A DNA stretch of 64,000 nt from Acidobacteriota bacterium. Lineage in GTDB: Bacteria; Acidobacteriota; Terriglobia; Acidiferrales; UBA7541. A program made the translations under genes and the position numbers. Below the pieces are notes generated by a model. It was not told where the DNA came from. It saw nothing but the letters and a program-made list of their open reading frames with translations, and did not search any database. The DNA lies in contig PMTV01000053.1 of NCBI GenBank assembly GCA_003167215.1, forward strand, positions 230,472 through 294,471, written 5' to 3'. This document shows, in pieces, positions 1-64,000 of this stretch (the stretch's first letter is position 1; every line of letters starts with the position of its first letter).

Positions 1-272
1 ATGCGGAATTCCACGCGATACCGGTCAGCCGCGACCCACAGAATCTCATAGGTCCCGTCCATCGTCTTATCACCTATCGCGTAGCGGATTTTCGCCACCA
101 AGTGATACGGAGCAGCTCCTGGAGATCGTAAATCGCTCGCTTCCTGAGCTTTTTTGATCCATTCCCTCACTTCATTTTTGTCCGGGAGCGACTGCGCGAG
201 CGCTGGAACGGAGCTCAAAACGAGAACAAGAGCGAAGACAAGAAGTATTACCGGCTTGGCTATCCGCCACAT
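1..272 (-). CDS. Exported protein of unknown function, C-terminus truncated by window edge
   Basis: Minus strand from ATG at 272 reads MWRIAKPVILLVFALVLVLSSVPALAQSLPDKNEVREWIKKAQEASDLRSPGAAPYHLVAKIRYAIGDKTMDGTYEILWVAADRYRVEFR with no stop to base 1; clear signal peptide. Missing from the ORF track because it runs off the edge. Confidence 0.75.
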   Translation of the reverse strand, partial: MWRIAKPVILLVFALVLVLSSVPALAQSLPDKNEVREWIKKAQEASDLRSPGAAPYHLVAKIRYAIGDKTMDGTYEILWVAADRYRVEFR

Positions 273-531
273 CACGTAACACGCACGTTATCACAATGGC
301 GCACAACGGTGAAAGAATCACTAATAACGCCGCTGAAGGGAAAACAATTCCCGCGCCAGGCAATATTCTCTTGACTTATGTTTACTACTATGATAACATC
401 CGATCAGAGCGTGTATTTACGCCCAGGGAGGAAGTCGCATGCACGGCGACTCCGGCAGTGGGCGCGAGAAGACCAAGGCACGGCTACACCTGCTCCGAGG
501 TCTCCCGCCCGTCTCAACTCAATCATCGATC

Positions 532-735
532 CTGACCGGTTTAGACCAAAGTCCTGTGGCAACCCGCGACCATTTTCTTGCATTTCTAACCGGTTCTGCC
601 TCACATTCAAAATTGGCTGCAACTCATAGAAAACAAAGAATGGCGCCAAGTCTAACCGGTTCTAGAATTGCACACTTGCGATCTGGTATCGCCGCACGTT
701 TTCCCCAATCCTCCATCCTTACGAGCCTTCAAGAC
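532..735 (+). repeat. Tandem-like repeat with ACCGG(T) cores at 54/66/66-bp spacing; copy A of a dispersed repeat
   Basis: Cores ctgACCGGTtta (532), ctaACCGGTTct (586), ctaACCGGTTct (652) and a degenerate cttACGAGCct (718). Two segments, GCATTTCTAACCGGTTCTG and TCTAACCGGTTCTAGAATTG, recur exactly on the opposite strand near 29.25-29.34 kb. Confidence 0.7.
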
Positions 736-828
736 CAAGCGAGGTTGTGTTACTGTGGACAGTCGCAATGTCGCTGATCGGGCAACCCTCGCTCGCGCGC
801 TGGATCACCCAAACGGAGCTGTGAAGAG

Positions 829-2253
829 ATGAAATCCGCCTACAACGGCGTGGCCGTTCCACCCAACGGAAAACCGATCGAATACGCCGCGGACGGCGCC
901 TTCCACGTCCCGGATCACCCCATAATTCCCTTCATCGAAGGTGACGGCACCGGCCGCGACATCTGGAAAGCCTCTCGACAGGTTTTCGACGCCGCCGTCG
1001 CCAAGTCCTACGGTGGGAAGCGCAAAATCGAATGGCTGGAAATTTTTGCCGGCGAGAAAGCCTTCAAACAATTCAATGACTGGTTGCCCGAAGACACCGT
1101 CGAAGCCATTCGCGATTTCCGCGTGGCCATCAAAGGTCCGCTCACCACGCCCGTTGGCGGCGGAATACGCTCGCTCAACGTGACGCTCCGTCAGGTCCTT
1201 GACCTCTATGCGTGCGTGCGCCCGGTCCGGTACTTCGAAGGCGTGCCTTCTCCCGTAAAAAATCCGGAACGAATGAACGTCGTGATCTTTCGCGAGAACA
1301 CCGAGGATGTTTACGCCGGAATTGAATGGCGCTCGGGCACGCCGGACGCGAAACGCGTGATCGATTTTCTGAATCTTGAAATGCTGAAAGGAACCACCAA
1401 GGAAATCCAGCCGGAATCCGGCATCGGCATCAAGCCGATCTCACCCGGCGCCACAAAGCGCCTCGTTCGCCGCGCCATACAGCACGCCCTGGAAGAACAG
1501 CGCCACATAGTGACGCTGGTTCACAAGGGCAACATTATGAAGTTCACCGAAGGCGCGTTCCGCGATTGGGGATACGAGCTTGCCATCCAGGAATTTCGCG
1601 CCTACGTGGTCACCGAGCGCGAAAGCTGGATCCTCGAAAATAAAGACCGCGACGCCAAACTCTCCGCCGAACAGATCGCGGAGATGATCGAGCCGGGCCT
1701 GGAGCAAGCGAACGAAGAATTCAGGAAGCGCGTCACGGCGGAAGTTGACCGCACCCTGGACTCCATCTACGTCTCCCACGGCAATGGCCAGTGGAAGAAG
1801 AAAATTATAATCAACGATCGCATCGCCGACTCTGTTTTTCAGCAGGTGCTCACCCGCGCCGATGAATACCAAGTCTTCGCCACCCCCAATCTGAATGGCG
1901 ACTATTTATCCGACGCCTGCGCGGCGCAGGTAGGCGGCCTGGGCATGGCTCCCGGCGCCAACATCGGCGACGGTTGCGGCGTCTTCGAAGCCACGCACGG
2001 CACCGCGCCAAAATATGCCGACAAGGACGTCATCAATCCCAGTTCCGTGATGTTGTCCGGCGCCATGATGTTCAATTTTATGGGCTGGCGCGAGCCCGCC
2101 ATCCTCATCGAAGATGGAATTGCGCGCACCATTCAGCAAAAGCGGGTGACCTACGATCTGGAGCGCCTAATGCCCGGAGCGAAAAAACTGAAAACTTCGG
2201 AGTATGCCGCAGCCATCATCGAGAACATGCAAACTTCCGTGGCTGCGCGCTAG
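829..2253 (+). CDS. icd: Isocitrate dehydrogenase, NADP-dependent
   Basis: 474 aa; [48 protein letters not shown] and [25 protein letters not shown] are typical of Icd. Confidence 0.97.
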
Positions 2254-2295
2254 CTCCGCCGCGGATTTTAGCCAAACGCATAAGGAGACTTGGGA

Positions 2296-3234
2296 ATGCG
2301 GAAGAAGGTCACGGTAGTCGGCGGCGGGTTTGTGGGGTCCACCACCGCGCAGCGGATTCATGACGCGGGACTCGCGGACGTAGTCTTGACCGACATTTTG
2401 GAAGGCGTGCCCGCCGGAAAAGCGCTCGACATGGCGGAATCCGCACCCATCCTCGGCACCGATGTTCACGCCGCGGGTATATCCACCGCCGGCGGAGATT
2501 ACAAGGAAACCGCAGACAGCGACATCATCGTCATCACCGCAGGGTTTCCGCGCAAGCCCGGAATGAGTCGCGACGACCTTCTGAAGGCGAATCACGACGT
2601 GATTAAGGGAGTAGTCGAAGCGGTCGTAAAACTTTCGCCCAACTCGATTTTAATTATCGTCACGAATCCCCTCGACGCCATGGCGCACGCCGCGCTCAAG
2701 CTCAGCAAATTTCCAAAGAACCGCGTTATTGGAATGGCAGGCGTTTTGGACTCCGCGCGCATGAGTAGCTTTGTCGCTGCCGAGCTTGGCGTCTCCGTGG
2801 AAAATGTGCATTCCTTCGTCCTGGGCGGCCACGGGGATGACATGGTGCCGCTCCCGCGTTATTCCACCGTCGCCGGAATTCCCCTCCCGGCTCTCTTGTC
2901 CAAGGAAAAGATTGAAGCGATCGTAACCAGAACTCGAAAAGGTGGCGCGGAAATCGTGAACCTGCTGAAAACAGGATCGGCTTATTACGCTCCCTCTGCC
3001 GCCGTGTTCGAAATGGTCGAAGCTATCTTGAAGGATAAGAAAAAAATCCTGCCGTGCGCTGCTTACCTCGAAGGTGAATACGGGCTTAGCGGTCTATTTG
3101 TTGGCGTCCCGGTGAAGCTCGGCGCCAAAGGCATCGAACAGATCATCGAGATCAAGCTCGAGCCCGAGGAAAAAGCGGCGCTGGACAAGTCTTCCGCATC
3201 GGTGCGCGAACTCGTGACCGTACTCGGTCTCTAG
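2296..3234 (+). CDS. mdh: Malate dehydrogenase
   Basis: Rossmann motif [63 protein letters not shown] 2296 is well spaced from AAGGAGA; the track's TTG start at 2290 is too close. Confidence 0.96.
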
Positions 3235-3251
3235 GAAGACTACGAAGAGCG

Positions 3252-3890
3252 ATGAACCTATTCGGGCGCAAAGATCGCAAGAGCGGCCAACCGTCTGCGG
3301 CAGATGCTTCGCCGGTGACTGTCGGTAGCGATCGCTCGCCGCTGGCACATCGCATCACCAAAGACCTCGAGCGTGCCGAAACGCTCGCCTCCATGCTGGC
3401 GCATAGCCGCGCCGCCCGTGCAGTGGAAGTGGCAGACCTGCTGGCAGGAATGTACATCTACGACTGGGAGCGCCTCTCGAAATTCTGGGAAGACCAGGAC
3501 GAAATCGAAATCTTCCTTCAGCAGATTTGCCGCATCAGCCCGCAGCGCTGGCACCATTGGATTCAAGATTACGACGAGCAGCGCCGCGACGAAGAGCCCC
3601 GCAAGGTTTGGCAGCTGCTGAAGGGTGCGAAACCACCGGCAGCGTCCAACGACAAACCGCTTTCCAGGTCGGGTGAATTGCAAACCATTTTGCAGCACGC
3701 GGAACAACTCGCGCCCGGGCGGGATATGGTCGAAGGCCGGGCGATTCCAATTCTCACCTGCGAATGCGTGCTCCTCGCCATAGCAAAAACGAAAGATTCA
3801 GAAATCGGCCACCGCTTGCTTGCCACCGGCTTGAACGTCGCCAGTCTTGAACAATCCGCGCGAAACCCCAAACACGCCCCGCGACACTAG
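3252..3890 (+). CDS. Hypothetical protein
   Basis: 212 aa ORF directly after mdh, same strand, no stronger ORF on the opposite strand; no domain recognised. Confidence 0.7.
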   Translation: MNLFGRKDRKSGQPSAADASPVTVGSDRSPLAHRITKDLERAETLASMLAHSRAARAVEVADLLAGMYIYDWERLSKFWEDQDEIEIFLQQICRISPQRWHHWIQDYDEQRRDEEPRKVWQLLKGAKPPAASNDKPLSRSGELQTILQHAEQLAPGRDMVEGRAIPILTCECVLLAIAKTKDSEIGHRLLATGLNVASLEQSARNPKHAPRH

Positions 3891-3960
3891 CGCGACTCCT
3901 TGAGCGGGGAAAACCCGCATGATCAGTTTGAAAAGTGGCCGGCGCGCCGAACTTACGGCT

Positions 3961-5538
3961 TCAGATGATCATCTTGAAATTCGGCCACAGAATCGCCAGA
4001 GGCGCACTCGGCTTGCGGCAGACGTAAACGTGCACGTCCTGCTCGGACGGCATCGCGTGCTCGTCCGTAATGGTGGCGACCAGATGGGCCTCCCCAAACA
4101 GACGAGAGTACCGATCCGCGTTTTCCCCAAAAACAATCACGCACTCGCCGGAATAATTCCGCGGACCCCACAGAAAATAATTATTGTGCCCGCTGATCGC
4201 CTTCGGCAACCCAAGCGCCGGCCCGTAGTAATCAATCGCTCCTGCCTCGCCGTAATTCCCTGCCAGGATCGCGCACGTCGATTGTTCCCGTGGCGGCAGA
4301 CCGTGATAAACGCGGGCGACGGCCGAAGCCATATTCTCCCAGCCAAACATATCCCCATAAAGCTGCGGAAGTGCCACGGTCGGATCGCGCTCGGTCTTCA
4401 CGCCGCGGGCATACGGCAATATCTCGGAGTACCGGATGAAAGTATCCACGGGCAAAAGTGGAACGCCGAACGGAAGCGTCACTAACCCAGCAACCACAAT
4501 CAGTGCGCAGTATGTCGAAGCCAGCCATCGTCGCCGCTGCGCTCCGAAAAAGAAGCTTTCGAGCGCGACACCTCCGGACGCCATCAGAATCGGATAAATC
4601 GGCAGCGCGTAATAGGATTTTCCGTGCAGGCAAACGAAAATAGTCATTACGATGAAATAGGCCCAGCCGAGAAAACGAAACCGTTTTCCCTCCGGCGCGG
4701 CGAAGAACCACACAATGCCGGCGAGCCATACCGGAAGTTCAATCGGCTGCAGGAAAAGTATCTGGTCAGCAAAGAATCGCAGAGGCCCAACCTCGACGTT
4801 TTTAAACTCCCGCGCATTGCGCACCACGAGAATTTGCGGCCATCCGTTGCGCGCCTCCCAGATCAGGTTTGGGAGAAATATCGCGAAGGCGATGGCCCCG
4901 CCAATCCAAATCCATTTCGACTGGAACAAACGTCCCTTACCGGAAATCAGGAGGCCAGCCACGAGCGCAAAGCCGAAGACGAGCATCGTATGTTTATTTT
5001 CCAGACCGAGCCCGGCGATTGCGCCGAACGCAAGCCACAGCTTAGGCGACGCTCCCTTCACGACGCGAATCGCAATCCATGCGCATGAGAGCCAAAACAG
5101 GGGCTCGAATGCATTCATCGAAAGAAAACTATCAAACGCGAGAAATGCCGGAGCAAATAACATTGCCAGAGCGGCGAGGAATTGCGCGAACAATCCGCCG
5201 CCGAGTTCGCGGGTAATCCAACCCGTAAGAAAAACCACAGCAGCGCCAGCCAGCGCGGGCAGAAGGCGAACGGCAAAGAGCGAATCGCCGAAAGCATGCC
5301 GCGCGAACCATGCGATTAACGCGATGAGCGGCGGCTGGTCGATGTAGCCCCATGCCAGATGCTCGCCGCAAGCCATGTAATACAGTTCGTCGCGAAAGAA
5401 GCCGTAGTGATTGATACCTGCGAATTGAATCAGCAGCCTGGCAAGCGCGAGGGATAACAGCAGAACCATGCTAGTGCGCGCAGATTCACGCGCCAGCACG
5501 CGATCGATTGCGGAACCGGCGGCTTCCACTGAGGTCAT
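3961..5538 (-). CDS. Glycosyltransferase family 39 / ArnT-like membrane protein
   Basis: 525 aa; multi-TM; [33 protein letters not shown] is a GT39/PMT-like N-terminal motif. Confidence 0.88.
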   Translation of the reverse strand: [525 protein letters not shown]

Positions 5539-5570
5539 CTGCTAGGTGCGGACTGTGCCCCGGCAATAAA

Positions 5571-6140
5571 TTAAACCGGGGTCGAAATTGTCGCGGACTT
5601 GATGTTATCGAGCTTCGGAAAATTCTTATCCAAGTAGGCTTTGCCCTGGTTGGTGATGAGCCCCTGGTCCGGAGATTCGCCGTAGCCGCTGTGAATTTTC
5701 TGAACCACGTCCATGCCCTGGGTGACTTGACCGAAGGGGGAGAAGCCCATGGAGTCGAGTTGTCCGTTGTTGCCGAGGTTAATGAAGAGCTGCGTTGTGC
5801 GCGTGTTTTTTCCGGCAGTGGCGAACGTGAGATATCCCGGGCGATTGCTTTGCGTAACAGGATCGTCGTTAATTTTCGCATCCCTCCAGGCTTTATTGAC
5901 CGTGGGATCGGCGCCCAGGCCGAATTGGACCACGAAGCCGGGTATCACGCGGAAGAAACTCGCGTCGTTATAATATCCGGCCTTCACCAGATTATAAAAA
6001 CGGTCCGCTCCGATCGGCGCCCACGCGCGGTTCACGTGCACGATGAAGTCGCCTTTGGTGGTGGAAAAGGTCACGTCGTACACTTCCGGCGCTTTTTCGG
6101 TCAATGTTTCGGGCTTCAACAAACCTGGATGGATAGTCAT
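5571..6140 (-). CDS. Peptidyl-prolyl cis-trans isomerase, cyclophilin type (no signal peptide)
   Basis: TTKGDFIVHV, ADRFYNLV, FFRVIPGFVVQFG, FSPFGQVTQGMDVV. Confidence 0.93.
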   Translation of the reverse strand: MTIHPGLLKPETLTEKAPEVYDVTFSTTKGDFIVHVNRAWAPIGADRFYNLVKAGYYNDASFFRVIPGFVVQFGLGADPTVNKAWRDAKINDDPVTQSNRPGYLTFATAGKNTRTTQLFINLGNNGQLDSMGFSPFGQVTQGMDVVQKIHSGYGESPDQGLITNQGKAYLDKNFPKLDNIKSATISTPV

Positions 6141-6232
6141 CGTTTCGTCCCTGGGCAGTTCTTTGTGAACGGCCTAATGAAAACTATTAGTAGCTGTTCA
6201 AACGCTTTCTTGGATTTTCGCGAAATGAGTAT

Positions 6233-6275
6233 AGCTTGCCGCAGCGCCCTTCGCTACGTTTGCGGGCGGCAAGCT
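6233..6275. repeat. Inverted repeat / stem-loop between two cyclophilin genes
   Basis: Perfect 10-bp inverted repeat AGCTTGCCGC (6233-6242) / GCGGCAAGCT (6266-6275), loop 23 nt. Confidence 0.6.
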
Positions 6276-6316
6276 GGACTCGTGCAACGCGAGCCTAAGC
6301 ACAAAGCGGCAACCCG

Positions 6317-7096
6317 CTACTGCGCCGGCGGCGCTGCTTTATGAGTTCCCGTGGGAGCCGGAACCGGCGAGGTGATCTTCGCCGTCTTAATGCTGTCAAG
6401 CTTGGGGAAATTCTTTTCGAGGTACGCATTGCCCTGATTCGTAATCTCGTCCTGATGATTCGTGGGCGCGTCCGCGTAGCCGCCGTAGAGATTTTTTACC
6501 ACGTCCATGCCGGAGGTTATCTGACCGAAGGGAGCAAAGCCCTGGCCACTATGATCAAGCCCGCCATTGCCGCCGAGGTTGATAAAGACTTGGGTCGAGC
6601 GCGAGTTCGGGCTTCCGGTTTGAGCGAAAGTAATCGTGCCCTCGGCATTGGTCTGCGTCACGGGATCGTCCTTGATATTGGCGTTCTCCCACGCTTTGTT
6701 GACCGCGGGACTGCCGGTTAGACCGAACTGGACCACAAATCCGGGAACGACGCGAAAAAACTCGACACCATTGAAATACCCGTGCTTGACGAGATTGTAG
6801 AAACGGTCGGCTTCATTCGGAGCCCACGAACGAGTGACCTGCACGACGAAATCACCCTTGGTGGTCGTGAAGGTGGCTTCGTAAACGTCCGGCGCTTTGG
6901 CCTTGAGTTCGCCGGGGTGCAACAATGCGGAATCGGCAGCCGCATGCGTGGCCGGCTTGGAATTCGTAGGGGCAGCAGGTTTTTGGGCCGCGGGCGGCGC
7001 CGAGGATTGACCTTGGGCCGCGAGCGAGCCCGAAACAAAACAGGCAATCAAACTAACGAGCAAGCAAGAACTTAGCCACGAAGCAAAATGTTTCAC
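6317..7096 (-). CDS. Peptidyl-prolyl cis-trans isomerase, cyclophilin type, exported
   Basis: Signal peptide MKHFASWLSSCLLVSLIACFVSGSLAAQ plus cyclophilin motifs; paralogue of the neighbouring gene. Confidence 0.93.
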   Translation of the reverse strand: MKHFASWLSSCLLVSLIACFVSGSLAAQGQSSAPPAAQKPAAPTNSKPATHAAADSALLHPGELKAKAPDVYEATFTTTKGDFVVQVTRSWAPNEADRFYNLVKHGYFNGVEFFRVVPGFVVQFGLTGSPAVNKAWENANIKDDPVTQTNAEGTITFAQTGSPNSRSTQVFINLGGNGGLDHSGQGFAPFGQITSGMDVVKNLYGGYADAPTNHQDEITNQGNAYLEKNFPKLDSIKTAKITSPVPAPTGTHKAAPPAQ

Positions 7097-8319
7097 CGCT
7101 TTTCTCCCATTTTTTTCGAGGCGGCTTCCACTTCCTGCATCAGGCGAAGCGTGTTGCCGCCTAGGATTTTTGTGATATCGCTTTCGGAGTAGCCTTTCTC
7201 CAGCAACGCGTTTGTGATTTGAGGCAAGTGCGTTGCGTCTTCCATCCCGTAGGGCATATCGGCGCCGTCAAAGTCCGAGCCGAGCCCCACATGGTCGGCG
7301 CCTACGAGTTTAACAGCATGATCGATGTGATCGATTATTTTCGTCCAATCCACGCGCGGCAATTTTCCCTGCGCCACATATTCGCGCACCTGCTTATCTG
7401 CCTCGATTAACTGGCAGGCTTCGTCATCCCCACAGCGCTTTTTTGTTTCCACTTCGATGGCCTTGAAGACCTCGGGGTTGGCCTTTGCTGCGGTCGCATA
7501 ATCCTGGCTGAGGAATCCGACGTGGTAATTGATCTGGATCACTCCGCCTTTTGCGGCCAGAGCCTTGATCATGTCGTCGGTCATGTTGCGAGGCATGTCA
7601 TCGAGCGCACGGCAGGACGAATGCGAAGCGAGCACTGGCGCCTGGCTGGTGGCCATCACGTCGTAGAAAGTTTTATCCGCAATGTGCGACACGTCCACCA
7701 TCATGCCGACGCGATTCATCTCCAGCACAACCTGTTTGCCAAAACCGGTTAGCCCATTGTGTGCGGGCTTGTCCGTGGAAGAATCCGCCCAGTCAGTATT
7801 GATCATGTGCGTGAGCGTCATATAACGAACGCCGAGCGCGGCGAATTTGTCCACATTTTTCAGGTCGTCGTTGATCATGTGGCCGCCCTCGACGCCCATC
7901 AGCACGGCAATTTTGTGCGCGGCAAACGCGCTGCGAACTTCCGCCGCAGTGGTCGCTAGCACAAGATCATTCGGATGCAGACCGATCTGGCGGCGAACGG
8001 CTTCAATTTGTTCCAGCGCCCGCTGAACCGCTGTCGGCCCGGTAACGCTCCCGGGTATGTAGATGGAGAAAAAGATCGCGTCGAGGCCGCCTTCGCGCAT
8101 GCGCGGAATATCGATGCTACCGTCCGTGTGGCGCGCGCCAAGATCGAATTTGGGATCGAGCAGGCGCTGCGTCGTGTCGTCGTGAGTGTCCACGACGATC
8201 GAGCGGAAATGCAAGTCGTGAGCTTTTTGTGAAACGGGTTGCGATTGTGGCTGAACAGCGAGCAGTGGCAGAATGCCTCCAAGCAAACAACAAATTAAAA
8301 ACAATCCGAGTCGCGACAT
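7093..8319 (-). CDS. Membrane dipeptidase (renal dipeptidase family, M19)
   Basis: VDTHDDTTQRL, GVEGGHMI, DVSHIADKTFYDVM, SHSSCRALDDMPRNM, HVGLGSDFDGAD; ATGA overlap with the cyclophilin gene. Confidence 0.94.
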   Translation of the reverse strand: MSRLGLFLICCLLGGILPLLAVQPQSQPVSQKAHDLHFRSIVVDTHDDTTQRLLDPKFDLGARHTDGSIDIPRMREGGLDAIFFSIYIPGSVTGPTAVQRALEQIEAVRRQIGLHPNDLVLATTAAEVRSAFAAHKIAVLMGVEGGHMINDDLKNVDKFAALGVRYMTLTHMINTDWADSSTDKPAHNGLTGFGKQVVLEMNRVGMMVDVSHIADKTFYDVMATSQAPVLASHSSCRALDDMPRNMTDDMIKALAAKGGVIQINYHVGFLSQDYATAAKANPEVFKAIEVETKKRCGDDEACQLIEADKQVREYVAQGKLPRVDWTKIIDHIDHAVKLVGADHVGLGSDFDGADMPYGMEDATHLPQITNALLEKGYSESDITKILGGNTLRLMQEVEAASKKMGEKR

Positions 8320-8434
8320 TGTCCTCCGATTTCGATGGGAATTCTACGATACGTTTCAGTCAAACGAAACCGCGATCTAGTTTCGTGATGCTATAACGTT
8401 GAGGACGCACGAGCCGACTGCCAAGGCGCCGGGC

Positions 8435-9373
8435 CTAGAGACGGATGACGGCCTTGCCGCGGACGTCGCCATTGCGTAGCTTTTCGAGCATCTGGTCCGC
8501 TCCATTCAGGTCAACCGTGGCGTTGATGCGAGCCGTGATCGTGCCGTCCGCGAGCATGCGCGCAACCTGGTTCAACCCTTGCGGCGTTGACAAAGTATTC
8601 GTAGTCGACGAAATATTGTGCGCCGTGATTTTTCGTTCAGCGAACCACTTTTCGTCCGCCGCATATATCGTCGAGACGAGGCTGCCGCCAGGCTTCAGAA
8701 TCTCAGCGTCGCGGCCGATTGCGTCCTTACCGTTCACCAGATCGAAGACCCCGTCCACGCCGTCCGGGTGAGACGCGCGCAGCGCGGCAACCACATCGGT
8801 GGTTTTGGTGTCGTACACTTCTTCGGCCCCGAGTCTGCGAGCTTCGTCGGCGTCGCCGCGAACCGTCGCGATGACGTGCGCGCCGCGGGAGCGCGCCATT
8901 TGCACCGCGTAGCCGCCAACGCCGCCGGTCGCGCCCATCACAACGATGCGCTGGCCCGCAGTCACGCCCAACAAGTTGAGCGACGCGAGCGCGGTGATTG
9001 CCGGGATGGGCATTGCGGCTGCCTGCTCGTCAGTGATGCCATCGGGAATATGCGCCAGCGGTTCTGTTTCCCCGCCCGGTATGACTGCGGTGTACTCAGT
9101 ATATGCGCCGTGCGTCCGCGCCATGCCGAAGATCCGGTCGCCGATCTGGAAATCGCGTTCTCCCGACGGAACCCGTTCGACCACGCCTGCGAAGTCCGCG
9201 CCCAGGACAAAAGGATATGTGGAAGCAGCGGTCAGCCTTTCGACAAGTTTGTAGTCGATCGGATTGATGCCTGCAAACTTGACCCGTATGAGGATCGCGC
9301 CCTCAGTAGCGGGAATTGGCAGGTCGTGAATCGCTGGAGCTTCGCCGAAGCTTCGCACGGCAAATGCGCGCAT
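8435..9373 (-). CDS. NADP-dependent zinc-type alcohol dehydrogenase / quinone oxidoreductase family
   Basis: FAGINPIDYKL, GADFAGVVE, GQRIVVMGATGGVGGYAVQMA. Confidence 0.92.
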   Translation of the reverse strand: MRAFAVRSFGEAPAIHDLPIPATEGAILIRVKFAGINPIDYKLVERLTAASTYPFVLGADFAGVVERVPSGERDFQIGDRIFGMARTHGAYTEYTAVIPGGETEPLAHIPDGITDEQAAAMPIPAITALASLNLLGVTAGQRIVVMGATGGVGGYAVQMARSRGAHVIATVRGDADEARRLGAEEVYDTKTTDVVAALRASHPDGVDGVFDLVNGKDAIGRDAEILKPGGSLVSTIYAADEKWFAERKITAHNISSTTNTLSTPQGLNQVARMLADGTITARINATVDLNGADQMLEKLRNGDVRGKAVIRL

Positions 9374-9473
9374 GTCTCGCTCCCTACACCATCACGCGGC
9401 GGTCGAAATCGAACCGCAGAACTCCATCGCGCACTTGACCCGCCGGGTTCGTCGACGGCGGACCCCGCCGCCG

Positions 9474-10226
9474 CTACTCACCCCGTAGCCACGATTTCAC
9501 CGCGTGGACCAGCACCTGGCCATTGACCGCGGCCAACGATTCCGTGAGCGGAATACCCTTGGGGCAAGCCTTCACGCAATTTTGCGCGTTGTCGCAATCG
9601 GCTATGCCGCCGGGTAACATGAGCGCGTCGAGACGCTCAGCCGAATGCATTGCTCCGGTGGGGTGCATGTTGAATAAGCGAACCTGGCTGACGATCGCGG
9701 CGCCGACAAAAGGATCGCGCTGGTTGACCTTGGGGCAAACTTCGAGACAATTTCCGCAAGTGATGCAGCGCGAAAGCGGATAGCCTTTTTCCTGCACCGA
9801 CGGAGCCATGCGCGGGCCTTCGCCTATATCGTACGTGCCGTCAATCGGAATCCAGCAGTGCGTGCGCTTCAGATCTTCGAACATTTTCGAACGGTCAACC
9901 ACCAGATCGCGCACCAATGGGAACTTTGTGAGCGGCTCCAGGCGAATTGGTTTTTCGAGATCGTCCACCAGAGCGGTGCAGGCTTGCCGTGCAGTTCCAT
10001 TGATAAGCATGGCGCAGGCGCCGCAGACTTCCTCCAGACAATTCGCGTCGTAGCTGACAGGAGTGGACTCGACGCCGCTTTGCGTGAAGGGCTTTTCAGC
10101 AATGTCACGCAAGCATATGATCACGTTCATGTGCGGGCGGTAGCGGAGTTCGTATTCTTCCCAGCGCACGGATTCGTCCGGACGCTGCTGCCGTTTGATG
10201 CGGACGATAAACGTTTTATCTGCCAT
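9474..10226 (-). CDS. sdhB: Succinate dehydrogenase / fumarate reductase iron-sulfur subunit
   Basis: CLEEVCGACAMLING and CITCGNCLEVCPKVN cysteine clusters; start at MADKTF rather than the longer ORF. Confidence 0.95.
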   Translation of the reverse strand: MADKTFIVRIKRQQRPDESVRWEEYELRYRPHMNVIICLRDIAEKPFTQSGVESTPVSYDANCLEEVCGACAMLINGTARQACTALVDDLEKPIRLEPLTKFPLVRDLVVDRSKMFEDLKRTHCWIPIDGTYDIGEGPRMAPSVQEKGYPLSRCITCGNCLEVCPKVNQRDPFVGAAIVSQVRLFNMHPTGAMHSAERLDALMLPGGIADCDNAQNCVKACPKGIPLTESLAAVNGQVLVHAVKSWLRGE

Positions 10227-10270
10227 GTCGCCTCTGAAGCTGCTGCCGCACTTCAAGTCCCTATCTAAGT

Positions 10271-12058
10271 TTACGCCTTCGCTGTGTACTTGCGCTCGCG
10301 CGGCTGAAGTAGCGAAGTGTCAACCGGCTCGTACTCAAGCTGGATATTGCCCTCGTTGTAGCTGGCCTTGGTAGTCTTCAGCCAGTTGGCGTCATCGCGT
10401 TCAGGAAAATCAGGTTTATAGTGCGCGCCGCGAGTTTCATCGCGCGCGAGCGCACCCATGGTGATCACGCGCGCGAGGATCAGCATGTTCCCCAGCTCGC
10501 GCACGAAGTTGAGCGTTTGATTGGCCCACTGCGTGCGGTCTTGCAAATTAATCCGCGTAAACCGCTCGCTGAGTTCATCAAGTTTCACCAGGGTTTTTTG
10601 CAGATTTGCGTTGTAGCGAATCACGGTGACGTTCTCGGTCATAATGTCGCCCATCTCGCGCCAGATCGTAATCGGATTTTCAGTTCCTTTGTGCTGATTC
10701 AGCAGGGCGTCGGTGATGTCTTGCTGGCGGACGCGTTCGCGCTCGAATATCGCCCCTGGAACGTTCTCGCATCCGCTTTCGAGGCCACGCGAGTAACGCA
10801 CCGCGGCGGGGCCCGCGAGCATTCCACCGTAAATGCAAGAGACCAGAGAATTGGCGCCCAGCCGGTTCGCGCCGTGATATTGGTATTCGCATTCTCCGGC
10901 GGCATAAATGCCCGGAACGTTGGTAGCTTGATTTTGATTGTCCACCCACAATCCACCCATGGTGTAGTGCATCGCGGGAAAAACTTTCATAGGCTCTTCG
11001 CGGGGGTCGACGCCCACGAATTTTTCGTAAATCTCGAGAATGCCTTCCAGTTTGCGGTCGAGCGTCTCACGCGGAATGTGGGTGACGTCGAGATAAACTG
11101 CCGGCTCGCCTACGAGGCCCATTTTCATTTCGAAAACAATTTTGTGGATAGCGCGAGTGGCCACGTCGCGCGGAACCAGATTGCCGTACTTCGGATACCA
11201 GTCTTCAAGAAAATAGAACCGTTCATTCTCGGGGATGTCCTTGCCCGCGCGCTCATCGCCGGCCTGTTTGGGCACCCAAACGCGGCCGCCTTCACCGCGC
11301 GCCGACTCGCTCATCAACCGGCACTTGTCTTCACCGGGAATTGCCGTCGGATGAACCTGGATGAATTCTCCGTTGGCGTAATACACACCCTGCTGGAACA
11401 GTGCCGACTGCGCGGAGCCGGTGCAGACCACGGAATTTGTTGAGCGGCCGAAAACCACACCGATGCCGCCGGTGCAAAAAATCGCCGCATCGCACGGGAA
11501 GGTGCGAATTTCCATGGTTCTTAAATCCATGCCGCAGATGCCGCGGCAAACTCCGCCATCATCTAGAACTACGGAGAGAAACGTCCAGCCCTCAAATTTT
11601 TTGACTTTGTCTTCGGACTCGAAGCGGCGGACCTGCTCGTCGAGTGCGTACAGCAATTGCTGGCCCGTCGTCGCGCCGGCAAAGGCCGTGCGATTGTAAA
11701 GCGTGCCGCCGAAACGGCGAAAATCGAGCAAACCCTCAGGCGTGCGGTTGAACATGACGCCCATGCGATCGAGCAAATCGATGATTGCGGGAGCCGCTTC
11801 GCACATGCCCTTCACCAGCGGCTGATTGGCCAGGAAATCGCCGCCGTAAATGGTGTCGTCAAAATGTTTCCAGGTGGAATCGCCCTCGCCCTTCAAATTC
11901 TTTGCGGCGTTAATGCCGCCCTGCGCGCACACGGAATGGGAGCGCTTCACCGGAACAATCGAGAAGAGATCAACAGGTATACCCGATTCTGCGACTCGAA
12001 TTGTGGCCATCAGACCGGCCAGACCGCCGCCGACTACGATAATTTTGGGCTGTGTCAT
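10271..12058 (-). CDS. sdhA: Succinate dehydrogenase flavoprotein subunit
   Basis: IIVVGGGLAGLMATI, SVCAQGGINAAKN, HPTAIPG, HYTMGGLWVDNQ; start at MTQPKI. Confidence 0.97.
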   Translation of the reverse strand: MTQPKIIVVGGGLAGLMATIRVAESGIPVDLFSIVPVKRSHSVCAQGGINAAKNLKGEGDSTWKHFDDTIYGGDFLANQPLVKGMCEAAPAIIDLLDRMGVMFNRTPEGLLDFRRFGGTLYNRTAFAGATTGQQLLYALDEQVRRFESEDKVKKFEGWTFLSVVLDDGGVCRGICGMDLRTMEIRTFPCDAAIFCTGGIGVVFGRSTNSVVCTGSAQSALFQQGVYYANGEFIQVHPTAIPGEDKCRLMSESARGEGGRVWVPKQAGDERAGKDIPENERFYFLEDWYPKYGNLVPRDVATRAIHKIVFEMKMGLVGEPAVYLDVTHIPRETLDRKLEGILEIYEKFVGVDPREEPMKVFPAMHYTMGGLWVDNQNQATNVPGIYAAGECEYQYHGANRLGANSLVSCIYGGMLAGPAAVRYSRGLESGCENVPGAIFERERVRQQDITDALLNQHKGTENPITIWREMGDIMTENVTVIRYNANLQKTLVKLDELSERFTRINLQDRTQWANQTLNFVRELGNMLILARVITMGALARDETRGAHYKPDFPERDDANWLKTTKASYNEGNIQLEYEPVDTSLLQPRERKYTAKA

Positions 12059-12705
12059 TGCACGTAACCGCCGAGAGGAAACCATGCGTAATGAAATCCG
12101 AGCACGACCGCGACGCCCGCGAGCGTGCAACCAACTCCTACAACGGCGCCCAACCACGCAGCGGCATGCTGCGCCTTAGGAGTGATGGCGATTCCCCACT
12201 TGCAGGCAAAATTCCAGAGCCCATTTCCCAAATGGAAAGAGCAGGCAGTGACTCCCAACAGGTACGCGATCACGTACCACGGATTCGCCATGTCCTGTGC
12301 CACTCCGGCATAACGCGTCACGCCGTGTCCGCCGAATCGCTCGGTGTAAAGATGCCAGCCGATAAAGACGAAGGCAAGCAACCCCGTCCAGCGTTGCAGT
12401 ACATACATCCAGTTGGACATCCAGGGATGGCTGAGAGCGTTGGATTTCCCTCTCGACCAAATGTACATGCCATAGAGACTGTGGAACAAAAGAGGGATCC
12501 AGAGGACGGCCGCTTCCACGCCGATGCGCCACGGAACGGTTTGAAGTTCACCGGAAACTTGGTTGTATTTTTCGATGCTGACTAGGGCGTAGCTATTAGA
12601 CCAAAGATGATCGACAAGATAAGCGCCAATGGGAACTACGCCGCTGAGGGACTGCAGTTTGTCGAGAATATAGCCTGTTTTGGATTCAGGCGCTACCGCC
12701 GGCAT
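12055..12705 (-). CDS. sdhC: Succinate dehydrogenase cytochrome b subunit
   Basis: MPAVAPESKTGYILDKLQSLSGVVPIGAYLVDHLWSNS; multi-TM; 4-nt overlap with sdhA. Track ORF over-extended upstream. Confidence 0.93.
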   Translation of the reverse strand: MPAVAPESKTGYILDKLQSLSGVVPIGAYLVDHLWSNSYALVSIEKYNQVSGELQTVPWRIGVEAAVLWIPLLFHSLYGMYIWSRGKSNALSHPWMSNWMYVLQRWTGLLAFVFIGWHLYTERFGGHGVTRYAGVAQDMANPWYVIAYLLGVTACSFHLGNGLWNFACKWGIAITPKAQHAAAWLGAVVGVGCTLAGVAVVLGFHYAWFPLGGYVQ

Positions 12706-12926
12706 GCACGCTCCAAAATTATTTCGTACAGACAGAGTATAGGCAGGCGTGAAGAAGTTTGCAACCACGCGAGTGGGTTGAAGAGGGATACGCCAGAGGG
12801 ATTTTAAAAGCTGGGAGGGGTGAAGCCGCGGATAGTCGCCGATCGTAATGCATGAAACACACCGATGCGACACGAAGATTCCTGCTGAAATGTTCATGTT
12901 AAACTCACGAAATAGGCGCGTCACAA

Positions 12927-13481
12927 ATGGCTAACGAATTCATCACGGAATTGAAGAAGTGGGCGACCGAAGTCGTCCGCAGCAATGCCTCGGGTGACGT
13001 TCCCGGAATGCATCGCGCGGTGGAGCTCATGAGCAAGCACTTCGTGGTGCAGCAGCACGAAGTTGCCATTCTTGTAGCCATGCCCGACGAGCGGTTCCTG
13101 CGATTCGTAATGCCCGAAAACCTTCAGGGTATGGGCCAGATTCCGCTGACGAGCGCTAATTCATTGGCCGTGCGCACCGCCCGCGAAGAACGCCCTGAAA
13201 TGATCAATCATTTCTCGGCGGTCCCGCACACTTCGGTTTTCGAGGCGGTCCCCATCTCGGAAGATAAGCGCGGGATTGCCATCCAAAAGATCATGAGCGT
13301 GCCGATCCTGCTGGATAAAAAGGTGATCGGCGTGATTCAAGTCTCGCGCAAAGGGGCCACGCCCTCGGAGGCCGGCCCGGACTTTGTGCCACAACAGCTC
13401 CGAGAGCTCAAGACCATCGCCGATACGATTGCCCCCTGCGTCCCCCTCTGCGCCAAGGAATCTGAACTTCATAGCTCTTAA
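12927..13481 (+). CDS. GAF-domain protein
   Basis: 184 aa; IQKIMSVPILLDKKVIGVIQVSRKG is typical of the GAF C-terminal strand. Confidence 0.8.
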   Translation: MANEFITELKKWATEVVRSNASGDVPGMHRAVELMSKHFVVQQHEVAILVAMPDERFLRFVMPENLQGMGQIPLTSANSLAVRTAREERPEMINHFSAVPHTSVFEAVPISEDKRGIAIQKIMSVPILLDKKVIGVIQVSRKGATPSEAGPDFVPQQLRELKTIADTIAPCVPLCAKESELHSS

Positions 13482-13656
13482 GCAAACTGTACGCGGGTAT
13501 CCGAGAGCGCAACTTTCTGCAAGTGACCGGGTTTAACAAGTGGAATACAACTCGACGAGCCACTTTTGCCATCATTCTAGTAGGCGCAAATGAGGCCAGA
13601 GAAAGCGTTTTGAGAGTACTGCCGGCGGTCGAGGCAGAAGGACCGGGAGACTAACA

Positions 13657-14664
13657 ATGGTTATCAGCTTTTCGGACCGGACGGGACGCAACATAATGAC
13701 GAAGTTGGGGATTGGCACTCTGGCGCTTGGGTTTTGTTTGTGCGCGATGCCGGCGTCAGCCCAGCAGGACCCGCAGCAACCGCAGGATCAGCAACAGCAG
13801 CAACCGGATCAACAACAGCCGGATCAGCAACAACAGCAAGCGCAACCGCCGCAGGCGCCCCAGGATGCGCCCCAGCCGAATACAGCGCCCGACGCGCAGC
13901 AGAACGGGCCGCAGGATAACTACACCGTGCCGGATTCACTTACGTTGCCGACGGGCGCGATTCTGCAAGTGCGGACGACGGGGTGGCTTTCCAGTGATCG
14001 GAATAAAGTGGGCGACAATGTAATACTGACGCTCGATCAACCCCTGATAGTCGACGGCCTGGTCGTGGCAAGGCGCGGACAGACCGTGACGGGAACGGTG
14101 GTGAATGCGGAACGAGCCGGTCGGGTAAAAGGCGTCTCGAAGCTGGGGCTATCGTTAAGCCAACTAACGTTGGTTGATGGCCAGTTGGTTGACGTTAAAA
14201 CTTCGCTGATCAAAGCAACTGGCGGAACTTCGAATGGTCGAGATGCACTAGGTGTCGTAGGCACAACCGGATTCGGTGCCGCAGTTGGCGCGGCAGCCGC
14301 AGGAGGCCCAGGAGCAGCAATAGGCGCCGGCGCGGGGTTTGTCGCGGGCGTCACAGGCGTGCTGTTAACGCGGGGGAGACCAACGATCATCCCTCCTGAA
14401 TCGCTGCTCACCTTTCGGGTAGAAACTCCGCTAACTATTTCCACTGTTCACGGCCAAGTGGCGTTCCAACCGGTCACGTCGCAGGATTATGGAACGAGTA
14501 ACCAGACGCGACGGCCGAGAAGGTACGTTGGTCCTTATCCGCCTCCGCCATATGCTTACGCGTATCCCTACGGATATCCTTACGGTTATCCCGGATACTA
14601 TCCGGGTCTGTACGTCGGCTATTACGGCGGATGGGGATATGGCCGGCGCTGGGGCTGGCGCTAG
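13657..14664 (+). CDS. Exported Gln/Pro-rich protein with glycine-zipper-like segment and Tyr/Gly/Pro tail
   Basis: Signal peptide ending ASAQQ, Q/P-rich block, conserved-looking core, C-terminal YPYGYPYGYPGYYPGLYVGYYGGWGYGRRWGWR. Confidence 0.85.
   Translation: MVISFSDRTGRNIMTKLGIGTLALGFCLCAMPASAQQDPQQPQDQQQQQPDQQQPDQQQQQAQPPQAPQDAPQPNTAPDAQQNGPQDNYTVPDSLTLPTGAILQVRTTGWLSSDRNKVGDNVILTLDQPLIVDGLVVARRGQTVTGTVVNAERAGRVKGVSKLGLSLSQLTLVDGQLVDVKTSLIKATGGTSNGRDALGVVGTTGFGAAVGAAAAGGPGAAIGAGAGFVAGVTGVLLTRGRPTIIPPESLLTFRVETPLTISTVHGQVAFQPVTSQDYGTSNQTRRPRRYVGPYPPPPYAYAYPYGYPYGYPGYYPGLYVGYYGGWGYGRRWGWR
13766..13920 (+). repeat. Low-complexity Gln/Pro codon repeat
   Basis: QQDPQQPQDQQQQQPDQQQPDQQQQQAQPPQAPQDAPQ encoded by repetitive CAG/CAA/CCG codons. 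Confidence 0.8.
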
Positions 14665-14696
14665 ACTCTCAACACAACTTCCCGAATCATCGATCG

Positions 14697-14729
14697 AAGG
14701 GGACTCATTTCAAGGAGTCCCCTTTTTTT
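14697..14729 (+). terminator. Rho-independent terminator
   Basis: GGGGACTC-ATTTCAAG-GAGTCCCC followed by TTTTTTT. Confidence 0.93.
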
Positions 14730-14959
14730 GTGTATGTTGATGGCAAGCGGAAACTGGAAGGAAGAAGGCAGCCGACGACTAGGGCAGCGCGACGCCATCC
14801 GATAAAATTGTAACCTAGCTGAAACATTTCGAGAGCGTCACGCGTTACTACTGCGCACGAGGCCAATTAGTGATTGACTTAGCCGCGTGTGCTTGTTAAT
14901 TTCCGAATGCGTTAGATTTTTCCTACTCAACCGAGTGGAGGCACCGCAACTCACCGCAT

Positions 14960-15517
14960 ATGGCGTTCGTCGCGAAGAAAATTTTCTTAACAAAAGGGGT
15001 GGGCAAACACCGCGAGCGTCTTTCGAGCTTTGAGTTGGCATTGCGCAATGCCGGAATTGCCGCGTGCAACATCGTTCGCGTCTCCTCGATATTTCCTCCC
15101 TACTGCAAGCTGATCTCCCGAAGCGAAGGGCTCAAGCATTTGAAGCCCGGCCAAGTGGCGTTCACCGTGATCAGCGAAAATCAAACGCGTGAGCCGCATC
15201 GGTTGATCGCCGCCGGCGTCGGCCTGGCGTTGCCCGCTGATAAATCCATGTTCGGTTATTTGTCCGAACATCACTCATTCGGCGAGAGCGAAGAAATTGC
15301 CGGAGAGTACACCGAAGAGCTCGCTGCGGAAATGCTGGCGACAACGCTGAACGTAGAGTTCGATCCGGACCTGTCGTGGGACGAGAAAAAAGAAGTCTAT
15401 CGCATCTCAAACAAGATCGTTCGCACCATGAACATCACGCAGTCGGCCGTCGGCGACAAGCGCGGCCTGTGGACCACCGTGTTAGCCGCTGCAATTTTAA
15501 TCGGCGAAGACGATTAG
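14960..15517 (+). CDS. Pyruvoyl-dependent arginine decarboxylase
   Basis: FLTKGVGKHRERLSSFELALRNAGIAACNIVRVSSIFPP contains the Ser-Ser self-cleavage site; GLALPADKSMFGYLSEHHSFGE. Confidence 0.93.
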   Translation: MAFVAKKIFLTKGVGKHRERLSSFELALRNAGIAACNIVRVSSIFPPYCKLISRSEGLKHLKPGQVAFTVISENQTREPHRLIAAGVGLALPADKSMFGYLSEHHSFGESEEIAGEYTEELAAEMLATTLNVEFDPDLSWDEKKEVYRISNKIVRTMNITQSAVGDKRGLWTTVLAAAILIGEDD

Positions 15518-15569
15518 TTCCCTGCTTCGGGCGCTCCCGTCACCGATTCCCTCCAACCAAAAAGTGACG

Positions 15570-16673
15570 CTATTGTTTTTTCGAGGGGGAGTGTGTTGTT
15601 GAAGAGGATCGGTCTGCTTTTAGGTAGCCGATGCGTTCCAGGACAGCGCCGACGATAAGCGGCAGGGCCACCGTCGCGTCGTCGAGCACCTCCGCAAATT
15701 TGCCGCCTTCTTCGCGAGGCACAAACTTCCCCCAGGAAACAGCCTCGGTATATGTGCTGCCGGATAGGCCGCCCCAATTCACAGGCTCTGGGCAAATCCG
15801 CAGGCCGTAGTTATAGCGTTTCAGCGGTATTTTTTCGTAGCCTCGGCGCGCGAGAAGCTCGGCATAAACTCCAAACTGCTGGGCCCAATTGCGCGGGACG
15901 CCGCCGCCGATGGTGAAAATTCCCATCCGCTTCGTGGCTAGCATGGTCGAAGCATAATGCTCGAAATCCAGATACGGGTCGAAACGTAGCGGTGTCTTCC
16001 CTTCTTTCTTGCGCTGCCGTTGATATAGCGCAAAATCAATTCCGAGCTCGGAATCGGTGAACGCCGGAACGAAAACCGGAACATTATGCTCGACGCAGGA
16101 TTTCAGGATGCCACGGCCCTTGGCGTGTTGTTGCAAATATTCGCCGATACGGCGGTTCATTTTCCAACTGCAGACCGTTTCTTCCGAATCCCAACGCTGG
16201 AGAACGTGATCCACCACTTCTTCCACGGCATCCAGATTTACTTCCGGCTCGAGCGAATCGTAAACGCGGTTATAACCCGCGAGGAAAAGCTCGTTGTCTC
16301 CCATTTTTTCGTCGTAGCGAAAATGAGAGCGGCCGGTGGCTTCCACCAGGCCATGGGCCATCAACGCACCCGTGGAAACAATCGCCTTCACAATTCCCGA
16401 TTCCACCAGGTCACAGAAAACCAAACCCATCTTGCCTACGGTGAGCGCGCCGGAAAGAGTCATGACGATGAAGCAATCTTTATCGCGAGCCATCGCCTCC
16501 AGCACGTCCGCGGCATCGCCGATTTGCCGGGCGGTATACGCAGTTTGGCCCATGGCGCGAACCATGTCGTCAATTGTGCGGATGCGTTGGAGGTCGAGCG
16601 GAAAAATAGGTGTGAGGTGATCTTCGATCGGGTCGTGCAGTGTACGCCCCGTCACGCCCTTTTTTTTTGCCAT
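15570..16673 (-). CDS. Deoxyhypusine synthase-like protein (possible homospermidine synthase)
   Basis: FIVMTLSGALTVGKMGLVFCDLVESG, GGGVPRNWAQQ, GSTYTEAVSWGKF (EAVSWGK carries the catalytic Lys in DHS). Confidence 0.92.
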   Translation of the reverse strand: MAKKKGVTGRTLHDPIEDHLTPIFPLDLQRIRTIDDMVRAMGQTAYTARQIGDAADVLEAMARDKDCFIVMTLSGALTVGKMGLVFCDLVESGIVKAIVSTGALMAHGLVEATGRSHFRYDEKMGDNELFLAGYNRVYDSLEPEVNLDAVEEVVDHVLQRWDSEETVCSWKMNRRIGEYLQQHAKGRGILKSCVEHNVPVFVPAFTDSELGIDFALYQRQRKKEGKTPLRFDPYLDFEHYASTMLATKRMGIFTIGGGVPRNWAQQFGVYAELLARRGYEKIPLKRYNYGLRICPEPVNWGGLSGSTYTEAVSWGKFVPREEGGKFAEVLDDATVALPLIVGAVLERIGYLKADRSSSTTHSPSKKQ

Positions 16674-16740
16674 TCACAGCCCTCGCAGGTAATGTATGCT
16701 CCCAAGAGTTTTCGGTAGTGGCAAGCTGTCCCATTGCGCG

Positions 16741-16763
16741 CCTCATTGATATTACAAATGAGG
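16741..16763. promoter_or_regulatory. Inverted repeat between the divergent DHS-like and agmatinase-like genes, candidate operator
   Basis: CCTCATT-gatattaca-AATGAGG, extended by a flanking G/C pair. Confidence 0.35.
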
Positions 16764-16812
16764 CCAGTGCAAAAGAAAAATTTCCAGTTAATCCAAGGAG
16801 CGCGACCGCATT

Positions 16813-17703
16813 ATGTCACGATACACTCCGATGCCGCCCGACAATTTCGGCGGCCTGCCGGAAGAACATTCAACTTACGAGACGTCACGCGCCGTGATTT
16901 TTCCGGTGCCTCTCGAGCGAACAACAACGTACGAATGCGGAACGCGCAACGGACCCGCTGCGATCATCGCCGCAAGCCGGCACATGGAACTATACGACGA
17001 GGAATTGCAGCTCGAACCGTACAAGGAAATCGGAATCGCGACTCAGCCGCCGATTGACACGCAAGACGGCACTTTGAGCGAAGTAACCAGCGAACTTTTC
17101 ACCGCGCAACTGTCACTGCTCGACGATAACAAGTTTCCTGTCGCACTGGGGGGCGAACATGCGTTGACGCCCCCGCTGGTTTCGGCAACTGCAAGAACCC
17201 ACAAAGATCTGTGCGTCCTGCACATCGGCGCGCACGCGGAAATGCGCGATGAGTATCAGGGGAATCCGGCCAGCCATGCGTGCGCCATGCGGCGCGTGGT
17301 TGAAATTTGCCCGGCGGTTCAAGTAGGCGTGCGTGCGCTATCGGAAGCGGAGGCCAAGGCCATCCCGCATTTGCGGACTAAGATTTATTGGGCTAAGGAT
17401 ATCGTGCGCGCCCCGTTGAAGACGTGGATCGCGAAAGTTCTTGAGGATCTAGGGCCACGAGTCTATTTGACGATTAATCTCGATGGATTCGACTCGTCTA
17501 TCGTCCCTTCGACCGTCGCGCCCGAACCCGGCGGCTTAGATTGGCACCAGGTTACCTCACTCGTGCGCGCAGTTGCGGACCATAAGAAAATCGTCGCGAT
17601 GGATGTGGCCGAACTCGCGCCGCGACCGGGCTACCACGCCGCGGACTTCCTGGCCGCCAAGCTCGTTTACAAATGCCTCGGGTATATATTTTGCCAGTCT
17701 TGA
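16813..17703 (+). CDS. Agmatinase/ureohydrolase-family protein with substituted metal ligands
   Basis: ALGGEHALTP, VLHIGAHAEMRDEYQGNPASHACAMRR, YLTINLDGFDSSIVP, PEPGGLDW; fold motifs clear, three ligand positions altered. Confidence 0.9.
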   Translation: MSRYTPMPPDNFGGLPEEHSTYETSRAVIFPVPLERTTTYECGTRNGPAAIIAASRHMELYDEELQLEPYKEIGIATQPPIDTQDGTLSEVTSELFTAQLSLLDDNKFPVALGGEHALTPPLVSATARTHKDLCVLHIGAHAEMRDEYQGNPASHACAMRRVVEICPAVQVGVRALSEAEAKAIPHLRTKIYWAKDIVRAPLKTWIAKVLEDLGPRVYLTINLDGFDSSIVPSTVAPEPGGLDWHQVTSLVRAVADHKKIVAMDVAELAPRPGYHAADFLAAKLVYKCLGYIFCQS

Positions 17704-17720
17704 TGAAAGGAGATGCAATC

Positions 17721-18050
17721 ATGTCGAGTATCGCCGCGTGGATTGCGGGAGTGCAGCGTCCGATGACGCAACGTGACGTCGTCGTTTACGTGGAGACGCA
17801 TTCGATATTTTGGTGGCTCCTGATCGGATTGATCGCCGGATGGCTGGCCGGCACCGTGGCTCGTGGACGCGGCTTCGGGTGTGTCGTGGATGTAATCCTC
17901 GGACTCATCGGTGCCGTAATCGGCGGATGGATTTTTGAAAGGCTAGGCATCGCTGCGTTTGGATTCTGGGGAAGTCTAGCGGCGGCTACCGTAGGCGCTA
18001 TCGTGCTCGTGGCGATCGCAAGACTGTTCGCCGGCGGCCGGTCGGATTGA
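17721..18050 (+). CDS. GlsB/YeaQ/YmgE family small membrane protein
   Basis: LIGLIAGWLAGTVARGRGFGCVVDVILGLIGAVIGGWIF; RBS AAAGGAGA before ATG 17721. Confidence 0.85.
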   Translation: MSSIAAWIAGVQRPMTQRDVVVYVETHSIFWWLLIGLIAGWLAGTVARGRGFGCVVDVILGLIGAVIGGWIFERLGIAAFGFWGSLAAATVGAIVLVAIARLFAGGRSD

Positions 18051-18213
18051 CGTCGCCCGGACGGCGGGTTTTGTCCCGTGCTGGATCAGTCCCGAAGAGT
18101 TGCGGCCCGACCTCACGTTCTTCCAGTCCCTCGGTATGATACGATTGCAAGTTCCTTGAATATAAAAGAACAGCTATCCCGCCGCGCGAACTGAGCGAGA
18201 AAGTCGGAAGAAA

Positions 18214-19884
18214 TTGAGCCAAACATCACTGTGGGCCATTCCGCTGGGCGGACTGGGCGAATTCGGCATGAATATGCTGGCCCTGCGCTTCGGCGACGAA
18301 ATTATTGTGATCGATGCGGGATTGATGTTCCCCGAGCAGGAATTGCTGGGTGTGGACATCGTAATTCCGGACACCACCTACCTGAAACAAAACAAACGCA
18401 TGGTCAAGGCCATCGTGCTCACGCACGCGCACGAGGACCACATCGGCTCCCTTCCTTTCATTCTCCCGGATCTGAACGTACCCATTTATGGAACGCAATT
18501 TACTCTGGCTATCGTCAAGAAAAAGCTAGAAGAGCACGGCTTGCTCGAAACCGCGAAGTTGAACGAAGTCGCCGCGGGTGACACTACCGTAATAGGCCCT
18601 TTTTCGATTGAATATCTGCACGTAACGCACAGCACCGTTGACTGCGTCGCGCTTGCGGTGCGCACGCCGGTCGGCGTGATCATTCACACGGGCGACTTTA
18701 AGATCGATCCAACGCCGGTGGACGGGAAACCTTTCGACTTGCACGCCTTCGCGCGCTATGGACAGGCAGGCGTGCTCGCGCTTTTCAGTGACAGCACGAA
18801 CGTCGAGCGTCCCGGTTTTACTCCGTCCGAACGCGCCGTGATCGTGCGCCTGGAAGAATTATTTCGCGCCGCGCCAAAGAAAGTTGTGGTGTCGTGCTTT
18901 TCCAGCTCCGTGCACCGCATTCAACAAGTGATCGATATTGCCCGAATGGTGGGGCGGAAGATCGGATTCGTAGGGCGCAGCATGGTGGACAACGTTGAGA
19001 TCGCGCATGGACTTGGCAAGCTGCGCATCCCCGATGGCAGTGTCGTTCGGCCGCAGGATATCAAGGGCTATGATCCGCACAAGCTGGTCGTGCTAGCTAG
19101 CGGAACGCAGGCGGAACCCCTCTCCGCGCTTTCGCGCATCGCGGTAGATAATCACCGGCTGATGAACATCGCGGAAAACGACACCGTGATTTTGTCCGCT
19201 CGAATTGTTCCCGGCAACGAGAAGAATATTTTCCGCATGATCGATCACCTGTTCCGCCGGCGCGTTCTTGTGTATTACGAGGGCGGCCGGTCCGCGCCGA
19301 TTCACGTCTCAGGCCATGCCAGCCAGGAAGAAATGAAGATCCTGCTGCAACTCGTCAAACCGAAATATTTCATTCCCGTGCACGGCGAGTACCGCCAGCT
19401 TTTCCGTCATGCGGCATTAGCGGAGCAACTGGGCGCCGTAGGTTCAGAGATTTTCCTGATCGAAAGCGGCCAGCCCATCGAGTTCACTGCCGATGGCGGC
19501 GCGCGCAAACGCGAACCAGTAACGGCCGGCCGTGTCTGCGTGGATTCCGGTTCGCTTGAGGAGATCGAAGATGTAGTGATTCGCGACCGCCGGCACCTGG
19601 CCGAAGACGGCGTGGTTGTGCCGATCATTGCCATCGACAAACACACGGGCCGCATGGAGACCGCGCCGGAAATCGTCACACGCGGTTTTTTACCCAACGA
19701 AGACGGCGCCGAGCTGCTAGCCAGGGCGCGTGAAGTGATTTTGCGTACCGTGGAACAATCCACCCAGGAAGAGAAAACGGATTGGAACGTGATCAAGGAA
19801 AAAATTCGCGCCGACCTGAAGCGCTTCCTCAATAAACAAACTTCCAAACGTCCATTGATCCTGCCGGTGATTCTGGAAGTATAG
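18214..19884 (+). CDS. rnj: Ribonuclease J
   Basis: PLGGLGEFGMNML, LTHAHEDHIGSLPFIL, HTGDFKIDPTPVDG, DSTNVERPGFTPSE, HVSGHASQEEMK; TTG start. Confidence 0.95.
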   Translation: MSQTSLWAIPLGGLGEFGMNMLALRFGDEIIVIDAGLMFPEQELLGVDIVIPDTTYLKQNKRMVKAIVLTHAHEDHIGSLPFILPDLNVPIYGTQFTLAIVKKKLEEHGLLETAKLNEVAAGDTTVIGPFSIEYLHVTHSTVDCVALAVRTPVGVIIHTGDFKIDPTPVDGKPFDLHAFARYGQAGVLALFSDSTNVERPGFTPSERAVIVRLEELFRAAPKKVVVSCFSSSVHRIQQVIDIARMVGRKIGFVGRSMVDNVEIAHGLGKLRIPDGSVVRPQDIKGYDPHKLVVLASGTQAEPLSALSRIAVDNHRLMNIAENDTVILSARIVPGNEKNIFRMIDHLFRRRVLVYYEGGRSAPIHVSGHASQEEMKILLQLVKPKYFIPVHGEYRQLFRHAALAEQLGAVGSEIFLIESGQPIEFTADGGARKREPVTAGRVCVDSGSLEEIEDVVIRDRRHLAEDGVVVPIIAIDKHTGRMETAPEIVTRGFLPNEDGAELLARAREVILRTVEQSTQEEKTDWNVIKEKIRADLKRFLNKQTSKRPLILPVILEV

Positions 19885-19892
19885 TCCTCGCT

Positions 19893-20366
19893 GTGAAATT
19901 CACGCTGCGCGATTACAAACCGGAAGATTTCGGCACTTTGTACGAGATCGATCGCGCCTGCTACCCGATGGATATCGCATATTCGAAACGAGAGCTGCGC
20001 GCATATCTCCAGATGCCTGGCGCGGAATGCATCGTGGCGGCAACGGCCGATTCGATAGCGGGATTCTGCATAACCGCGCATCAAAATACGCGTGGCTATA
20101 TCGTAACCATCGACGTCCTGGAGCAATTTCGAAGAACTGGTGTGGGATCTTCCCTTCTGCGCAAAATGGAACAAAGCCTTGCAGCCAATGCGGTGCGAGA
20201 AGTATGGCTTGAGACGGCAACCGACAACGAATCCGCAATTGCCTTCTGGAAGAAGCACGGATATCGTACCTGCGGCACTCGAGCGGGGTATTATCCTGGC
20301 GGGCGCGACGCTTTTTCCATGGAGAAAACGATCGCCTCCCCCGCCAAATCAAAAGAGAGCGGATAA
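19893..20366 (+). CDS. GNAT acetyltransferase, RimI-like
   Basis: TIDVLEQFRRTGVGSSLLRKME and ETATDNESAIAFWKKHGYRTCG are GNAT motifs; GTG start. Confidence 0.88.
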   Translation: MKFTLRDYKPEDFGTLYEIDRACYPMDIAYSKRELRAYLQMPGAECIVAATADSIAGFCITAHQNTRGYIVTIDVLEQFRRTGVGSSLLRKMEQSLAANAVREVWLETATDNESAIAFWKKHGYRTCGTRAGYYPGGRDAFSMEKTIASPAKSKESG

Positions 20367-20368
20367 AC

Positions 20369-21220
20369 ATGCTACTGTGGCAGGCCGTCGTTCTGGCAAT
20401 CGTACAGGGTTTAACCGAGTTTTTGCCGGTCAGCAGCAGCGCACACCTGATTCTGATTCCTTGGCTGTCCCAGGGCCGCATTCCTGACCCCGGAATGGCT
20501 TTCGACGTTGCGCTTCATTTGGGAACGCTTATCGCCGTGGTTCTGTTTTTTTTGCGCGACTGGGTGCGGCTAACTCTGTGCGGGCTCGGATTCCATTACC
20601 CTCAGCGCGCTCCGGAACTTCAAGTCGTGCTCAACCGGCGCCTGTTCTGGTACTTAGTCGCGGGAACGATTCCGGGCGCGTTGGTCGGATTTTTCTTCGA
20701 ACGTACCATTGATGAACACCTTCGCAATCCGGTTCCCATCGCGTGCGCTATGATCCTAATTGCGCTTTTGATGTGGTACGCGGAATACACGAGCCGGCTT
20801 GATCGTGCCATCGAGCAGACTTCGTTCAGCGACTCTCTAGCGATCGGATGCGGACAAGCCCTGGCGCTTTTCCCCGGCGTTTCGCGTTCCGGAATCACGA
20901 TTACGGTGGGACTATTTCGCGGCATGACGCGTGAGGCCGCCGCTCGCTTCTCATTTCTGCTCGCTACCCCTCTGATCGCGGGAGCTGCCGCCAAGGAACT
21001 TCCCAAACTCATCAAGGCTCATCACGCCGGAGGCCTCGATTTGCCTATGTCTACATTGGCGATCAGCGTGGCCGTTTCGGCCATCGTTGGCTATGTGGTT
21101 ATCGCATTCTTTTTGCAGTATCTGCAAACACGCACTTTGAAGATCTTTATTTACTACCGAATCTTGTTTGGTATAGTCGTCTTGTTGCTCGCGTTCCTCC
21201 CACTGGGCTTTGCGCGATAG
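20369..21220 (+). CDS. uppP: Undecaprenyl-diphosphatase
   Basis: AIVQGLTEFLPVSSSAHLIL and FPGVSRSGITITVGLFRGM are UppP/BacA signatures. Confidence 0.96.
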   Translation: MLLWQAVVLAIVQGLTEFLPVSSSAHLILIPWLSQGRIPDPGMAFDVALHLGTLIAVVLFFLRDWVRLTLCGLGFHYPQRAPELQVVLNRRLFWYLVAGTIPGALVGFFFERTIDEHLRNPVPIACAMILIALLMWYAEYTSRLDRAIEQTSFSDSLAIGCGQALALFPGVSRSGITITVGLFRGMTREAAARFSFLLATPLIAGAAAKELPKLIKAHHAGGLDLPMSTLAISVAVSAIVGYVVIAFFLQYLQTRTLKIFIYYRILFGIVVLLLAFLPLGFAR

Positions 21221-21376
21221 CGCCCGCGCCGCCCGGCTGTTACGCGTGAGCCTTCCCCATTTGTTTGTACCTCGGTTCGCAATTGCGCCCGAGGTGAACT
21301 GCGCCGTATAGCGAGATCGAAGGTTGAGCACTTCGAATCGCCCGCGGCCCGGGTTTTCAATGTAAAGGGGAAGCTT

Positions 21377-23716
21377 GTGCGCATCTTCTCGCCTACCGAA
21401 AACAAACGCATCAATGAGCTTGTCGGATTTGTCGGCCTTAGCATCGCTTTTCTTCTCGCGCTGAGCCTGCTGTCCTATTCTCCGCACGACGTGTCGTTTA
21501 ATGTGTCCGCTCCTCCGCCAGGAGCCGGCCCGGCAAGAAATTGGATCGGGCCGGTCGGAGCGCATATGGCCGATCTGTTCTTCCAATTCTGCGGCTTTAG
21601 CGCGTTCTTGTTTCCGGTTGGCATGTTTGCCGTTGCCATGCGTTGGTTTCGCAGCCAATTAATCGAGGCGCCCGCCGCAAAGCTTGTAGGCGCCAGCATG
21701 CTGCTGCTTTCTCTTTCGGCCGAGATGACGCTGATACACCTGCCCCAAGTGCGCGGAGTTCTTCCTCCAGGCGGCTTACTCGGGACCGTTCTTGCCGAGG
21801 GATTGCGCGCAGCGTTAAATCCGGTCGGGGCCAACTTAGTTTCTGTTGTTCTCATTCTTACTTCATTATTTCTAACCACAAGTTTTTCATTGCGGACTGC
21901 GGCACATTGGCTCAGGGCGCCCATGTCCACGGACGGCATGGTGGGGCGATGGATGGCTCGCGTGAGTGAGTGGCGAGAGGAGCGCGAATCGTCGCGCCTG
22001 AGAAAGCGCGTTGAGGAAATCAAGATTGCAGGGCGTCCGCCGGTAGCCCCACAGCGAGTCTCGGCGAAAGAGCTACCGCCAACCGCGGATGAGCATGATG
22101 GAGGCGAAGATTCGGAAGACGAATCGAAAGACGCCAGGCGGGCATCCGCCGTGATTAAATTTCATGAACTGGAGAAGGCTACTCCGCCAAAGAAAGCCGC
22201 GCCCGACCCCAAAATTTCTCGCGGTAGAACGAGCTACAGGCTCCCGCCCTCTTCTTTGCTGCAGATGGCCGAGCGCGGCCAGAAAATGGACGAAACCGAA
22301 TTGAAGGAATGCGCGCGTGCGATCGAACAAAAGTGCGCCGAATTCGACGTCGCGGGGCGCATTACCCAAATCAATCCCGGCCCCGTCGTTACGACGTTTG
22401 AATTGAAGCCCGAAGCAGGCATCAAGTACAGCCGAATTACAGGCCTGGGCGATGATCTGTGCCTGGCGCTGAAAGCTGAATCGATTCTAATCGAGCGTAT
22501 CCCGGGGAAATCCACCGTCGGCATCGAAGTGCCAAACGTGCATCGCGAAACGATCGCTTTGCGCGACGTGGTGGAATCGCCGGAGTTCAGCCACTCTCCT
22601 TCCAAACTCACGCTTCCTTTCGGAAAGGATCTGATTGGCCGAATCCGCGCCGCCGATTTGACGCAAATGCCCCACTTGCTGATCGCCGGCTCAACCGGAA
22701 CCGGCAAGAGCGTCTTCATCAATTCCCTGCTGATGGGCATGCTGTTTAAAGCCACGCCGGACGAGCTCAAGCTAGTGCTGATCGATCCCAAACAGCTCGA
22801 ACTCGGCCTATACGCCGACATTCCACACTTGTTCACTCCTGTAGTGACTGACCCGAAAGTCGCCGCGAACGTGATGCGCAATGCCACGCGCGAGATGGAG
22901 CGCCGTCTAAAGCTCCTGGCCCAGCGCGGAGTGCGCAACATCGAACAATACAACCGCACGTTCGAGAAGGGCCAATCGCTTTCGCTCTTCGACAACGTGG
23001 ATGAAGAAGAACACAAGCCGCTTCCCTACCTCGTGATTGTCATTGATGAGTTGGCTGACCTCATGATGGTGGACACGAACGGCGTGGAAGAATCCATCAC
23101 ACGACTGGCGCAGATGGCGCGCGCGGTCGGCATCCATTTGATACTCGCCACTCAGCGGCCGTCGGTGGACGTAATTACCGGATTGATTAAAGCGAACTTC
23201 CCCGCTCGTATTTCTTTCCGCGTGGCCAGTAAAGTAGATTCGCGCACGATTCTCGATGCCAACGGTTCGGAATCGCTGCTCGGCAAGGGCGATATGCTGT
23301 ATCTGCCCGCAGGGTCGTCGAGGCTTCACCGCATTCACGGGCCCTACGTGCACGAGTCGGAAGTCGGCGCGGTCTGCGATTTCTGGCGCGATCAAGCTAA
23401 AGCAATTTACAACGAAGAGTTGCTGAAACCGCCGAAGGATGACGCATTCAGCGGAGGTGGCTCCTCCGGAGGAGAGGGGGGTGGAGAAGAAGTTGACGAT
23501 GACTTGTACCAAGAAGCTGTGCGCGTAGTTTGCGAGATGGGACGCGCATCCACCTCCACTTTGCAACGCCGCCTGCGCGTTGGTTACGGCCGCGCGGCGC
23601 GTTTGATTGATTTGATGGAGAAGGACGGAATCGTCGGCCCTCCCGATGGTGCAAAAGCCCGCGAAGTTCTGAAAAAGAAAGACTGGATCAAGGAATTTGA
23701 CGAGTCCATGAAGTAG
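21377..23716 (+). CDS. ftsK: DNA translocase FtsK
   Basis: N-terminal TM segments, Walker A LLIAGSTGTGKSVFINSLL, ARISFRVASKVDSRTILD, C-terminal winged-helix gamma domain; GTG start. Confidence 0.96.
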   Translation: MRIFSPTENKRINELVGFVGLSIAFLLALSLLSYSPHDVSFNVSAPPPGAGPARNWIGPVGAHMADLFFQFCGFSAFLFPVGMFAVAMRWFRSQLIEAPAAKLVGASMLLLSLSAEMTLIHLPQVRGVLPPGGLLGTVLAEGLRAALNPVGANLVSVVLILTSLFLTTSFSLRTAAHWLRAPMSTDGMVGRWMARVSEWREERESSRLRKRVEEIKIAGRPPVAPQRVSAKELPPTADEHDGGEDSEDESKDARRASAVIKFHELEKATPPKKAAPDPKISRGRTSYRLPPSSLLQMAERGQKMDETELKECARAIEQKCAEFDVAGRITQINPGPVVTTFELKPEAGIKYSRITGLGDDLCLALKAESILIERIPGKSTVGIEVPNVHRETIALRDVVESPEFSHSPSKLTLPFGKDLIGRIRAADLTQMPHLLIAGSTGTGKSVFINSLLMGMLFKATPDELKLVLIDPKQLELGLYADIPHLFTPVVTDPKVAANVMRNATREMERRLKLLAQRGVRNIEQYNRTFEKGQSLSLFDNVDEEEHKPLPYLVIVIDELADLMMVDTNGVEESITRLAQMARAVGIHLILATQRPSVDVITGLIKANFPARISFRVASKVDSRTILDANGSESLLGKGDMLYLPAGSSRLHRIHGPYVHESEVGAVCDFWRDQAKAIYNEELLKPPKDDAFSGGGSSGGEGGGEEVDDDLYQEAVRVVCEMGRASTSTLQRRLRVGYGRAARLIDLMEKDGIVGPPDGAKAREVLKKKDWIKEFDESMK

Positions 23717-23835
23717 AGCCGCGCATTGCGCTTCCCGGCTGCGTTCAACCCAAGCTTCCTTCTGGGTTTGTGCCAGAAAACGCCGTTTTCCCTTTTCAGC
23801 GTCGTCCCTTTTCCGTAGAATCGTAAATCGTTCCC

Positions 23836-23910
23836 GTGCCGAGGTAGCTCATTGGTAGAGCGCGGCCCTGAAAAGGCCGGCGTAGCCAGTCCGATTCTGG
23901 CCCTCGGCAC
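23836..23910 (+). tRNA. tRNA-Phe (anticodon GAA)
   Basis: Perfect 7-bp acceptor GTGCCGA/TCGGCAC, D-arm TAGCTCATTGGTAGAGC, anticodon loop CTGAAAA, T-arm CCAGTCCGATTCTGG; no encoded CCA. Confidence 0.95.
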
Positions 23911-24075
23911 ATCCCCTACTCCGCACGGATCGCCGACGCGCTATTAATTGCTCCCGTGCTCGTCATATACTTCTCACCTCGGAGCTCTCACCCGCTTCGA
24001 AGCCCTCGCGCTGAGGAGTCCCCATGAAACGTTGGGCGAAAATTCTGCTGGCAGTCGTCGGTCATCGCGGCGTTA

Positions 24076-25668
24076 GTGGCGATCAAGCTCTTCGTAAATG
24101 CAAACACATTCCGCCCCGCCATCGAAAAACAACTCACCACCACGCTCGGCCGCGACGTAAAGGTTGGCAACCTGAGCCTCTCGCTTTTCCGAGGCAGCTT
24201 GGTGGCCGAAGGTCTCAGCGTTGCCGACGATCCCAGCTTCAGCGCCGAGCCATTTCTCACGGCGAAGGAATTCCGCATCGGCGTCTCGCTGCAGACCTTG
24301 ATTTTCTCGCGGCAGTTGAATCTGCGCAGCTTTCAGATTGAGTCGCCACAAATCAGGGTGATTCGCGCGGCCAATGGCACGTGGAATTTTTCCAGCCTCG
24401 GACTCGTCCGCGCGGCCGCCGGGCCCCCGGGTGGCGCTGACTCCAACGCCGCTCCCGGAAATTCAAGAGGTTCCGCGCCGGACATCGCGGACCTCTCTGT
24501 CGGCAGCATCGTCATCGAAGACGGCCACGCCGTGATCGTCGGCCTGCCCGCGCACAGCAAGCCAATCGTGTACGACCGCGTGAACCTTACAGCCAGCGAT
24601 TTCTCATTCCGCTCGCAGTTCCCAATCGGGCTGGACGCGAACCTGCCCGCCGGCGGCACTGTCCAAGTAACCGGCCACGTCGGCCCGATCACTCGCGACG
24701 ACCCGGCAAGCAGTCCGGTTGACGTGCAAATCTCTGCGAAGCGCCTCGACCCCGTCGCCGCGGGATTACTCGATCCGAGTGCCGGCCTGTCGTTGCTCGC
24801 CGACGCCGATCTGCACGCCACGTCCGACGGGCAAACACTCAACACGAGCGGCACCGTTCGAGTCCAGAATCTCAAACTTGAGCCCGGAGCGACCGCTGCG
24901 TCAAAGCCGCTAGAACTCACTTACCGCGGCACGTATCGCCTGAAAGAAAATGCCGGCCAGATTGAAGACGCCAGCGTAAAGATCGGCAACGCCGCCATCC
25001 ATGTAAACGGAACATATAAGAGCAACGCGCAAGACGCGGAAGATCCTCTGCTGAACTTGAAACTCACCGGGCAAAGTCTGCCGATCGATGAACTCCAGCC
25101 GCTGATATCCGCGGCCGCGGTCCGTTTTCCCAACGGCTCGGTGCTGAAGGGCGGGACGCTTTCGATGAACATGGCCATTACTGGCCATGCAAAATCCGTC
25201 GTCATCATTGGTCCGATTGCGCTCGACAACGTGAGCCTGGTTGGTTTTGACGTCGGTTCAACAATTCACGGCATCGCGGCGCTGAGCGGCGTGAAAACGG
25301 GAGACACCACGAATTTCCAAAAGTTGAGCGTGAACGTTCACATCACGGACGCCGGCGTAGTGGCTGATAACATCGAGGCTGTGATCGAGGGAATGGGCGA
25401 GCTTTCCGGTGCCGGCACCATCTCGCCCAGCGATCAACTGGACTTCAATCTCACGGTGAAAAATGCGCCGTCCAAAGGAATCGCCGCCAAAGTCGGCGTG
25501 GGCTTGCTCACGACATTAAATGGCTCGGGAAGCGGTTCGGGCAATGGCCCCGGCGTGCCTATACACGTCGCCGGCACGTCCGAGGAACCCTATATCACCG
25601 CCGATGTCGGCGGCGCCGTCGGGAAGAAAACCAAATCCATTACATCCATCTTCGGTAAAAAGAAATAA
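24076..25668 (+). CDS. AsmA-family protein, apparent 1-nt frameshift at its N-terminus (true start probably ATG 24024)
   Basis: AIKLFVNANTFRPAIEKQLTTTLGRDVKVGNLSLSLFRGSLVAEGLSV. The upstream frame from 24024 gives MKRWAKILLAVV; removing one G at 24060-24061 joins them as MKRWAKILLAVVVIAALVAIKLF. Confidence 0.85.
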   Translation: MAIKLFVNANTFRPAIEKQLTTTLGRDVKVGNLSLSLFRGSLVAEGLSVADDPSFSAEPFLTAKEFRIGVSLQTLIFSRQLNLRSFQIESPQIRVIRAANGTWNFSSLGLVRAAAGPPGGADSNAAPGNSRGSAPDIADLSVGSIVIEDGHAVIVGLPAHSKPIVYDRVNLTASDFSFRSQFPIGLDANLPAGGTVQVTGHVGPITRDDPASSPVDVQISAKRLDPVAAGLLDPSAGLSLLADADLHATSDGQTLNTSGTVRVQNLKLEPGATAASKPLELTYRGTYRLKENAGQIEDASVKIGNAAIHVNGTYKSNAQDAEDPLLNLKLTGQSLPIDELQPLISAAAVRFPNGSVLKGGTLSMNMAITGHAKSVVIIGPIALDNVSLVGFDVGSTIHGIAALSGVKTGDTTNFQKLSVNVHITDAGVVADNIEAVIEGMGELSGAGTISPSDQLDFNLTVKNAPSKGIAAKVGVGLLTTLNGSGSGSGNGPGVPIHVAGTSEEPYITADVGGAVGKKTKSITSIFGKKK

Positions 25669-25766
25669 CTCGCGCCGTGCGTGTGCGCATGCCGGCTCCT
25701 TCTCACTTTCACTTTGCTGGAGAGTAAACCCAGCGGGGCTCAGGCGGAAAGGCGTTGCGTCTTGGT

Positions 25767-27362
25767 CTATGCATGGGCAACCACTTGATACGGGCGCATC
25801 ATTTCATTGTCTTCGTGTTCGAGTATATGGCAATGCCAGACGTAGCGCCCGGCATAACCTTCGAAGTGCACGATGATTCGCGTGGCCATACCGGGTTCGG
25901 CGCGCACGGTGTCCTTCCATCCCGCCTCCGATGGGTCTGGAGGCACGGGTTCGCCCGTGAATTTCAACTCGCGCTTGCTCATGTAGGAAGAGGTTTCGAA
26001 GCGGCGCCTATCTAGAATCTGGAATCGCACTAGATGAAGGTGAATGGGGTGCGAATCGTCGGTGGGATTGATCAGGGTCCAGATCTCGGTCGTGTTCAGC
26101 ACGGGGGTTTCCGTAATTGGTTGGTGCCAATAAGTGCCATTCAGCAGCATGAGAACTGGCTCGGCGACGCGATTTACATACTGGTCGAGAGAAAGAAGCC
26201 GCGTTTTCACTGCTTGAGATTCGGGAATCTTTGGCACGGGGCGCAAGGCTGCCGCCAGCGCACTCGCGTCGTTCACTTTATCGCTCGAAACGCGGAATTG
26301 CATTACCACGAACGCGTCGTTATTGAGAATGATCTCCTCGCCGCGATGGCCGCTGAAGTCAACAACGACATCAACTCGTTCGCCCGGCGCAATCATCAAT
26401 GCCTTGAGCGAAACCGGCGCCGACAGCAAGCCTTGGTCGGTTCCTATCTGGCTAAAAGAAACGCCGTTTGCGAATGATAAACGGTAGAAACGTGCATTCG
26501 AACCGTTGAGCACGCGAAGGCGATATTTACGTGGCGCTACATCGAGGTACGGGAATATTTTTCCGTTCACGAGAATAGCGTCGCCGAAAACTTCGGGAAC
26601 CCACGGAGCGTTCGTTTTGTCCGACACCGGATAAAAGAGCTGGCCTTGAGGAGTAAAGAAACGGTCGGAAATCACCAGCGGAATTTCATATTTTCCGTTC
26701 GGCAACTGGAGAGCGTCTTCCGCGTCGTCTCGCACGATGTACACGCCCATCAATCCCGCGAAAATATTAAGGCGGTTAATTCCCATCGCGTGATCGTGAT
26801 ACCACAGCATCGCCGGGTCCTGCTGGTTCGGGTAGTGATACAGGGCCGATTTCCCGGGAACAATCCAATCCTCGGGATAGCCGTCGCTTTCGGGGGGCGC
26901 TTTTCCGCCGTGAAGGTGTACCACGGTGCGAACTTCCGGTTGGTCCGCGCCAGCCCCGCCTAGGTTGTGGTCTATGGGTAGAAAATGCTTGTCGGGTAGC
27001 TCGTTGGCCCATTCGACCAGAATTTCCTGTCCGCTGCGGACATCGAACGTGGGGCCCGGAAACTGCGAACCGAAACCCCACATCCGCGTGGGCTTCAGGT
27101 CGCGATGGACTTTCATTTCGAAGGGCTGCATGGCTTGGTGGTAGTACGGAATCTTTACCGCGGGATCTGCCGGACTTGGCTGGTAGCGATCGGGTTTCGC
27201 GATCGGGGGGATCGGGAGAGGGTCGACAAACTTGGCCAGCGTGTTCGGGTCGAGGGTGGAAGCTTTTACCGGCACGGACTGGGCGAGCACAGGCAACTTG
27301 TTCATCAGCAACGCCGTGGTGGCCAAACCAGAACGATGAAGGAATTTTCTTCTTGTGATCAC
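25767..27362 (-). CDS. Multicopper oxidase, CotA/bilirubin-oxidase-like, probable Tat substrate
   Basis: MITRRKFLHRSG signal; VHLHGGKAPPESDG, MLWYHDHAMGINRLN, HPIHLHLVRFQIL, WHCHILEHEDNEMMRP copper sites. Confidence 0.95.
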   Translation of the reverse strand: MITRRKFLHRSGLATTALLMNKLPVLAQSVPVKASTLDPNTLAKFVDPLPIPPIAKPDRYQPSPADPAVKIPYYHQAMQPFEMKVHRDLKPTRMWGFGSQFPGPTFDVRSGQEILVEWANELPDKHFLPIDHNLGGAGADQPEVRTVVHLHGGKAPPESDGYPEDWIVPGKSALYHYPNQQDPAMLWYHDHAMGINRLNIFAGLMGVYIVRDDAEDALQLPNGKYEIPLVISDRFFTPQGQLFYPVSDKTNAPWVPEVFGDAILVNGKIFPYLDVAPRKYRLRVLNGSNARFYRLSFANGVSFSQIGTDQGLLSAPVSLKALMIAPGERVDVVVDFSGHRGEEIILNNDAFVVMQFRVSSDKVNDASALAAALRPVPKIPESQAVKTRLLSLDQYVNRVAEPVLMLLNGTYWHQPITETPVLNTTEIWTLINPTDDSHPIHLHLVRFQILDRRRFETSSYMSKRELKFTGEPVPPDPSEAGWKDTVRAEPGMATRIIVHFEGYAGRYVWHCHILEHEDNEMMRPYQVVAHA

Positions 27363-27453
27363 GCAGCTCCCTTAAGCTCGGGAAGATAGCACGCATGGAA
27401 AACGAAGGCACGTGCGCGGGTTTGCCGCACGTGCCCTCGTCGTCCAGCGTCAA

Positions 27454-29091
27454 CTATCGGTTCGAAGTTTCGTTCGAAGTGGAAGAGAACTCCACTTCCC
27501 CGGTTTTATCGTTCAGGATAAACAAGTCATTATCGTCCACCTGTTTGAAATCGAACATTTGAGTGATTGAGTTCGCTATGGTGTCAAACGAACCGTTTCC
27601 GATGCGCTGCCCGTCGAGCCAATTGTCCTCGATGAATCGAATCGTGGAACTCTGGTCGGTCATCGAGTGGTCCACGAAATTGCGGCGTGCCCACGGTGAA
27701 ATCACCATATAAGGCAGGCGCGGACCATATCCGCAGCGGCCTTGCGCGTGCAACGTTGAGGGGTTGATGCCGGGCAGTGCGGTCTTGCCAGTTCCGCACG
27801 ACGGTGTTCCGTCGTTCAGAACATCAACACCGGGCACGGCGGACGAGTTAATGAGTTGGCCAAGCTGATGATCGTACCAACCGTCAGAATCGTCGTAGTT
27901 GATGATGACGGCGGTGCTGGACCATTCCGGCTGGCCTTGCAGGAAGTTGATTGTGTCGACGATAAACTTCTGCTCGTCCAGCGGATCGGAGTAGCCTGCG
28001 TGGCCGTCCTGGAATCCCGGCGCCTTCAAGAAACTTACTGCGGGAAAGTTACCGGCTTGAACCGCGGCGAAGAAATCCAGAACGTCATACTGATGATTGG
28101 CACCATCGCCCTCTTTGCCGATGAGTTTCACCGAACTCGGCCGGGCGTGGGTGGGGTTGGCAGTGGACACGTAGTATTGAAACGGCTGATGGTGCGGGAT
28201 GTAATCATCCTTCTTCACCAAAGTTACGGCGGAAGTTGTCGACCTGTTGCACCCGGTGCTCCCATTTGCATTCACGATGCCGAGGCTAAAACCTCCACTG
28301 AAGAAACCCCAGCTCACACCGGCTGCGTTCAGCAGATCGCCGATGTTCTTTCCACCCATTTGGATATTTTCGCCGGTCGTGGTCGAGCAAACATCGCCCA
28401 CGGGATCAGAGTCGTTAGCATCCGTGAAGCCGCCATTTCCGTCAGGGACGATCGCTCCGCTGCCGTTCAGGCTCTGGATGACGCCATTAGTTTGACCAGA
28501 GATCAGGTTGAGAGCGCCGGGAGTGGAAGGGCCAAAATTGGTACCGTAGGAGTTGTCACTCATTGAGTAGTGCTGCGCGTAGTTCCACAACGCGGTGACG
28601 GTGTTTCCATCGAAGTAGCTCATCACGACACCAGTTGTGTCCGCTATCGGGGGCGCGCCAGGAGGCGGGCCTGCGGTCCCAGTGTTGAGTGGAAAGAGAT
28701 CCATCAAGCCGCCGTCAAAGGCCTGTTGCTCCGGCGTATAATTGTGATCCTGGTCGTTCGTTGCAGCGCCAGCGGGGCCCAAACGGAAAGGGTTGGTGGC
28801 ACCGCCAAGATTCAGCGGGTTCAAGTTGGGGTTATTGGTGAGGAGCGCGTTGTTTAATCCATTGATCGTCGGGGTTCCCGCTGAGGCCTTAAAATGCGGT
28901 TCCCCAGAGGGGTTCGTCGCAACCGGATAGGTCCCGAAGTAGTGGTCGAAAGAAACATTTTCCTGGAAAATGATGACCAGGTGCTTGATTGGGGTAGCTG
29001 CCTTGGCGCTGCTCGGTGGTGGTGGAGCAGCTCCTAACATTCCCGGATTCAGCATCATTCCGGCTAGTAACATCGCGAAAACTCTACGCAT
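27454..29091 (-). CDS. Phosphoesterase family protein (phospholipase C/acid phosphatase-like), exported
   Basis: KHLVIIFQENVSFDHYFGTYP, ATNDQDHNYTPEQQAFDGG, IINYDDSDGWYDHQ. Start at MRRVFAMLLAGMM (29091) with GGAGG upstream; the track ORF extends 213 codons into non-coding DNA. Confidence 0.92.
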   Translation of the reverse strand: MRRVFAMLLAGMMLNPGMLGAAPPPPSSAKAATPIKHLVIIFQENVSFDHYFGTYPVATNPSGEPHFKASAGTPTINGLNNALLTNNPNLNPLNLGGATNPFRLGPAGAATNDQDHNYTPEQQAFDGGLMDLFPLNTGTAGPPPGAPPIADTTGVVMSYFDGNTVTALWNYAQHYSMSDNSYGTNFGPSTPGALNLISGQTNGVIQSLNGSGAIVPDGNGGFTDANDSDPVGDVCSTTTGENIQMGGKNIGDLLNAAGVSWGFFSGGFSLGIVNANGSTGCNRSTTSAVTLVKKDDYIPHHQPFQYYVSTANPTHARPSSVKLIGKEGDGANHQYDVLDFFAAVQAGNFPAVSFLKAPGFQDGHAGYSDPLDEQKFIVDTINFLQGQPEWSSTAVIINYDDSDGWYDHQLGQLINSSAVPGVDVLNDGTPSCGTGKTALPGINPSTLHAQGRCGYGPRLPYMVISPWARRNFVDHSMTDQSSTIRFIEDNWLDGQRIGNGSFDTIANSITQMFDFKQVDDNDLFILNDKTGEVEFSSTSNETSNR

Positions 29092-29249
29092 ATCTTCAAT
29101 CCTCCATTGGCTTCGTGGCTTGTCGGCTGCCCCGTACAGCCGGCACGAGCGAAGGAAGGCTAGTCGCAGGAAGTTACAGCGTTGTGAACCTGCAATGATG
29201 TCATGGTGAACTTGCAGGATGCCTCGCCTTGCTGATGGAAATGTGTCAA

Positions 29250-29479
29250 TTCTAGAACCGGTTAGAATTGTTATTGGTGATTGTTTTGTGCGAGTTACGG
29301 CGATTTCTGTTTGTGAGTCAGAACCGGTTAGAAATGCAATGAAAGCCTCGACGCACGCTCGGGCTGTGTTCAAGTTTTTGGTTTTGCAGAATTTGATTTT
29401 TTGGCGATTTGAGCTGATCGGCGTTGTTTGTTTTCCGTGAGTTACGAGGTGTTCTACTTCCTGAGTTTGGCGATTTGAT
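29250..29479 (-). repeat. Copy B of the AACCGGTT dispersed repeat, inverted relative to copy A
   Basis: AACCGGTT at 29256 and 29322 (66 bp apart), plus direct repeat TTTGGCGATTTGA at 29400 and 29466 (also 66 bp apart). Confidence 0.65.
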
Positions 29480-30020
29480 TTGGCCCGATTGTTGAAGAAC
29501 AGGGAGCAAAGACTCGAGGCGAGCGGCGTTTTTTGAGGCGTGTGGTGAACGGCTGCGGAGTCGCACACCCTGCACCGGTTGCGGCCTGGCGACGGCACTC
29601 GTGATGCGGTGAGAGCGCGTGGTCCTGGGCCCGTCCGAAAACGAGGTTCGGCGCGGTTCAAAGCTGAACATTCCATCCCGCTCCTTCCGTCGCAAGCCAC
29701 CGCCAACACGCTCCTTAAACTACTGCTCATCTCAGCCGCCTCGGCGAGAAGGCGCAGCTCTGCCCTTCGCCCCTTTTCCAGGGCGCAAACAACATTACTA
29801 AGTTATATTTGAGGTAAGTACCCTTATATCATACTTTTATGGTGATGTCAAGGGATCGTCTGTGTGAGCAAATGGTGGCCCGACGGGTTCTCTTCACCTT
29901 TTGGGAACGAGATGCAGTGACACCCCTTCAAATACCCGAATTTTGTCATCGATGCCTGATGGTCGTCTATGGGGCGATGGCCAGCCAGACGAACATGCCA
30001 TGGCACTTTCCGGGTAGGAT

Positions 30021-31193
30021 TTAATAATGATGAGCATGCGTTACCAAACCGATGACCGAGCCAATCAGCACGAGCCAGGCGGAGTTAAATCTAAACCTCA
30101 ACAGAACGAACAATGACGCAATGGCTAAAACCACGGTAACAACGTCCATGATGGATGCTCGACCGAGCTGCCAAGTCACCACTGCCATCAAGGCGAGAGA
30201 TGCGACGTTAACGCCATCAAGAATAGCGCCCGCAATCTTGGATTTTCGAATGCGTGGCACCAGCGGGCCGCTGACTGCTACCAAGATGAATGCAGGGACG
30301 AAGATACCTATGGTAGCGAGCACGGCACCTCGGATTCCTCCCAGGATGAACCCAATAAACGTAGCGGTGGTAAAAACCGGCCCTGGCGTAACTTGACCGA
30401 CAGCAACAGCATCTACGAGCTGGGCGTCCGTTAGCCAGCCTCGATTTGAAACTAAATCCGCACGCAGGAAAGCGAGCAGAACGTAGCCACTGCCGAAAAC
30501 GATTGCCCCGATCTTCAAGAAAATCAGAAATAGCGAACTTAGACTGAAGGTTGTTGCCGTCGCCAGGGCGGCGCTGCTAATCGTCAGAGACGGAAGCGCA
30601 GAGAGCGATAGACGCTGAGCTCTCAGATGAGGCAGGCACGCTAGTCCGCCGGCCAGCAAAAGCAAGAGAAGGGGATGCAAAGCGAAAACAGATAGCAGGA
30701 CAGAAAGCACCGCAACAAATCCAAGGTAAGTTGTCTTTATCGCGGTTCGTCCAAGACCCCAGAGCGCCTGAAGAATAACGGCGATGACGACCGGCTTGAC
30801 TCCGTAGAGAATCGCAGGAACCTCAGGGAGCTTTCCGAAATGCACGTACGCCCAGGCGAGCCCACCTACCATGCATGCTGCCGGAAGAATAAAACAGATT
30901 CCCGCTACAAGCAGCCCCGGCCAACCTCCAAGCAAATAGCCGATGTGAATTGCTAATTCGCTGGAACTCGGTCCTGGAATCAGGTTGCTTGCGCCAAGCA
31001 GGTCGAGAAACTTTTCGCGTGAAAGCCATTTGCGGCGGCGAACGAGTTCGTCCTCCATGATAGCGATGTGGGCCGCTGGGCCGCCGAAAGCTGTTGTGCC
31101 CAAGCGCAGAAAAAATCCAGCGAGTTCACGGAGTGAAACTTTATTTGCGGACGACACCGAATCCGCATTTAAGGGAACTTCAGCTTCAGCCAT
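30021..31193 (-). CDS. chrA: Chromate transporter, ChrA family
   Basis: LGTTAFGGPAAHIAIMEDELVRRRKWLSREKFLDLLGASNLIPGPSSSELAIHIGY, duplicated domain FLKIGAIVFGSGYVLLAFLRADLV. Confidence 0.95.
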   Translation of the reverse strand: MAEAEVPLNADSVSSANKVSLRELAGFFLRLGTTAFGGPAAHIAIMEDELVRRRKWLSREKFLDLLGASNLIPGPSSSELAIHIGYLLGGWPGLLVAGICFILPAACMVGGLAWAYVHFGKLPEVPAILYGVKPVVIAVILQALWGLGRTAIKTTYLGFVAVLSVLLSVFALHPLLLLLLAGGLACLPHLRAQRLSLSALPSLTISSAALATATTFSLSSLFLIFLKIGAIVFGSGYVLLAFLRADLVSNRGWLTDAQLVDAVAVGQVTPGPVFTTATFIGFILGGIRGAVLATIGIFVPAFILVAVSGPLVPRIRKSKIAGAILDGVNVASLALMAVVTWQLGRASIMDVVTVVLAIASLFVLLRFRFNSAWLVLIGSVIGLVTHAHHY

Positions 31194-31240
31194 TCTTGTG
31201 GTCCGGTTTCAGAGCCGGCTCCGGTTGGTTCTTTGGTCTC

Positions 31241-31410
31241 CTAGACATAATCGAACAGTGTCATGAAACCAAGTCCATGTGAAGTTGCTGGTGGCAATGG
31301 AACAACGTTAGCCCGGGATTGTCAGCGACAAAATCCACTTCGGCTTCCTGGTAGCCTCCCAGCATGAAGACATCTTTTAACACAAGGCATCCGGTGAGTG
31401 GCGGCGGTGT
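31241..31410 (-). pseudogene. Remnant of a multicopper oxidase C-terminus with a 1-nt frameshift
   Basis: LKDVFMLGGYQEAEVDFVADNPGLTLFHCHQQLHMD, then frame loss; adding one T gives FGFMTLFDYV-stop (TAG complement at 31241-31243). Confidence 0.8.
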
Positions 31411-31495
31411 AGAGAGCTGCTTGTCGTGATTTCCACTTGTTATTTCGCCTAAATTTTCCTCGAGGAGGAGCTGCAAATCACCGCTCGACTGCACG

Positions 31496-32356
31496 TCAAT
31501 GAAATCCGTTCTTGAGTGGTTGCCCTGAAAGCATCGCGTCTCCTGCGGTTGTCTTTTTCTCATCTTTTCCCCATGTCCAATAGAGGCCAAGATAAGCGTA
31601 GTTCTCCGTGAACCCAGCGATAGAGTGCCCGTACGCGAAAAGGAATTGAAGACCGGGATATTTAAAGTGGTAATAGCCGCCCGCATCAATCAGAGTCGAA
31701 GATCGTATTTGAGGAGTAGCGAAACCTTCGCGCGCGTGGGAGAAGACCTCCACTCCCAATTCCAGCTTTTTGTTGACTTCCCGCTTGACGAGAAATCCGC
31801 CGTATAGAAAATTGCGATACTGAACTTGTGGGACGATTGTGTATCCCATGCCACCGTCAAAGGTCCAGGGGCCTTCGTCTTTCTCCACCCAAAGAGGAAG
31901 TTTGTACCAAACTTTTCCAACGCCAAGTCCTCGCGCGAAATTTCCGGTGGGAATCTCGAACATTGTGAAGGTACCGATCTGCGGACGGTACTTTGTTTGC
32001 TTTATGAAGCCGAACTTCACACCCAGCTCCATGTCGGTGAGGCCATACGCGCTGGAACCTATTCCGCCGGGAGCATAGATAGGGTTATTCGTCGGGAACG
32101 CTCCGCCGAAAGGCAAAATCGCGTGGAGCTGGATTCTGGGAAGCGCGCCCCAATTGAACTCAAATGCGGGGCCGATAGGGTCGTATTCAGCCGGAGTTCC
32201 ATCCACGCCGCCGAAAATATAAGCCTCGTAATGCCCTCGGTCTACCGGCGTCGGATCGTCAGTCTGAAATGGAGGCCCTTGCGCCCACAGCGTGGGAACG
32301 GCCAGCATAAAGAGGAGGAACAGCGTTAGTTTTGAGCAATCGCTGATGACCGTCAT
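31496..32356 (-). CDS. Exported outer-membrane-like protein of unknown function
   Basis: 286 aa; signal peptide, PFQTDDPTPVDRGHYEAYIF, aromatic-rich alternating strands suggest a beta-barrel. Confidence 0.75.
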   Translation of the reverse strand: MTVISDCSKLTLFLLFMLAVPTLWAQGPPFQTDDPTPVDRGHYEAYIFGGVDGTPAEYDPIGPAFEFNWGALPRIQLHAILPFGGAFPTNNPIYAPGGIGSSAYGLTDMELGVKFGFIKQTKYRPQIGTFTMFEIPTGNFARGLGVGKVWYKLPLWVEKDEGPWTFDGGMGYTIVPQVQYRNFLYGGFLVKREVNKKLELGVEVFSHAREGFATPQIRSSTLIDAGGYYHFKYPGLQFLFAYGHSIAGFTENYAYLGLYWTWGKDEKKTTAGDAMLSGQPLKNGFH

Positions 32357-32485
32357 CGACTCTCTTGCTCTCCCACAAAGATCATGATGTACCCTCTGAA
32401 GGGCCCGACCGGCCCATGACCGCTCATTGGGGCGTTCCCGATCCGACAGCGATCACACGAGGAATCATGCGAAGGAAGGAGTTTC

Positions 32486-32947
32486 TCATTGAGATCTTCT
32501 TAAATCGCGGTTGGGCCCTCGGCGCGCGTCGAGCGACCACGCGCCGCCGCCCACTGAAATCAAGAAGAGCAGTGAGCATAACATCGCGAAATCGACGCGG
32601 GCATCGCTCACCATATACCAGAAGCCCTGATTGGCCCGAAATAGTTCGGGAATCTTTGTCGTCGCGATTGCGGTTGTGATCACAAACAGGGGCGGAACCG
32701 CAGCTGCTCGCGTCCAGAGCCCAAGCAGTACCAGCAAGCCGCACGCAATCTCGAAAGTTCCCACAAAATGCGCTGTGAAATAGGGGTGTGAAAACCCAAT
32801 CCTAGTGAAGCGGACGACACCCATATTGGGATCGATGTACTTCAGAATGCCCTGCGTAAAAAAGATCAGCCCCACAGCCAGCCGAACGAGCACGATGGTG
32901 GCAGGGGCAGTCGTCGGCTTGAAGAAGAACCGGACGAGCGAGTTCAT
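32486..32947 (-). CDS. DoxX family membrane protein
   Basis: LVRLAVGLIFFTQGILKYIDP, FVGTFEIACGLLVLLGLWTRAAAVPPLFVI. Confidence 0.9.
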   Translation of the reverse strand: MNSLVRFFFKPTTAPATIVLVRLAVGLIFFTQGILKYIDPNMGVVRFTRIGFSHPYFTAHFVGTFEIACGLLVLLGLWTRAAAVPPLFVITTAIATTKIPELFRANQGFWYMVSDARVDFAMLCSLLFLISVGGGAWSLDARRGPNRDLRRSQ

Positions 32948-33129
32948 TTGTGTTGATCATCCTTTTCCGAACGGAGCCGCCCGTTCACACCGGGAGCCAA
33001 CATAATCCCCATTATGCGCTTGCGGCGGCACGGCGAGGAATGCATAAATTCTATCGCGCCGCGTTAGCGGATTGACTTGTCGCCTGCGAGTTTGTAGGGG
33101 AGCGAGTTACCGGCCTTTTTGGAGCGCAA

Positions 33130-33330
33130 ATGGTTCACTCGCTACTCGGGTTTTTAGTTCACAACTCGGGGCCTCAATTCAGTTTTTCTGGTGGCGCTGC
33201 TACTGAATTTATCCTGGTCCGCTGGCTTCATTTCGTAGCTGGCATCATTTGGATCGGGCTGCAACTCGATGCGTCCGTACGGGCTAAAATCTATCCGGCG
33301 CTAATGCCTCGCGCCATGGGGTGGTTCGCT
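33130..33330 (+). pseudogene. Deleted remnant of a PuuD/urate-hydroxylase-like membrane protein N-terminus
   Basis: EFILVRWLHFVAGIIWIGL followed directly by LDASVRAKIYPALMPRAMGWF, then unrelated sequence; the linking segment expected in the family is absent. Confidence 0.55.
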
Positions 33331-33352
33331 ACGCGTCAGAGACCCCAACATG

Positions 33353-33811
33353 CTATCTGGTTGATGCCGGCACAGACTTCAGGTAGGCGATTATGGCGAC
33401 GGCGTCCTCGTGATTGAGGTGATAGATGTGCATGGGGGGACGGATGACTTCGCCGTTTGGGCCTCGGCCGTTTTCGAGGATTGCCTCGCCGTCGGAATCG
33501 GTGTAAGCGGCAAAGCCGGCTAGCGGAGGCGCTTGTTGGGCCCAATTGTGATCCGGATGGACGGGCACGATCCACACCGGGGCTCCTTGCAATGCGCGAG
33601 AGTTGTCGAGATTGCCTTGGGCGTCGCGAGGCGTGTGGCATTCCGAACATCTCGCGACTTCCTCAACCAGATATTTTCCGCGTTTCACCTGAGACTGGCC
33701 GGATGACGACGAGGAATTGGGCGCAGTCTGCTTGGAGGTTTGGGTCGAAGCGAAGACTGCCGCAGCGAACAAGACGAGCGCGAAGGCGCACAAACTAAAA
33801 GAAGTTTTCAT
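33353..33811 (-). CDS. Cytochrome c, exported
   Basis: Signal peptide; heme motif CSECH; PPMHIYHLNHEDAVAIIAYLKSVP. Confidence 0.9.
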   Translation of the reverse strand: MKTSFSLCAFALVLFAAAVFASTQTSKQTAPNSSSSSGQSQVKRGKYLVEEVARCSECHTPRDAQGNLDNSRALQGAPVWIVPVHPDHNWAQQAPPLAGFAAYTDSDGEAILENGRGPNGEVIRPPMHIYHLNHEDAVAIIAYLKSVPASTR

Positions 33812-33910
33812 TTGATTTTAGTAGCACACCTTTGCGGCACGCGTCCAGCAAATGATTGGGCGGCAATAATTGCGGGCTCCCTGAATCTAAATGTCTTTCG
33901 TGCGCGACAA

Positions 33911-34507
33911 TTACGGCAGGACAGAAAGCGCTTTGAAGATGCGATCACCGAAGGACGACCCAGACGCCGGCTGACCTTTCGGGTCCCGCACGTTGGACTC
34001 TACAAAAGGTCCGCCCTTGTCGAGGACCAAACGGTCGCCCCAGCCGATAAGACCGAACAGGCGAATCAGGTCCTGCGTGGGCTTCGAAATCGGAACGATG
34101 TAGGTGGGCAGCAAGGAATATTGGACGCGCTTGACCACGGTGGGCGCCAATCGCCGCATAGCGTTGTGCAATTCGCCGGGATTCTCGATGGGACATTCGA
34201 CCGCGTGAATCAGAAAGAAGCCGCGCTGGCGGAAGTCATTGAGAGAGCGCAGTTCGTCGATCTGCGAACTCACGGGGCCGCTGCATTTCACCAATTCTTC
34301 AAAATAGACGCGAGCGGCCACCGAACGAGTGGAGTGATCCGGGGCGGGGCGATAAAAATAATCGCCATCCAGCGCGGGCGGAGCGGCATTTAACAGCAGC
34401 GTTTTGATCTGAATGGGACGAAAGCGCGCGGCGAGGTCGAGCCGCTCTTTGCGGCGGAGAACATGCGCATCGTCAACGCGAGCCCCGCAACCTTCGCAAA
34501 TAGGCAT
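33911..34507 (-). CDS. Hypothetical protein
   Basis: About 198 aa from MPICEGCGARVDDAHVLRRKERLDLA; no domain recognised. Confidence 0.65.
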   Translation of the reverse strand: MPICEGCGARVDDAHVLRRKERLDLAARFRPIQIKTLLLNAAPPALDGDYFYRPAPDHSTRSVAARVYFEELVKCSGPVSSQIDELRSLNDFRQRGFFLIHAVECPIENPGELHNAMRRLAPTVVKRVQYSLLPTYIVPISKPTQDLIRLFGLIGWGDRLVLDKGGPFVESNVRDPKGQPASGSSFGDRIFKALSVLP

Positions 34508-34621
34508 CCGATACCTTTTCCTACGCCGTCGCCTGCTGGGGTCTAGCCGAAAGAGGATGCCATGCGTCCCGCAGCAGCGCAAGTGCGCGCCGTTCGCGCG
34601 CGGATAAGTACAAACCGCAAC

Positions 34622-34993
34622 TTACCGTTGGGGATCGATGAATTGATCGAAATAAATCCACAGGACGCGTCCTAACCGCGTTACGGTTGGAACGGCCGGA
34701 AGGAATATCAAAATCGCTACGACGCAGAGTTTTTCAAAAGACCAGTGCGTAAGGCTCCACAGGAGAGCCGCGATCGCGGTGGTGATCACCATTGCTAAAG
34801 CATAGTCCACGATCATGGCTCCCAGAAAATAGCCTTCTTCACGCTCAAACCAGAGACGGCAAACCGCGCATTGATCGTTCATTTTCGGAAAGCCGCGAAA
34901 AACGGAAGACGGATAAATTCTCCCCACGCGGCACCGCGGGCAAGTTTGCCGCAGCATGTCCAGCAGCACCGGAGCCTTGGCTTTATCGGACAT
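34622..34993 (-). CDS. DUF983 family protein
   Basis: TCPRCRVGRIYPSSVFRGFPKMNDQCAVCRLWFEREEGYFLGAMIVDY. Confidence 0.88.
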   Translation of the reverse strand: MSDKAKAPVLLDMLRQTCPRCRVGRIYPSSVFRGFPKMNDQCAVCRLWFEREEGYFLGAMIVDYALAMVITTAIAALLWSLTHWSFEKLCVVAILIFLPAVPTVTRLGRVLWIYFDQFIDPQR

Positions 34994-35026
34994 TCGCCAT
35001 TCACCTAGATTTGTTGCATTTTGCGA

Positions 35027-36196
35027 TCAGCGTGGCTTCTGCTGGGCGCGCGTCAGTGCTGAATTGTAAAGAGACGCGACCTCATGTGCGATTTTGTCGG
35101 GCTGAGAATGGTCGGAATCGAGATTAGTCAGCACGATGACGGTCAACCTGTCGTCCACATAGCGCGAGATTTGCGTGGTGAAACCCTGCCAAGCTCCCCC
35201 GTGCTCGATCAGCTTGTGGCCATTCACTTGGGTCACTCTCCATCCGAATCCGTAGGGGTATAGTTTTCCGGAGTTGAGTCTCACGGGCGACCACATCTGA
35301 TCCAGATTTGCTTTCTTTAGTAGTTTTTCGGTGTAAAGCGCGGCGTCCCACTTTGCCATGTCGACAATATTTGTATAAAGCGCGCCGTCTGCGGTGGTAT
35401 TCAGCGATGGCGAAACCCATTCCTGATTCTTGATTTCTCCCTTAACCAGGCGATAGCCGGAGGCGCGATTGGGAATAATGTCAGCCTCACTGATGATTCG
35501 CGTGGACGTCATTCCCAAAGGACGAAAGATTCGCTCCTGCAGCACGTCGCCATAAAACTGCCCGGTTACTCTATGTATGAGAATCCCCAGCAGGAGGTAG
35601 CCCGTGTTGCTATAGCTCGATTTTGAGCCCGGAGGAAAAGCGAGCGGCAGCGACGCGAATTTCTGAAAGAGTTCGGCCTCTGTGTAGTCCTTGCGGAGGT
35701 CGATGAAGGCGGCATCTTTTTTCGTGAGCGAATCGGACTCGTAATCGGGGATGCCCGAGGTATGGGTCAGGAGATTACGCACGGTGATGGTGTTCCACGC
35801 CGCGGGCGCACCGGCGAAGTATTTATCGATCGGGTCGTCGAGGCGGATCTTGCCGTCTTCGACCAGCATCATTATGGCCGTGGCAGTGAACTGTTTCCCC
35901 ACAGAGCCGGTCTGAAAAATTGTTTCCGGTTTCACCGGGACGTCAAGCTCGACGTTCGCCATGCCGTAACCCTGAGCCTTAATCATCTGCCCGTCGCGCA
36001 CGATGCCAAGCGCGAGACCCGGAATTTTCTCAGCGCGCATTTCGGCAGCGATGTAGGCGTCAACTTTCCCTGTGATTTCGGCAGCGTTCGCCGCCGGCGT
36101 TTGATTCCGCGAAGCAAGCGGCGCCGCAATCGCGACGACGGCGAAGATGCCTACCAGTGAGCACGACGCCACCTTGATTCCGATTGCAGCTTTCAA
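35027..36196 (-). CDS. Serine hydrolase, class C beta-lactamase family
   Basis: SxxK in [23 protein letters not shown]. Confidence 0.92.
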
Positions 36197-36222
36197 TTTT
36201 GTTTTGCTCCTTAAAACAGGCG

Positions 36223-37635
36223 CTACGGCGCGGATTGAATGGGCAGTCCAAACGGTGCGAGGGCTTCGCGGACTACGCTAGTTTCGCCGACGGCTACTAT
36301 CGCGGCGCGAGATGCCGGAAAATATTTCCTAGCTGCGGAGTCCACGTCGTCGGCTGTGGTCGCCGCGACCTTCTTTCCGTAGATGCCGATTTCTTCCGGA
36401 GGCAGACTTTTCACCCAAAGAGCGGCCAGTGCGCCTGCGACAGAAGCCCGGCTTTGCAGGCTAATGGCTTGGATACCGACAAGGAAGCGCTTGGCTTGAC
36501 TGAGCTCATCGGGCGTGGGGCTGGTGGTGACGAGGCGATTGAGCTCGTAGGTGATTTCGTTAACGGTAGCAGCAGTGACCGCGTTGCGAATGTCGGCGTG
36601 ACTTACGACAGCGCCAGCGGCACGATAAGTATTCACAGATGTGTGGGGCGAATAGGTGTAACCCTTTTCCTCGCGAATATTCGACGTGAGGCGCGAGCCA
36701 AAAGTGCCGCCGTAAATGGCATTGGCAACCACGGCGGATTCGAAATCCGGATCGCCGCGCAAGGGACCCGGGGCGGCAAACTCGATGGTTGTTTGGACCG
36801 AGCCGGGGCGTTCGACGACGAATACAGCGTGAGGCGGATCGGGAGTGAAACGCGGAGTCTCGGCGATGGGAGATTCCGCCGGGGACTTCCAGGCTCCGAA
36901 ATTCGATTTGACCAGCTCGAGCATTTTCTCATTCTGAAAATCACCGACGGCGATGAAGACCGCCTGGTCCGGGCGAAAGCGCTGCGCGTATATCTTGCGT
37001 AAATCGGCGGAAGTGGACGCAGCGATGGATTCCTTCGTGGGAGAAATGACGTGATAGGGATTTTTCCCGAAGAGAACGTTGGCCACGGCGCGAGAGGCGA
37101 GAAAGCCGGGATCAGCTTCCTGCTGTTGGAGACTGTCCGCAAGATTGCTCTTGGCAAGCGCGACTTCGTCGTCCGGAAATGATGCGTTCTGGAGAATGTC
37201 CGCGAGCACAGCCATAGCAGGCTCGGCTTTGGCCGCGAGAACCGTGGTGGAAACTTCTATGGAATCTTTTTCGGCATTGGCGCTGAGGTCACCGCCGGCG
37301 CCCTGAAAATCTTCGGCAATCTTCTTTGCATTTCGCGACTTGGTTCCCTGGTCGATGGTATTGGAGAGCAATTCAGAAATTCCAGGGCGATCGGTTGGGT
37401 CGGCGGCAAGACCTCCGCGCACCGAAACACTGTAAGACAGCGTCGGGAAACCGGGTTTGGAGACGAGCCATACGGTGAGGCCGTTATCGAGCTTGGCGAT
37501 TTTTACGGAAGGAGCTTGCAGCGGCTTTTCCGGCCCGTAAGGGGGGAGATCTTTCGGCAACGGCGTCTGCTGTTTCTGCGCGAAGGCACACGACCCGAAC
37601 AACATTACGATGCCAACCAGTTTCAGGAATCTCAC
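36223..37635 (-). CDS. M16 family peptidase subunit lacking HxxEH
   Basis: [64 protein letters not shown]. Confidence 0.92.
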
Positions 37636-39014
37636 TGTGCGCCTCCGGGCTTTCCCGCGCCGGGATTGGCGGGCGCAGGAACTCGATTGATAATCGTACG
37701 GTTCGTGCTGACGAGGTACTTGGTTGCAAAGGCGCGCACTTGATCGGGCGTAACTTTCGCGAGGTCGCTAGGAGCGGTGAAGACGCTATCGAAACTCCCG
37801 GTAAAGAGAACCGCGTGAGAGAGGGCGGATGCGCGGTTTATGGGAATTTCAAGCTGGGCGTATAGATCCGCGCGCATCTTTGCGACGATGCGATCCAATT
37901 CATCCTGGCTGGGGCCTTTAGCGGCAAGGTCTTTGACGGTGGCATCGTAGGCAGCGAGGACCTGGTCTTCGGTTACGTTTGGCGGATAGACGATGAAGGA
38001 GGTCATGAGCGTGGGACCGTTATATTCAAATGGATTGCCGAGCGGCCAGTTCAGGCCGCCGTTCACGGAAAGCGCAACCTTTTTGTCTTTCACCAAAACT
38101 TGGTAGAGGAGCGACGCTCGGCCGTTGTGGAGAAGTTCGCCGGTGACGGCGCCGGCCAGGGCATCCGGTGAACGTGCCGGAGGCATGCGATAACCGATCG
38201 CGAGGGCCGGAACTCTGGCGAGTTTATCGGTCTCTGTTTCGCGGCGTTCGGCGGTTTGAGGCTTCTCTTCCACGTTCGGGCGCGGAGGGGTGGAACGCGA
38301 GGGAATTCCGGCAAAATATTTTTCTACCTTTTCAAAGACTTCGCTGGGCGTGAAATCGCCGACGATGGCCAGCACGGCATTATTCGGCGCGTAGTATTGT
38401 TCGTAAAACTTCTGAACGTCTTCAATTTTGGCGGAGTCGAGATCTTTGAAATCGCCGTAAAAATTGTGCGCGTTGGGATAGGTGTCGAAGGCTTTTCCGG
38501 GAAGGTCGATGGCGAAGAAAAGGCCATAGGGCTGATTCATCACGTTTACGCGAACTTCCTCTTCCACCACGTTTCGCTGATTTTCGAGATTCTTGGGCGA
38601 AAAATCGAGCGTCTTCATGCGGTCGGCTTCGAGCCAGAGCAATGCATCCAGAGCAGGCAGAGGAGCGGTCTCAATGTATTCGGTAAAATCGTAGCGCGTA
38701 TCGCCGTTGAGAGCGCCGCCGCCGCTTTCAGTTACGCGGTCAAAGATGCCCTTGGGCGCGACCGGCGTGCCTTCGAACATCATGTGCTCGAAGAGATGCG
38801 CGAAACCTGTCCGGCCTTCCGGCTCGAGGCGAAATCCGATGCCGTAGCTGACGCAAATTCCGAAAGTAGGCGCGGAATGATCTTCGGAAACCACCACGGT
38901 CAAGCCGTTCGGCAGCTTTTTCATCGTAGTGGCCGCTTTCCACTCCTGAGCCTGCGCGGGAAGCGTCACGAGCAATACGGCACACAACGCGAACAAGAGA
39001 AACGAACGTTTCAT
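37632..39014 (-). CDS. M16 family zinc peptidase
   Basis: HLFEHMMFEGTPV zinc motif; start at MKRSFLLFAL; 4-nt overlap with the partner subunit. Confidence 0.93.
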   Translation of the reverse strand: MKRSFLLFALCAVLLVTLPAQAQEWKAATTMKKLPNGLTVVVSEDHSAPTFGICVSYGIGFRLEPEGRTGFAHLFEHMMFEGTPVAPKGIFDRVTESGGGALNGDTRYDFTEYIETAPLPALDALLWLEADRMKTLDFSPKNLENQRNVVEEEVRVNVMNQPYGLFFAIDLPGKAFDTYPNAHNFYGDFKDLDSAKIEDVQKFYEQYYAPNNAVLAIVGDFTPSEVFEKVEKYFAGIPSRSTPPRPNVEEKPQTAERRETETDKLARVPALAIGYRMPPARSPDALAGAVTGELLHNGRASLLYQVLVKDKKVALSVNGGLNWPLGNPFEYNGPTLMTSFIVYPPNVTEDQVLAAYDATVKDLAAKGPSQDELDRIVAKMRADLYAQLEIPINRASALSHAVLFTGSFDSVFTAPSDLAKVTPDQVRAFATKYLVSTNRTIINRVPAPANPGAGKPGGAQ

Positions 39015-39286
39015 AATCTTTGCCTTTCCTTTTTTGAGACGCCGCAGTAGCGGTGGGTTCGCGATAAACTGCGAAGTTGAAGGGTATAGCACATTGCGCC
39101 GCGAAATTCGAGGGTGCTGGTGGAAGCAAAGTCTCGGAGAGCCTTTCCAAATCGGGAAACGCACATTTGCGCCAGGCGAGCGCCTGCAAAAGCTTTCATT
39201 GCGGGCACGGACTTAGAATGATTAGAATCCGTCGCCGGCCCGGTAGGGAATGTACGGACGGGTGTCGAGATGCTCGTGAGAAAACA

Positions 39287-40186
39287 ATGATGCGATTCAA
39301 CGTGAGTTTAGTTCGAAGGATCTTGCAGCGAGCGCTTTTATTCTTCGTGATTGCGCCGACGCCCCTGCTGGCGCAAGCACCGCTGGGAGTTAAATGGGAG
39401 GAACTGACGGCTGCCGACTTTGCGAACGCCATCCAACAATCGGAAGGGACGTGCATTCTGCCCATTGGAATTCTTGAGAAGCACGGACCGCATTTGCCGC
39501 TCGGCACCGATTTGATCAACGTGAGATACGTTTCCGTGAGCGCAGCGAGGCAGGAATATGCTGTCGTCTTCCCGGAATATTATTTCGGACAGATTTTTGA
39601 AGCGAAGCACGAGCCTGGCACAATCGCTTACAGCGCGAAGATGCAAATGGAACTCTTGCAGGAAACAACGGATGAGATGGCGCGAAACGGCTGCAAGAAA
39701 ATCGTGATCGCCAACGGCCACGGCGGCAATGAGAATCTGCTTCCGTACTTTGCCCAAACGCAACTTGCCTCGCCGCATGATTACGTGGTTTACATCATGC
39801 CGCTCCCGGAACATTTGGACCAACCGGGGAGGCCGTCCGTGAAGGACCCTGCCGACATGCATGCGGGGGAAACGGAAACGTCGCATGTGATGGTTTCGCG
39901 GCCGGATTTAGTTCACATGGATCGAGCAAAAGATGAATCCGGTGCGGACCAGAAACGGCTGAACTTGCCAGACACGCTATACACGGCGATTTGGTGGTAT
40001 GCGCGTTTTCCAAATCACTATTCGGGAGAGGGCGCAGCCGCGACGAAAGAGCTTGGCGAGTTCGACATGAAGGAATGGACGAACGAGCTCGTGACGGCGC
40101 TACGCGCAGTGAAGGCGGATAGCGAGAGTCTGAAGCTGCAGAATGAATTTTTCGAGAAAGCGCGGCATCCGCTTGAGACTAAGTAG
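39287..40186 (+). CDS. Creatininase family protein, exported
   Basis: TCILPIGILEKHGPHLPLGTD, IVIANGHGGNENLLPYF, DMHAGETETSHVM. Confidence 0.9.
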   Translation: MMRFNVSLVRRILQRALLFFVIAPTPLLAQAPLGVKWEELTAADFANAIQQSEGTCILPIGILEKHGPHLPLGTDLINVRYVSVSAARQEYAVVFPEYYFGQIFEAKHEPGTIAYSAKMQMELLQETTDEMARNGCKKIVIANGHGGNENLLPYFAQTQLASPHDYVVYIMPLPEHLDQPGRPSVKDPADMHAGETETSHVMVSRPDLVHMDRAKDESGADQKRLNLPDTLYTAIWWYARFPNHYSGEGAAATKELGEFDMKEWTNELVTALRAVKADSESLKLQNEFFEKARHPLETK

Positions 40187-40205
40187 CGATGCACCGCGGC
40201 GAACG

Positions 40206-40913
40206 CTAGCGGGCGGGGTGAAGTTGAGGGCGACTGGAGGATGGAACGGCGTGGATGTCGAGAAGCCGCTGCGAGCGGACGGCGCGATGGCGCGCGAGAA
40301 GATGTTTCTGCGCGCGGCGTCCCCACGAGCGGACAAAATAATAATTCAGCGCGCCTCCGAAACCGGCGCTGAGAACCGGGATCAGCCTGCCGGACCATTT
40401 CTCTGCGACTTCCGCGCCTACTTTCACGGCGATGCGGTCGATGATTCGCGGGACGAGGCGTTCGATGGCCTGCTTTTCGACGAAATCGCGGCCCAGATCG
40501 AGTCCTGCTGCGCTGGCGGCGGCCATCCATAGCTCACCGACTTCGTCATCGGTAGTGTACTCGAATCCGTGAACCAAACTTAATTTCTGCAGCATGCGAA
40601 TGGTGATGGCCGAAAGAATTCCCGCGTCGGGAACGATGGTGAGCATGCCGCCCATTCCCAAACCCATGCCTTCGAGCGCCGCGGTCTTCATGGAAGACTT
40701 GATAATGCGGTTGGCAATCGGAGTGACTACTTCCTCGCCAAGATAAAACATGTCGCGCCAAGCGGTGATCGGCAGCTTGTGCTTGCGCGTTACCTGCTTT
40801 AAAAATTTTTGCGGATCAACCTGAACGGTTTCGTAGGCCCGGCGGAATCCGGAGCGCGTGGCGGATTGCATCAGCCGGGAGAGCGCAGACGATGCTTTTG
40901 TTTTTCGTGGCAT
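40206..40913 (-). CDS. EcsC family protein
   Basis: EGMGLGMGGMLTIVPDAGILSAITIRMLQKLSLVHGFEY. Confidence 0.82.
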   Translation of the reverse strand: MPRKTKASSALSRLMQSATRSGFRRAYETVQVDPQKFLKQVTRKHKLPITAWRDMFYLGEEVVTPIANRIIKSSMKTAALEGMGLGMGGMLTIVPDAGILSAITIRMLQKLSLVHGFEYTTDDEVGELWMAAASAAGLDLGRDFVEKQAIERLVPRIIDRIAVKVGAEVAEKWSGRLIPVLSAGFGGALNYYFVRSWGRRAQKHLLARHRAVRSQRLLDIHAVPSSSRPQLHPAR

Positions 40914-41058
40914 GGTAGTTGGATGCGGCGAGCCGCCAGGAAGTGACGGACGGCTCTACTACCCTAAGATTAGCAGGTTTGAGGGTGGCGGCACAAAATC
41001 CCGTGGCGAGATGTGCGGGCGCTATAACACAGCGCCCACACCATCTCTGTTCGACGGA

Positions 41059-44000
41059 TTACCAGAGGAATTTGGCCCCCAGCTGGATATGGCGGGAGCC
41101 GCCGCTTCCTAGAACCGGATTCGAAGCGGCGATGTCGGGAGTGAACTGGGCTAATCCTGCGTTACTGCTACAGTCCGTGGCGCTATTGCAGAAGCCGTCG
41201 GCCAGTTCCCCATCAATACCCGCGAAATTGGGGTGGTTCAGGATGTTGAAAAACTCGGCGCGAAGCTGAAGCGTGACGCGATCGCCGAGCTTGGTGTTCT
41301 TGCTGATGGAGAAATCCCAGTTGGTGAAATCCGGGCCGCGAAAAATGTTGCGTCCCATGTTGCCAAAGGTTCCATCGGCAGGAGGTGTCAGTACGGTTTT
41401 GCCCGAGATGTAGCAGCCTCCGAAGAAGGTGAGCTGGGCTTGCTCCGCGGGGTTCGGGCCAGCGGCGGCGATACACCGCGGATCAGTGGCAATCACGAAC
41501 GGAATCGCATTCGTGGTGGACCAATGAATGTTGTTTGGGCTGCCGGTGATATTCCAACGATCGTTGAATTCGCCGGTAAAGCTGAAGTCGTCATCGAAAT
41601 CGTTGAGGCTGTAGGGCATGCCGCTTTCGAGAATTACGATTGAGTTCAGTTGCCAACCTTTCAGGAGTTGCGCGAAACCTTCGCGACCCGGAATTGCGTA
41701 GGTAAGAGCGAACGTGAAACGATGGCGCGTATCGAAGTCGCTGTTGCCGCGTTCGGCTCGAACGTCAAGACTGTTTTGGGCGCTGAAATGGCGGTTGCTC
41801 GTTGCTTCATCGATTGCGTGCGCAAAGGTGTAGCCCGCTACGATGTTGAGGCCCTTCCAGCTATGAGTTTTGTAGGTTGCTTGCAAGCCGTCATAGCTCG
41901 AGCTCTCGGCATTTCCGAATTCGGTGGTTTCGCCTAGAAATGGATACTTGTTAAAGAAGGGCCGATTTTCCTGCTCGCATCCCGCCGCGTTGTCAAAAAC
42001 TGCGTCACAGGCAGCGGCCGCCGTTGGATTTGGCTGGTTGATGTCGAGCAGGCTGAAAAGTTTTACACCGCGCTGTCCGACATAACCCACTTGGAGCGAA
42101 GACCAATTCCCAATCGCTCGCTGCACATTGAAATTCCAGAAAATCGTGTAGGGCGTGTCGAGATGATTTCTGACGGACGTAATGCTGCACGGTTCCAGCG
42201 CCGAACAACTAGTTCCTTGTCCCAGGAACGGGAAGACTTGCGCAGGCGGAGGTTCCCAGTTCAACTGGCTACCAGAAGGAAATACCACCGCGGCGAAGAT
42301 CGATCCGCCACCGGGTGTAACGCCCGTGGCTCCGGTGGGAATCGCGTTGAGACCGATGCCACCGCCGGCTGTCTGGCCGATGAAGTCGGAAATGGGGGCA
42401 GTTTCGTAAATGATTCCGGCGCCAGAACGAAAAACGGTCTTCCCGGTTCCCCAGGGGTCCCACGCAACGCCAAGGCGGGGAGCAAAGTTGTCGTGTTGTA
42501 CGTGATAGGGCTGCGAGATCTGCTGGCCCACCTGAGCAAAACCGATGTTGGGCTCGAAGTTGGCGAGCAGATCGTTCTTCGCATGAATCACGCCTGAAAG
42601 GTCGTAACGAAGCCCGGCCGTGATCGTCAAGCGGGAGTTAAAGCGGAACTCATCGGCTAGGTATGCGCCAAAGGCGTTCTGGGTAATTATGCGGCGAGTG
42701 TCTCCGACGAGCACTTCTCCATTTTCGGGTCCGCAGGGATCTTCCTGGCAACCGAGGTCGGTGGTTCCGTTCCCGAGGTCAACCGATCCGGCCTGCAGGA
42801 AATCCTGAAGGGTGGGAAAGAAAATTTCGCCTTTCGCATGGCGGTTGCGAGTGTTGTCAACGGCTCCATGACGGAGCTCGACGCCAAAATGCAGATTGTG
42901 ACGGCCCTTCAAATATCCGACGGAATCGGTGAGCTGATACGTTTCCGTGGGCGTTGTGAACAGAGGATATCCGTTGCCGCCGCCAAGTTGAAAGAAAGGG
43001 CCGACGTCAATCTCCGGCAGACCAAAATTCAGCGGGTTGGTGACTCCTGTATTTATGCCATAGGTCAACGGATTGACGTTGTGGTCGGCGGAAACAATCT
43101 GTTGCGAAATGCGGTTGTATCCAAAACGCGCTTCGTTCACCCAACTGCTGTTTGGGGTGTAAGCCCAATTGCCTCCCACGATCTGAGGGCGCGACAACGC
43201 CTGCGACAAGAATTGCGGCAAAAGATAATCGCCGTCTTCCTCCGTTTGCGTGCTGTCGGCAAAGAAATAGCGCGCGGTAAATGTGTTCTTTGCCGAAAAG
43301 TGGTAATCAACCTTGACGAGCACATTGTCCGCGCGGTTTCGATTCGCGAGATCCTGGAAGAGCAGACCGGGGCCGGCCGCACCAGTATTGGAAGGGTAGA
43401 GTTTCGAAAGTGCCAGGCTTAATTGATTGATGGCGCAGCCGGGAAGCGCGGTGCAGTTGGATATGACGTCCGGAATGCTGTTGGTGAGATCTCCGCCGAG
43501 AGGGACAGTGTTTGGACTGTCAGCGAGAATTGGATTACCGACAATGTCTCGGACGCCTTCATAAGCTGCGAAGAAAAATAATTTGTCTTTCACGATGGGT
43601 CCGCCGGCGGAGCCGCCAAACTGATGGAGAATCAACGGTGCGAGAGGATTGCCGACGGTATCGAAAAAGTTTCGCGCGTCGGCCGCGTTGTTGCGAGCGA
43701 AGTAGTAGGCCGAACCGTGGAACTGGTCGGTTCCGGACTTCAAACCGATATTGACCACCGCTCCCGGCTTCCAGCCGTATTCCGCAGTCGGGTGCTCTTG
43801 CGTGCTGAATTCCTGAATGGCGTCGATGGGCAGGAGGCTCGCGGGGGTGCCGCTGACGCCTTCTTCGTTGAGCACGGAGGTTCCGTAATAGAGGTCGTTG
43901 TCATCGGTACCATCGACAATGTAATTGTTGTCTTCCGGGCGCGCGCCGTTGGAGATGATGGAATGGAAACCTCCGCCGGGTGTGCGATCCACACCGGGGA

Positions 44001-44481
44001 GAAGCATGACGAGGTTTTGCCAGTCACGGCCTTGCAGCGGCAACTCGTTAATTTCTTTGTTGCTGAAAGAGCCGCCAAGCGTCGGATTTGTTGTGTCGAT
44101 CAGAGACGCGGCCTCCTCGTTCACAACGATAGTCTCAGTCACGGCGCCAGGCTGTAGTTGCAGATCTATTCGGAGGTCCTGCGCGACTTCAAGACGCACG
44201 ACGCTGCTGACAACTATTTTGAAACCCGCCGATTCCGCCGAAACAGTGTACAGACCGGGTTCGAGGGCAGGCGCAACGTACTCGCCGGTCTGATTTGTCT
44301 CCAGCTCGCGCGACACTTCCTTGGCGGTGTTCGTCACGGTAACTTTCGCTCCGACGACCACGCCGCCGGACGAGTCACGGATGGTGCCTAGAATCCGGCC
44401 TTCGTTGCTTTGCGCTCGTGAACTTGCGGCGATTAGGAACAACGTTGCGAGAATTGCGCTCAGAAAGCGAAAACGATTCAT
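41059..44481 (-). CDS. TonB-dependent receptor with carboxypeptidase-like regulatory domain (Oar-like)
   Basis: 1140 aa; signal peptide; EGRILGTIRDSSGGVVVGAKVTVTNTAKEVSRELETNQTGEYVAPALEPGLYTVSAESAGFK; plug and barrel segments. Confidence 0.94.
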   Translation of the reverse strand: MNRFRFLSAILATLFLIAASSRAQSNEGRILGTIRDSSGGVVVGAKVTVTNTAKEVSRELETNQTGEYVAPALEPGLYTVSAESAGFKIVVSSVVRLEVAQDLRIDLQLQPGAVTETIVVNEEAASLIDTTNPTLGGSFSNKEINELPLQGRDWQNLVMLLPGVDRTPGGGFHSIISNGARPEDNNYIVDGTDDNDLYYGTSVLNEEGVSGTPASLLPIDAIQEFSTQEHPTAEYGWKPGAVVNIGLKSGTDQFHGSAYYFARNNAADARNFFDTVGNPLAPLILHQFGGSAGGPIVKDKLFFFAAYEGVRDIVGNPILADSPNTVPLGGDLTNSIPDVISNCTALPGCAINQLSLALSKLYPSNTGAAGPGLLFQDLANRNRADNVLVKVDYHFSAKNTFTARYFFADSTQTEEDGDYLLPQFLSQALSRPQIVGGNWAYTPNSSWVNEARFGYNRISQQIVSADHNVNPLTYGINTGVTNPLNFGLPEIDVGPFFQLGGGNGYPLFTTPTETYQLTDSVGYLKGRHNLHFGVELRHGAVDNTRNRHAKGEIFFPTLQDFLQAGSVDLGNGTTDLGCQEDPCGPENGEVLVGDTRRIITQNAFGAYLADEFRFNSRLTITAGLRYDLSGVIHAKNDLLANFEPNIGFAQVGQQISQPYHVQHDNFAPRLGVAWDPWGTGKTVFRSGAGIIYETAPISDFIGQTAGGGIGLNAIPTGATGVTPGGGSIFAAVVFPSGSQLNWEPPPAQVFPFLGQGTSCSALEPCSITSVRNHLDTPYTIFWNFNVQRAIGNWSSLQVGYVGQRGVKLFSLLDINQPNPTAAAACDAVFDNAAGCEQENRPFFNKYPFLGETTEFGNAESSSYDGLQATYKTHSWKGLNIVAGYTFAHAIDEATSNRHFSAQNSLDVRAERGNSDFDTRHRFTFALTYAIPGREGFAQLLKGWQLNSIVILESGMPYSLNDFDDDFSFTGEFNDRWNITGSPNNIHWSTTNAIPFVIATDPRCIAAAGPNPAEQAQLTFFGGCYISGKTVLTPPADGTFGNMGRNIFRGPDFTNWDFSISKNTKLGDRVTLQLRAEFFNILNHPNFAGIDGELADGFCNSATDCSSNAGLAQFTPDIAASNPVLGSGGSRHIQLGAKFLW

Positions 44482-44890
44482 GGCCTGCTCCTTTTGCGAA
44501 TGACTCGATTCTTTGCGGGATGAGCGTGTCGTGTTTGTAATCGATTTCAGACTGGGAGCAGGAATGACAAATGCGAAATCGGTGAAAAAATTATAGGCCT
44601 GAAGCGAGCTTACCTAGGTCAATAAGGCAGCTGAGCGCAGGAGGGGTGGAAGACGCCGGCTGGCCGTGAATCCCCGTGTTGATTGGACTACATCCCATAG
44701 AAAGTAACGCTATGCGCGACAAAGTAGAACACCTGCGAGTGGAAGTCAATGCAGTCTTTCTGTATCAGTGCGCTGGACATTTCGGCGCGGAGACTTTTCA
44801 GCACCGTGCGAAAGAAGACTTCTGTTCGGGATTAAAACAGATCCCGCTACCCTATCGAAAGGGTGTGGGGTTGGATATACTGCGCAGCCT

Positions 44891-45919
44891 ATGACTTCAA
44901 AAAAGTGGCTTGGCATTTTGTTTGCGCTCGTTGCTGTAAGTTATTCGGTTCCGTGCTTGGGCCAAACGGTTAAGGGCAATGGATACGCGGCGTATAGCAC
45001 CACGGCTAAGGATCCGAAGGCTGCGCAGGCGCCGAGTTTTGCGGCGGTGTTGCTGGGGGGCCACGGCGATGTGGACGAGGCGACGGAGTTTCTTTGCAAG
45101 CATTCCGGAGGAGGGGAGTTGCTGGTGTTGAGCGCCTCCGGGGCGGACGAATACAATTCTGATTTTCATGCGGCGTGCCCGGGGAATTCCGTCACTACTC
45201 TGGTGATCACTTCGGCGGAAGGCGGAAACGATCCTTTCGTCGCGGATAAAATTCGTAAGGCGCATGCGATTTTTATTTCCGGAGGCGATCAATCGAACTA
45301 CGTGAAGTTTTGGAGCGGCAACGCGGTGCAGAAGGAAATCAACGCGGACGTTGCGCGAGGAGTGCCAGTAGGAGGAATCAGCGCGGGGCTTGCGGTGCAA
45401 GGTCAATTCGTATTTACCGCGATGCAAGATACGGTGAAGAGTCCCGAAGCTTTGGCGAATCCGTACGATTCACATGTCACTCTGGCGCGCGATTTCCTGA
45501 CGATTCCCGCGCTGCAAGGCGTAATCACGGACAGCCATTTTTCCCAGCGCGAGCGCATGGGACGCTCGATTGCGTTTCTTGCGCGCATCGTGCAGGACGG
45601 CTGGGCGAAAGAAGTTCACGGCATCGGGATAGATGAGACGACAGCGGTGCTGGTGGATGCGGACGGGCACGCGCGCGTGGGCGGGGAAAATTCGGCCTAC
45701 TTTATGACGCTCGATCATCGGCCGGAAATTTGCGTGGATGGGAAACCGCTGACGGTCCGCCACGTGAAGGTTTGGAAATTGAGCGCCGGCGCGGAGTTCG
45801 ATCTGAAATCATGGACCGGATCCGAAGGGACGGCCATGGAAGCCGACGTTGTGGACGGCAAACTGACGCTCACCGTTCGTGTGCGTATTGAGAGCACCAG
45901 TGCGAACAGGGCGCAATGA
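44891..45919 (+). CDS. Cyanophycinase-like peptidase (S51), exported
   Basis: Signal peptide; AAVLLGGHGDVDEATEFL, IFISGGDQSNYVKFW, VPVGGISAGLAVQG (nucleophile Ser). Confidence 0.87.
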   Translation: MTSKKWLGILFALVAVSYSVPCLGQTVKGNGYAAYSTTAKDPKAAQAPSFAAVLLGGHGDVDEATEFLCKHSGGGELLVLSASGADEYNSDFHAACPGNSVTTLVITSAEGGNDPFVADKIRKAHAIFISGGDQSNYVKFWSGNAVQKEINADVARGVPVGGISAGLAVQGQFVFTAMQDTVKSPEALANPYDSHVTLARDFLTIPALQGVITDSHFSQRERMGRSIAFLARIVQDGWAKEVHGIGIDETTAVLVDADGHARVGGENSAYFMTLDHRPEICVDGKPLTVRHVKVWKLSAGAEFDLKSWTGSEGTAMEADVVDGKLTLTVRVRIESTSANRAQ

Positions 45920-45976
45920 GGGCCGCTGCTTAACGCTGCTTGGGGCCGGAGTCTGTTCCGTTCGCTGGTCTGGGGT

Positions 45977-46221
45977 GCGGCGGCTTGCCGCCGCTTTCGC
46001 GGGGGCATCCGGGGCGAGCAAACGAAGGCTCGGCGAAAAATCCGCCGAAAGGAAAATTCGTCGAAGGCGTTTTTTATGTCGCGGCTAAAGCCGCGACCCA
46101 CAAGGCTACTCCGGGTCCGGCGGTACCCTTCGCGAAAAGACTCTGAATTAATTCCTTCGGAATTCACGAAAGCCCACTGTGGGGCTAAACAGAAAATCAA
46201 AAGAGCCGGCGGGACGCCGGC
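45977..46221. repeat. Cluster of five palindromic hairpins (REP-like)
   Basis: GCGGCGGCTTGCCGCCGC (45977-45994); TCGCGGCTaaAGCCGCGA (46079-46096); AATTCCttcGGAATT (~46150-46164); AGCCCactgtGGGGCT (~46170-46186); GCCGGCGggaCGCCGGC (46205-46221). Confidence 0.75.
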
Positions 46222-46243
46222 GCTACGAAAGGCACATGGGGGT

Positions 46244-46861
46244 TCAAACGCGCAGGGATTTGGGGCCGCTTACAAAAGGGTTGCCGCGTTCGTAAAAACG
46301 GAGGAGGCGGTGGGCTTCTTGTGTGATTCCGATGCGGACGCTCACGCCAATTTTCCCCGCCGGTTTCGTCGCGGTGCCCAGCCAAAGCGGGCCCTTTGCG
46401 CACAGATCTAATCCATCCAGGCTTCTGGTGATTCGCATTGCGGCGGCGAGGCGGCCGGGACCGCGCGAAAGCTCGGTTAGGCTTTTCGTGTGGCGATGGC
46501 GCTGCATCCACTCGATACCCTCTAGCGGCTCCAGGCCGCGGAGGAGGACTCCTTCGCCGATACCTTCGCGCTGGCCGGAAATATTGAGCATGTAGTGATT
46601 GCCGTAGATGAAGTACACGTAGGCGTGGCCACGGTCTAGAAAAAGAGATTTGTTACGCGGCGTGAGACCGCGAAAAGCGTGCGAGGCCGCGTCGCCGACG
46701 ATATAAGCTTCCGTTTCGACGATGCGTCCGCTCAATCGCACATGCGGCAGATCGTGAACCAGCGTCTTGCCGATAAGAAAGCGCGCGAGTTTGATGGTCT
46801 CGATGGGAAGCTCGCTGCGATGGAGGCGGCGGATGCGGACTTTTCGGCGAGCGGGCATCAT
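46244..46861 (-). CDS. DNA-3-methyladenine glycosylase (AAG/MPG family)
   Basis: LARFLIGKTLVH, GRIVETEAYIVGDAASHAFRGLTPRNKSLF, GHAYVYFIYGNHYMLNI, LSRGPGRLAAAM. Confidence 0.95.
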   Translation of the reverse strand: MMPARRKVRIRRLHRSELPIETIKLARFLIGKTLVHDLPHVRLSGRIVETEAYIVGDAASHAFRGLTPRNKSLFLDRGHAYVYFIYGNHYMLNISGQREGIGEGVLLRGLEPLEGIEWMQRHRHTKSLTELSRGPGRLAAAMRITRSLDGLDLCAKGPLWLGTATKPAGKIGVSVRIGITQEAHRLLRFYERGNPFVSGPKSLRV

Positions 46862-46975
46862 GCGATTCGTTCTATCATACGAGGCGGTCGCGCGCGGGAC
46901 ACATTATTTTGTTAATACCGCAGGCGAGTTGTGGTTCTCTATAGCCGTTTAACCGCGTTGGAGTTCGAGGCAATT

Positions 46976-47899
46976 ATGAACGACAAAATATCGGAGAAAG
47001 AGCAGGCGTGGCCGGCGCTGCCGTTCGCGGAATGGAAAGACACTTGCGCGACGCTGCATATGTGGACGCAAATCGTGGGAAAAGTGCGGCTGGCGCAAAG
47101 CCCGCTGATCAACCACTGGTGGGAAGTTCCGCTTTACGTTTACGCAAGAGGATTGACTACTTCGGCGATTCCCTGCCCCGCGGGAACTTTTGAGATTACG
47201 TTCGACTTCATCGACCACCGGCTCGATATTAAGACGAGCCGCGGGGAGTCCCGGACGATCTCGCTTTACCATCGCACGGTGGCCGGATTTTACCGGGAAT
47301 TTATGGAGATGCTGCACTCACTGAAGCTGGAAGTGAAAATCTGGCCGATGCCGGTGGAGATACCGAATCCGATACGTTTTGACCAGGACGTGACGCACGC
47401 ACGCTACGATCCGGTCTATGCCCACCGTTTCTGGCGGATCCTGGTGACGATTGACGCCATCTTTAAGGAATTTCGCGCGCGTTTTATCGGCAAAGCCAGT
47501 CCCGTTCATTTTTTCTGGGGGAGTTTCGATATGGCGGCTTCGCGTTTCTCGGGCCGACGAGCACCGGAGCGTCCCGGAGCGGACAAGATTACGAAGGAAG
47601 CGTACTCGCACGAAGTGTGCAGCGTTGGGTGGTGGCCGGGCGGAGGCGATGCGCCGAGTCCTATGTTCTACGCGTATTCCGCGCCGGAGCCGCCGGGATT
47701 CCGAGAAGCCGTCATACGTCCCGCGAAGGGGTACTACGATTCAAAGCTCGGCGAATTTCTGCTGTCTTACGACGAAGTCCGGGCGGCGAACGATCCTAGG
47801 ACGGCGCTGCTCGATTTCTGCCAGAGCACATACGAAGCCGCGGCGATAAACGCCAAATGGGACCGCGAGGCGCTTGAGCGGTCCGCTGCCCAGAAATAG
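46976..47899 (+). CDS. DUF5996 family protein
   Basis: WPALPFAEWKDTCATLHMWTQIVGKVRLAQSPLINHWWEVPLYVYARGLTTSAIP. Confidence 0.88.
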   Translation: MNDKISEKEQAWPALPFAEWKDTCATLHMWTQIVGKVRLAQSPLINHWWEVPLYVYARGLTTSAIPCPAGTFEITFDFIDHRLDIKTSRGESRTISLYHRTVAGFYREFMEMLHSLKLEVKIWPMPVEIPNPIRFDQDVTHARYDPVYAHRFWRILVTIDAIFKEFRARFIGKASPVHFFWGSFDMAASRFSGRRAPERPGADKITKEAYSHEVCSVGWWPGGGDAPSPMFYAYSAPEPPGFREAVIRPAKGYYDSKLGEFLLSYDEVRAANDPRTALLDFCQSTYEAAAINAKWDREALERSAAQK

Positions 47900-47979
47900 T
47901 ACTAGATACTCTTTCCCTACATGTTCCACCCCAGAGATAGAAGTGAGGGACATGGCTCTTCTATTCTTACAGCATAGCT

Positions 47980-49821
47980 ATGGACCAACCAACCAATCCG
48001 GGCGGGGGTGTGCCGGGTGGAAGTGGGCCAGCGGGGGGCGATTCACGCCATTCCACTGACCACCACGATACAGTTCTGTTGAGCGACGTGCCGGAGGCTG
48101 GCTTCGCGGAGACTGTCGCGATGCCTGCACCGCGGACCCCTGCTGTAAACATTGGCTCCCTCGCGCTCGCTGCAATCGGCCAGCGCTACGAGATTCTGGG
48201 CGAAGCGGGACATGGCAGCATGGGCAACGTTTACAAGGCGCGGGATCGAGAAACCGGCGAGACGGTGGCGCTGAAATTATTGAAACCGGAAATCGCCTCG
48301 GACCACGCGATGATGGAGCGGTTTAAGAACGAACTCCTTTTTGCCCGCAAGATCACGCACAAAAATGTTTGCCGCATGCATGAGTTCAATCGCGTGGGCG
48401 GGATTGCGTACACCTCAATGGAATTTGTCGAGGGCGAGAGCCTGCGATCCGTGCTGAGCCGGTTCGGCGGTTTGCCGCAGCGAAAAGCCGTGGATCTGGC
48501 GTTGCAAATCTGCTCCGGATTGAAAGAAGCACATGCACAGGGCATCGTTCACCGGGATCTGAAGCCGGAGAACATCATGGTGGACGCGCAGGGAAACGTG
48601 AAGATCATGGACTTCGGCATTGCGCGTTCGATGGAAGCGATGACGCGGATGACCGGATCGCTGGCGGGAACGCCGCAATACATGGCGCCCGAGCAAGTGG
48701 CGGGAAAGCCGGTGGACTACCGCACGGATATTTATTCGCTGGGGCTAATTTTGTACGAAATGTTTACGGGCACGCCGGCGTTTCAAGCTGACAATCCGGT
48801 GGCGGTTGCACTGAAGCATATGCAGGAAGAGGCGGTACCTCCCCATCAGATTGATCCGGCGATACCCGCTTACATCGAGCGCACGATTTTGAAATGCCTG
48901 TTGAAAGAGCCTGCGAACCGATTCCAGTCGATCGCGCAACTGGAGCAGGCGCTTAACGGGTCGGAGGCGCAGAATTTGGCCGCTGCGGCGGCGGTGCCAG
49001 TTCGAACGGCGAACGTGCAAAGGGTTGTGAGCGCGCCTGCGCCCGCGCGGATCGCGACGCCTACGATCGCGCCGGTGGCAGCGCAGAGCAAAGGTCCTTC
49101 AGCGATTGTTTGGGTGCTGCTGATAGCGGTGATTGCCCTCGGCGCGTTTGGCGTATTGCGCGGGATTGCGAACGCGCGAGCTGCGGACTTGATTCCGCCA
49201 GCGCGACTTCCAGCTCCGGTGCCGCCAGAGATTGCGTATGTGAGTTCTCCGCCAAAACCGGTCTCTATCATTACTGCTGCCGCCGAACCCGTCGGGCCCG
49301 AGCCTTCGCGCGTACCCGACGAAAGCGCACCGGCGCCGGTTGCGCCTTCCAAGCCAGAATTTGCGAACAACGCCACGCCTGCAAACCCGCAGCCCGAAGC
49401 CGAAACAGCAAAGGGCTTTTCGCGCAAGGGAGGCGGACTGCGACCAAGGCCGTCGGCGGAAGAGGCTGCGAATACCCTTCGCAAGGACGATGCTCCGAAA
49501 ACCAACGCGAAGAGGCAAGCAGCGAGGAAGGATGTCGCACCTGAGACTCCCGCGCCGGCCGCGACCGGAGCTTCGTATTTATATGTGAAAAGTTTCCTGC
49601 GTGAAGACCGCGCGAAAGAGGCCGAGACCCAAATCGAGGGCCTGGGAATGCCGGCAGGTGTGATTCAGAAACGCGTGGGTAGTGCGGATCTTTATATAGT
49701 TTATAGCGGCCCCTATCCGGACGCGCAGGTTGCGAGCGCGATGCAAAAGCTGGAGCAAAAGGGTTTTTCAAACGTGCGGTCGGTTCCCGTCCCGGGGAGC
49801 GGCGGCAGTGCAAAACAATAG
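47980..49821 (+). CDS. Serine/threonine protein kinase with single TM and C-terminal SPOR-like domain
   Basis: GQRYEILGEAGHGSMGNVYKARD, VHRDLKPENIMV, KIMDFGIAR; TM GPSAIVWVLLIAVIALGAFGVL; C-term SYLYVKSFLREDRAKEAETQIEGLG...LYIVYSGPYPDAQVASAMQKLEQKGFSNVRSV. Confidence 0.94.
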   Translation: MDQPTNPGGGVPGGSGPAGGDSRHSTDHHDTVLLSDVPEAGFAETVAMPAPRTPAVNIGSLALAAIGQRYEILGEAGHGSMGNVYKARDRETGETVALKLLKPEIASDHAMMERFKNELLFARKITHKNVCRMHEFNRVGGIAYTSMEFVEGESLRSVLSRFGGLPQRKAVDLALQICSGLKEAHAQGIVHRDLKPENIMVDAQGNVKIMDFGIARSMEAMTRMTGSLAGTPQYMAPEQVAGKPVDYRTDIYSLGLILYEMFTGTPAFQADNPVAVALKHMQEEAVPPHQIDPAIPAYIERTILKCLLKEPANRFQSIAQLEQALNGSEAQNLAAAAAVPVRTANVQRVVSAPAPARIATPTIAPVAAQSKGPSAIVWVLLIAVIALGAFGVLRGIANARAADLIPPARLPAPVPPEIAYVSSPPKPVSIITAAAEPVGPEPSRVPDESAPAPVAPSKPEFANNATPANPQPEAETAKGFSRKGGGLRPRPSAEEAANTLRKDDAPKTNAKRQAARKDVAPETPAPAATGASYLYVKSFLREDRAKEAETQIEGLGMPAGVIQKRVGSADLYIVYSGPYPDAQVASAMQKLEQKGFSNVRSVPVPGSGGSAKQ

Positions 49822-49852
49822 CAGTTCTAGATACTTTCAGGGGTCATAGGCG

Positions 49853-50674
49853 ATGGAAATCGAATTCGGAGCGCGCAGCGACGTGGGGCGTGCGCGCGGG
49901 AACAACGAAGACAGTTTCGCGGTGGCTGCCGAACTGAAGCTGTTTGTGCTGTCGGATGGAATGGGCGGGCTGGCGGCGGGAGAAGCGGCGAGCCGACTAA
50001 CCACCGAGACGGTGGTAAATAATTGCCGCGCGGCGGCTTCGAATCCTTCGCTGCCGTTAATCGGTGAATATCTGGCAGGGCTTTCGAAGGCCTCCAACCG
50101 ACTGGCCAGCGCGATTCGCACGGCAAACCGCGATGTTTACGCGGCCGCGCAGAAGGACAAGAAGAAGCGCGGAATGGGCGCAACAGTGGTGGCCGTATGG
50201 ATTGTGGATTCGCAGCGAGCAAGCGTGGCCCACGTGGGAGACAGCCGCATCTATAGGCTGCGCGGCGAGGACTTCGCGCAGATAACCGAAGATCATTCGT
50301 TTGTTGCTGACCAGGTTCGTCGCGGCATGATGACGCAACAGGAAGCGGCACAAAGCAACATGCAAAGTGTGCTTTTGCGGGCTTTGGGCGTGGAACCGGA
50401 GGTTCAAGTTGACATCACGGAGAAGGATTTGATGGAAGGCGACACTTTCCTGCTCTGTTCCGACGGGCTCACACGCGAGCTTTCGGATGCGCAGATTTCC
50501 GCTACTTTGGCCGAGGCGGAAAATTCGCAAGAGGCGGCGGATCGGCTTATCGATCTCGCGAATCAGGCGGGAGGCGGAGACAACATTACCGCGGTGGTCG
50601 TACGATACGCGCCAAAGCCGGTACGAGCGTTCGCGCGAATAGGGAAATGGTTCAAAGGATCCGAAGAGCGGTGA
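49853..50674 (+). CDS. PP2C-family serine/threonine phosphatase
   Basis: GNNEDSF, LSDGMGGLAAGEAAS, VAHVGDSRIYRLR, LLCSDGLTRELSD, GGGDNITAVVV. Confidence 0.94.
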   Translation: MEIEFGARSDVGRARGNNEDSFAVAAELKLFVLSDGMGGLAAGEAASRLTTETVVNNCRAAASNPSLPLIGEYLAGLSKASNRLASAIRTANRDVYAAAQKDKKKRGMGATVVAVWIVDSQRASVAHVGDSRIYRLRGEDFAQITEDHSFVADQVRRGMMTQQEAAQSNMQSVLLRALGVEPEVQVDITEKDLMEGDTFLLCSDGLTRELSDAQISATLAEAENSQEAADRLIDLANQAGGGDNITAVVVRYAPKPVRAFARIGKWFKGSEER

Positions 50675-50722
50675 CGGCGCAGCGATCCGTTACAGTCTGC
50701 GCACAAATTGAATCGAGGGGGC

Positions 50723-51469
50723 ATGAACATGTCGAAGTTAGTGCTGAAATTTGAGAGTTCGGTATTAAAAGAGGTTTCGGTGGGCAGCAAGGAAGTTAGC
50801 ATCGGGCGGTCGCCGGAGTGCGGAATCGTGATCGATAACCCCGCGGTCTCGAACTATCACGCGCGCGTGTTCAGCGAAGAAGGCCGCATGATGCTGGAGG
50901 ATTTCGGAAGCTTAAACGGAACTTTCGTCAACGGGCAGCGGGTTAAAATGGTTACGCTGAAACCGGGAGACTCCGTGGCGATTGGCAAGCATACGATCGT
51001 GGTGACAGATTCGAGCGAGATCAGAGGAACCGCGCCGGGCGGTTCAAATGGAACATCGTGGCCCACGGTGCCGAAAATCGATGAAACCGTGATGCTCGAC
51101 ACAAAGGAGCGCCGCGAATTCCTGCGTCAGGTGGCGGCAGGGGGAGAAAGTACGCAGGTGGCGCCGGGCCGGCTGAAACTGCCCACACTTTTGGTGCGCA
51201 AGGGTAAGACCGACCGGAAAGAGTACACGCTGAGCGATAAGCTGACGGTCATCGGTAAATCCGCGCTGGCGACAATCAAGCTGAAAGGGTGGTTCGCGCC
51301 GAAAGTAGCCGCGCAGATTACGCGACGCGAGGATAATTCGTTTTATATCGGAATGGCTGAGCGAGTACCCAGCGTTAACGGGACGGCTATTTCGCAACCA
51401 TGCAAACTCTCTTCCGGCGACGTAGTCGAGGTAGCGGGGATCGTGCTGGAATTCGTATATCGCGATTGA
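50723..51469 (+). CDS. FHA-domain protein
   Basis: VSIGRSPECGIVIDNPAVSNYHARVF, LEDFGSLNGTFVNGQRV; possible second FHA-like segment in the C-terminal half. Confidence 0.92.
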   Translation: MNMSKLVLKFESSVLKEVSVGSKEVSIGRSPECGIVIDNPAVSNYHARVFSEEGRMMLEDFGSLNGTFVNGQRVKMVTLKPGDSVAIGKHTIVVTDSSEIRGTAPGGSNGTSWPTVPKIDETVMLDTKERREFLRQVAAGGESTQVAPGRLKLPTLLVRKGKTDRKEYTLSDKLTVIGKSALATIKLKGWFAPKVAAQITRREDNSFYIGMAERVPSVNGTAISQPCKLSSGDVVEVAGIVLEFVYRD

Positions 51470-51783
51470 TTCCGGCGAGGATAGGAAAACACTGGCAGAA
51501 TCGCGGTCGTGTGCCGGTGTTCTGCTGAATTTTCGGCGGCGGCACAGAGTTCAACGCTTCGGTTACTCGTCGTGGCGCCAAATTTAGCGACGCCATTCGG
51601 CGAGATTGAGCGGTAAAAGACTACGGGCCTCGCACTTCTGCTTTCAGCGTCTCCCACCATTTTGGTTCATTGAACTTCGGTCAGGTACCCGCTGGTACCG
51701 TGGTCCTATAGGCATGCGCGAAGACCCTAGGTACATTTGGGTTGTTCACGTTTCTGACTAATGAACGACTGGGGAGAACGCCC

Positions 51784-52134
51784 ATGGCCACAGCAACCTA
51801 CATCGGGGCTAGCCCGGTATCGTCACCGGAAAAGACCTCGGGCCACAAAGACGCGCGGCGCCGGGCGCGGTTGAAGGTTTCGCTACCGCTGGAAGTGCGG
51901 CCCTTCGATGCGCGTTTCGCCGAGATAGTGGACGTAGGCGAGGTGCTGGATTTCACGCGCGATGGCCTCTACTTTGCGACCTGTATGCCCCATTATTTCA
52001 TGGGGATGCGGCTACTCGTGACCTTTCCGTTTGGGGAAAGAATCTCAGCACACAAGAAATTCCTAGGCTCAATTGTGAGAATGGAAAACCGGCCGGATGG
52101 AACGGTCGGAATAGCTGTGCGGTTCCTGCTGTAA
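51784..52134 (+). CDS. PilZ-like protein
   Basis: RRRARLKVSLPLEVRP, DFTRDGLYFAT. Confidence 0.7.
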   Translation: MATATYIGASPVSSPEKTSGHKDARRRARLKVSLPLEVRPFDARFAEIVDVGEVLDFTRDGLYFATCMPHYFMGMRLLVTFPFGERISAHKKFLGSIVRMENRPDGTVGIAVRFLL

Positions 52135-52287
52135 GGCTGGCCTTTGATGGGTTGGCCTTTAGGCATGGCGGCAGGGATAGCGCTTGTTCGACCGTGTCCC
52201 ACCTACGACAATAATAAACAGGATTTGGGCTTGGGTAGCCAATTAGCGGAACCGCAGGATTGCGTGCGGGGAGACTAGGACAACACG

Positions 52288-52815
52288 ATGCATAATTCAT
52301 CTGACAAGAAGAAGGGTCACGGCACTCCCACGACTGCGGTGCAAGAAGCCGAACGACGCGCAGCAGAGCGCCACATGTTCACCGCCGGCGCTGAAGTGGT
52401 GGAGCTCAAGTCCGGAGCGCGATTTTCTACCCGTACTACCGACCTCGGACCAGGCGGCTGTTTCGTCGATACGACAGTTCCCTTCCCCATCGGTTCGATC
52501 GTGCGCGTGACTCTGAACAAGGGCAAAACCACATTTGAGACCGCGGGCACGGTGGTCTATTCGCAGCACGGGCTTGGCATGGGTATCGCGTTCAGCGAAC
52601 TCAGCGACGAAAAACGGTTGGAACTCGCCGACTGGATCGCAGGTGTTACGGGCGAGCGCCCGGTAGCTCACGAAATTGCGCGGGTGCCCAAAGATTCGAA
52701 TACCAAGCAAGGCCGCGAATTTGTCGCGCTTGTCAGACTCGTTCGGCTGATGATCGGAAAAGGAATCCTCACGGAAGCGGAAGGAACTTCTGTCCTCCAC
52801 GATCCCGTGTTATAG
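52288..52815 (+). CDS. PilZ-domain protein
   Basis: ERRAAERHMFTAGAEVVEL, TDLGPGGCFVDT, GTVVYSQHGLGMGIAFSELS. Confidence 0.82.
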   Translation: MHNSSDKKKGHGTPTTAVQEAERRAAERHMFTAGAEVVELKSGARFSTRTTDLGPGGCFVDTTVPFPIGSIVRVTLNKGKTTFETAGTVVYSQHGLGMGIAFSELSDEKRLELADWIAGVTGERPVAHEIARVPKDSNTKQGREFVALVRLVRLMIGKGILTEAEGTSVLHDPVL

Positions 52816-53058
52816 AAATAGAATCGGCGTAGGTTAGCAGAGCTTTCACTTTTAGTTGACGAAACCGGGCTCTTGGGCTTGATTTGCAAAATCCGGTCCG
52901 GCACTGAACCCCTTGGGATGTTCTTCCTACAGAAGGCAGAAATTGCCTAGTCGCCTGTCAAAATTGCATGCTATGCTGCCGTTAAGTTGTTTAGTTTCTT
53001 TTGCTCTGTGAATTTTCTAGATGGCATCTAGAGTGCAGCCTATTACTGGGGGTACCCT

Positions 53059-53400
53059 ATGGCAGAACGAAGAAAAGCACGCAGGTATGAGCTTTATCTT
53101 CCAGTACAGGTTTGCCTGTCGGTTCAGCGCCCGGTAGAATTTCACACGGGACAACTCCGCGACGTTTCCCGCTCAGGAGTTTTTTTCCAGTCGAACGTTC
53201 CGATAGATACTGGAACAGGTATGGAGCTTACGTTCTCGCTGCCTGCCGAGAAAGAGCGCGGAACGACGGTCCTGGTCCGCGCCAGCGCTAAGGCGCTTCG
53301 CGTTTCGACATTGCCTGGCGAGGACGCGCCGCTCTACGGGGTGGCAGCGACCATCGATCGCATTGACTTCATCCGGCCTGTTATTTCCAGCGCCGCATAA
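53059..53400 (+). CDS. PilZ-domain protein
   Basis: RRKARRYELYLPVQV, RDVSRSGVFFQS (canonical DxSxxG). Confidence 0.85.
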   Translation: MAERRKARRYELYLPVQVCLSVQRPVEFHTGQLRDVSRSGVFFQSNVPIDTGTGMELTFSLPAEKERGTTVLVRASAKALRVSTLPGEDAPLYGVAATIDRIDFIRPVISSAA

Positions 53401-53431
53401 TCTTCTTCTTGTCACGTCGAGTCCTGGACAC

Positions 53432-53464
53432 CGGCGCAGCTTTTCTCAGCTGCGCCGTTTTTTT
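53432..53464 (+). terminator. Rho-independent terminator
   Basis: CGGCGCAGC-tttttctca-GCTGCGCCG-type stem followed by TTTTTTT. Confidence 0.92.
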
Positions 53465-53559
53465 GTGCCTGCTAATAGGTCCGACATCCAAGCCAGTTTA
53501 TTTCTCCGCCGGATATGGTTACGCCGATACAATAAGAAAGCATCGGCCACGCACATTCC

Positions 53560-53901
53560 ATGTCCCAGCAAAGCCCGGCAAAGCGAATCTTTGAGCTAGA
53601 GCGCGACACGCTGCGCGCGCTGTGCATCCGCGCGAGTGAGAACGCGCGGCACGAAACTACAATGCGCGACCTTTCTAACCATGTCTGGCAGGATGCGGAG
53701 CATCGCGTCGTTTTCGAAGCGATCCAGAGGCTGAGCAGCAGCGATCCGCAGCTTTTACGGGAACAGCTTCCGGCACAAACAACACGCATGGGTTTCCCCG
53801 ACGTAAACTGGGAAAATTACTTCATTCCCGCAGGAAAAGCGGACGGCGATTTCGACGCGCTGGTGCGCGATTTGCTGGCTGAGCCCAAGACCACGAAGTG
53901 A
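53560..53901 (+). CDS. Hypothetical protein
   Basis: 113 aa; MSQQSPAKRIFELERDTLRALCIRASENARHETTMRDLSNHVWQDAEHRVVFEAI; no clear family. Confidence 0.65.
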   Translation: MSQQSPAKRIFELERDTLRALCIRASENARHETTMRDLSNHVWQDAEHRVVFEAIQRLSSSDPQLLREQLPAQTTRMGFPDVNWENYFIPAGKADGDFDALVRDLLAEPKTTK

Positions 53902-53919
53902 ACCCGCGATAGGGCCAAT

Positions 53920-54858
53920 CTACCTGGCGGCTAAACCGAATACGTGTGAATGAAATTCGAGCGAAGCGGGAAAGTGTTCCGCCACGTAACTCCAGTCGTG
54001 ACCGCCGGGATACAGATGGAACTCGTTGGAGATGTGGCGAGCGTCCAACAGATCGTGAAATGCCTGGGCACCGGCGTTGAAGCCGTATTCGTCCTCCGTA
54101 CCGCAATCAAAATAAATTTTCAATCCGTTCAGATGCGGGCCGTTTTTTACAAGAGTGAAAGGGCTGTTTTGATTCCAGTAGGCCGCGTCGGGAGGAGACC
54201 CGAACGCGGTGCCGAGAACCCGCGAAAGCATGGCCCCCTGATAACTCGTCATCCCGCCGGTGGGTAGATTAGCCACCAGGGCAGCGCTATGCGCGCTCAC
54301 GGAGCCGAACAATTGCGGATAGCGAAATGCAAAACGCAAAGAACCGTAACCGCCCATGGAAACACCACTGATACCGCGGTACTGGCGCTCGGTGCGAATC
54401 CGATAGTGACTCTCGATATACGGAATGAACTCGCGGATAAAGAAGTCCTCGTATCGAACTTTTCCGTCCCGGGAGTTGATATAGAAACTTCTGCCGCCGT
54501 CGGGTGTGACAATCAGGAATTCGCCAATTTTGTTCTGGGCCCAAAGATCGTTCACAAGGTCCATTCCGCCTTGATCAATCAACAGCTGCGAGTTGGAGCC
54601 GAGCCCGTGAAGGAAATACAGTATGGGATAGCGCTGCTTTTCAGAATCATAACCGGGGGGAAGAATCACGCAGTAAGGTACGGCGTGATCGAGAATCTTG
54701 CTGGGCATGGAACGACATTCGGCGCGGCCAAGAGTGGCGGCTTGAGTCGCTGAAGACATCGTAGAGCACCCTAACAATAAGATGAATGCTGCTAATGCGA
54801 GCTGCGAGACCTGGAAGCCTATCTCAGAATGTTTTACTCGCCAGGCGATGCTACTCAT
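53920..54858 (-). CDS. Esterase family alpha/beta hydrolase, exported
   Basis: YPILYFLHGLGSNSQLLIDQGG, GISGVSMGGYGSLRFAF nucleophile elbow, GGHDWSYVAEHFPASLEFH. Confidence 0.9.
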   Translation of the reverse strand: MSSIAWRVKHSEIGFQVSQLALAAFILLLGCSTMSSATQAATLGRAECRSMPSKILDHAVPYCVILPPGYDSEKQRYPILYFLHGLGSNSQLLIDQGGMDLVNDLWAQNKIGEFLIVTPDGGRSFYINSRDGKVRYEDFFIREFIPYIESHYRIRTERQYRGISGVSMGGYGSLRFAFRYPQLFGSVSAHSAALVANLPTGGMTSYQGAMLSRVLGTAFGSPPDAAYWNQNSPFTLVKNGPHLNGLKIYFDCGTEDEYGFNAGAQAFHDLLDARHISNEFHLYPGGHDWSYVAEHFPASLEFHSHVFGLAAR

Positions 54859-56233
54859 ACCGCAGGGCCTCGACTGGATTCAGTTTTGCAGCGCGCGACG
54901 CGGGGTAAATGCCGGCGGCAAGGCTTACCAGGACAGAAAACCCGATAGCGCCCGCGACCATCCACCAAGGGATAGAAGATAGATCGATCGGAGGCAATTC
55001 CTGCCTGCGCAAATAAGCATTCGTGCCGAAGGTGAGCGCGGAGCCGATGAGCCAGCCGAGAGCAACGCCTAAAATGCCGCCGAGGAGACCCATGACGCCG
55101 GCTTCCGCGAAAAACAGACGGCGAATGTCGCGGTCGGCTGCGCCCAAGGCTTTCAGGATGCCAATTTCGCGGCGGCGTTCGAGAATAGCCATCACAAGAG
55201 TGTTGATAATACCGAGCGAAGCGACAGCAAGAGCCAAGCTGCCGAAAATTCCCAGAAGCAAATCGAATACGGCAAAGACCTGACGGAGGCTCTTGGTCGC
55301 ATCAAGCAGAGAAAAAGTGGTGAATCCCTGACTCTGGATCGCGTCTTCCACGGATTTCACTTGGGACGGGCCTTTCACGCGTACCGTAAGGCTGTCGTAA
55401 TTCCCTTTCGAGGAAGTTCCGCGCAGAATTTCGCGCAAATCATTTGCTTGGGCAATGCGCAGAGTCTCGGCAACTTGCAAGGGAATGAGCAAGCGGCCCC
55501 GGCCGAAACCACCAAAGCCGGTGGCCGGCTCGGTCTCGACAACACCGACGATACGAAAAATTTTCTCGCGCGGTACGATGGAAAACCCCGGCGAGAGATC
55601 GCTCTCCCCCGGGTGTGGAGCTGTTCCGCCCGCGGCTGCTTTGCTCTTGCCGGCGCTTGGTTCTGCCGGGAGCGGCTGGCGTTCGGCATAGCGCAGTGCA
55701 AGGTCTTTACCGAGAAGCGAGTCCGGCTGAGTGGAGAGATCCCTGGCGAACTCGATTTGAAGTATTGCTTCGTCGACATTCGGGCCGGAGAAGAATGCGC
55801 CTTTCATACCATCGAATGCGCCATCGGATTTAGCGGATGCAGGAATGCCCGCGACGGTGGTCGAGAACGGCTTGCCTTCGAATTGGATTTCCGTCGGGAA
55901 GCGAATCTCGGGATAGACTTCGACAACATTGGCGAGCCCGGCGATTTTACGGCGCGCTTCCTCGTCTAGAGGCTTCGCCGGCGACGCGTTCGCCGGGTCG
56001 GGGCGTGCCGGCCGGCCGAAGCCTCGGTTCATCCGCGAGCTGACAAAGACAGCGTCAAACAAACCGGAGCGGGAAAGACGCTTGCTGGCTAGCTCCTGCA
56101 AGCCAACGCCGAGCGACAGCATGGCCACGAGCGAGGCCACTCCCACGGCGATGCCGAGAGTGGTGAGAGAGTTTCGCAACAGCGCTTCGCGCAGGTTGCG
56201 CCCGGCGAGTTCCGTGAGGTCGCGTGCCTTCAT
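54851..56233 (-). CDS. ABC transporter permease, MacB/FtsX-like
   Basis: Periplasmic domain plus LALAVASLGIINTLVMAILERRREIGILKALGAADRDIRRLFFAEAGVMGLLGG. Confidence 0.93.
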   Translation of the reverse strand: MKARDLTELAGRNLREALLRNSLTTLGIAVGVASLVAMLSLGVGLQELASKRLSRSGLFDAVFVSSRMNRGFGRPARPDPANASPAKPLDEEARRKIAGLANVVEVYPEIRFPTEIQFEGKPFSTTVAGIPASAKSDGAFDGMKGAFFSGPNVDEAILQIEFARDLSTQPDSLLGKDLALRYAERQPLPAEPSAGKSKAAAGGTAPHPGESDLSPGFSIVPREKIFRIVGVVETEPATGFGGFGRGRLLIPLQVAETLRIAQANDLREILRGTSSKGNYDSLTVRVKGPSQVKSVEDAIQSQGFTTFSLLDATKSLRQVFAVFDLLLGIFGSLALAVASLGIINTLVMAILERRREIGILKALGAADRDIRRLFFAEAGVMGLLGGILGVALGWLIGSALTFGTNAYLRRQELPPIDLSSIPWWMVAGAIGFSVLVSLAAGIYPASRAAKLNPVEALRYE

Positions 56234-56946
56234 GACTTGATCCCATCGCTGGTGAGTTTTCCGTCCGCCATGGTCACGATGCGATGTGCAAACCGCGCGG
56301 CGCGGTCATGGTCATGCGTGACCATCACAATAGTCATACCAAGCGACGCATTAATTTCCTGCAACAAGTGGAGAATGGCGTCGCCGGTGACGCTGTCCAG
56401 ATTCCCCGTCGGTTCATCGGCCAGCAGAATCGTGGGCCGGTTCACGAGGGCGCGGGCGAGCGCTGCGCGTTGCTGTTCGCCGCCGGACAATTCGCTGGGG
56501 CGATGCGTCAAGCGAGCGGTCAGGCGGACACGTTCCACTGCTTCCCGCACTCGCCCTGCGCGGTCGTTGCGTTCCACCTCCGCCAGCCGTAACGGCAGCT
56601 CAACATTTTCTTCGAGCGTCATGCGTGGCAAGAGATTGAAAGACTGAAAAACCATTCCGACGGTATGGCTGCGATGCTGCGCGAAATCTTCAGAATTCAT
56701 TTCGGCGAGGTTACGCCCACGAGCAAAAATGGCACCGGAAGTGGGACGGTCAAGACCCGCCATCAAATTCAGCAGCGTGGACTTGCCGGAGCCGGAACTG
56801 CCCAGAAGCGCTACGAATTCCTTGGAGCGAATTGCAATGCTGACGTCGTCCACGGCGCGGACGAGCGCATCTCCCATTTGGTAGCTACGAGAGACCCCGT
56901 CCGTGCGGATCGCGATTTCATCAATTGTCCCGATCATTTCACCCAC
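56230..56946 (-). CDS. ABC transporter ATP-binding protein (LolD/MacB type)
   Basis: Walker A LLGSSGSGKSTLLNLMAG, signature LSGGEQQRAALARAL, Walker B ILLADEPTGNLD. Confidence 0.96.
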   Translation of the reverse strand: MGEMIGTIDEIAIRTDGVSRSYQMGDALVRAVDDVSIAIRSKEFVALLGSSGSGKSTLLNLMAGLDRPTSGAIFARGRNLAEMNSEDFAQHRSHTVGMVFQSFNLLPRMTLEENVELPLRLAEVERNDRAGRVREAVERVRLTARLTHRPSELSGGEQQRAALARALVNRPTILLADEPTGNLDSVTGDAILHLLQEINASLGMTIVMVTHDHDRAARFAHRIVTMADGKLTSDGIKS

Positions 56947-57001
56947 ACTATTACTACGTTCGGCAGAGCTTGTTAGTTACTTAAATTAATGGAGACGAAG
57001 G

Positions 57002-58159
57002 CTAGAGATTTAGATCGCCGTATCGTTCGGCCACAACCGATTCGGCTCGACGAAGCAGCTTGGCCGGCGTTGCGCCATGTGGATTGCTCCATCGTCCTGG
57101 AATGGCTAGACGGCAATTAGGGCAGCGGCCGTCTCGCAGGTTATTTTGCTGTACGTCGTGCCACGAGCGGCGGACGAGAAGCGTTCCGCACGACGGGCAT
57201 AGCGTGTGCGCATCGGTGTGGATGTTTCCTTCATAGACGTAATGCAGCCCGGCTTCGAGCGCGATGGCGCGCGCGGCGTGCAATGTTTCGGGCGACGTGC
57301 GAGGCTTGTCGCGCAACTTGAAGTCGGGATGGAACGCAGTGAAATGCAGGGGCACGTCCGGGCCTAGGTTCTCAAAGATCCAGTCGGCCAGCTTGCGAAA
57401 TTCATCAGCGCCGTCATTCAGAGTGGGGATGATCAGATTTGTAATTTCGAACCAGACATTCGTCTCATTCTTCAGCCACTTCAACATATCGAGAACCGGC
57501 TGCAAATGAGTGAGAGTAATGCGGCCGTAGAAATTTTCCGTGAACGCTTTCAAGTCCACGTTGGCGGCGTCCACGTGATCGTAAATATCGTGGAACGCGT
57601 CGTAGGTGATGTAGCCATTCGTGACCATCACAGTGTTCAGTCCGCGCTCTTTGGCGGCGCGGCAGATATCTATGACGTATTCACCCCAGATGGTCGGCTC
57701 GTTGTAAGTAAATGCAATCGAGGGGCAGTTATTTTTCATTGCGAGCAGAGCTACATCTTCCGGCGGGACGTGAGACGAATGCACCTGATCCGAGCGCGAT
57801 TTCGAGATATCCCAATTCTGGCAGAAGAAGCAGCCCATGTTGCAGCCGGCGGTCCCCATCGAAAAGACGCGCGTTCCGGGAAGGAAATGGTTGAGCGGTT
57901 TTTTCTCGATAGGATCGATCTGCATCGCGGCGGGCGAGGCGTAGCCAAGGCTGTAGAGCTTGCCGCCTTCGTTCACACGGATGAAGCAGAAGCCAGCCTG
58001 TCCATCGCCGATATGACAATGGCGCGGACAAAGATAGCAATGCGCTTTGCCGCCGGGTTCAGGGTTCCACCAGCGCGCTTCGTGTAGCGCGGCAGTCTTT
58101 TGGAGAATCTTGAGATCTTGCATGAAATTGCGAGACGCAAACTGCTCGCTAGCAATCAT
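57002..58159 (-). CDS. amrS: AmmeMemoRadiSam system radical SAM enzyme
   Basis: HCYLCPRHCHIGDGQAGFCFIRVNEGGKLYSLGY, FSMGTAGCNMGCFFCQNWDISKS; C-terminal CPSC/CPNC zinc ribbon. Start 58159 or 58123. Confidence 0.92.
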   Translation of the reverse strand: MIASEQFASRNFMQDLKILQKTAALHEARWWNPEPGGKAHCYLCPRHCHIGDGQAGFCFIRVNEGGKLYSLGYASPAAMQIDPIEKKPLNHFLPGTRVFSMGTAGCNMGCFFCQNWDISKSRSDQVHSSHVPPEDVALLAMKNNCPSIAFTYNEPTIWGEYVIDICRAAKERGLNTVMVTNGYITYDAFHDIYDHVDAANVDLKAFTENFYGRITLTHLQPVLDMLKWLKNETNVWFEITNLIIPTLNDGADEFRKLADWIFENLGPDVPLHFTAFHPDFKLRDKPRTSPETLHAARAIALEAGLHYVYEGNIHTDAHTLCPSCGTLLVRRSWHDVQQNNLRDGRCPNCRLAIPGRWSNPHGATPAKLLRRAESVVAERYGDLNL

Positions 58160-58272
58160 TATACGCCAGCGGCATGGAGACGGGTGTTTGCGTGCAGGTG
58201 CAAGGGGTTTAACATACGATTGATGCAACGCGCGATTGCGAGCGGGTCGGCGGCGAACAGGGATAATGGAAC

Positions 58273-58896
58273 ATGTCTCCATGGCGGCGACGCGTGGTGC
58301 TTGCGTACATGAAAAGTTCAGCTTCCAGGTCTCTCAGCATCGTCGCGGTATCCGTGTCGCTCTTAATCCCGTTCGGAGCTTTGGGTGAATCAGCGGTCCA
58401 GGAAGCCCCGCAGGTGTTGGAATACAAAGAGGTCGTTCCACTCTCATCCGGCCAAGTTCGGGACGGAAATGTATGCGTCAATTTCGGCCCGGTGATGACA
58501 GCCGGCGATTTTTTCGACGGACTGCAGCGGCACGAAACGCCGTCGGGCGATGAATTTCGCAAGAATTCACAGGTGGTGAAGAATTTTCCCGAACAAATTA
58601 CCGTTCAGGTTCAGCTGTCCATCTCCGTGTGCGACGCCGATATTTACACGCCGGCTCCCGCGCCGGGATTCTTGAACGGCATCCGGTTCAGAGCCCAATG
58701 GAAGCGCGGACTGGCCATGCGACCGGTGGAACAATTTGCGATTCAGCGAGTAGCGATAACGTCGGAAGAAGGCGACAGCAGGATGCTGTTCCTACTGAAG
58801 ATTCGCGACAAAAACGTGCCGCTGACGGACCACCTGATTATTTCCGTTATTTCACCGCAGGGGAAACTGCTTTCGCGAATGTCCGGCAGATTGTAG
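58273..58896 (+). CDS. Exported hypothetical protein
   Basis: 207 aa with signal peptide-like SLSIVAVSVSLLIPFGALGESA; start may be ATG 58309. Confidence 0.6.
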   Translation: MSPWRRRVVLAYMKSSASRSLSIVAVSVSLLIPFGALGESAVQEAPQVLEYKEVVPLSSGQVRDGNVCVNFGPVMTAGDFFDGLQRHETPSGDEFRKNSQVVKNFPEQITVQVQLSISVCDADIYTPAPAPGFLNGIRFRAQWKRGLAMRPVEQFAIQRVAITSEEGDSRMLFLLKIRDKNVPLTDHLIISVISPQGKLLSRMSGRL

Positions 58897-58905
58897 AGCT
58901 GCATT

Positions 58906-59124
58906 TCAGGAATTTTGAGCGCCGCGGCGTATGGCTACCCATTCGAGGAACCGTTCGATGCGGGCACGCTCCCGCCACATCAGCCCGAAGAATTTTCGGG
59001 CGTCGAGCCCCGAGGCTTCTTTGCCGAAGAACGTTTCCATGCGCCACTGAATGTAGGGCGAAGCCCACGGGCGCAGACGATAGCCACGGGCGATAATCCA
59101 GTAATAGCGCACGGCGTTCAGCAT
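58906..59124 (-). CDS. Small hypothetical protein
   Basis: 72 aa MLNAVRYYWIIARGYRLRPWASPYIQWRMETFFGKEASGLDARKFFGLMWRERARIERFLEWVAIRR; protein-like composition, convergent with the preceding gene. Confidence 0.65.
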   Translation of the reverse strand: MLNAVRYYWIIARGYRLRPWASPYIQWRMETFFGKEASGLDARKFFGLMWRERARIERFLEWVAIRRGAQNS

Positions 59125-59237
59125 GTCACGCAGACGGGACGCAGAACGCGTCGACCTCTCGCTGCGATGGAGCCATTCCTAAAAGTTCGCTTCCGCCGAG
59201 ATGGTAGAATCGAGACGTTCGCAGAAAGGCTTTTGAG

Positions 59238-59582
59238 ATGACCGCGGAAGACCACTACTACGCCGGGATAGATTTTTTTGGCGAGGGCAAACTGGACTCG
59301 GCGATTGAGGAATACAACCGCGCGCTGGAGCTCGATCCTAAGTTGATCGACGCGCTTCATGGCCTGGCGCAAGCGTATCACGCCAGCGAAGATTTTCACC
59401 GCACGATTGAAGCGGCGCGGCGAATCCTGGTTCTGGAGCCTGACGACATTCTTGCGTGGACCACGATTTCACGGGCCTACCAACGCTTGGGAATGATTCC
59501 GGAAGCCGAAGAGGCGGGAAACAAGGCGCGCATTCTAGGATGGAAGCAGCAGCTTCGGGAACAGAAACCGAAAGCGAAGTAG
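59238..59582 (+). CDS. Tetratricopeptide repeat protein
   Basis: YYAGIDFFGEGKLDSAIEEYNRALELDPKLIDALHGLAQAYHASEDFHRTIEAARRILVLEPDDILAW. Confidence 0.9.
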   Translation: MTAEDHYYAGIDFFGEGKLDSAIEEYNRALELDPKLIDALHGLAQAYHASEDFHRTIEAARRILVLEPDDILAWTTISRAYQRLGMIPEAEEAGNKARILGWKQQLREQKPKAK

Positions 59583-59604
59583 GAGCGATGTTGCAACGAG
59601 AAAA

Positions 59605-59641
59605 TAAAAAAGGGCCGAGCGACGAACTCGGCCCCTTTTTG
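59605..59641. terminator. Bidirectional Rho-independent terminator between convergent TPR and ALDH genes
   Basis: aaaaaaGGGCCGAG-cgacgaa-CTCGGCCCcttttt, A-tract and T-tract on both sides. Confidence 0.93.
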
Positions 59642-59656
59642 TTTCTAGAACGGCTC

Positions 59657-61153
59657 TTACAGCGCGCAGCAGACGGACTTGACCTCGGTGTAGTTCTTGA
59701 GGACTTCGTGGCCCATCTCGCGGCCCCAGCCGGACTGCTTGTATCCACCGAATGGGAGCGCTGCGTCGAAGACGTTGTAGCAATTGATCCACACGGTTCC
59801 GGCGCGGAGCTTGGACGCGAGCGCATGCGCCTTCTTGATATCGCGCGTCCAGATCCCTGCAGCGAGACCGTACTCCGTATTGTTGGCCTTTGCGGCAATT
59901 TCGTTGATGTCGGTAAACGGAGTCGCCGTGACCACCGGCCCAAAAATCTCTTCGCGCACAACCTTCATGTTTTCGGTGGTGTCGACGAGGACAGTAGGCT
60001 GTACGAAGTAACCTCTGTTGCCTTCGCGCCCACCGCCCGTCACCGCTTTTGCGCCTTCTTTCTTGCCGGATTCCAAATAGCCGCAGACCTTGTTGAATTG
60101 CTCTTCGGAAACGAGCGGGCCCATATCGCTGTCGGGGTCAAATCCCTGGCGAACACGGATCTTGCTTGCGGTTTGCGCCACGCCGTCAACGACCTTGTCG
60201 AAAATTTTCTTATCAACGAAGAGACGCGATCCCGCGCAGCAGCACTGGCCCTGGTTGAAAAAGATCGCGCTGGCCGCGCCGGGGATAGCGGCATCGATGT
60301 CGGCGTCTTCCAGTACAATGTTGGGAGACTTGCCGCCCAGTTCGAGCGAGACTTTCTTCAGATTACCTGTGGCAGCGTGCACGATCAGCTTGCCGACTTC
60401 GGTGGAACCGGTGAAAGCGATCTTATCGACGTCCGGATGCGCGGCCAAAGCGGCGCCGGCGGTCTCGCCGTATCCTGGAACGATATTCACGACACCTTCC
60501 GGGAATCCCGCTTCCAGTATCAATTCGCCCAGGCGAAGGGCTGTGAGAGGAGTCTGTTCCGCCGGCTTCAGAATTACCGTGCATCCGGTAGTCAGCGCCG
60601 GGGCCAGCTTCCACGCAGCCATCAGCAACGGGAAATTCCAGGGGATGATCTGGCCGACGACGCCCACTGGTTCGCGCGAAGTGTAAGCATGGAATGCTCC
60701 CTGCTTCGCGAGGCCCATCGGAATGGTGTTGCCTTCGACTTTTGTGGCCCATCCGGCGTAGTAGCGGAAGTGATCGATTGCAAGCGGAAGGTCGGCGACG
60801 CGCGCGATCTTGAGGGGCTTGCCGTTGTCGAGCGATTCGAGTTGCGCAAATTCCTCGGCGTGCTTTTCGAGCAGGTCGGCGAGTTTCCAGAGGAGTTTGC
60901 CGCGCTCGGAAGGAGAAATTCTGGACCACTTGCCGGTGTCAAAAGCTGCGCGTGCAGCTTTGACGGCTCGATCGATGTCTTCTTTGTCGCCTGCGGCGAC
61001 GTTGGCGAGGACCTCGCCGGTCGCGGGATTGTAGGTAGGGAAAGTCTTGCCAGAGGCCGCTTCAACCCATTTTCCGTTGATCAGGAGCTTGCCTGTTTTG
61101 GATACGAAACCGGTGACGTTGCTATCCGGCTGTACGACTGCAGCAGTTGCCAT
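59657..61153 (-). CDS. Aldehyde dehydrogenase
   Basis: [71 protein letters not shown]. Confidence 0.97.
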
Positions 61154-61377
61154 GTGATTTTCCTCCGCTAATTTAAGTTAGAAATTTTGCAGTCCAGTAT
61201 CTGAGCCATATTTCTGAATCCGGGTCTCGCGCGGGGGCCGCCGCTACCATCATTGAACGCACCACGCGAAATGTCGTTTTAACTCCAAGTGGGCTAAAAG
61301 GGCGAGTCTAAAGTTACTCCGGCGGAGAGCAAAATTCAAGTCACAGGGATATCCGGGCGGGCAGTCAATCGCGCGCA

Positions 61378-62055
61378 CTAAGAGGGCACGCGCCGAACCC
61401 ACAGGCGCTCGGTGGCTGGTTTACCCAGGTGGATGCGGGCGGAATGATGGCCGACGGATATGGCCATGGTCTCGTCATACTCGCGCTTGTGGACGCGCAA
61501 CCGCGTGCCCGGACGAAGCTTGAGGCTTTCCATGAATTCAAGAAACTTGGGATCTTTTTCGAACACGCGGAGAACTTCGTAGGAGCGGGCGACCTCGGCA
61601 TCAGACAGCCGCACCGCGCCGAATTTGCGCCGCAGCTTGGACATGCCGCCGAATAGTGGAACGCCATGCGGACAGCGGACGTCGCGGCCAAAACGCTTGA
61701 GCAGCAGCGCCGCGACCTGCGGGGAAATTCCGTGTTCCAGGCGCTCGGCTTCCTCGTGCGCGCGCGACCAATCAATGCCGATGACGTCGGTAAGAAGTTT
61801 TTCGGCCAGGCGATGACGAAGAACCAAGTGCTGGGCGATTCCCTGCCCCTTCACGGAAAGGACGATGCGGCCGTCGCGCCTGACGTGCAGGAAGCCGGTC
61901 CGGGCCATGCGCTTGAGGGCGGCAGTGACGGCCGGCGGCGTGACGCCAAGGTCTTCGGCCAGGCGCGCGCTGATCGGCGTTTGCTCCTCCTGCACGAGCT
62001 CCCAGATGGCCTTCAGATAATCTTCCTGGGAAACGCTGGTCTTTTCGCGGCGCAA
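61378..62055 (-). CDS. DtxR/MntR-family metal-dependent transcriptional regulator
   Basis: SQEDYLKAIWELVQEEQTPISARLAEDLGVTPPAVTAALKRMARTGFLHVRRDGRIVLSVKG; C-terminal FeoA/SH3-like part. Confidence 0.93.
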   Translation of the reverse strand: MRREKTSVSQEDYLKAIWELVQEEQTPISARLAEDLGVTPPAVTAALKRMARTGFLHVRRDGRIVLSVKGQGIAQHLVLRHRLAEKLLTDVIGIDWSRAHEEAERLEHGISPQVAALLLKRFGRDVRCPHGVPLFGGMSKLRRKFGAVRLSDAEVARSYEVLRVFEKDPKFLEFMESLKLRPGTRLRVHKREYDETMAISVGHHSARIHLGKPATERLWVRRVPS

Positions 62056-62079
62056 GATGCTCCTCGCAAAATGCCGGTG

Positions 62080-62535
62080 CTACGAAGACGCGCCCTCTGA
62101 GCGCGCTTTGGGATCGGGAGGCTGTTCCGTTTGCGACAGGTGCAAACGCGCTGCTAAATCCTTAACCCGAGCTTCGATATCATCGCAGGTGCGGCAGTGG
62201 ATTTCCACCGCTTCGCCGAATGGATCTTGCACCTGCCAGTCCTCAAAGCGCTGGCCCGCGAAGAGAGAGGTGCCGGGAATGCCAGACATGTTCACGATCA
62301 GGTCCGGCTTCTTCAGCTTGTGCGTACGCAGCCCTTTTGAAAACTGTCCCTCGAACGAGATGCCACGTTCGCGCAGAACTCTCTGGGTCGTGTTGTCAAT
62401 AAAACCGAGCGGGGATACTCCGGCGCTTTCTGCTGCGATAATGTCCGCGGCGTCGTGGCGAGCAATCGCTTCCGCCATCTGGCTGCGGACGCAATTGCCA
62501 ACGCACACGAACAAAACTTTCACGGGTTGCGGCAT
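62080..62535 (-). CDS. Low-molecular-weight phosphotyrosine phosphatase / arsenate reductase family
   Basis: VLFVCVGNCVRSQMAEA (C-x5-R), C-terminal DPFG motif. Confidence 0.9.
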   Translation of the reverse strand: MPQPVKVLFVCVGNCVRSQMAEAIARHDAADIIAAESAGVSPLGFIDNTTQRVLRERGISFEGQFSKGLRTHKLKKPDLIVNMSGIPGTSLFAGQRFEDWQVQDPFGEAVEIHCRTCDDIEARVKDLAARLHLSQTEQPPDPKARSEGASS

Positions 62536-62538
62536 AGG

Positions 62539-63111
62539 CTAAGAAGGATTCTCCGCCATCTTCAGGAAATATTCATGGACGGATGAGTCGCCGGTAAGCT
62601 CGGGATGAAATGTGGAGGCCAGAATTTTGCCTTGGCGCACGAGGACCGGATGGCCCGCGTCTTCCGCGAGTACTTCCACACCTTCACCAACGGATTCGAT
62701 AATCGGCGCGCGAATGAAAACCATTTCGACGGGTGCCGAGCCAATTTTTGTGTGTCCGAGGTGAACGTCGCTGGCAAGCTGGCGTCCATAGCCGTTTCGC
62801 AGGACGGAGACATCGAGGAGCGCGAGCGATTCCTGCGCGGGGCCGTGGACTTCGCGTGCGAGCAGAATAGTCCCGGCGCAAGTCCCGAAAAATGCGCCGC
62901 CATTCGAAGCGAACTGTTTCAGCGCATCGAACAGGCCCTCTTCAGTCATTACTTTCAAATGCGTGGTGCTTTCACCGCCCGGCAGAATTACGCCGGCAAC
63001 GTCCTTGAGGTCTTCCGGACGACGAACGTAGGTATAGGCAACACCCATACGCTCGAGCATTTTTGCGTGAGCTTCGTAATCACCTTGAATCGCGAGTATG
63101 CCGATGTTCAT
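62539..63111 (-). CDS. pdxT: Pyridoxal 5'-phosphate synthase glutaminase subunit
   Basis: IGILAIQGDYEAHAKMLERMG, GVILPGGESTTHLKVM, GTCAGTILLA, FHPELTGDSSVHEYFL. Confidence 0.96.
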   Translation of the reverse strand: MNIGILAIQGDYEAHAKMLERMGVAYTYVRRPEDLKDVAGVILPGGESTTHLKVMTEEGLFDALKQFASNGGAFFGTCAGTILLAREVHGPAQESLALLDVSVLRNGYGRQLASDVHLGHTKIGSAPVEMVFIRAPIIESVGEGVEVLAEDAGHPVLVRQGKILASTFHPELTGDSSVHEYFLKMAENPS

Positions 63112-63169
63112 GTGTTTTTCGTTCAAGCGAGAATCAGCCCTTTATGCTGGGACGCTTTTTCCGGAGCGC

Positions 63170-64000
63170 TTACCAGCCGCGGGTTTGCATCAAATCCTTT
63201 TCTTCGAGCTGGCGGATATCGAGGCCTTTCATGGCATCGCCAAGCTCTTCGGAGGCTTCCAGAACAATTTTCGGATCCTTGTAGTGCGTGGTGGCCTTGA
63301 CGATGGCCCGGGCGCGTTGCGCCGGATCGCTCGATTTGAAAATTCCGGAGCCGACGAAGACCGCTTCGGCGCCGAGTTGCATCACCAGCGAAGCATCAGC
63401 CGGCGTGGCGATACCTCCGGCTGAAAAATTCGGCACGGGCAACTTTCCGTTCTTCGCCACCCATACGACAAGCTCAAAGGGTGCGCCGAGTTCCTTGGAT
63501 TCGTGCACCAACTCTTCTTCGCCGAGCAAAGTTAGCCGCTTGATCTGGCTGACGATCGTTCGTATGTGCCGGACGGCTTCCACAATGTTTCCCGAGCCGG
63601 CCTCGCCTTTCGTTCGAATCATGGCGGCGCCTTCGGTGATGCGGCGCAGCGCTTCTCCCAGGTTTCGCGCACCGCAAACAAAGGGAGCTTTGAAGCCGTG
63701 CTTCCAGACGTGGTGCTCGTCGTCAGCAGGGGTGAGCACTTCGCTCTCGTCGATGTAATCGAGTTCGAGCGCTTCCAGCACTTGGGCTTCGGCAAAATGC
63801 CCGATGCGAACTTTGGCCATCACCGGGATCGAAACTGTATTCATGATCTCGCGAATGATGCGCGGTGCAGCCATGCGCGCGACGCCGCCGTCTTTGCGGA
63901 TGTCGGAGGGCACTCGTTCGAGGGCCATCACTGCGCAAGCTCCGGCTTGCTCGGCAATTTTTGCTTGCTCGGCGTTGGTGACGTCCATGATCACGCCGCC
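63170..64000 (-). CDS. pdxS: Pyridoxal 5'-phosphate synthase lyase subunit, N-terminus cut by window edge
   Basis: [81 protein letters not shown]. Confidence 0.97.

Follow-up and report, generated by a model that had tools for sequence, protein, structure and literature searches.

A retained agmatinase-like protein with an incomplete metal site in a genus of Acidiferrales, and its likely displacement by AguAB

Background

AguA and AguB convert agmatine to N-carbamoylputrescine and then to putrescine, the same overall step as that performed by agmatinase, with proteins that are unrelated to the ureohydrolases. The closest described relatives of the protein reported here are the SpeB-type agmatinases (TIGR01230; structures 3pzl, 3lhl and 7lba). 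Sequence family, fold, catalytic His, guanidinium-binding Glu and an arginine decarboxylase neighbour are all common to both, yet our protein has three of the six metal ligands replaced, both bridging aspartates among them.

Incomplete metal sites have been described in other members of the arginase family. MetCb/MfmB, the pseudoenzyme subunit of metformin hydrolase (8x3g, 8snf), likewise keeps the fold with at least three of the six ligands lost, and passages of PMC11271267 place proteins of this type at three to five lost ligands, a range that includes the protein reported here. However, the latter is only 16-18% identical to the metformin hydrolase chains in a fold search, and while the MetCb gene adjoins that of its active partner MetCa, no intact catalytic member of the arginase family lies beside our gene. 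The inactive arginase-like protein of Trypanosoma brucei and the arginase domain of a Fusobacterium ornithine decarboxylase fusion have also lost metal-ligand aspartates and function in or near polyamine metabolism. These cases belong to other phyla and contexts, and the passages of PMC8503589 that describe them draw no link to displacement by AguAB. A gene set comparable to ours is found in Thermus thermophilus, where caldomycin synthase, a deoxyhypusine synthase (DHS)-like enzyme acting on agmatine, and a ureohydrolase make homospermidine (passages of PMC10981699). The Thermus ureohydrolase completes that pathway, whereas the one described here has a broken site and its DHS-like neighbour has Arg in place of the catalytic Lys. 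In the abstracts and passages of the open-access literature that were covered, no description of AguAB-linked erosion of agmatinase was found.

The locus and its product

The window, that is, the whole stretch of DNA analysed, comprises 64,000 nt of contig PMTV01000053.1 in an Acidobacteriota assembly of 3.78 Mb and 68 contigs (GCA_003167215.1). Close relatives of this genome carry the labels Acidobacteria, Terriglobia or Candidatus Acidiferrales. Three genes of the window are central to this report:

14960..15517, plus strand, pyruvoyl-dependent arginine decarboxylase, which makes agmatine (Pfam PvlArgDC, 201.1 bits; Ser-Ser cleavage motif intact, VSSIFPP)
15570..16673, minus strand, DHS-like protein resembling SpeY/caldomycin synthase (Pfam DS, 251.9 bits), divergent from the next gene
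16813..17703, plus strand, pseudo-agmatinase: agmatinase-fold protein with an incomplete metal site, 296 aa (profile matches, AlphaFold2 model)

The frame at 16813-17703 opens with ATG, and its product matches Pfam Arginase with 195.4 bits and the NCBIfam equivalog TIGR01230 'agmatinase' with 195.2 bits. The latter score exceeds the cut-off of 174.3, so automatic annotation would name the protein an agmatinase; this calls for caution, as the standard agmatinase model then names a protein whose metal site is broken. The nearest solved structures by sequence are 3lhl (putative agmatinase), 3pzl (agmatine ureohydrolase) and 3nio (guanidinobutyrase). The AlphaFold2 model has the arginase fold, with a mean pLDDT of 93.4 and a TM score of 0.86 against 3pzl.

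A preliminary description of this DNA had reported three of six canonical ligands substituted along with a Pro-to-Ser change, and our alignment bears this out. The metal motifs read GGEH (H116 kept), GAHAE (D139G, H141 kept, D143E) and NLDGFDS (D222N, D224 kept, P228S). Two further residues, on which that description is silent, are also kept: H155, the catalytic His, and E267, which binds the guanidinium group. By arginase numbering, D139 and D222 match the two aspartates that bridge both metals. With both of them lost, a normal dinuclear cluster is unlikely. The positions of interest are listed below, all on the plus strand and placed by alignment; clade A denotes seven species including that of the window, each assembled separately, and clade B three further species of the same genus.

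17158..17160, H116 codon (GGEH, kept metal ligand)
17221..17223, H137 codon (Gln in all 13 of the order's canonical orthologues; His in this protein and wherever D139G occurs)
17227..17229, G139 codon (canonical: bridging Asp; GGC, GGA or GGG in clade A, Gly throughout)
17233..17235, H141 codon (kept metal ligand, the sole one retained in all lineages of the genus)
17239..17241, E143 codon (canonical: Asp; GAA or GAG in clade A, Glu throughout)
17275..17277, H155 codon (catalytic His; kept in clade A, Pro in clade B)
17476..17478, N222 codon (canonical: bridging Asp; AAT or AAC in clade A, Asn throughout)
17482..17484, D224 codon (kept metal ligand; Gly in clade B)
17611..17613, E267 codon (guanidinium-binding Glu, kept; Gly in clade B and G006)

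Across 13 canonical orthologues 120 positions are invariant. Clade A departs from five of them, with the same change fixed in each of its seven species: Q137H, D139G, D143E, D222N and P228S. All five lie in or beside the metal motifs, three being metal ligands and the other two (Q137H and P228S) adjoining them, a concentration at the metal site that exceeds chance.

Ligand states across the genus and order

An orthologue was found in 16 of the 20 genomes searched of this genus of soil Acidobacteria; it was not found in the remaining four (G003, G005, G009 and G014). The ligand states of the orthologues are given in the order H116, D139, H141, D143, D222, D224, followed after a comma by H155 and E267:

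Clade A, seven species: HGHEND, HE
Clade B, three species: HGHEDG, PG
G013: QGHASD, SD
G006: RDHNDD, HG
G004: HDHNDD, HE
G007: HDHEDD, HE
G011 and G017: HDHDDD, HE (canonical)

Thus one genus presents a graded series: the site is intact in two species, lacks one or two ligands in others, and has lost three or four in the rest. H116 varies among its degenerate lineages, being Arg in G006 and Gln in G013. In the other genera of the order the orthologues are canonical, and sister genera have simply lost the gene.

Whether the Gly, Glu and Asn substitutions are fixed in a clade had been posed as a question in the preliminary description, which regarded canonical ligands in near-identical orthologues as evidence against its reading. 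No such orthologues were found: those 93-99% identical to the window protein carry the same three residues, and identity has to fall to about 77-78% before canonical ligands appear. A sequencing error or strain mutation is ruled out by the sharing of these residues among seven separately assembled species.

A ureohydrolase tree was built after removing the active-site columns. It places clade A as sister to the canonical G011, with the remaining degenerate species forming a second group, and a topology that unites clades A and B is rejected (p 0.005). D139 has therefore been lost at least twice independently, and the gene tree rules against one shared origin of the site in these two clades. 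For the degenerate sequences as a whole, the same tree is compatible with a single origin (p 0.26). The residues H137, G139 and E143 common to clades A and B may reflect convergence or recombination. Trees of RocF and other markers leave the placement of clade B, G006 and G009 ambiguous, and the species tree of the genus is only partly resolved.

Gene neighbourhood

Both the arginine decarboxylase and the DHS-like gene lie upstream of the pseudo-agmatinase gene, and many deltaproteobacterial relatives have the same kinds of genes near a ureohydrolase. The DHS-like protein carries Arg, within GGGVPRNW, at the position of the catalytic Lys329 of deoxyhypusine synthases. This Arg is conserved in the type across three families of the order, while the deltaproteobacterial cluster relatives have Lys. 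A second, Lys-bearing DHS was usually not detected in genomes with the Arg-type protein. That protein may be a DHS-like enzyme that dispenses with the Lys-imine step, or it may itself be a second enzyme that has been altered. A coupling between loss of the DHS catalytic Lys and loss of the ureohydrolase site was considered and rejected; genomes whose ureohydrolase is canonical have the Arg just as well, so the two are unlinked. S-adenosylmethionine decarboxylase was not found in any genome of the order searched, which leaves the DHS-like enzyme as the presumed source of the higher polyamine, by analogy with SpeY/caldomycin-synthase pathways (PMC10981699).

In six species of the genus (G001, G006, G008, G009, G013 and G018; L199-L204) no DHS-like gene is located beside the decarboxylase, and another DHS-like protein is encoded elsewhere (GGGIAGDFPICVVPML). 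The species with this other type include clade B, G006 and G013, all of which have an altered E267. A gene for a small Transgly_assoc-family protein (17721-18050, plus strand) directly follows the ureohydrolase stop codon with its own RBS-like sequence, AAAGGAG, and the two genes possibly form an operon.

AguA, AguB and probable displacement of the ureohydrolase

Agmatine deiminase (AguA) and a canonical ureohydrolase are mutually exclusive in the order. Of the 14 genomes that have a canonical ureohydrolase, none contains AguA; of the 53 that lack one, 46 do (Fisher p 1e-9, uncorrected for relatedness). These counts are constrained by assembly incompleteness, and the seven exceptions among the 53 are incomplete assemblies (55-92%). 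Two degenerate genomes in which AguA was not found, G008 and G016, are 92% and 55% complete. The same exclusivity is seen within three genera, g2 (G032 versus G020), g12 (G030 versus G040) and g16 (G063 versus G064 and G066), each having a canonical ureohydrolase without AguA in one species and AguA without such a ureohydrolase in another. The window genome contains an AguB-AguA operon with overlapping ends, on a contig other than that of the window, and the cysteine motif of its AguA (GTIHCLT) is intact. In G020, G023 and G035, a distance of about 1.2-1.4 kb separates AguA from the cluster's DHS-like gene.

In the AguA tree, the clade A sequences fall with genera g6 and g11, those of most other degenerate species with g12 and g5, and G004 stands apart; the main split between clade A and the other degenerate species is well supported. 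From these separate positions it follows that AguAB entered the genus at least twice, from different sources. A HIT-family gene is situated downstream of AguAB in the window genome (L226, 4030-5663) and beside AguAB in G015 and G019. No close orthologue of it was found in seven other genus members searched, and an empty AguAB site sought in G017 or G011 by way of this flanking gene yielded no orthologue either. The region around AguAB may be a recent gain.

The series of ligand states thus comes with a plausible trigger, the acquisition of AguAB on at least two occasions, and displacement by AguAB is the likely cause of the metal-site loss. The ancestral job of the ureohydrolase, read from its replacement, would have been agmatine hydrolysis. 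On the simplest history, the ancestor would have had a working agmatinase in a conserved polyamine cluster of arginine decarboxylase, DHS-like and ureohydrolase genes. AguAB, gained at least twice, would have taken over agmatine conversion, and the metal centre of the ureohydrolase, by then dispensable, would have been lost by different routes in different lineages.

Retention under selection

For close and moderately distant pairs within clade A, dN/dS by the Nei-Gojobori method lies at 0.016-0.063, and the deepest pair reaches 0.095; the values are 0.09-0.11 in clade B and 0.026-0.08 for canonical pairs. YN00 values are of the same order, and those of clade A match the DHS-like neighbour gene. 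A branch codon model, approximate because the run was stopped by a time limit, gave omega of 0.047 for crown A and 0.084 for crown B against a background of 0.078, with the stem branches slightly raised at 0.105 (clade A) and 0.098. The codons of the new residues differ synonymously among the seven clade A species, yet G139, E143 and N222 are constant. From low dN/dS and synonymous turnover with fixed residues we conclude that selection on the protein continued after ligand loss and that in clade A the altered pocket was held as well. Lost catalytic residues together with purifying selection on the protein fit a pseudoenzyme in the general sense, and there is codon evidence that the altered protein was retained.

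The preliminary description had also judged that the gene does not look like a decaying pseudogene. The opposing view, relaxed selection on a slowly decaying gene whose frame is open by chance, could draw on the four genomes in which the gene was not found, on the raised stem omegas, and on the long branch of G013, with four ligands gone and both H155 and E267 altered. Against this, neither a broken frame nor a dN/dS near 1 was seen: frames are intact in 14 species, dN/dS after ligand loss is 0.02-0.11, and the new residues are themselves conserved. We consider decay very improbable.

Possible roles of the retained protein

The reading that we prefer, with a probability of about 0.62, is that AguAB displaced an agmatinase, which was kept as a pseudoenzyme without metal and whose part in agmatine/polyamine metabolism is probably that of a ligand-binding or regulatory partner. 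Most lineages would have kept a folded, metal-free or metal-poor protein under strong purifying selection. In clade A the remodelled pocket (H116, G139, H141, E143, N222, D224, H155 and E267) is fixed, and the conservation of H155 and E267 within it makes it likely that a guanidino compound or polyamine is still bound there; the protein would then serve the adjacent decarboxylase/DHS pathway as a sensor, regulator or partner without hydrolysing agmatine. Such binding cannot be the role in every lineage, since clade B has lost H155 and E267; selection persists there, which makes a structural partner role more likely in that clade. The missing gene in four species of the genus indicates that the second role is not indispensable everywhere. 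As a more tentative extension, the clade A pocket, with H137 included, may have become a new functional site in the ureohydrolase fold once AguAB took over the old job: a sensor of agmatine or polyamines that needs no metal, or else an altered catalytic centre, in either case regulating the arginine-decarboxylase/DHS polyamine pathway.

The preliminary description had offered a pseudoenzyme, a single-metal variant or a new specificity, and the first of these is best supported. The ligands lost differ between lineages of the genus (G/E/N; G/E with D224G; H116R with D143N; H116Q with D139G, D143A and D222S). This speaks against a single new metal site conserved across the group, although the argument does not extend to clade A taken by itself. 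There, a kept or newly gained mononuclear or non-Mn centre built from H116, H141, E143, D224 and perhaps H137, carrying out a different hydrolysis or acting on another substrate, would accord with the kept H155 and E267, with the fixation of the entire pocket despite synonymous turnover, and with the presence of Q137H alongside every D139G. Yet both bridging aspartates are absent, the related lineages retain quite different ligand subsets, and fully canonical relatives have His at the same place (HLDAHAD), so that Q137H is a weak candidate for a replacement ligand; such remodelling appears unlikely. Still less probable is an ordinary agmatinase working with E143, N222 and H116/H141/D224. The profile score, the kept H155 and E267, the mildness of Asp-to-Glu and Asp-to-Asn changes and the tolerance of zmARG for one His-to-Cys ligand substitution (in passages of PMC6988801) could be cited for it, but D139G takes a bridging ligand away entirely, MetCa loses activity when its ligands are changed to Ala (in passages of PMC11271267), and the genomes carry AguAB. 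A purely structural, metal-free partner of the decarboxylase, DHS-like protein, AguA or arginase, needed for activity or stability in the manner of MetCb or the trypanosomatid prozymes, overlaps with our preferred reading and differs in making the pocket irrelevant. A precedent is MetCb, which has lost five of the six ligands and is an obligate partner of MetCa (PMC11271267, from passages), the whole protein is strongly constrained even in clade B, and the gene adjoins the arginine decarboxylase/DHS cluster. The lack of an adjoining intact ureohydrolase, the loss of the DHS-like neighbour in clade B, G006 and G013, and the location of the G013 gene away from the decarboxylase count against this role, which we hold to be rather doubtful. 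Pseudoenzymes are usually met after the fact, whereas in this genus the fate of an enzyme made redundant becomes testable with natural orthologues.

Other arginase-family proteins of the window genome

The genome contains only two other members of the family, both on another contig. One, L001, is an arginase; the other, L003, is arginase-like but divergent. A second intact agmatinase as active partner was accordingly rejected. L003 (contig C19, 181206-182069, minus strand) has the motifs GGDCS, DRDADLN and FDVDVI, with both metal histidines missing. A His-to-Cys change as in L003 is described in passages on the Zymomonas arginase (PMC6988801), but that protein keeps the second His.
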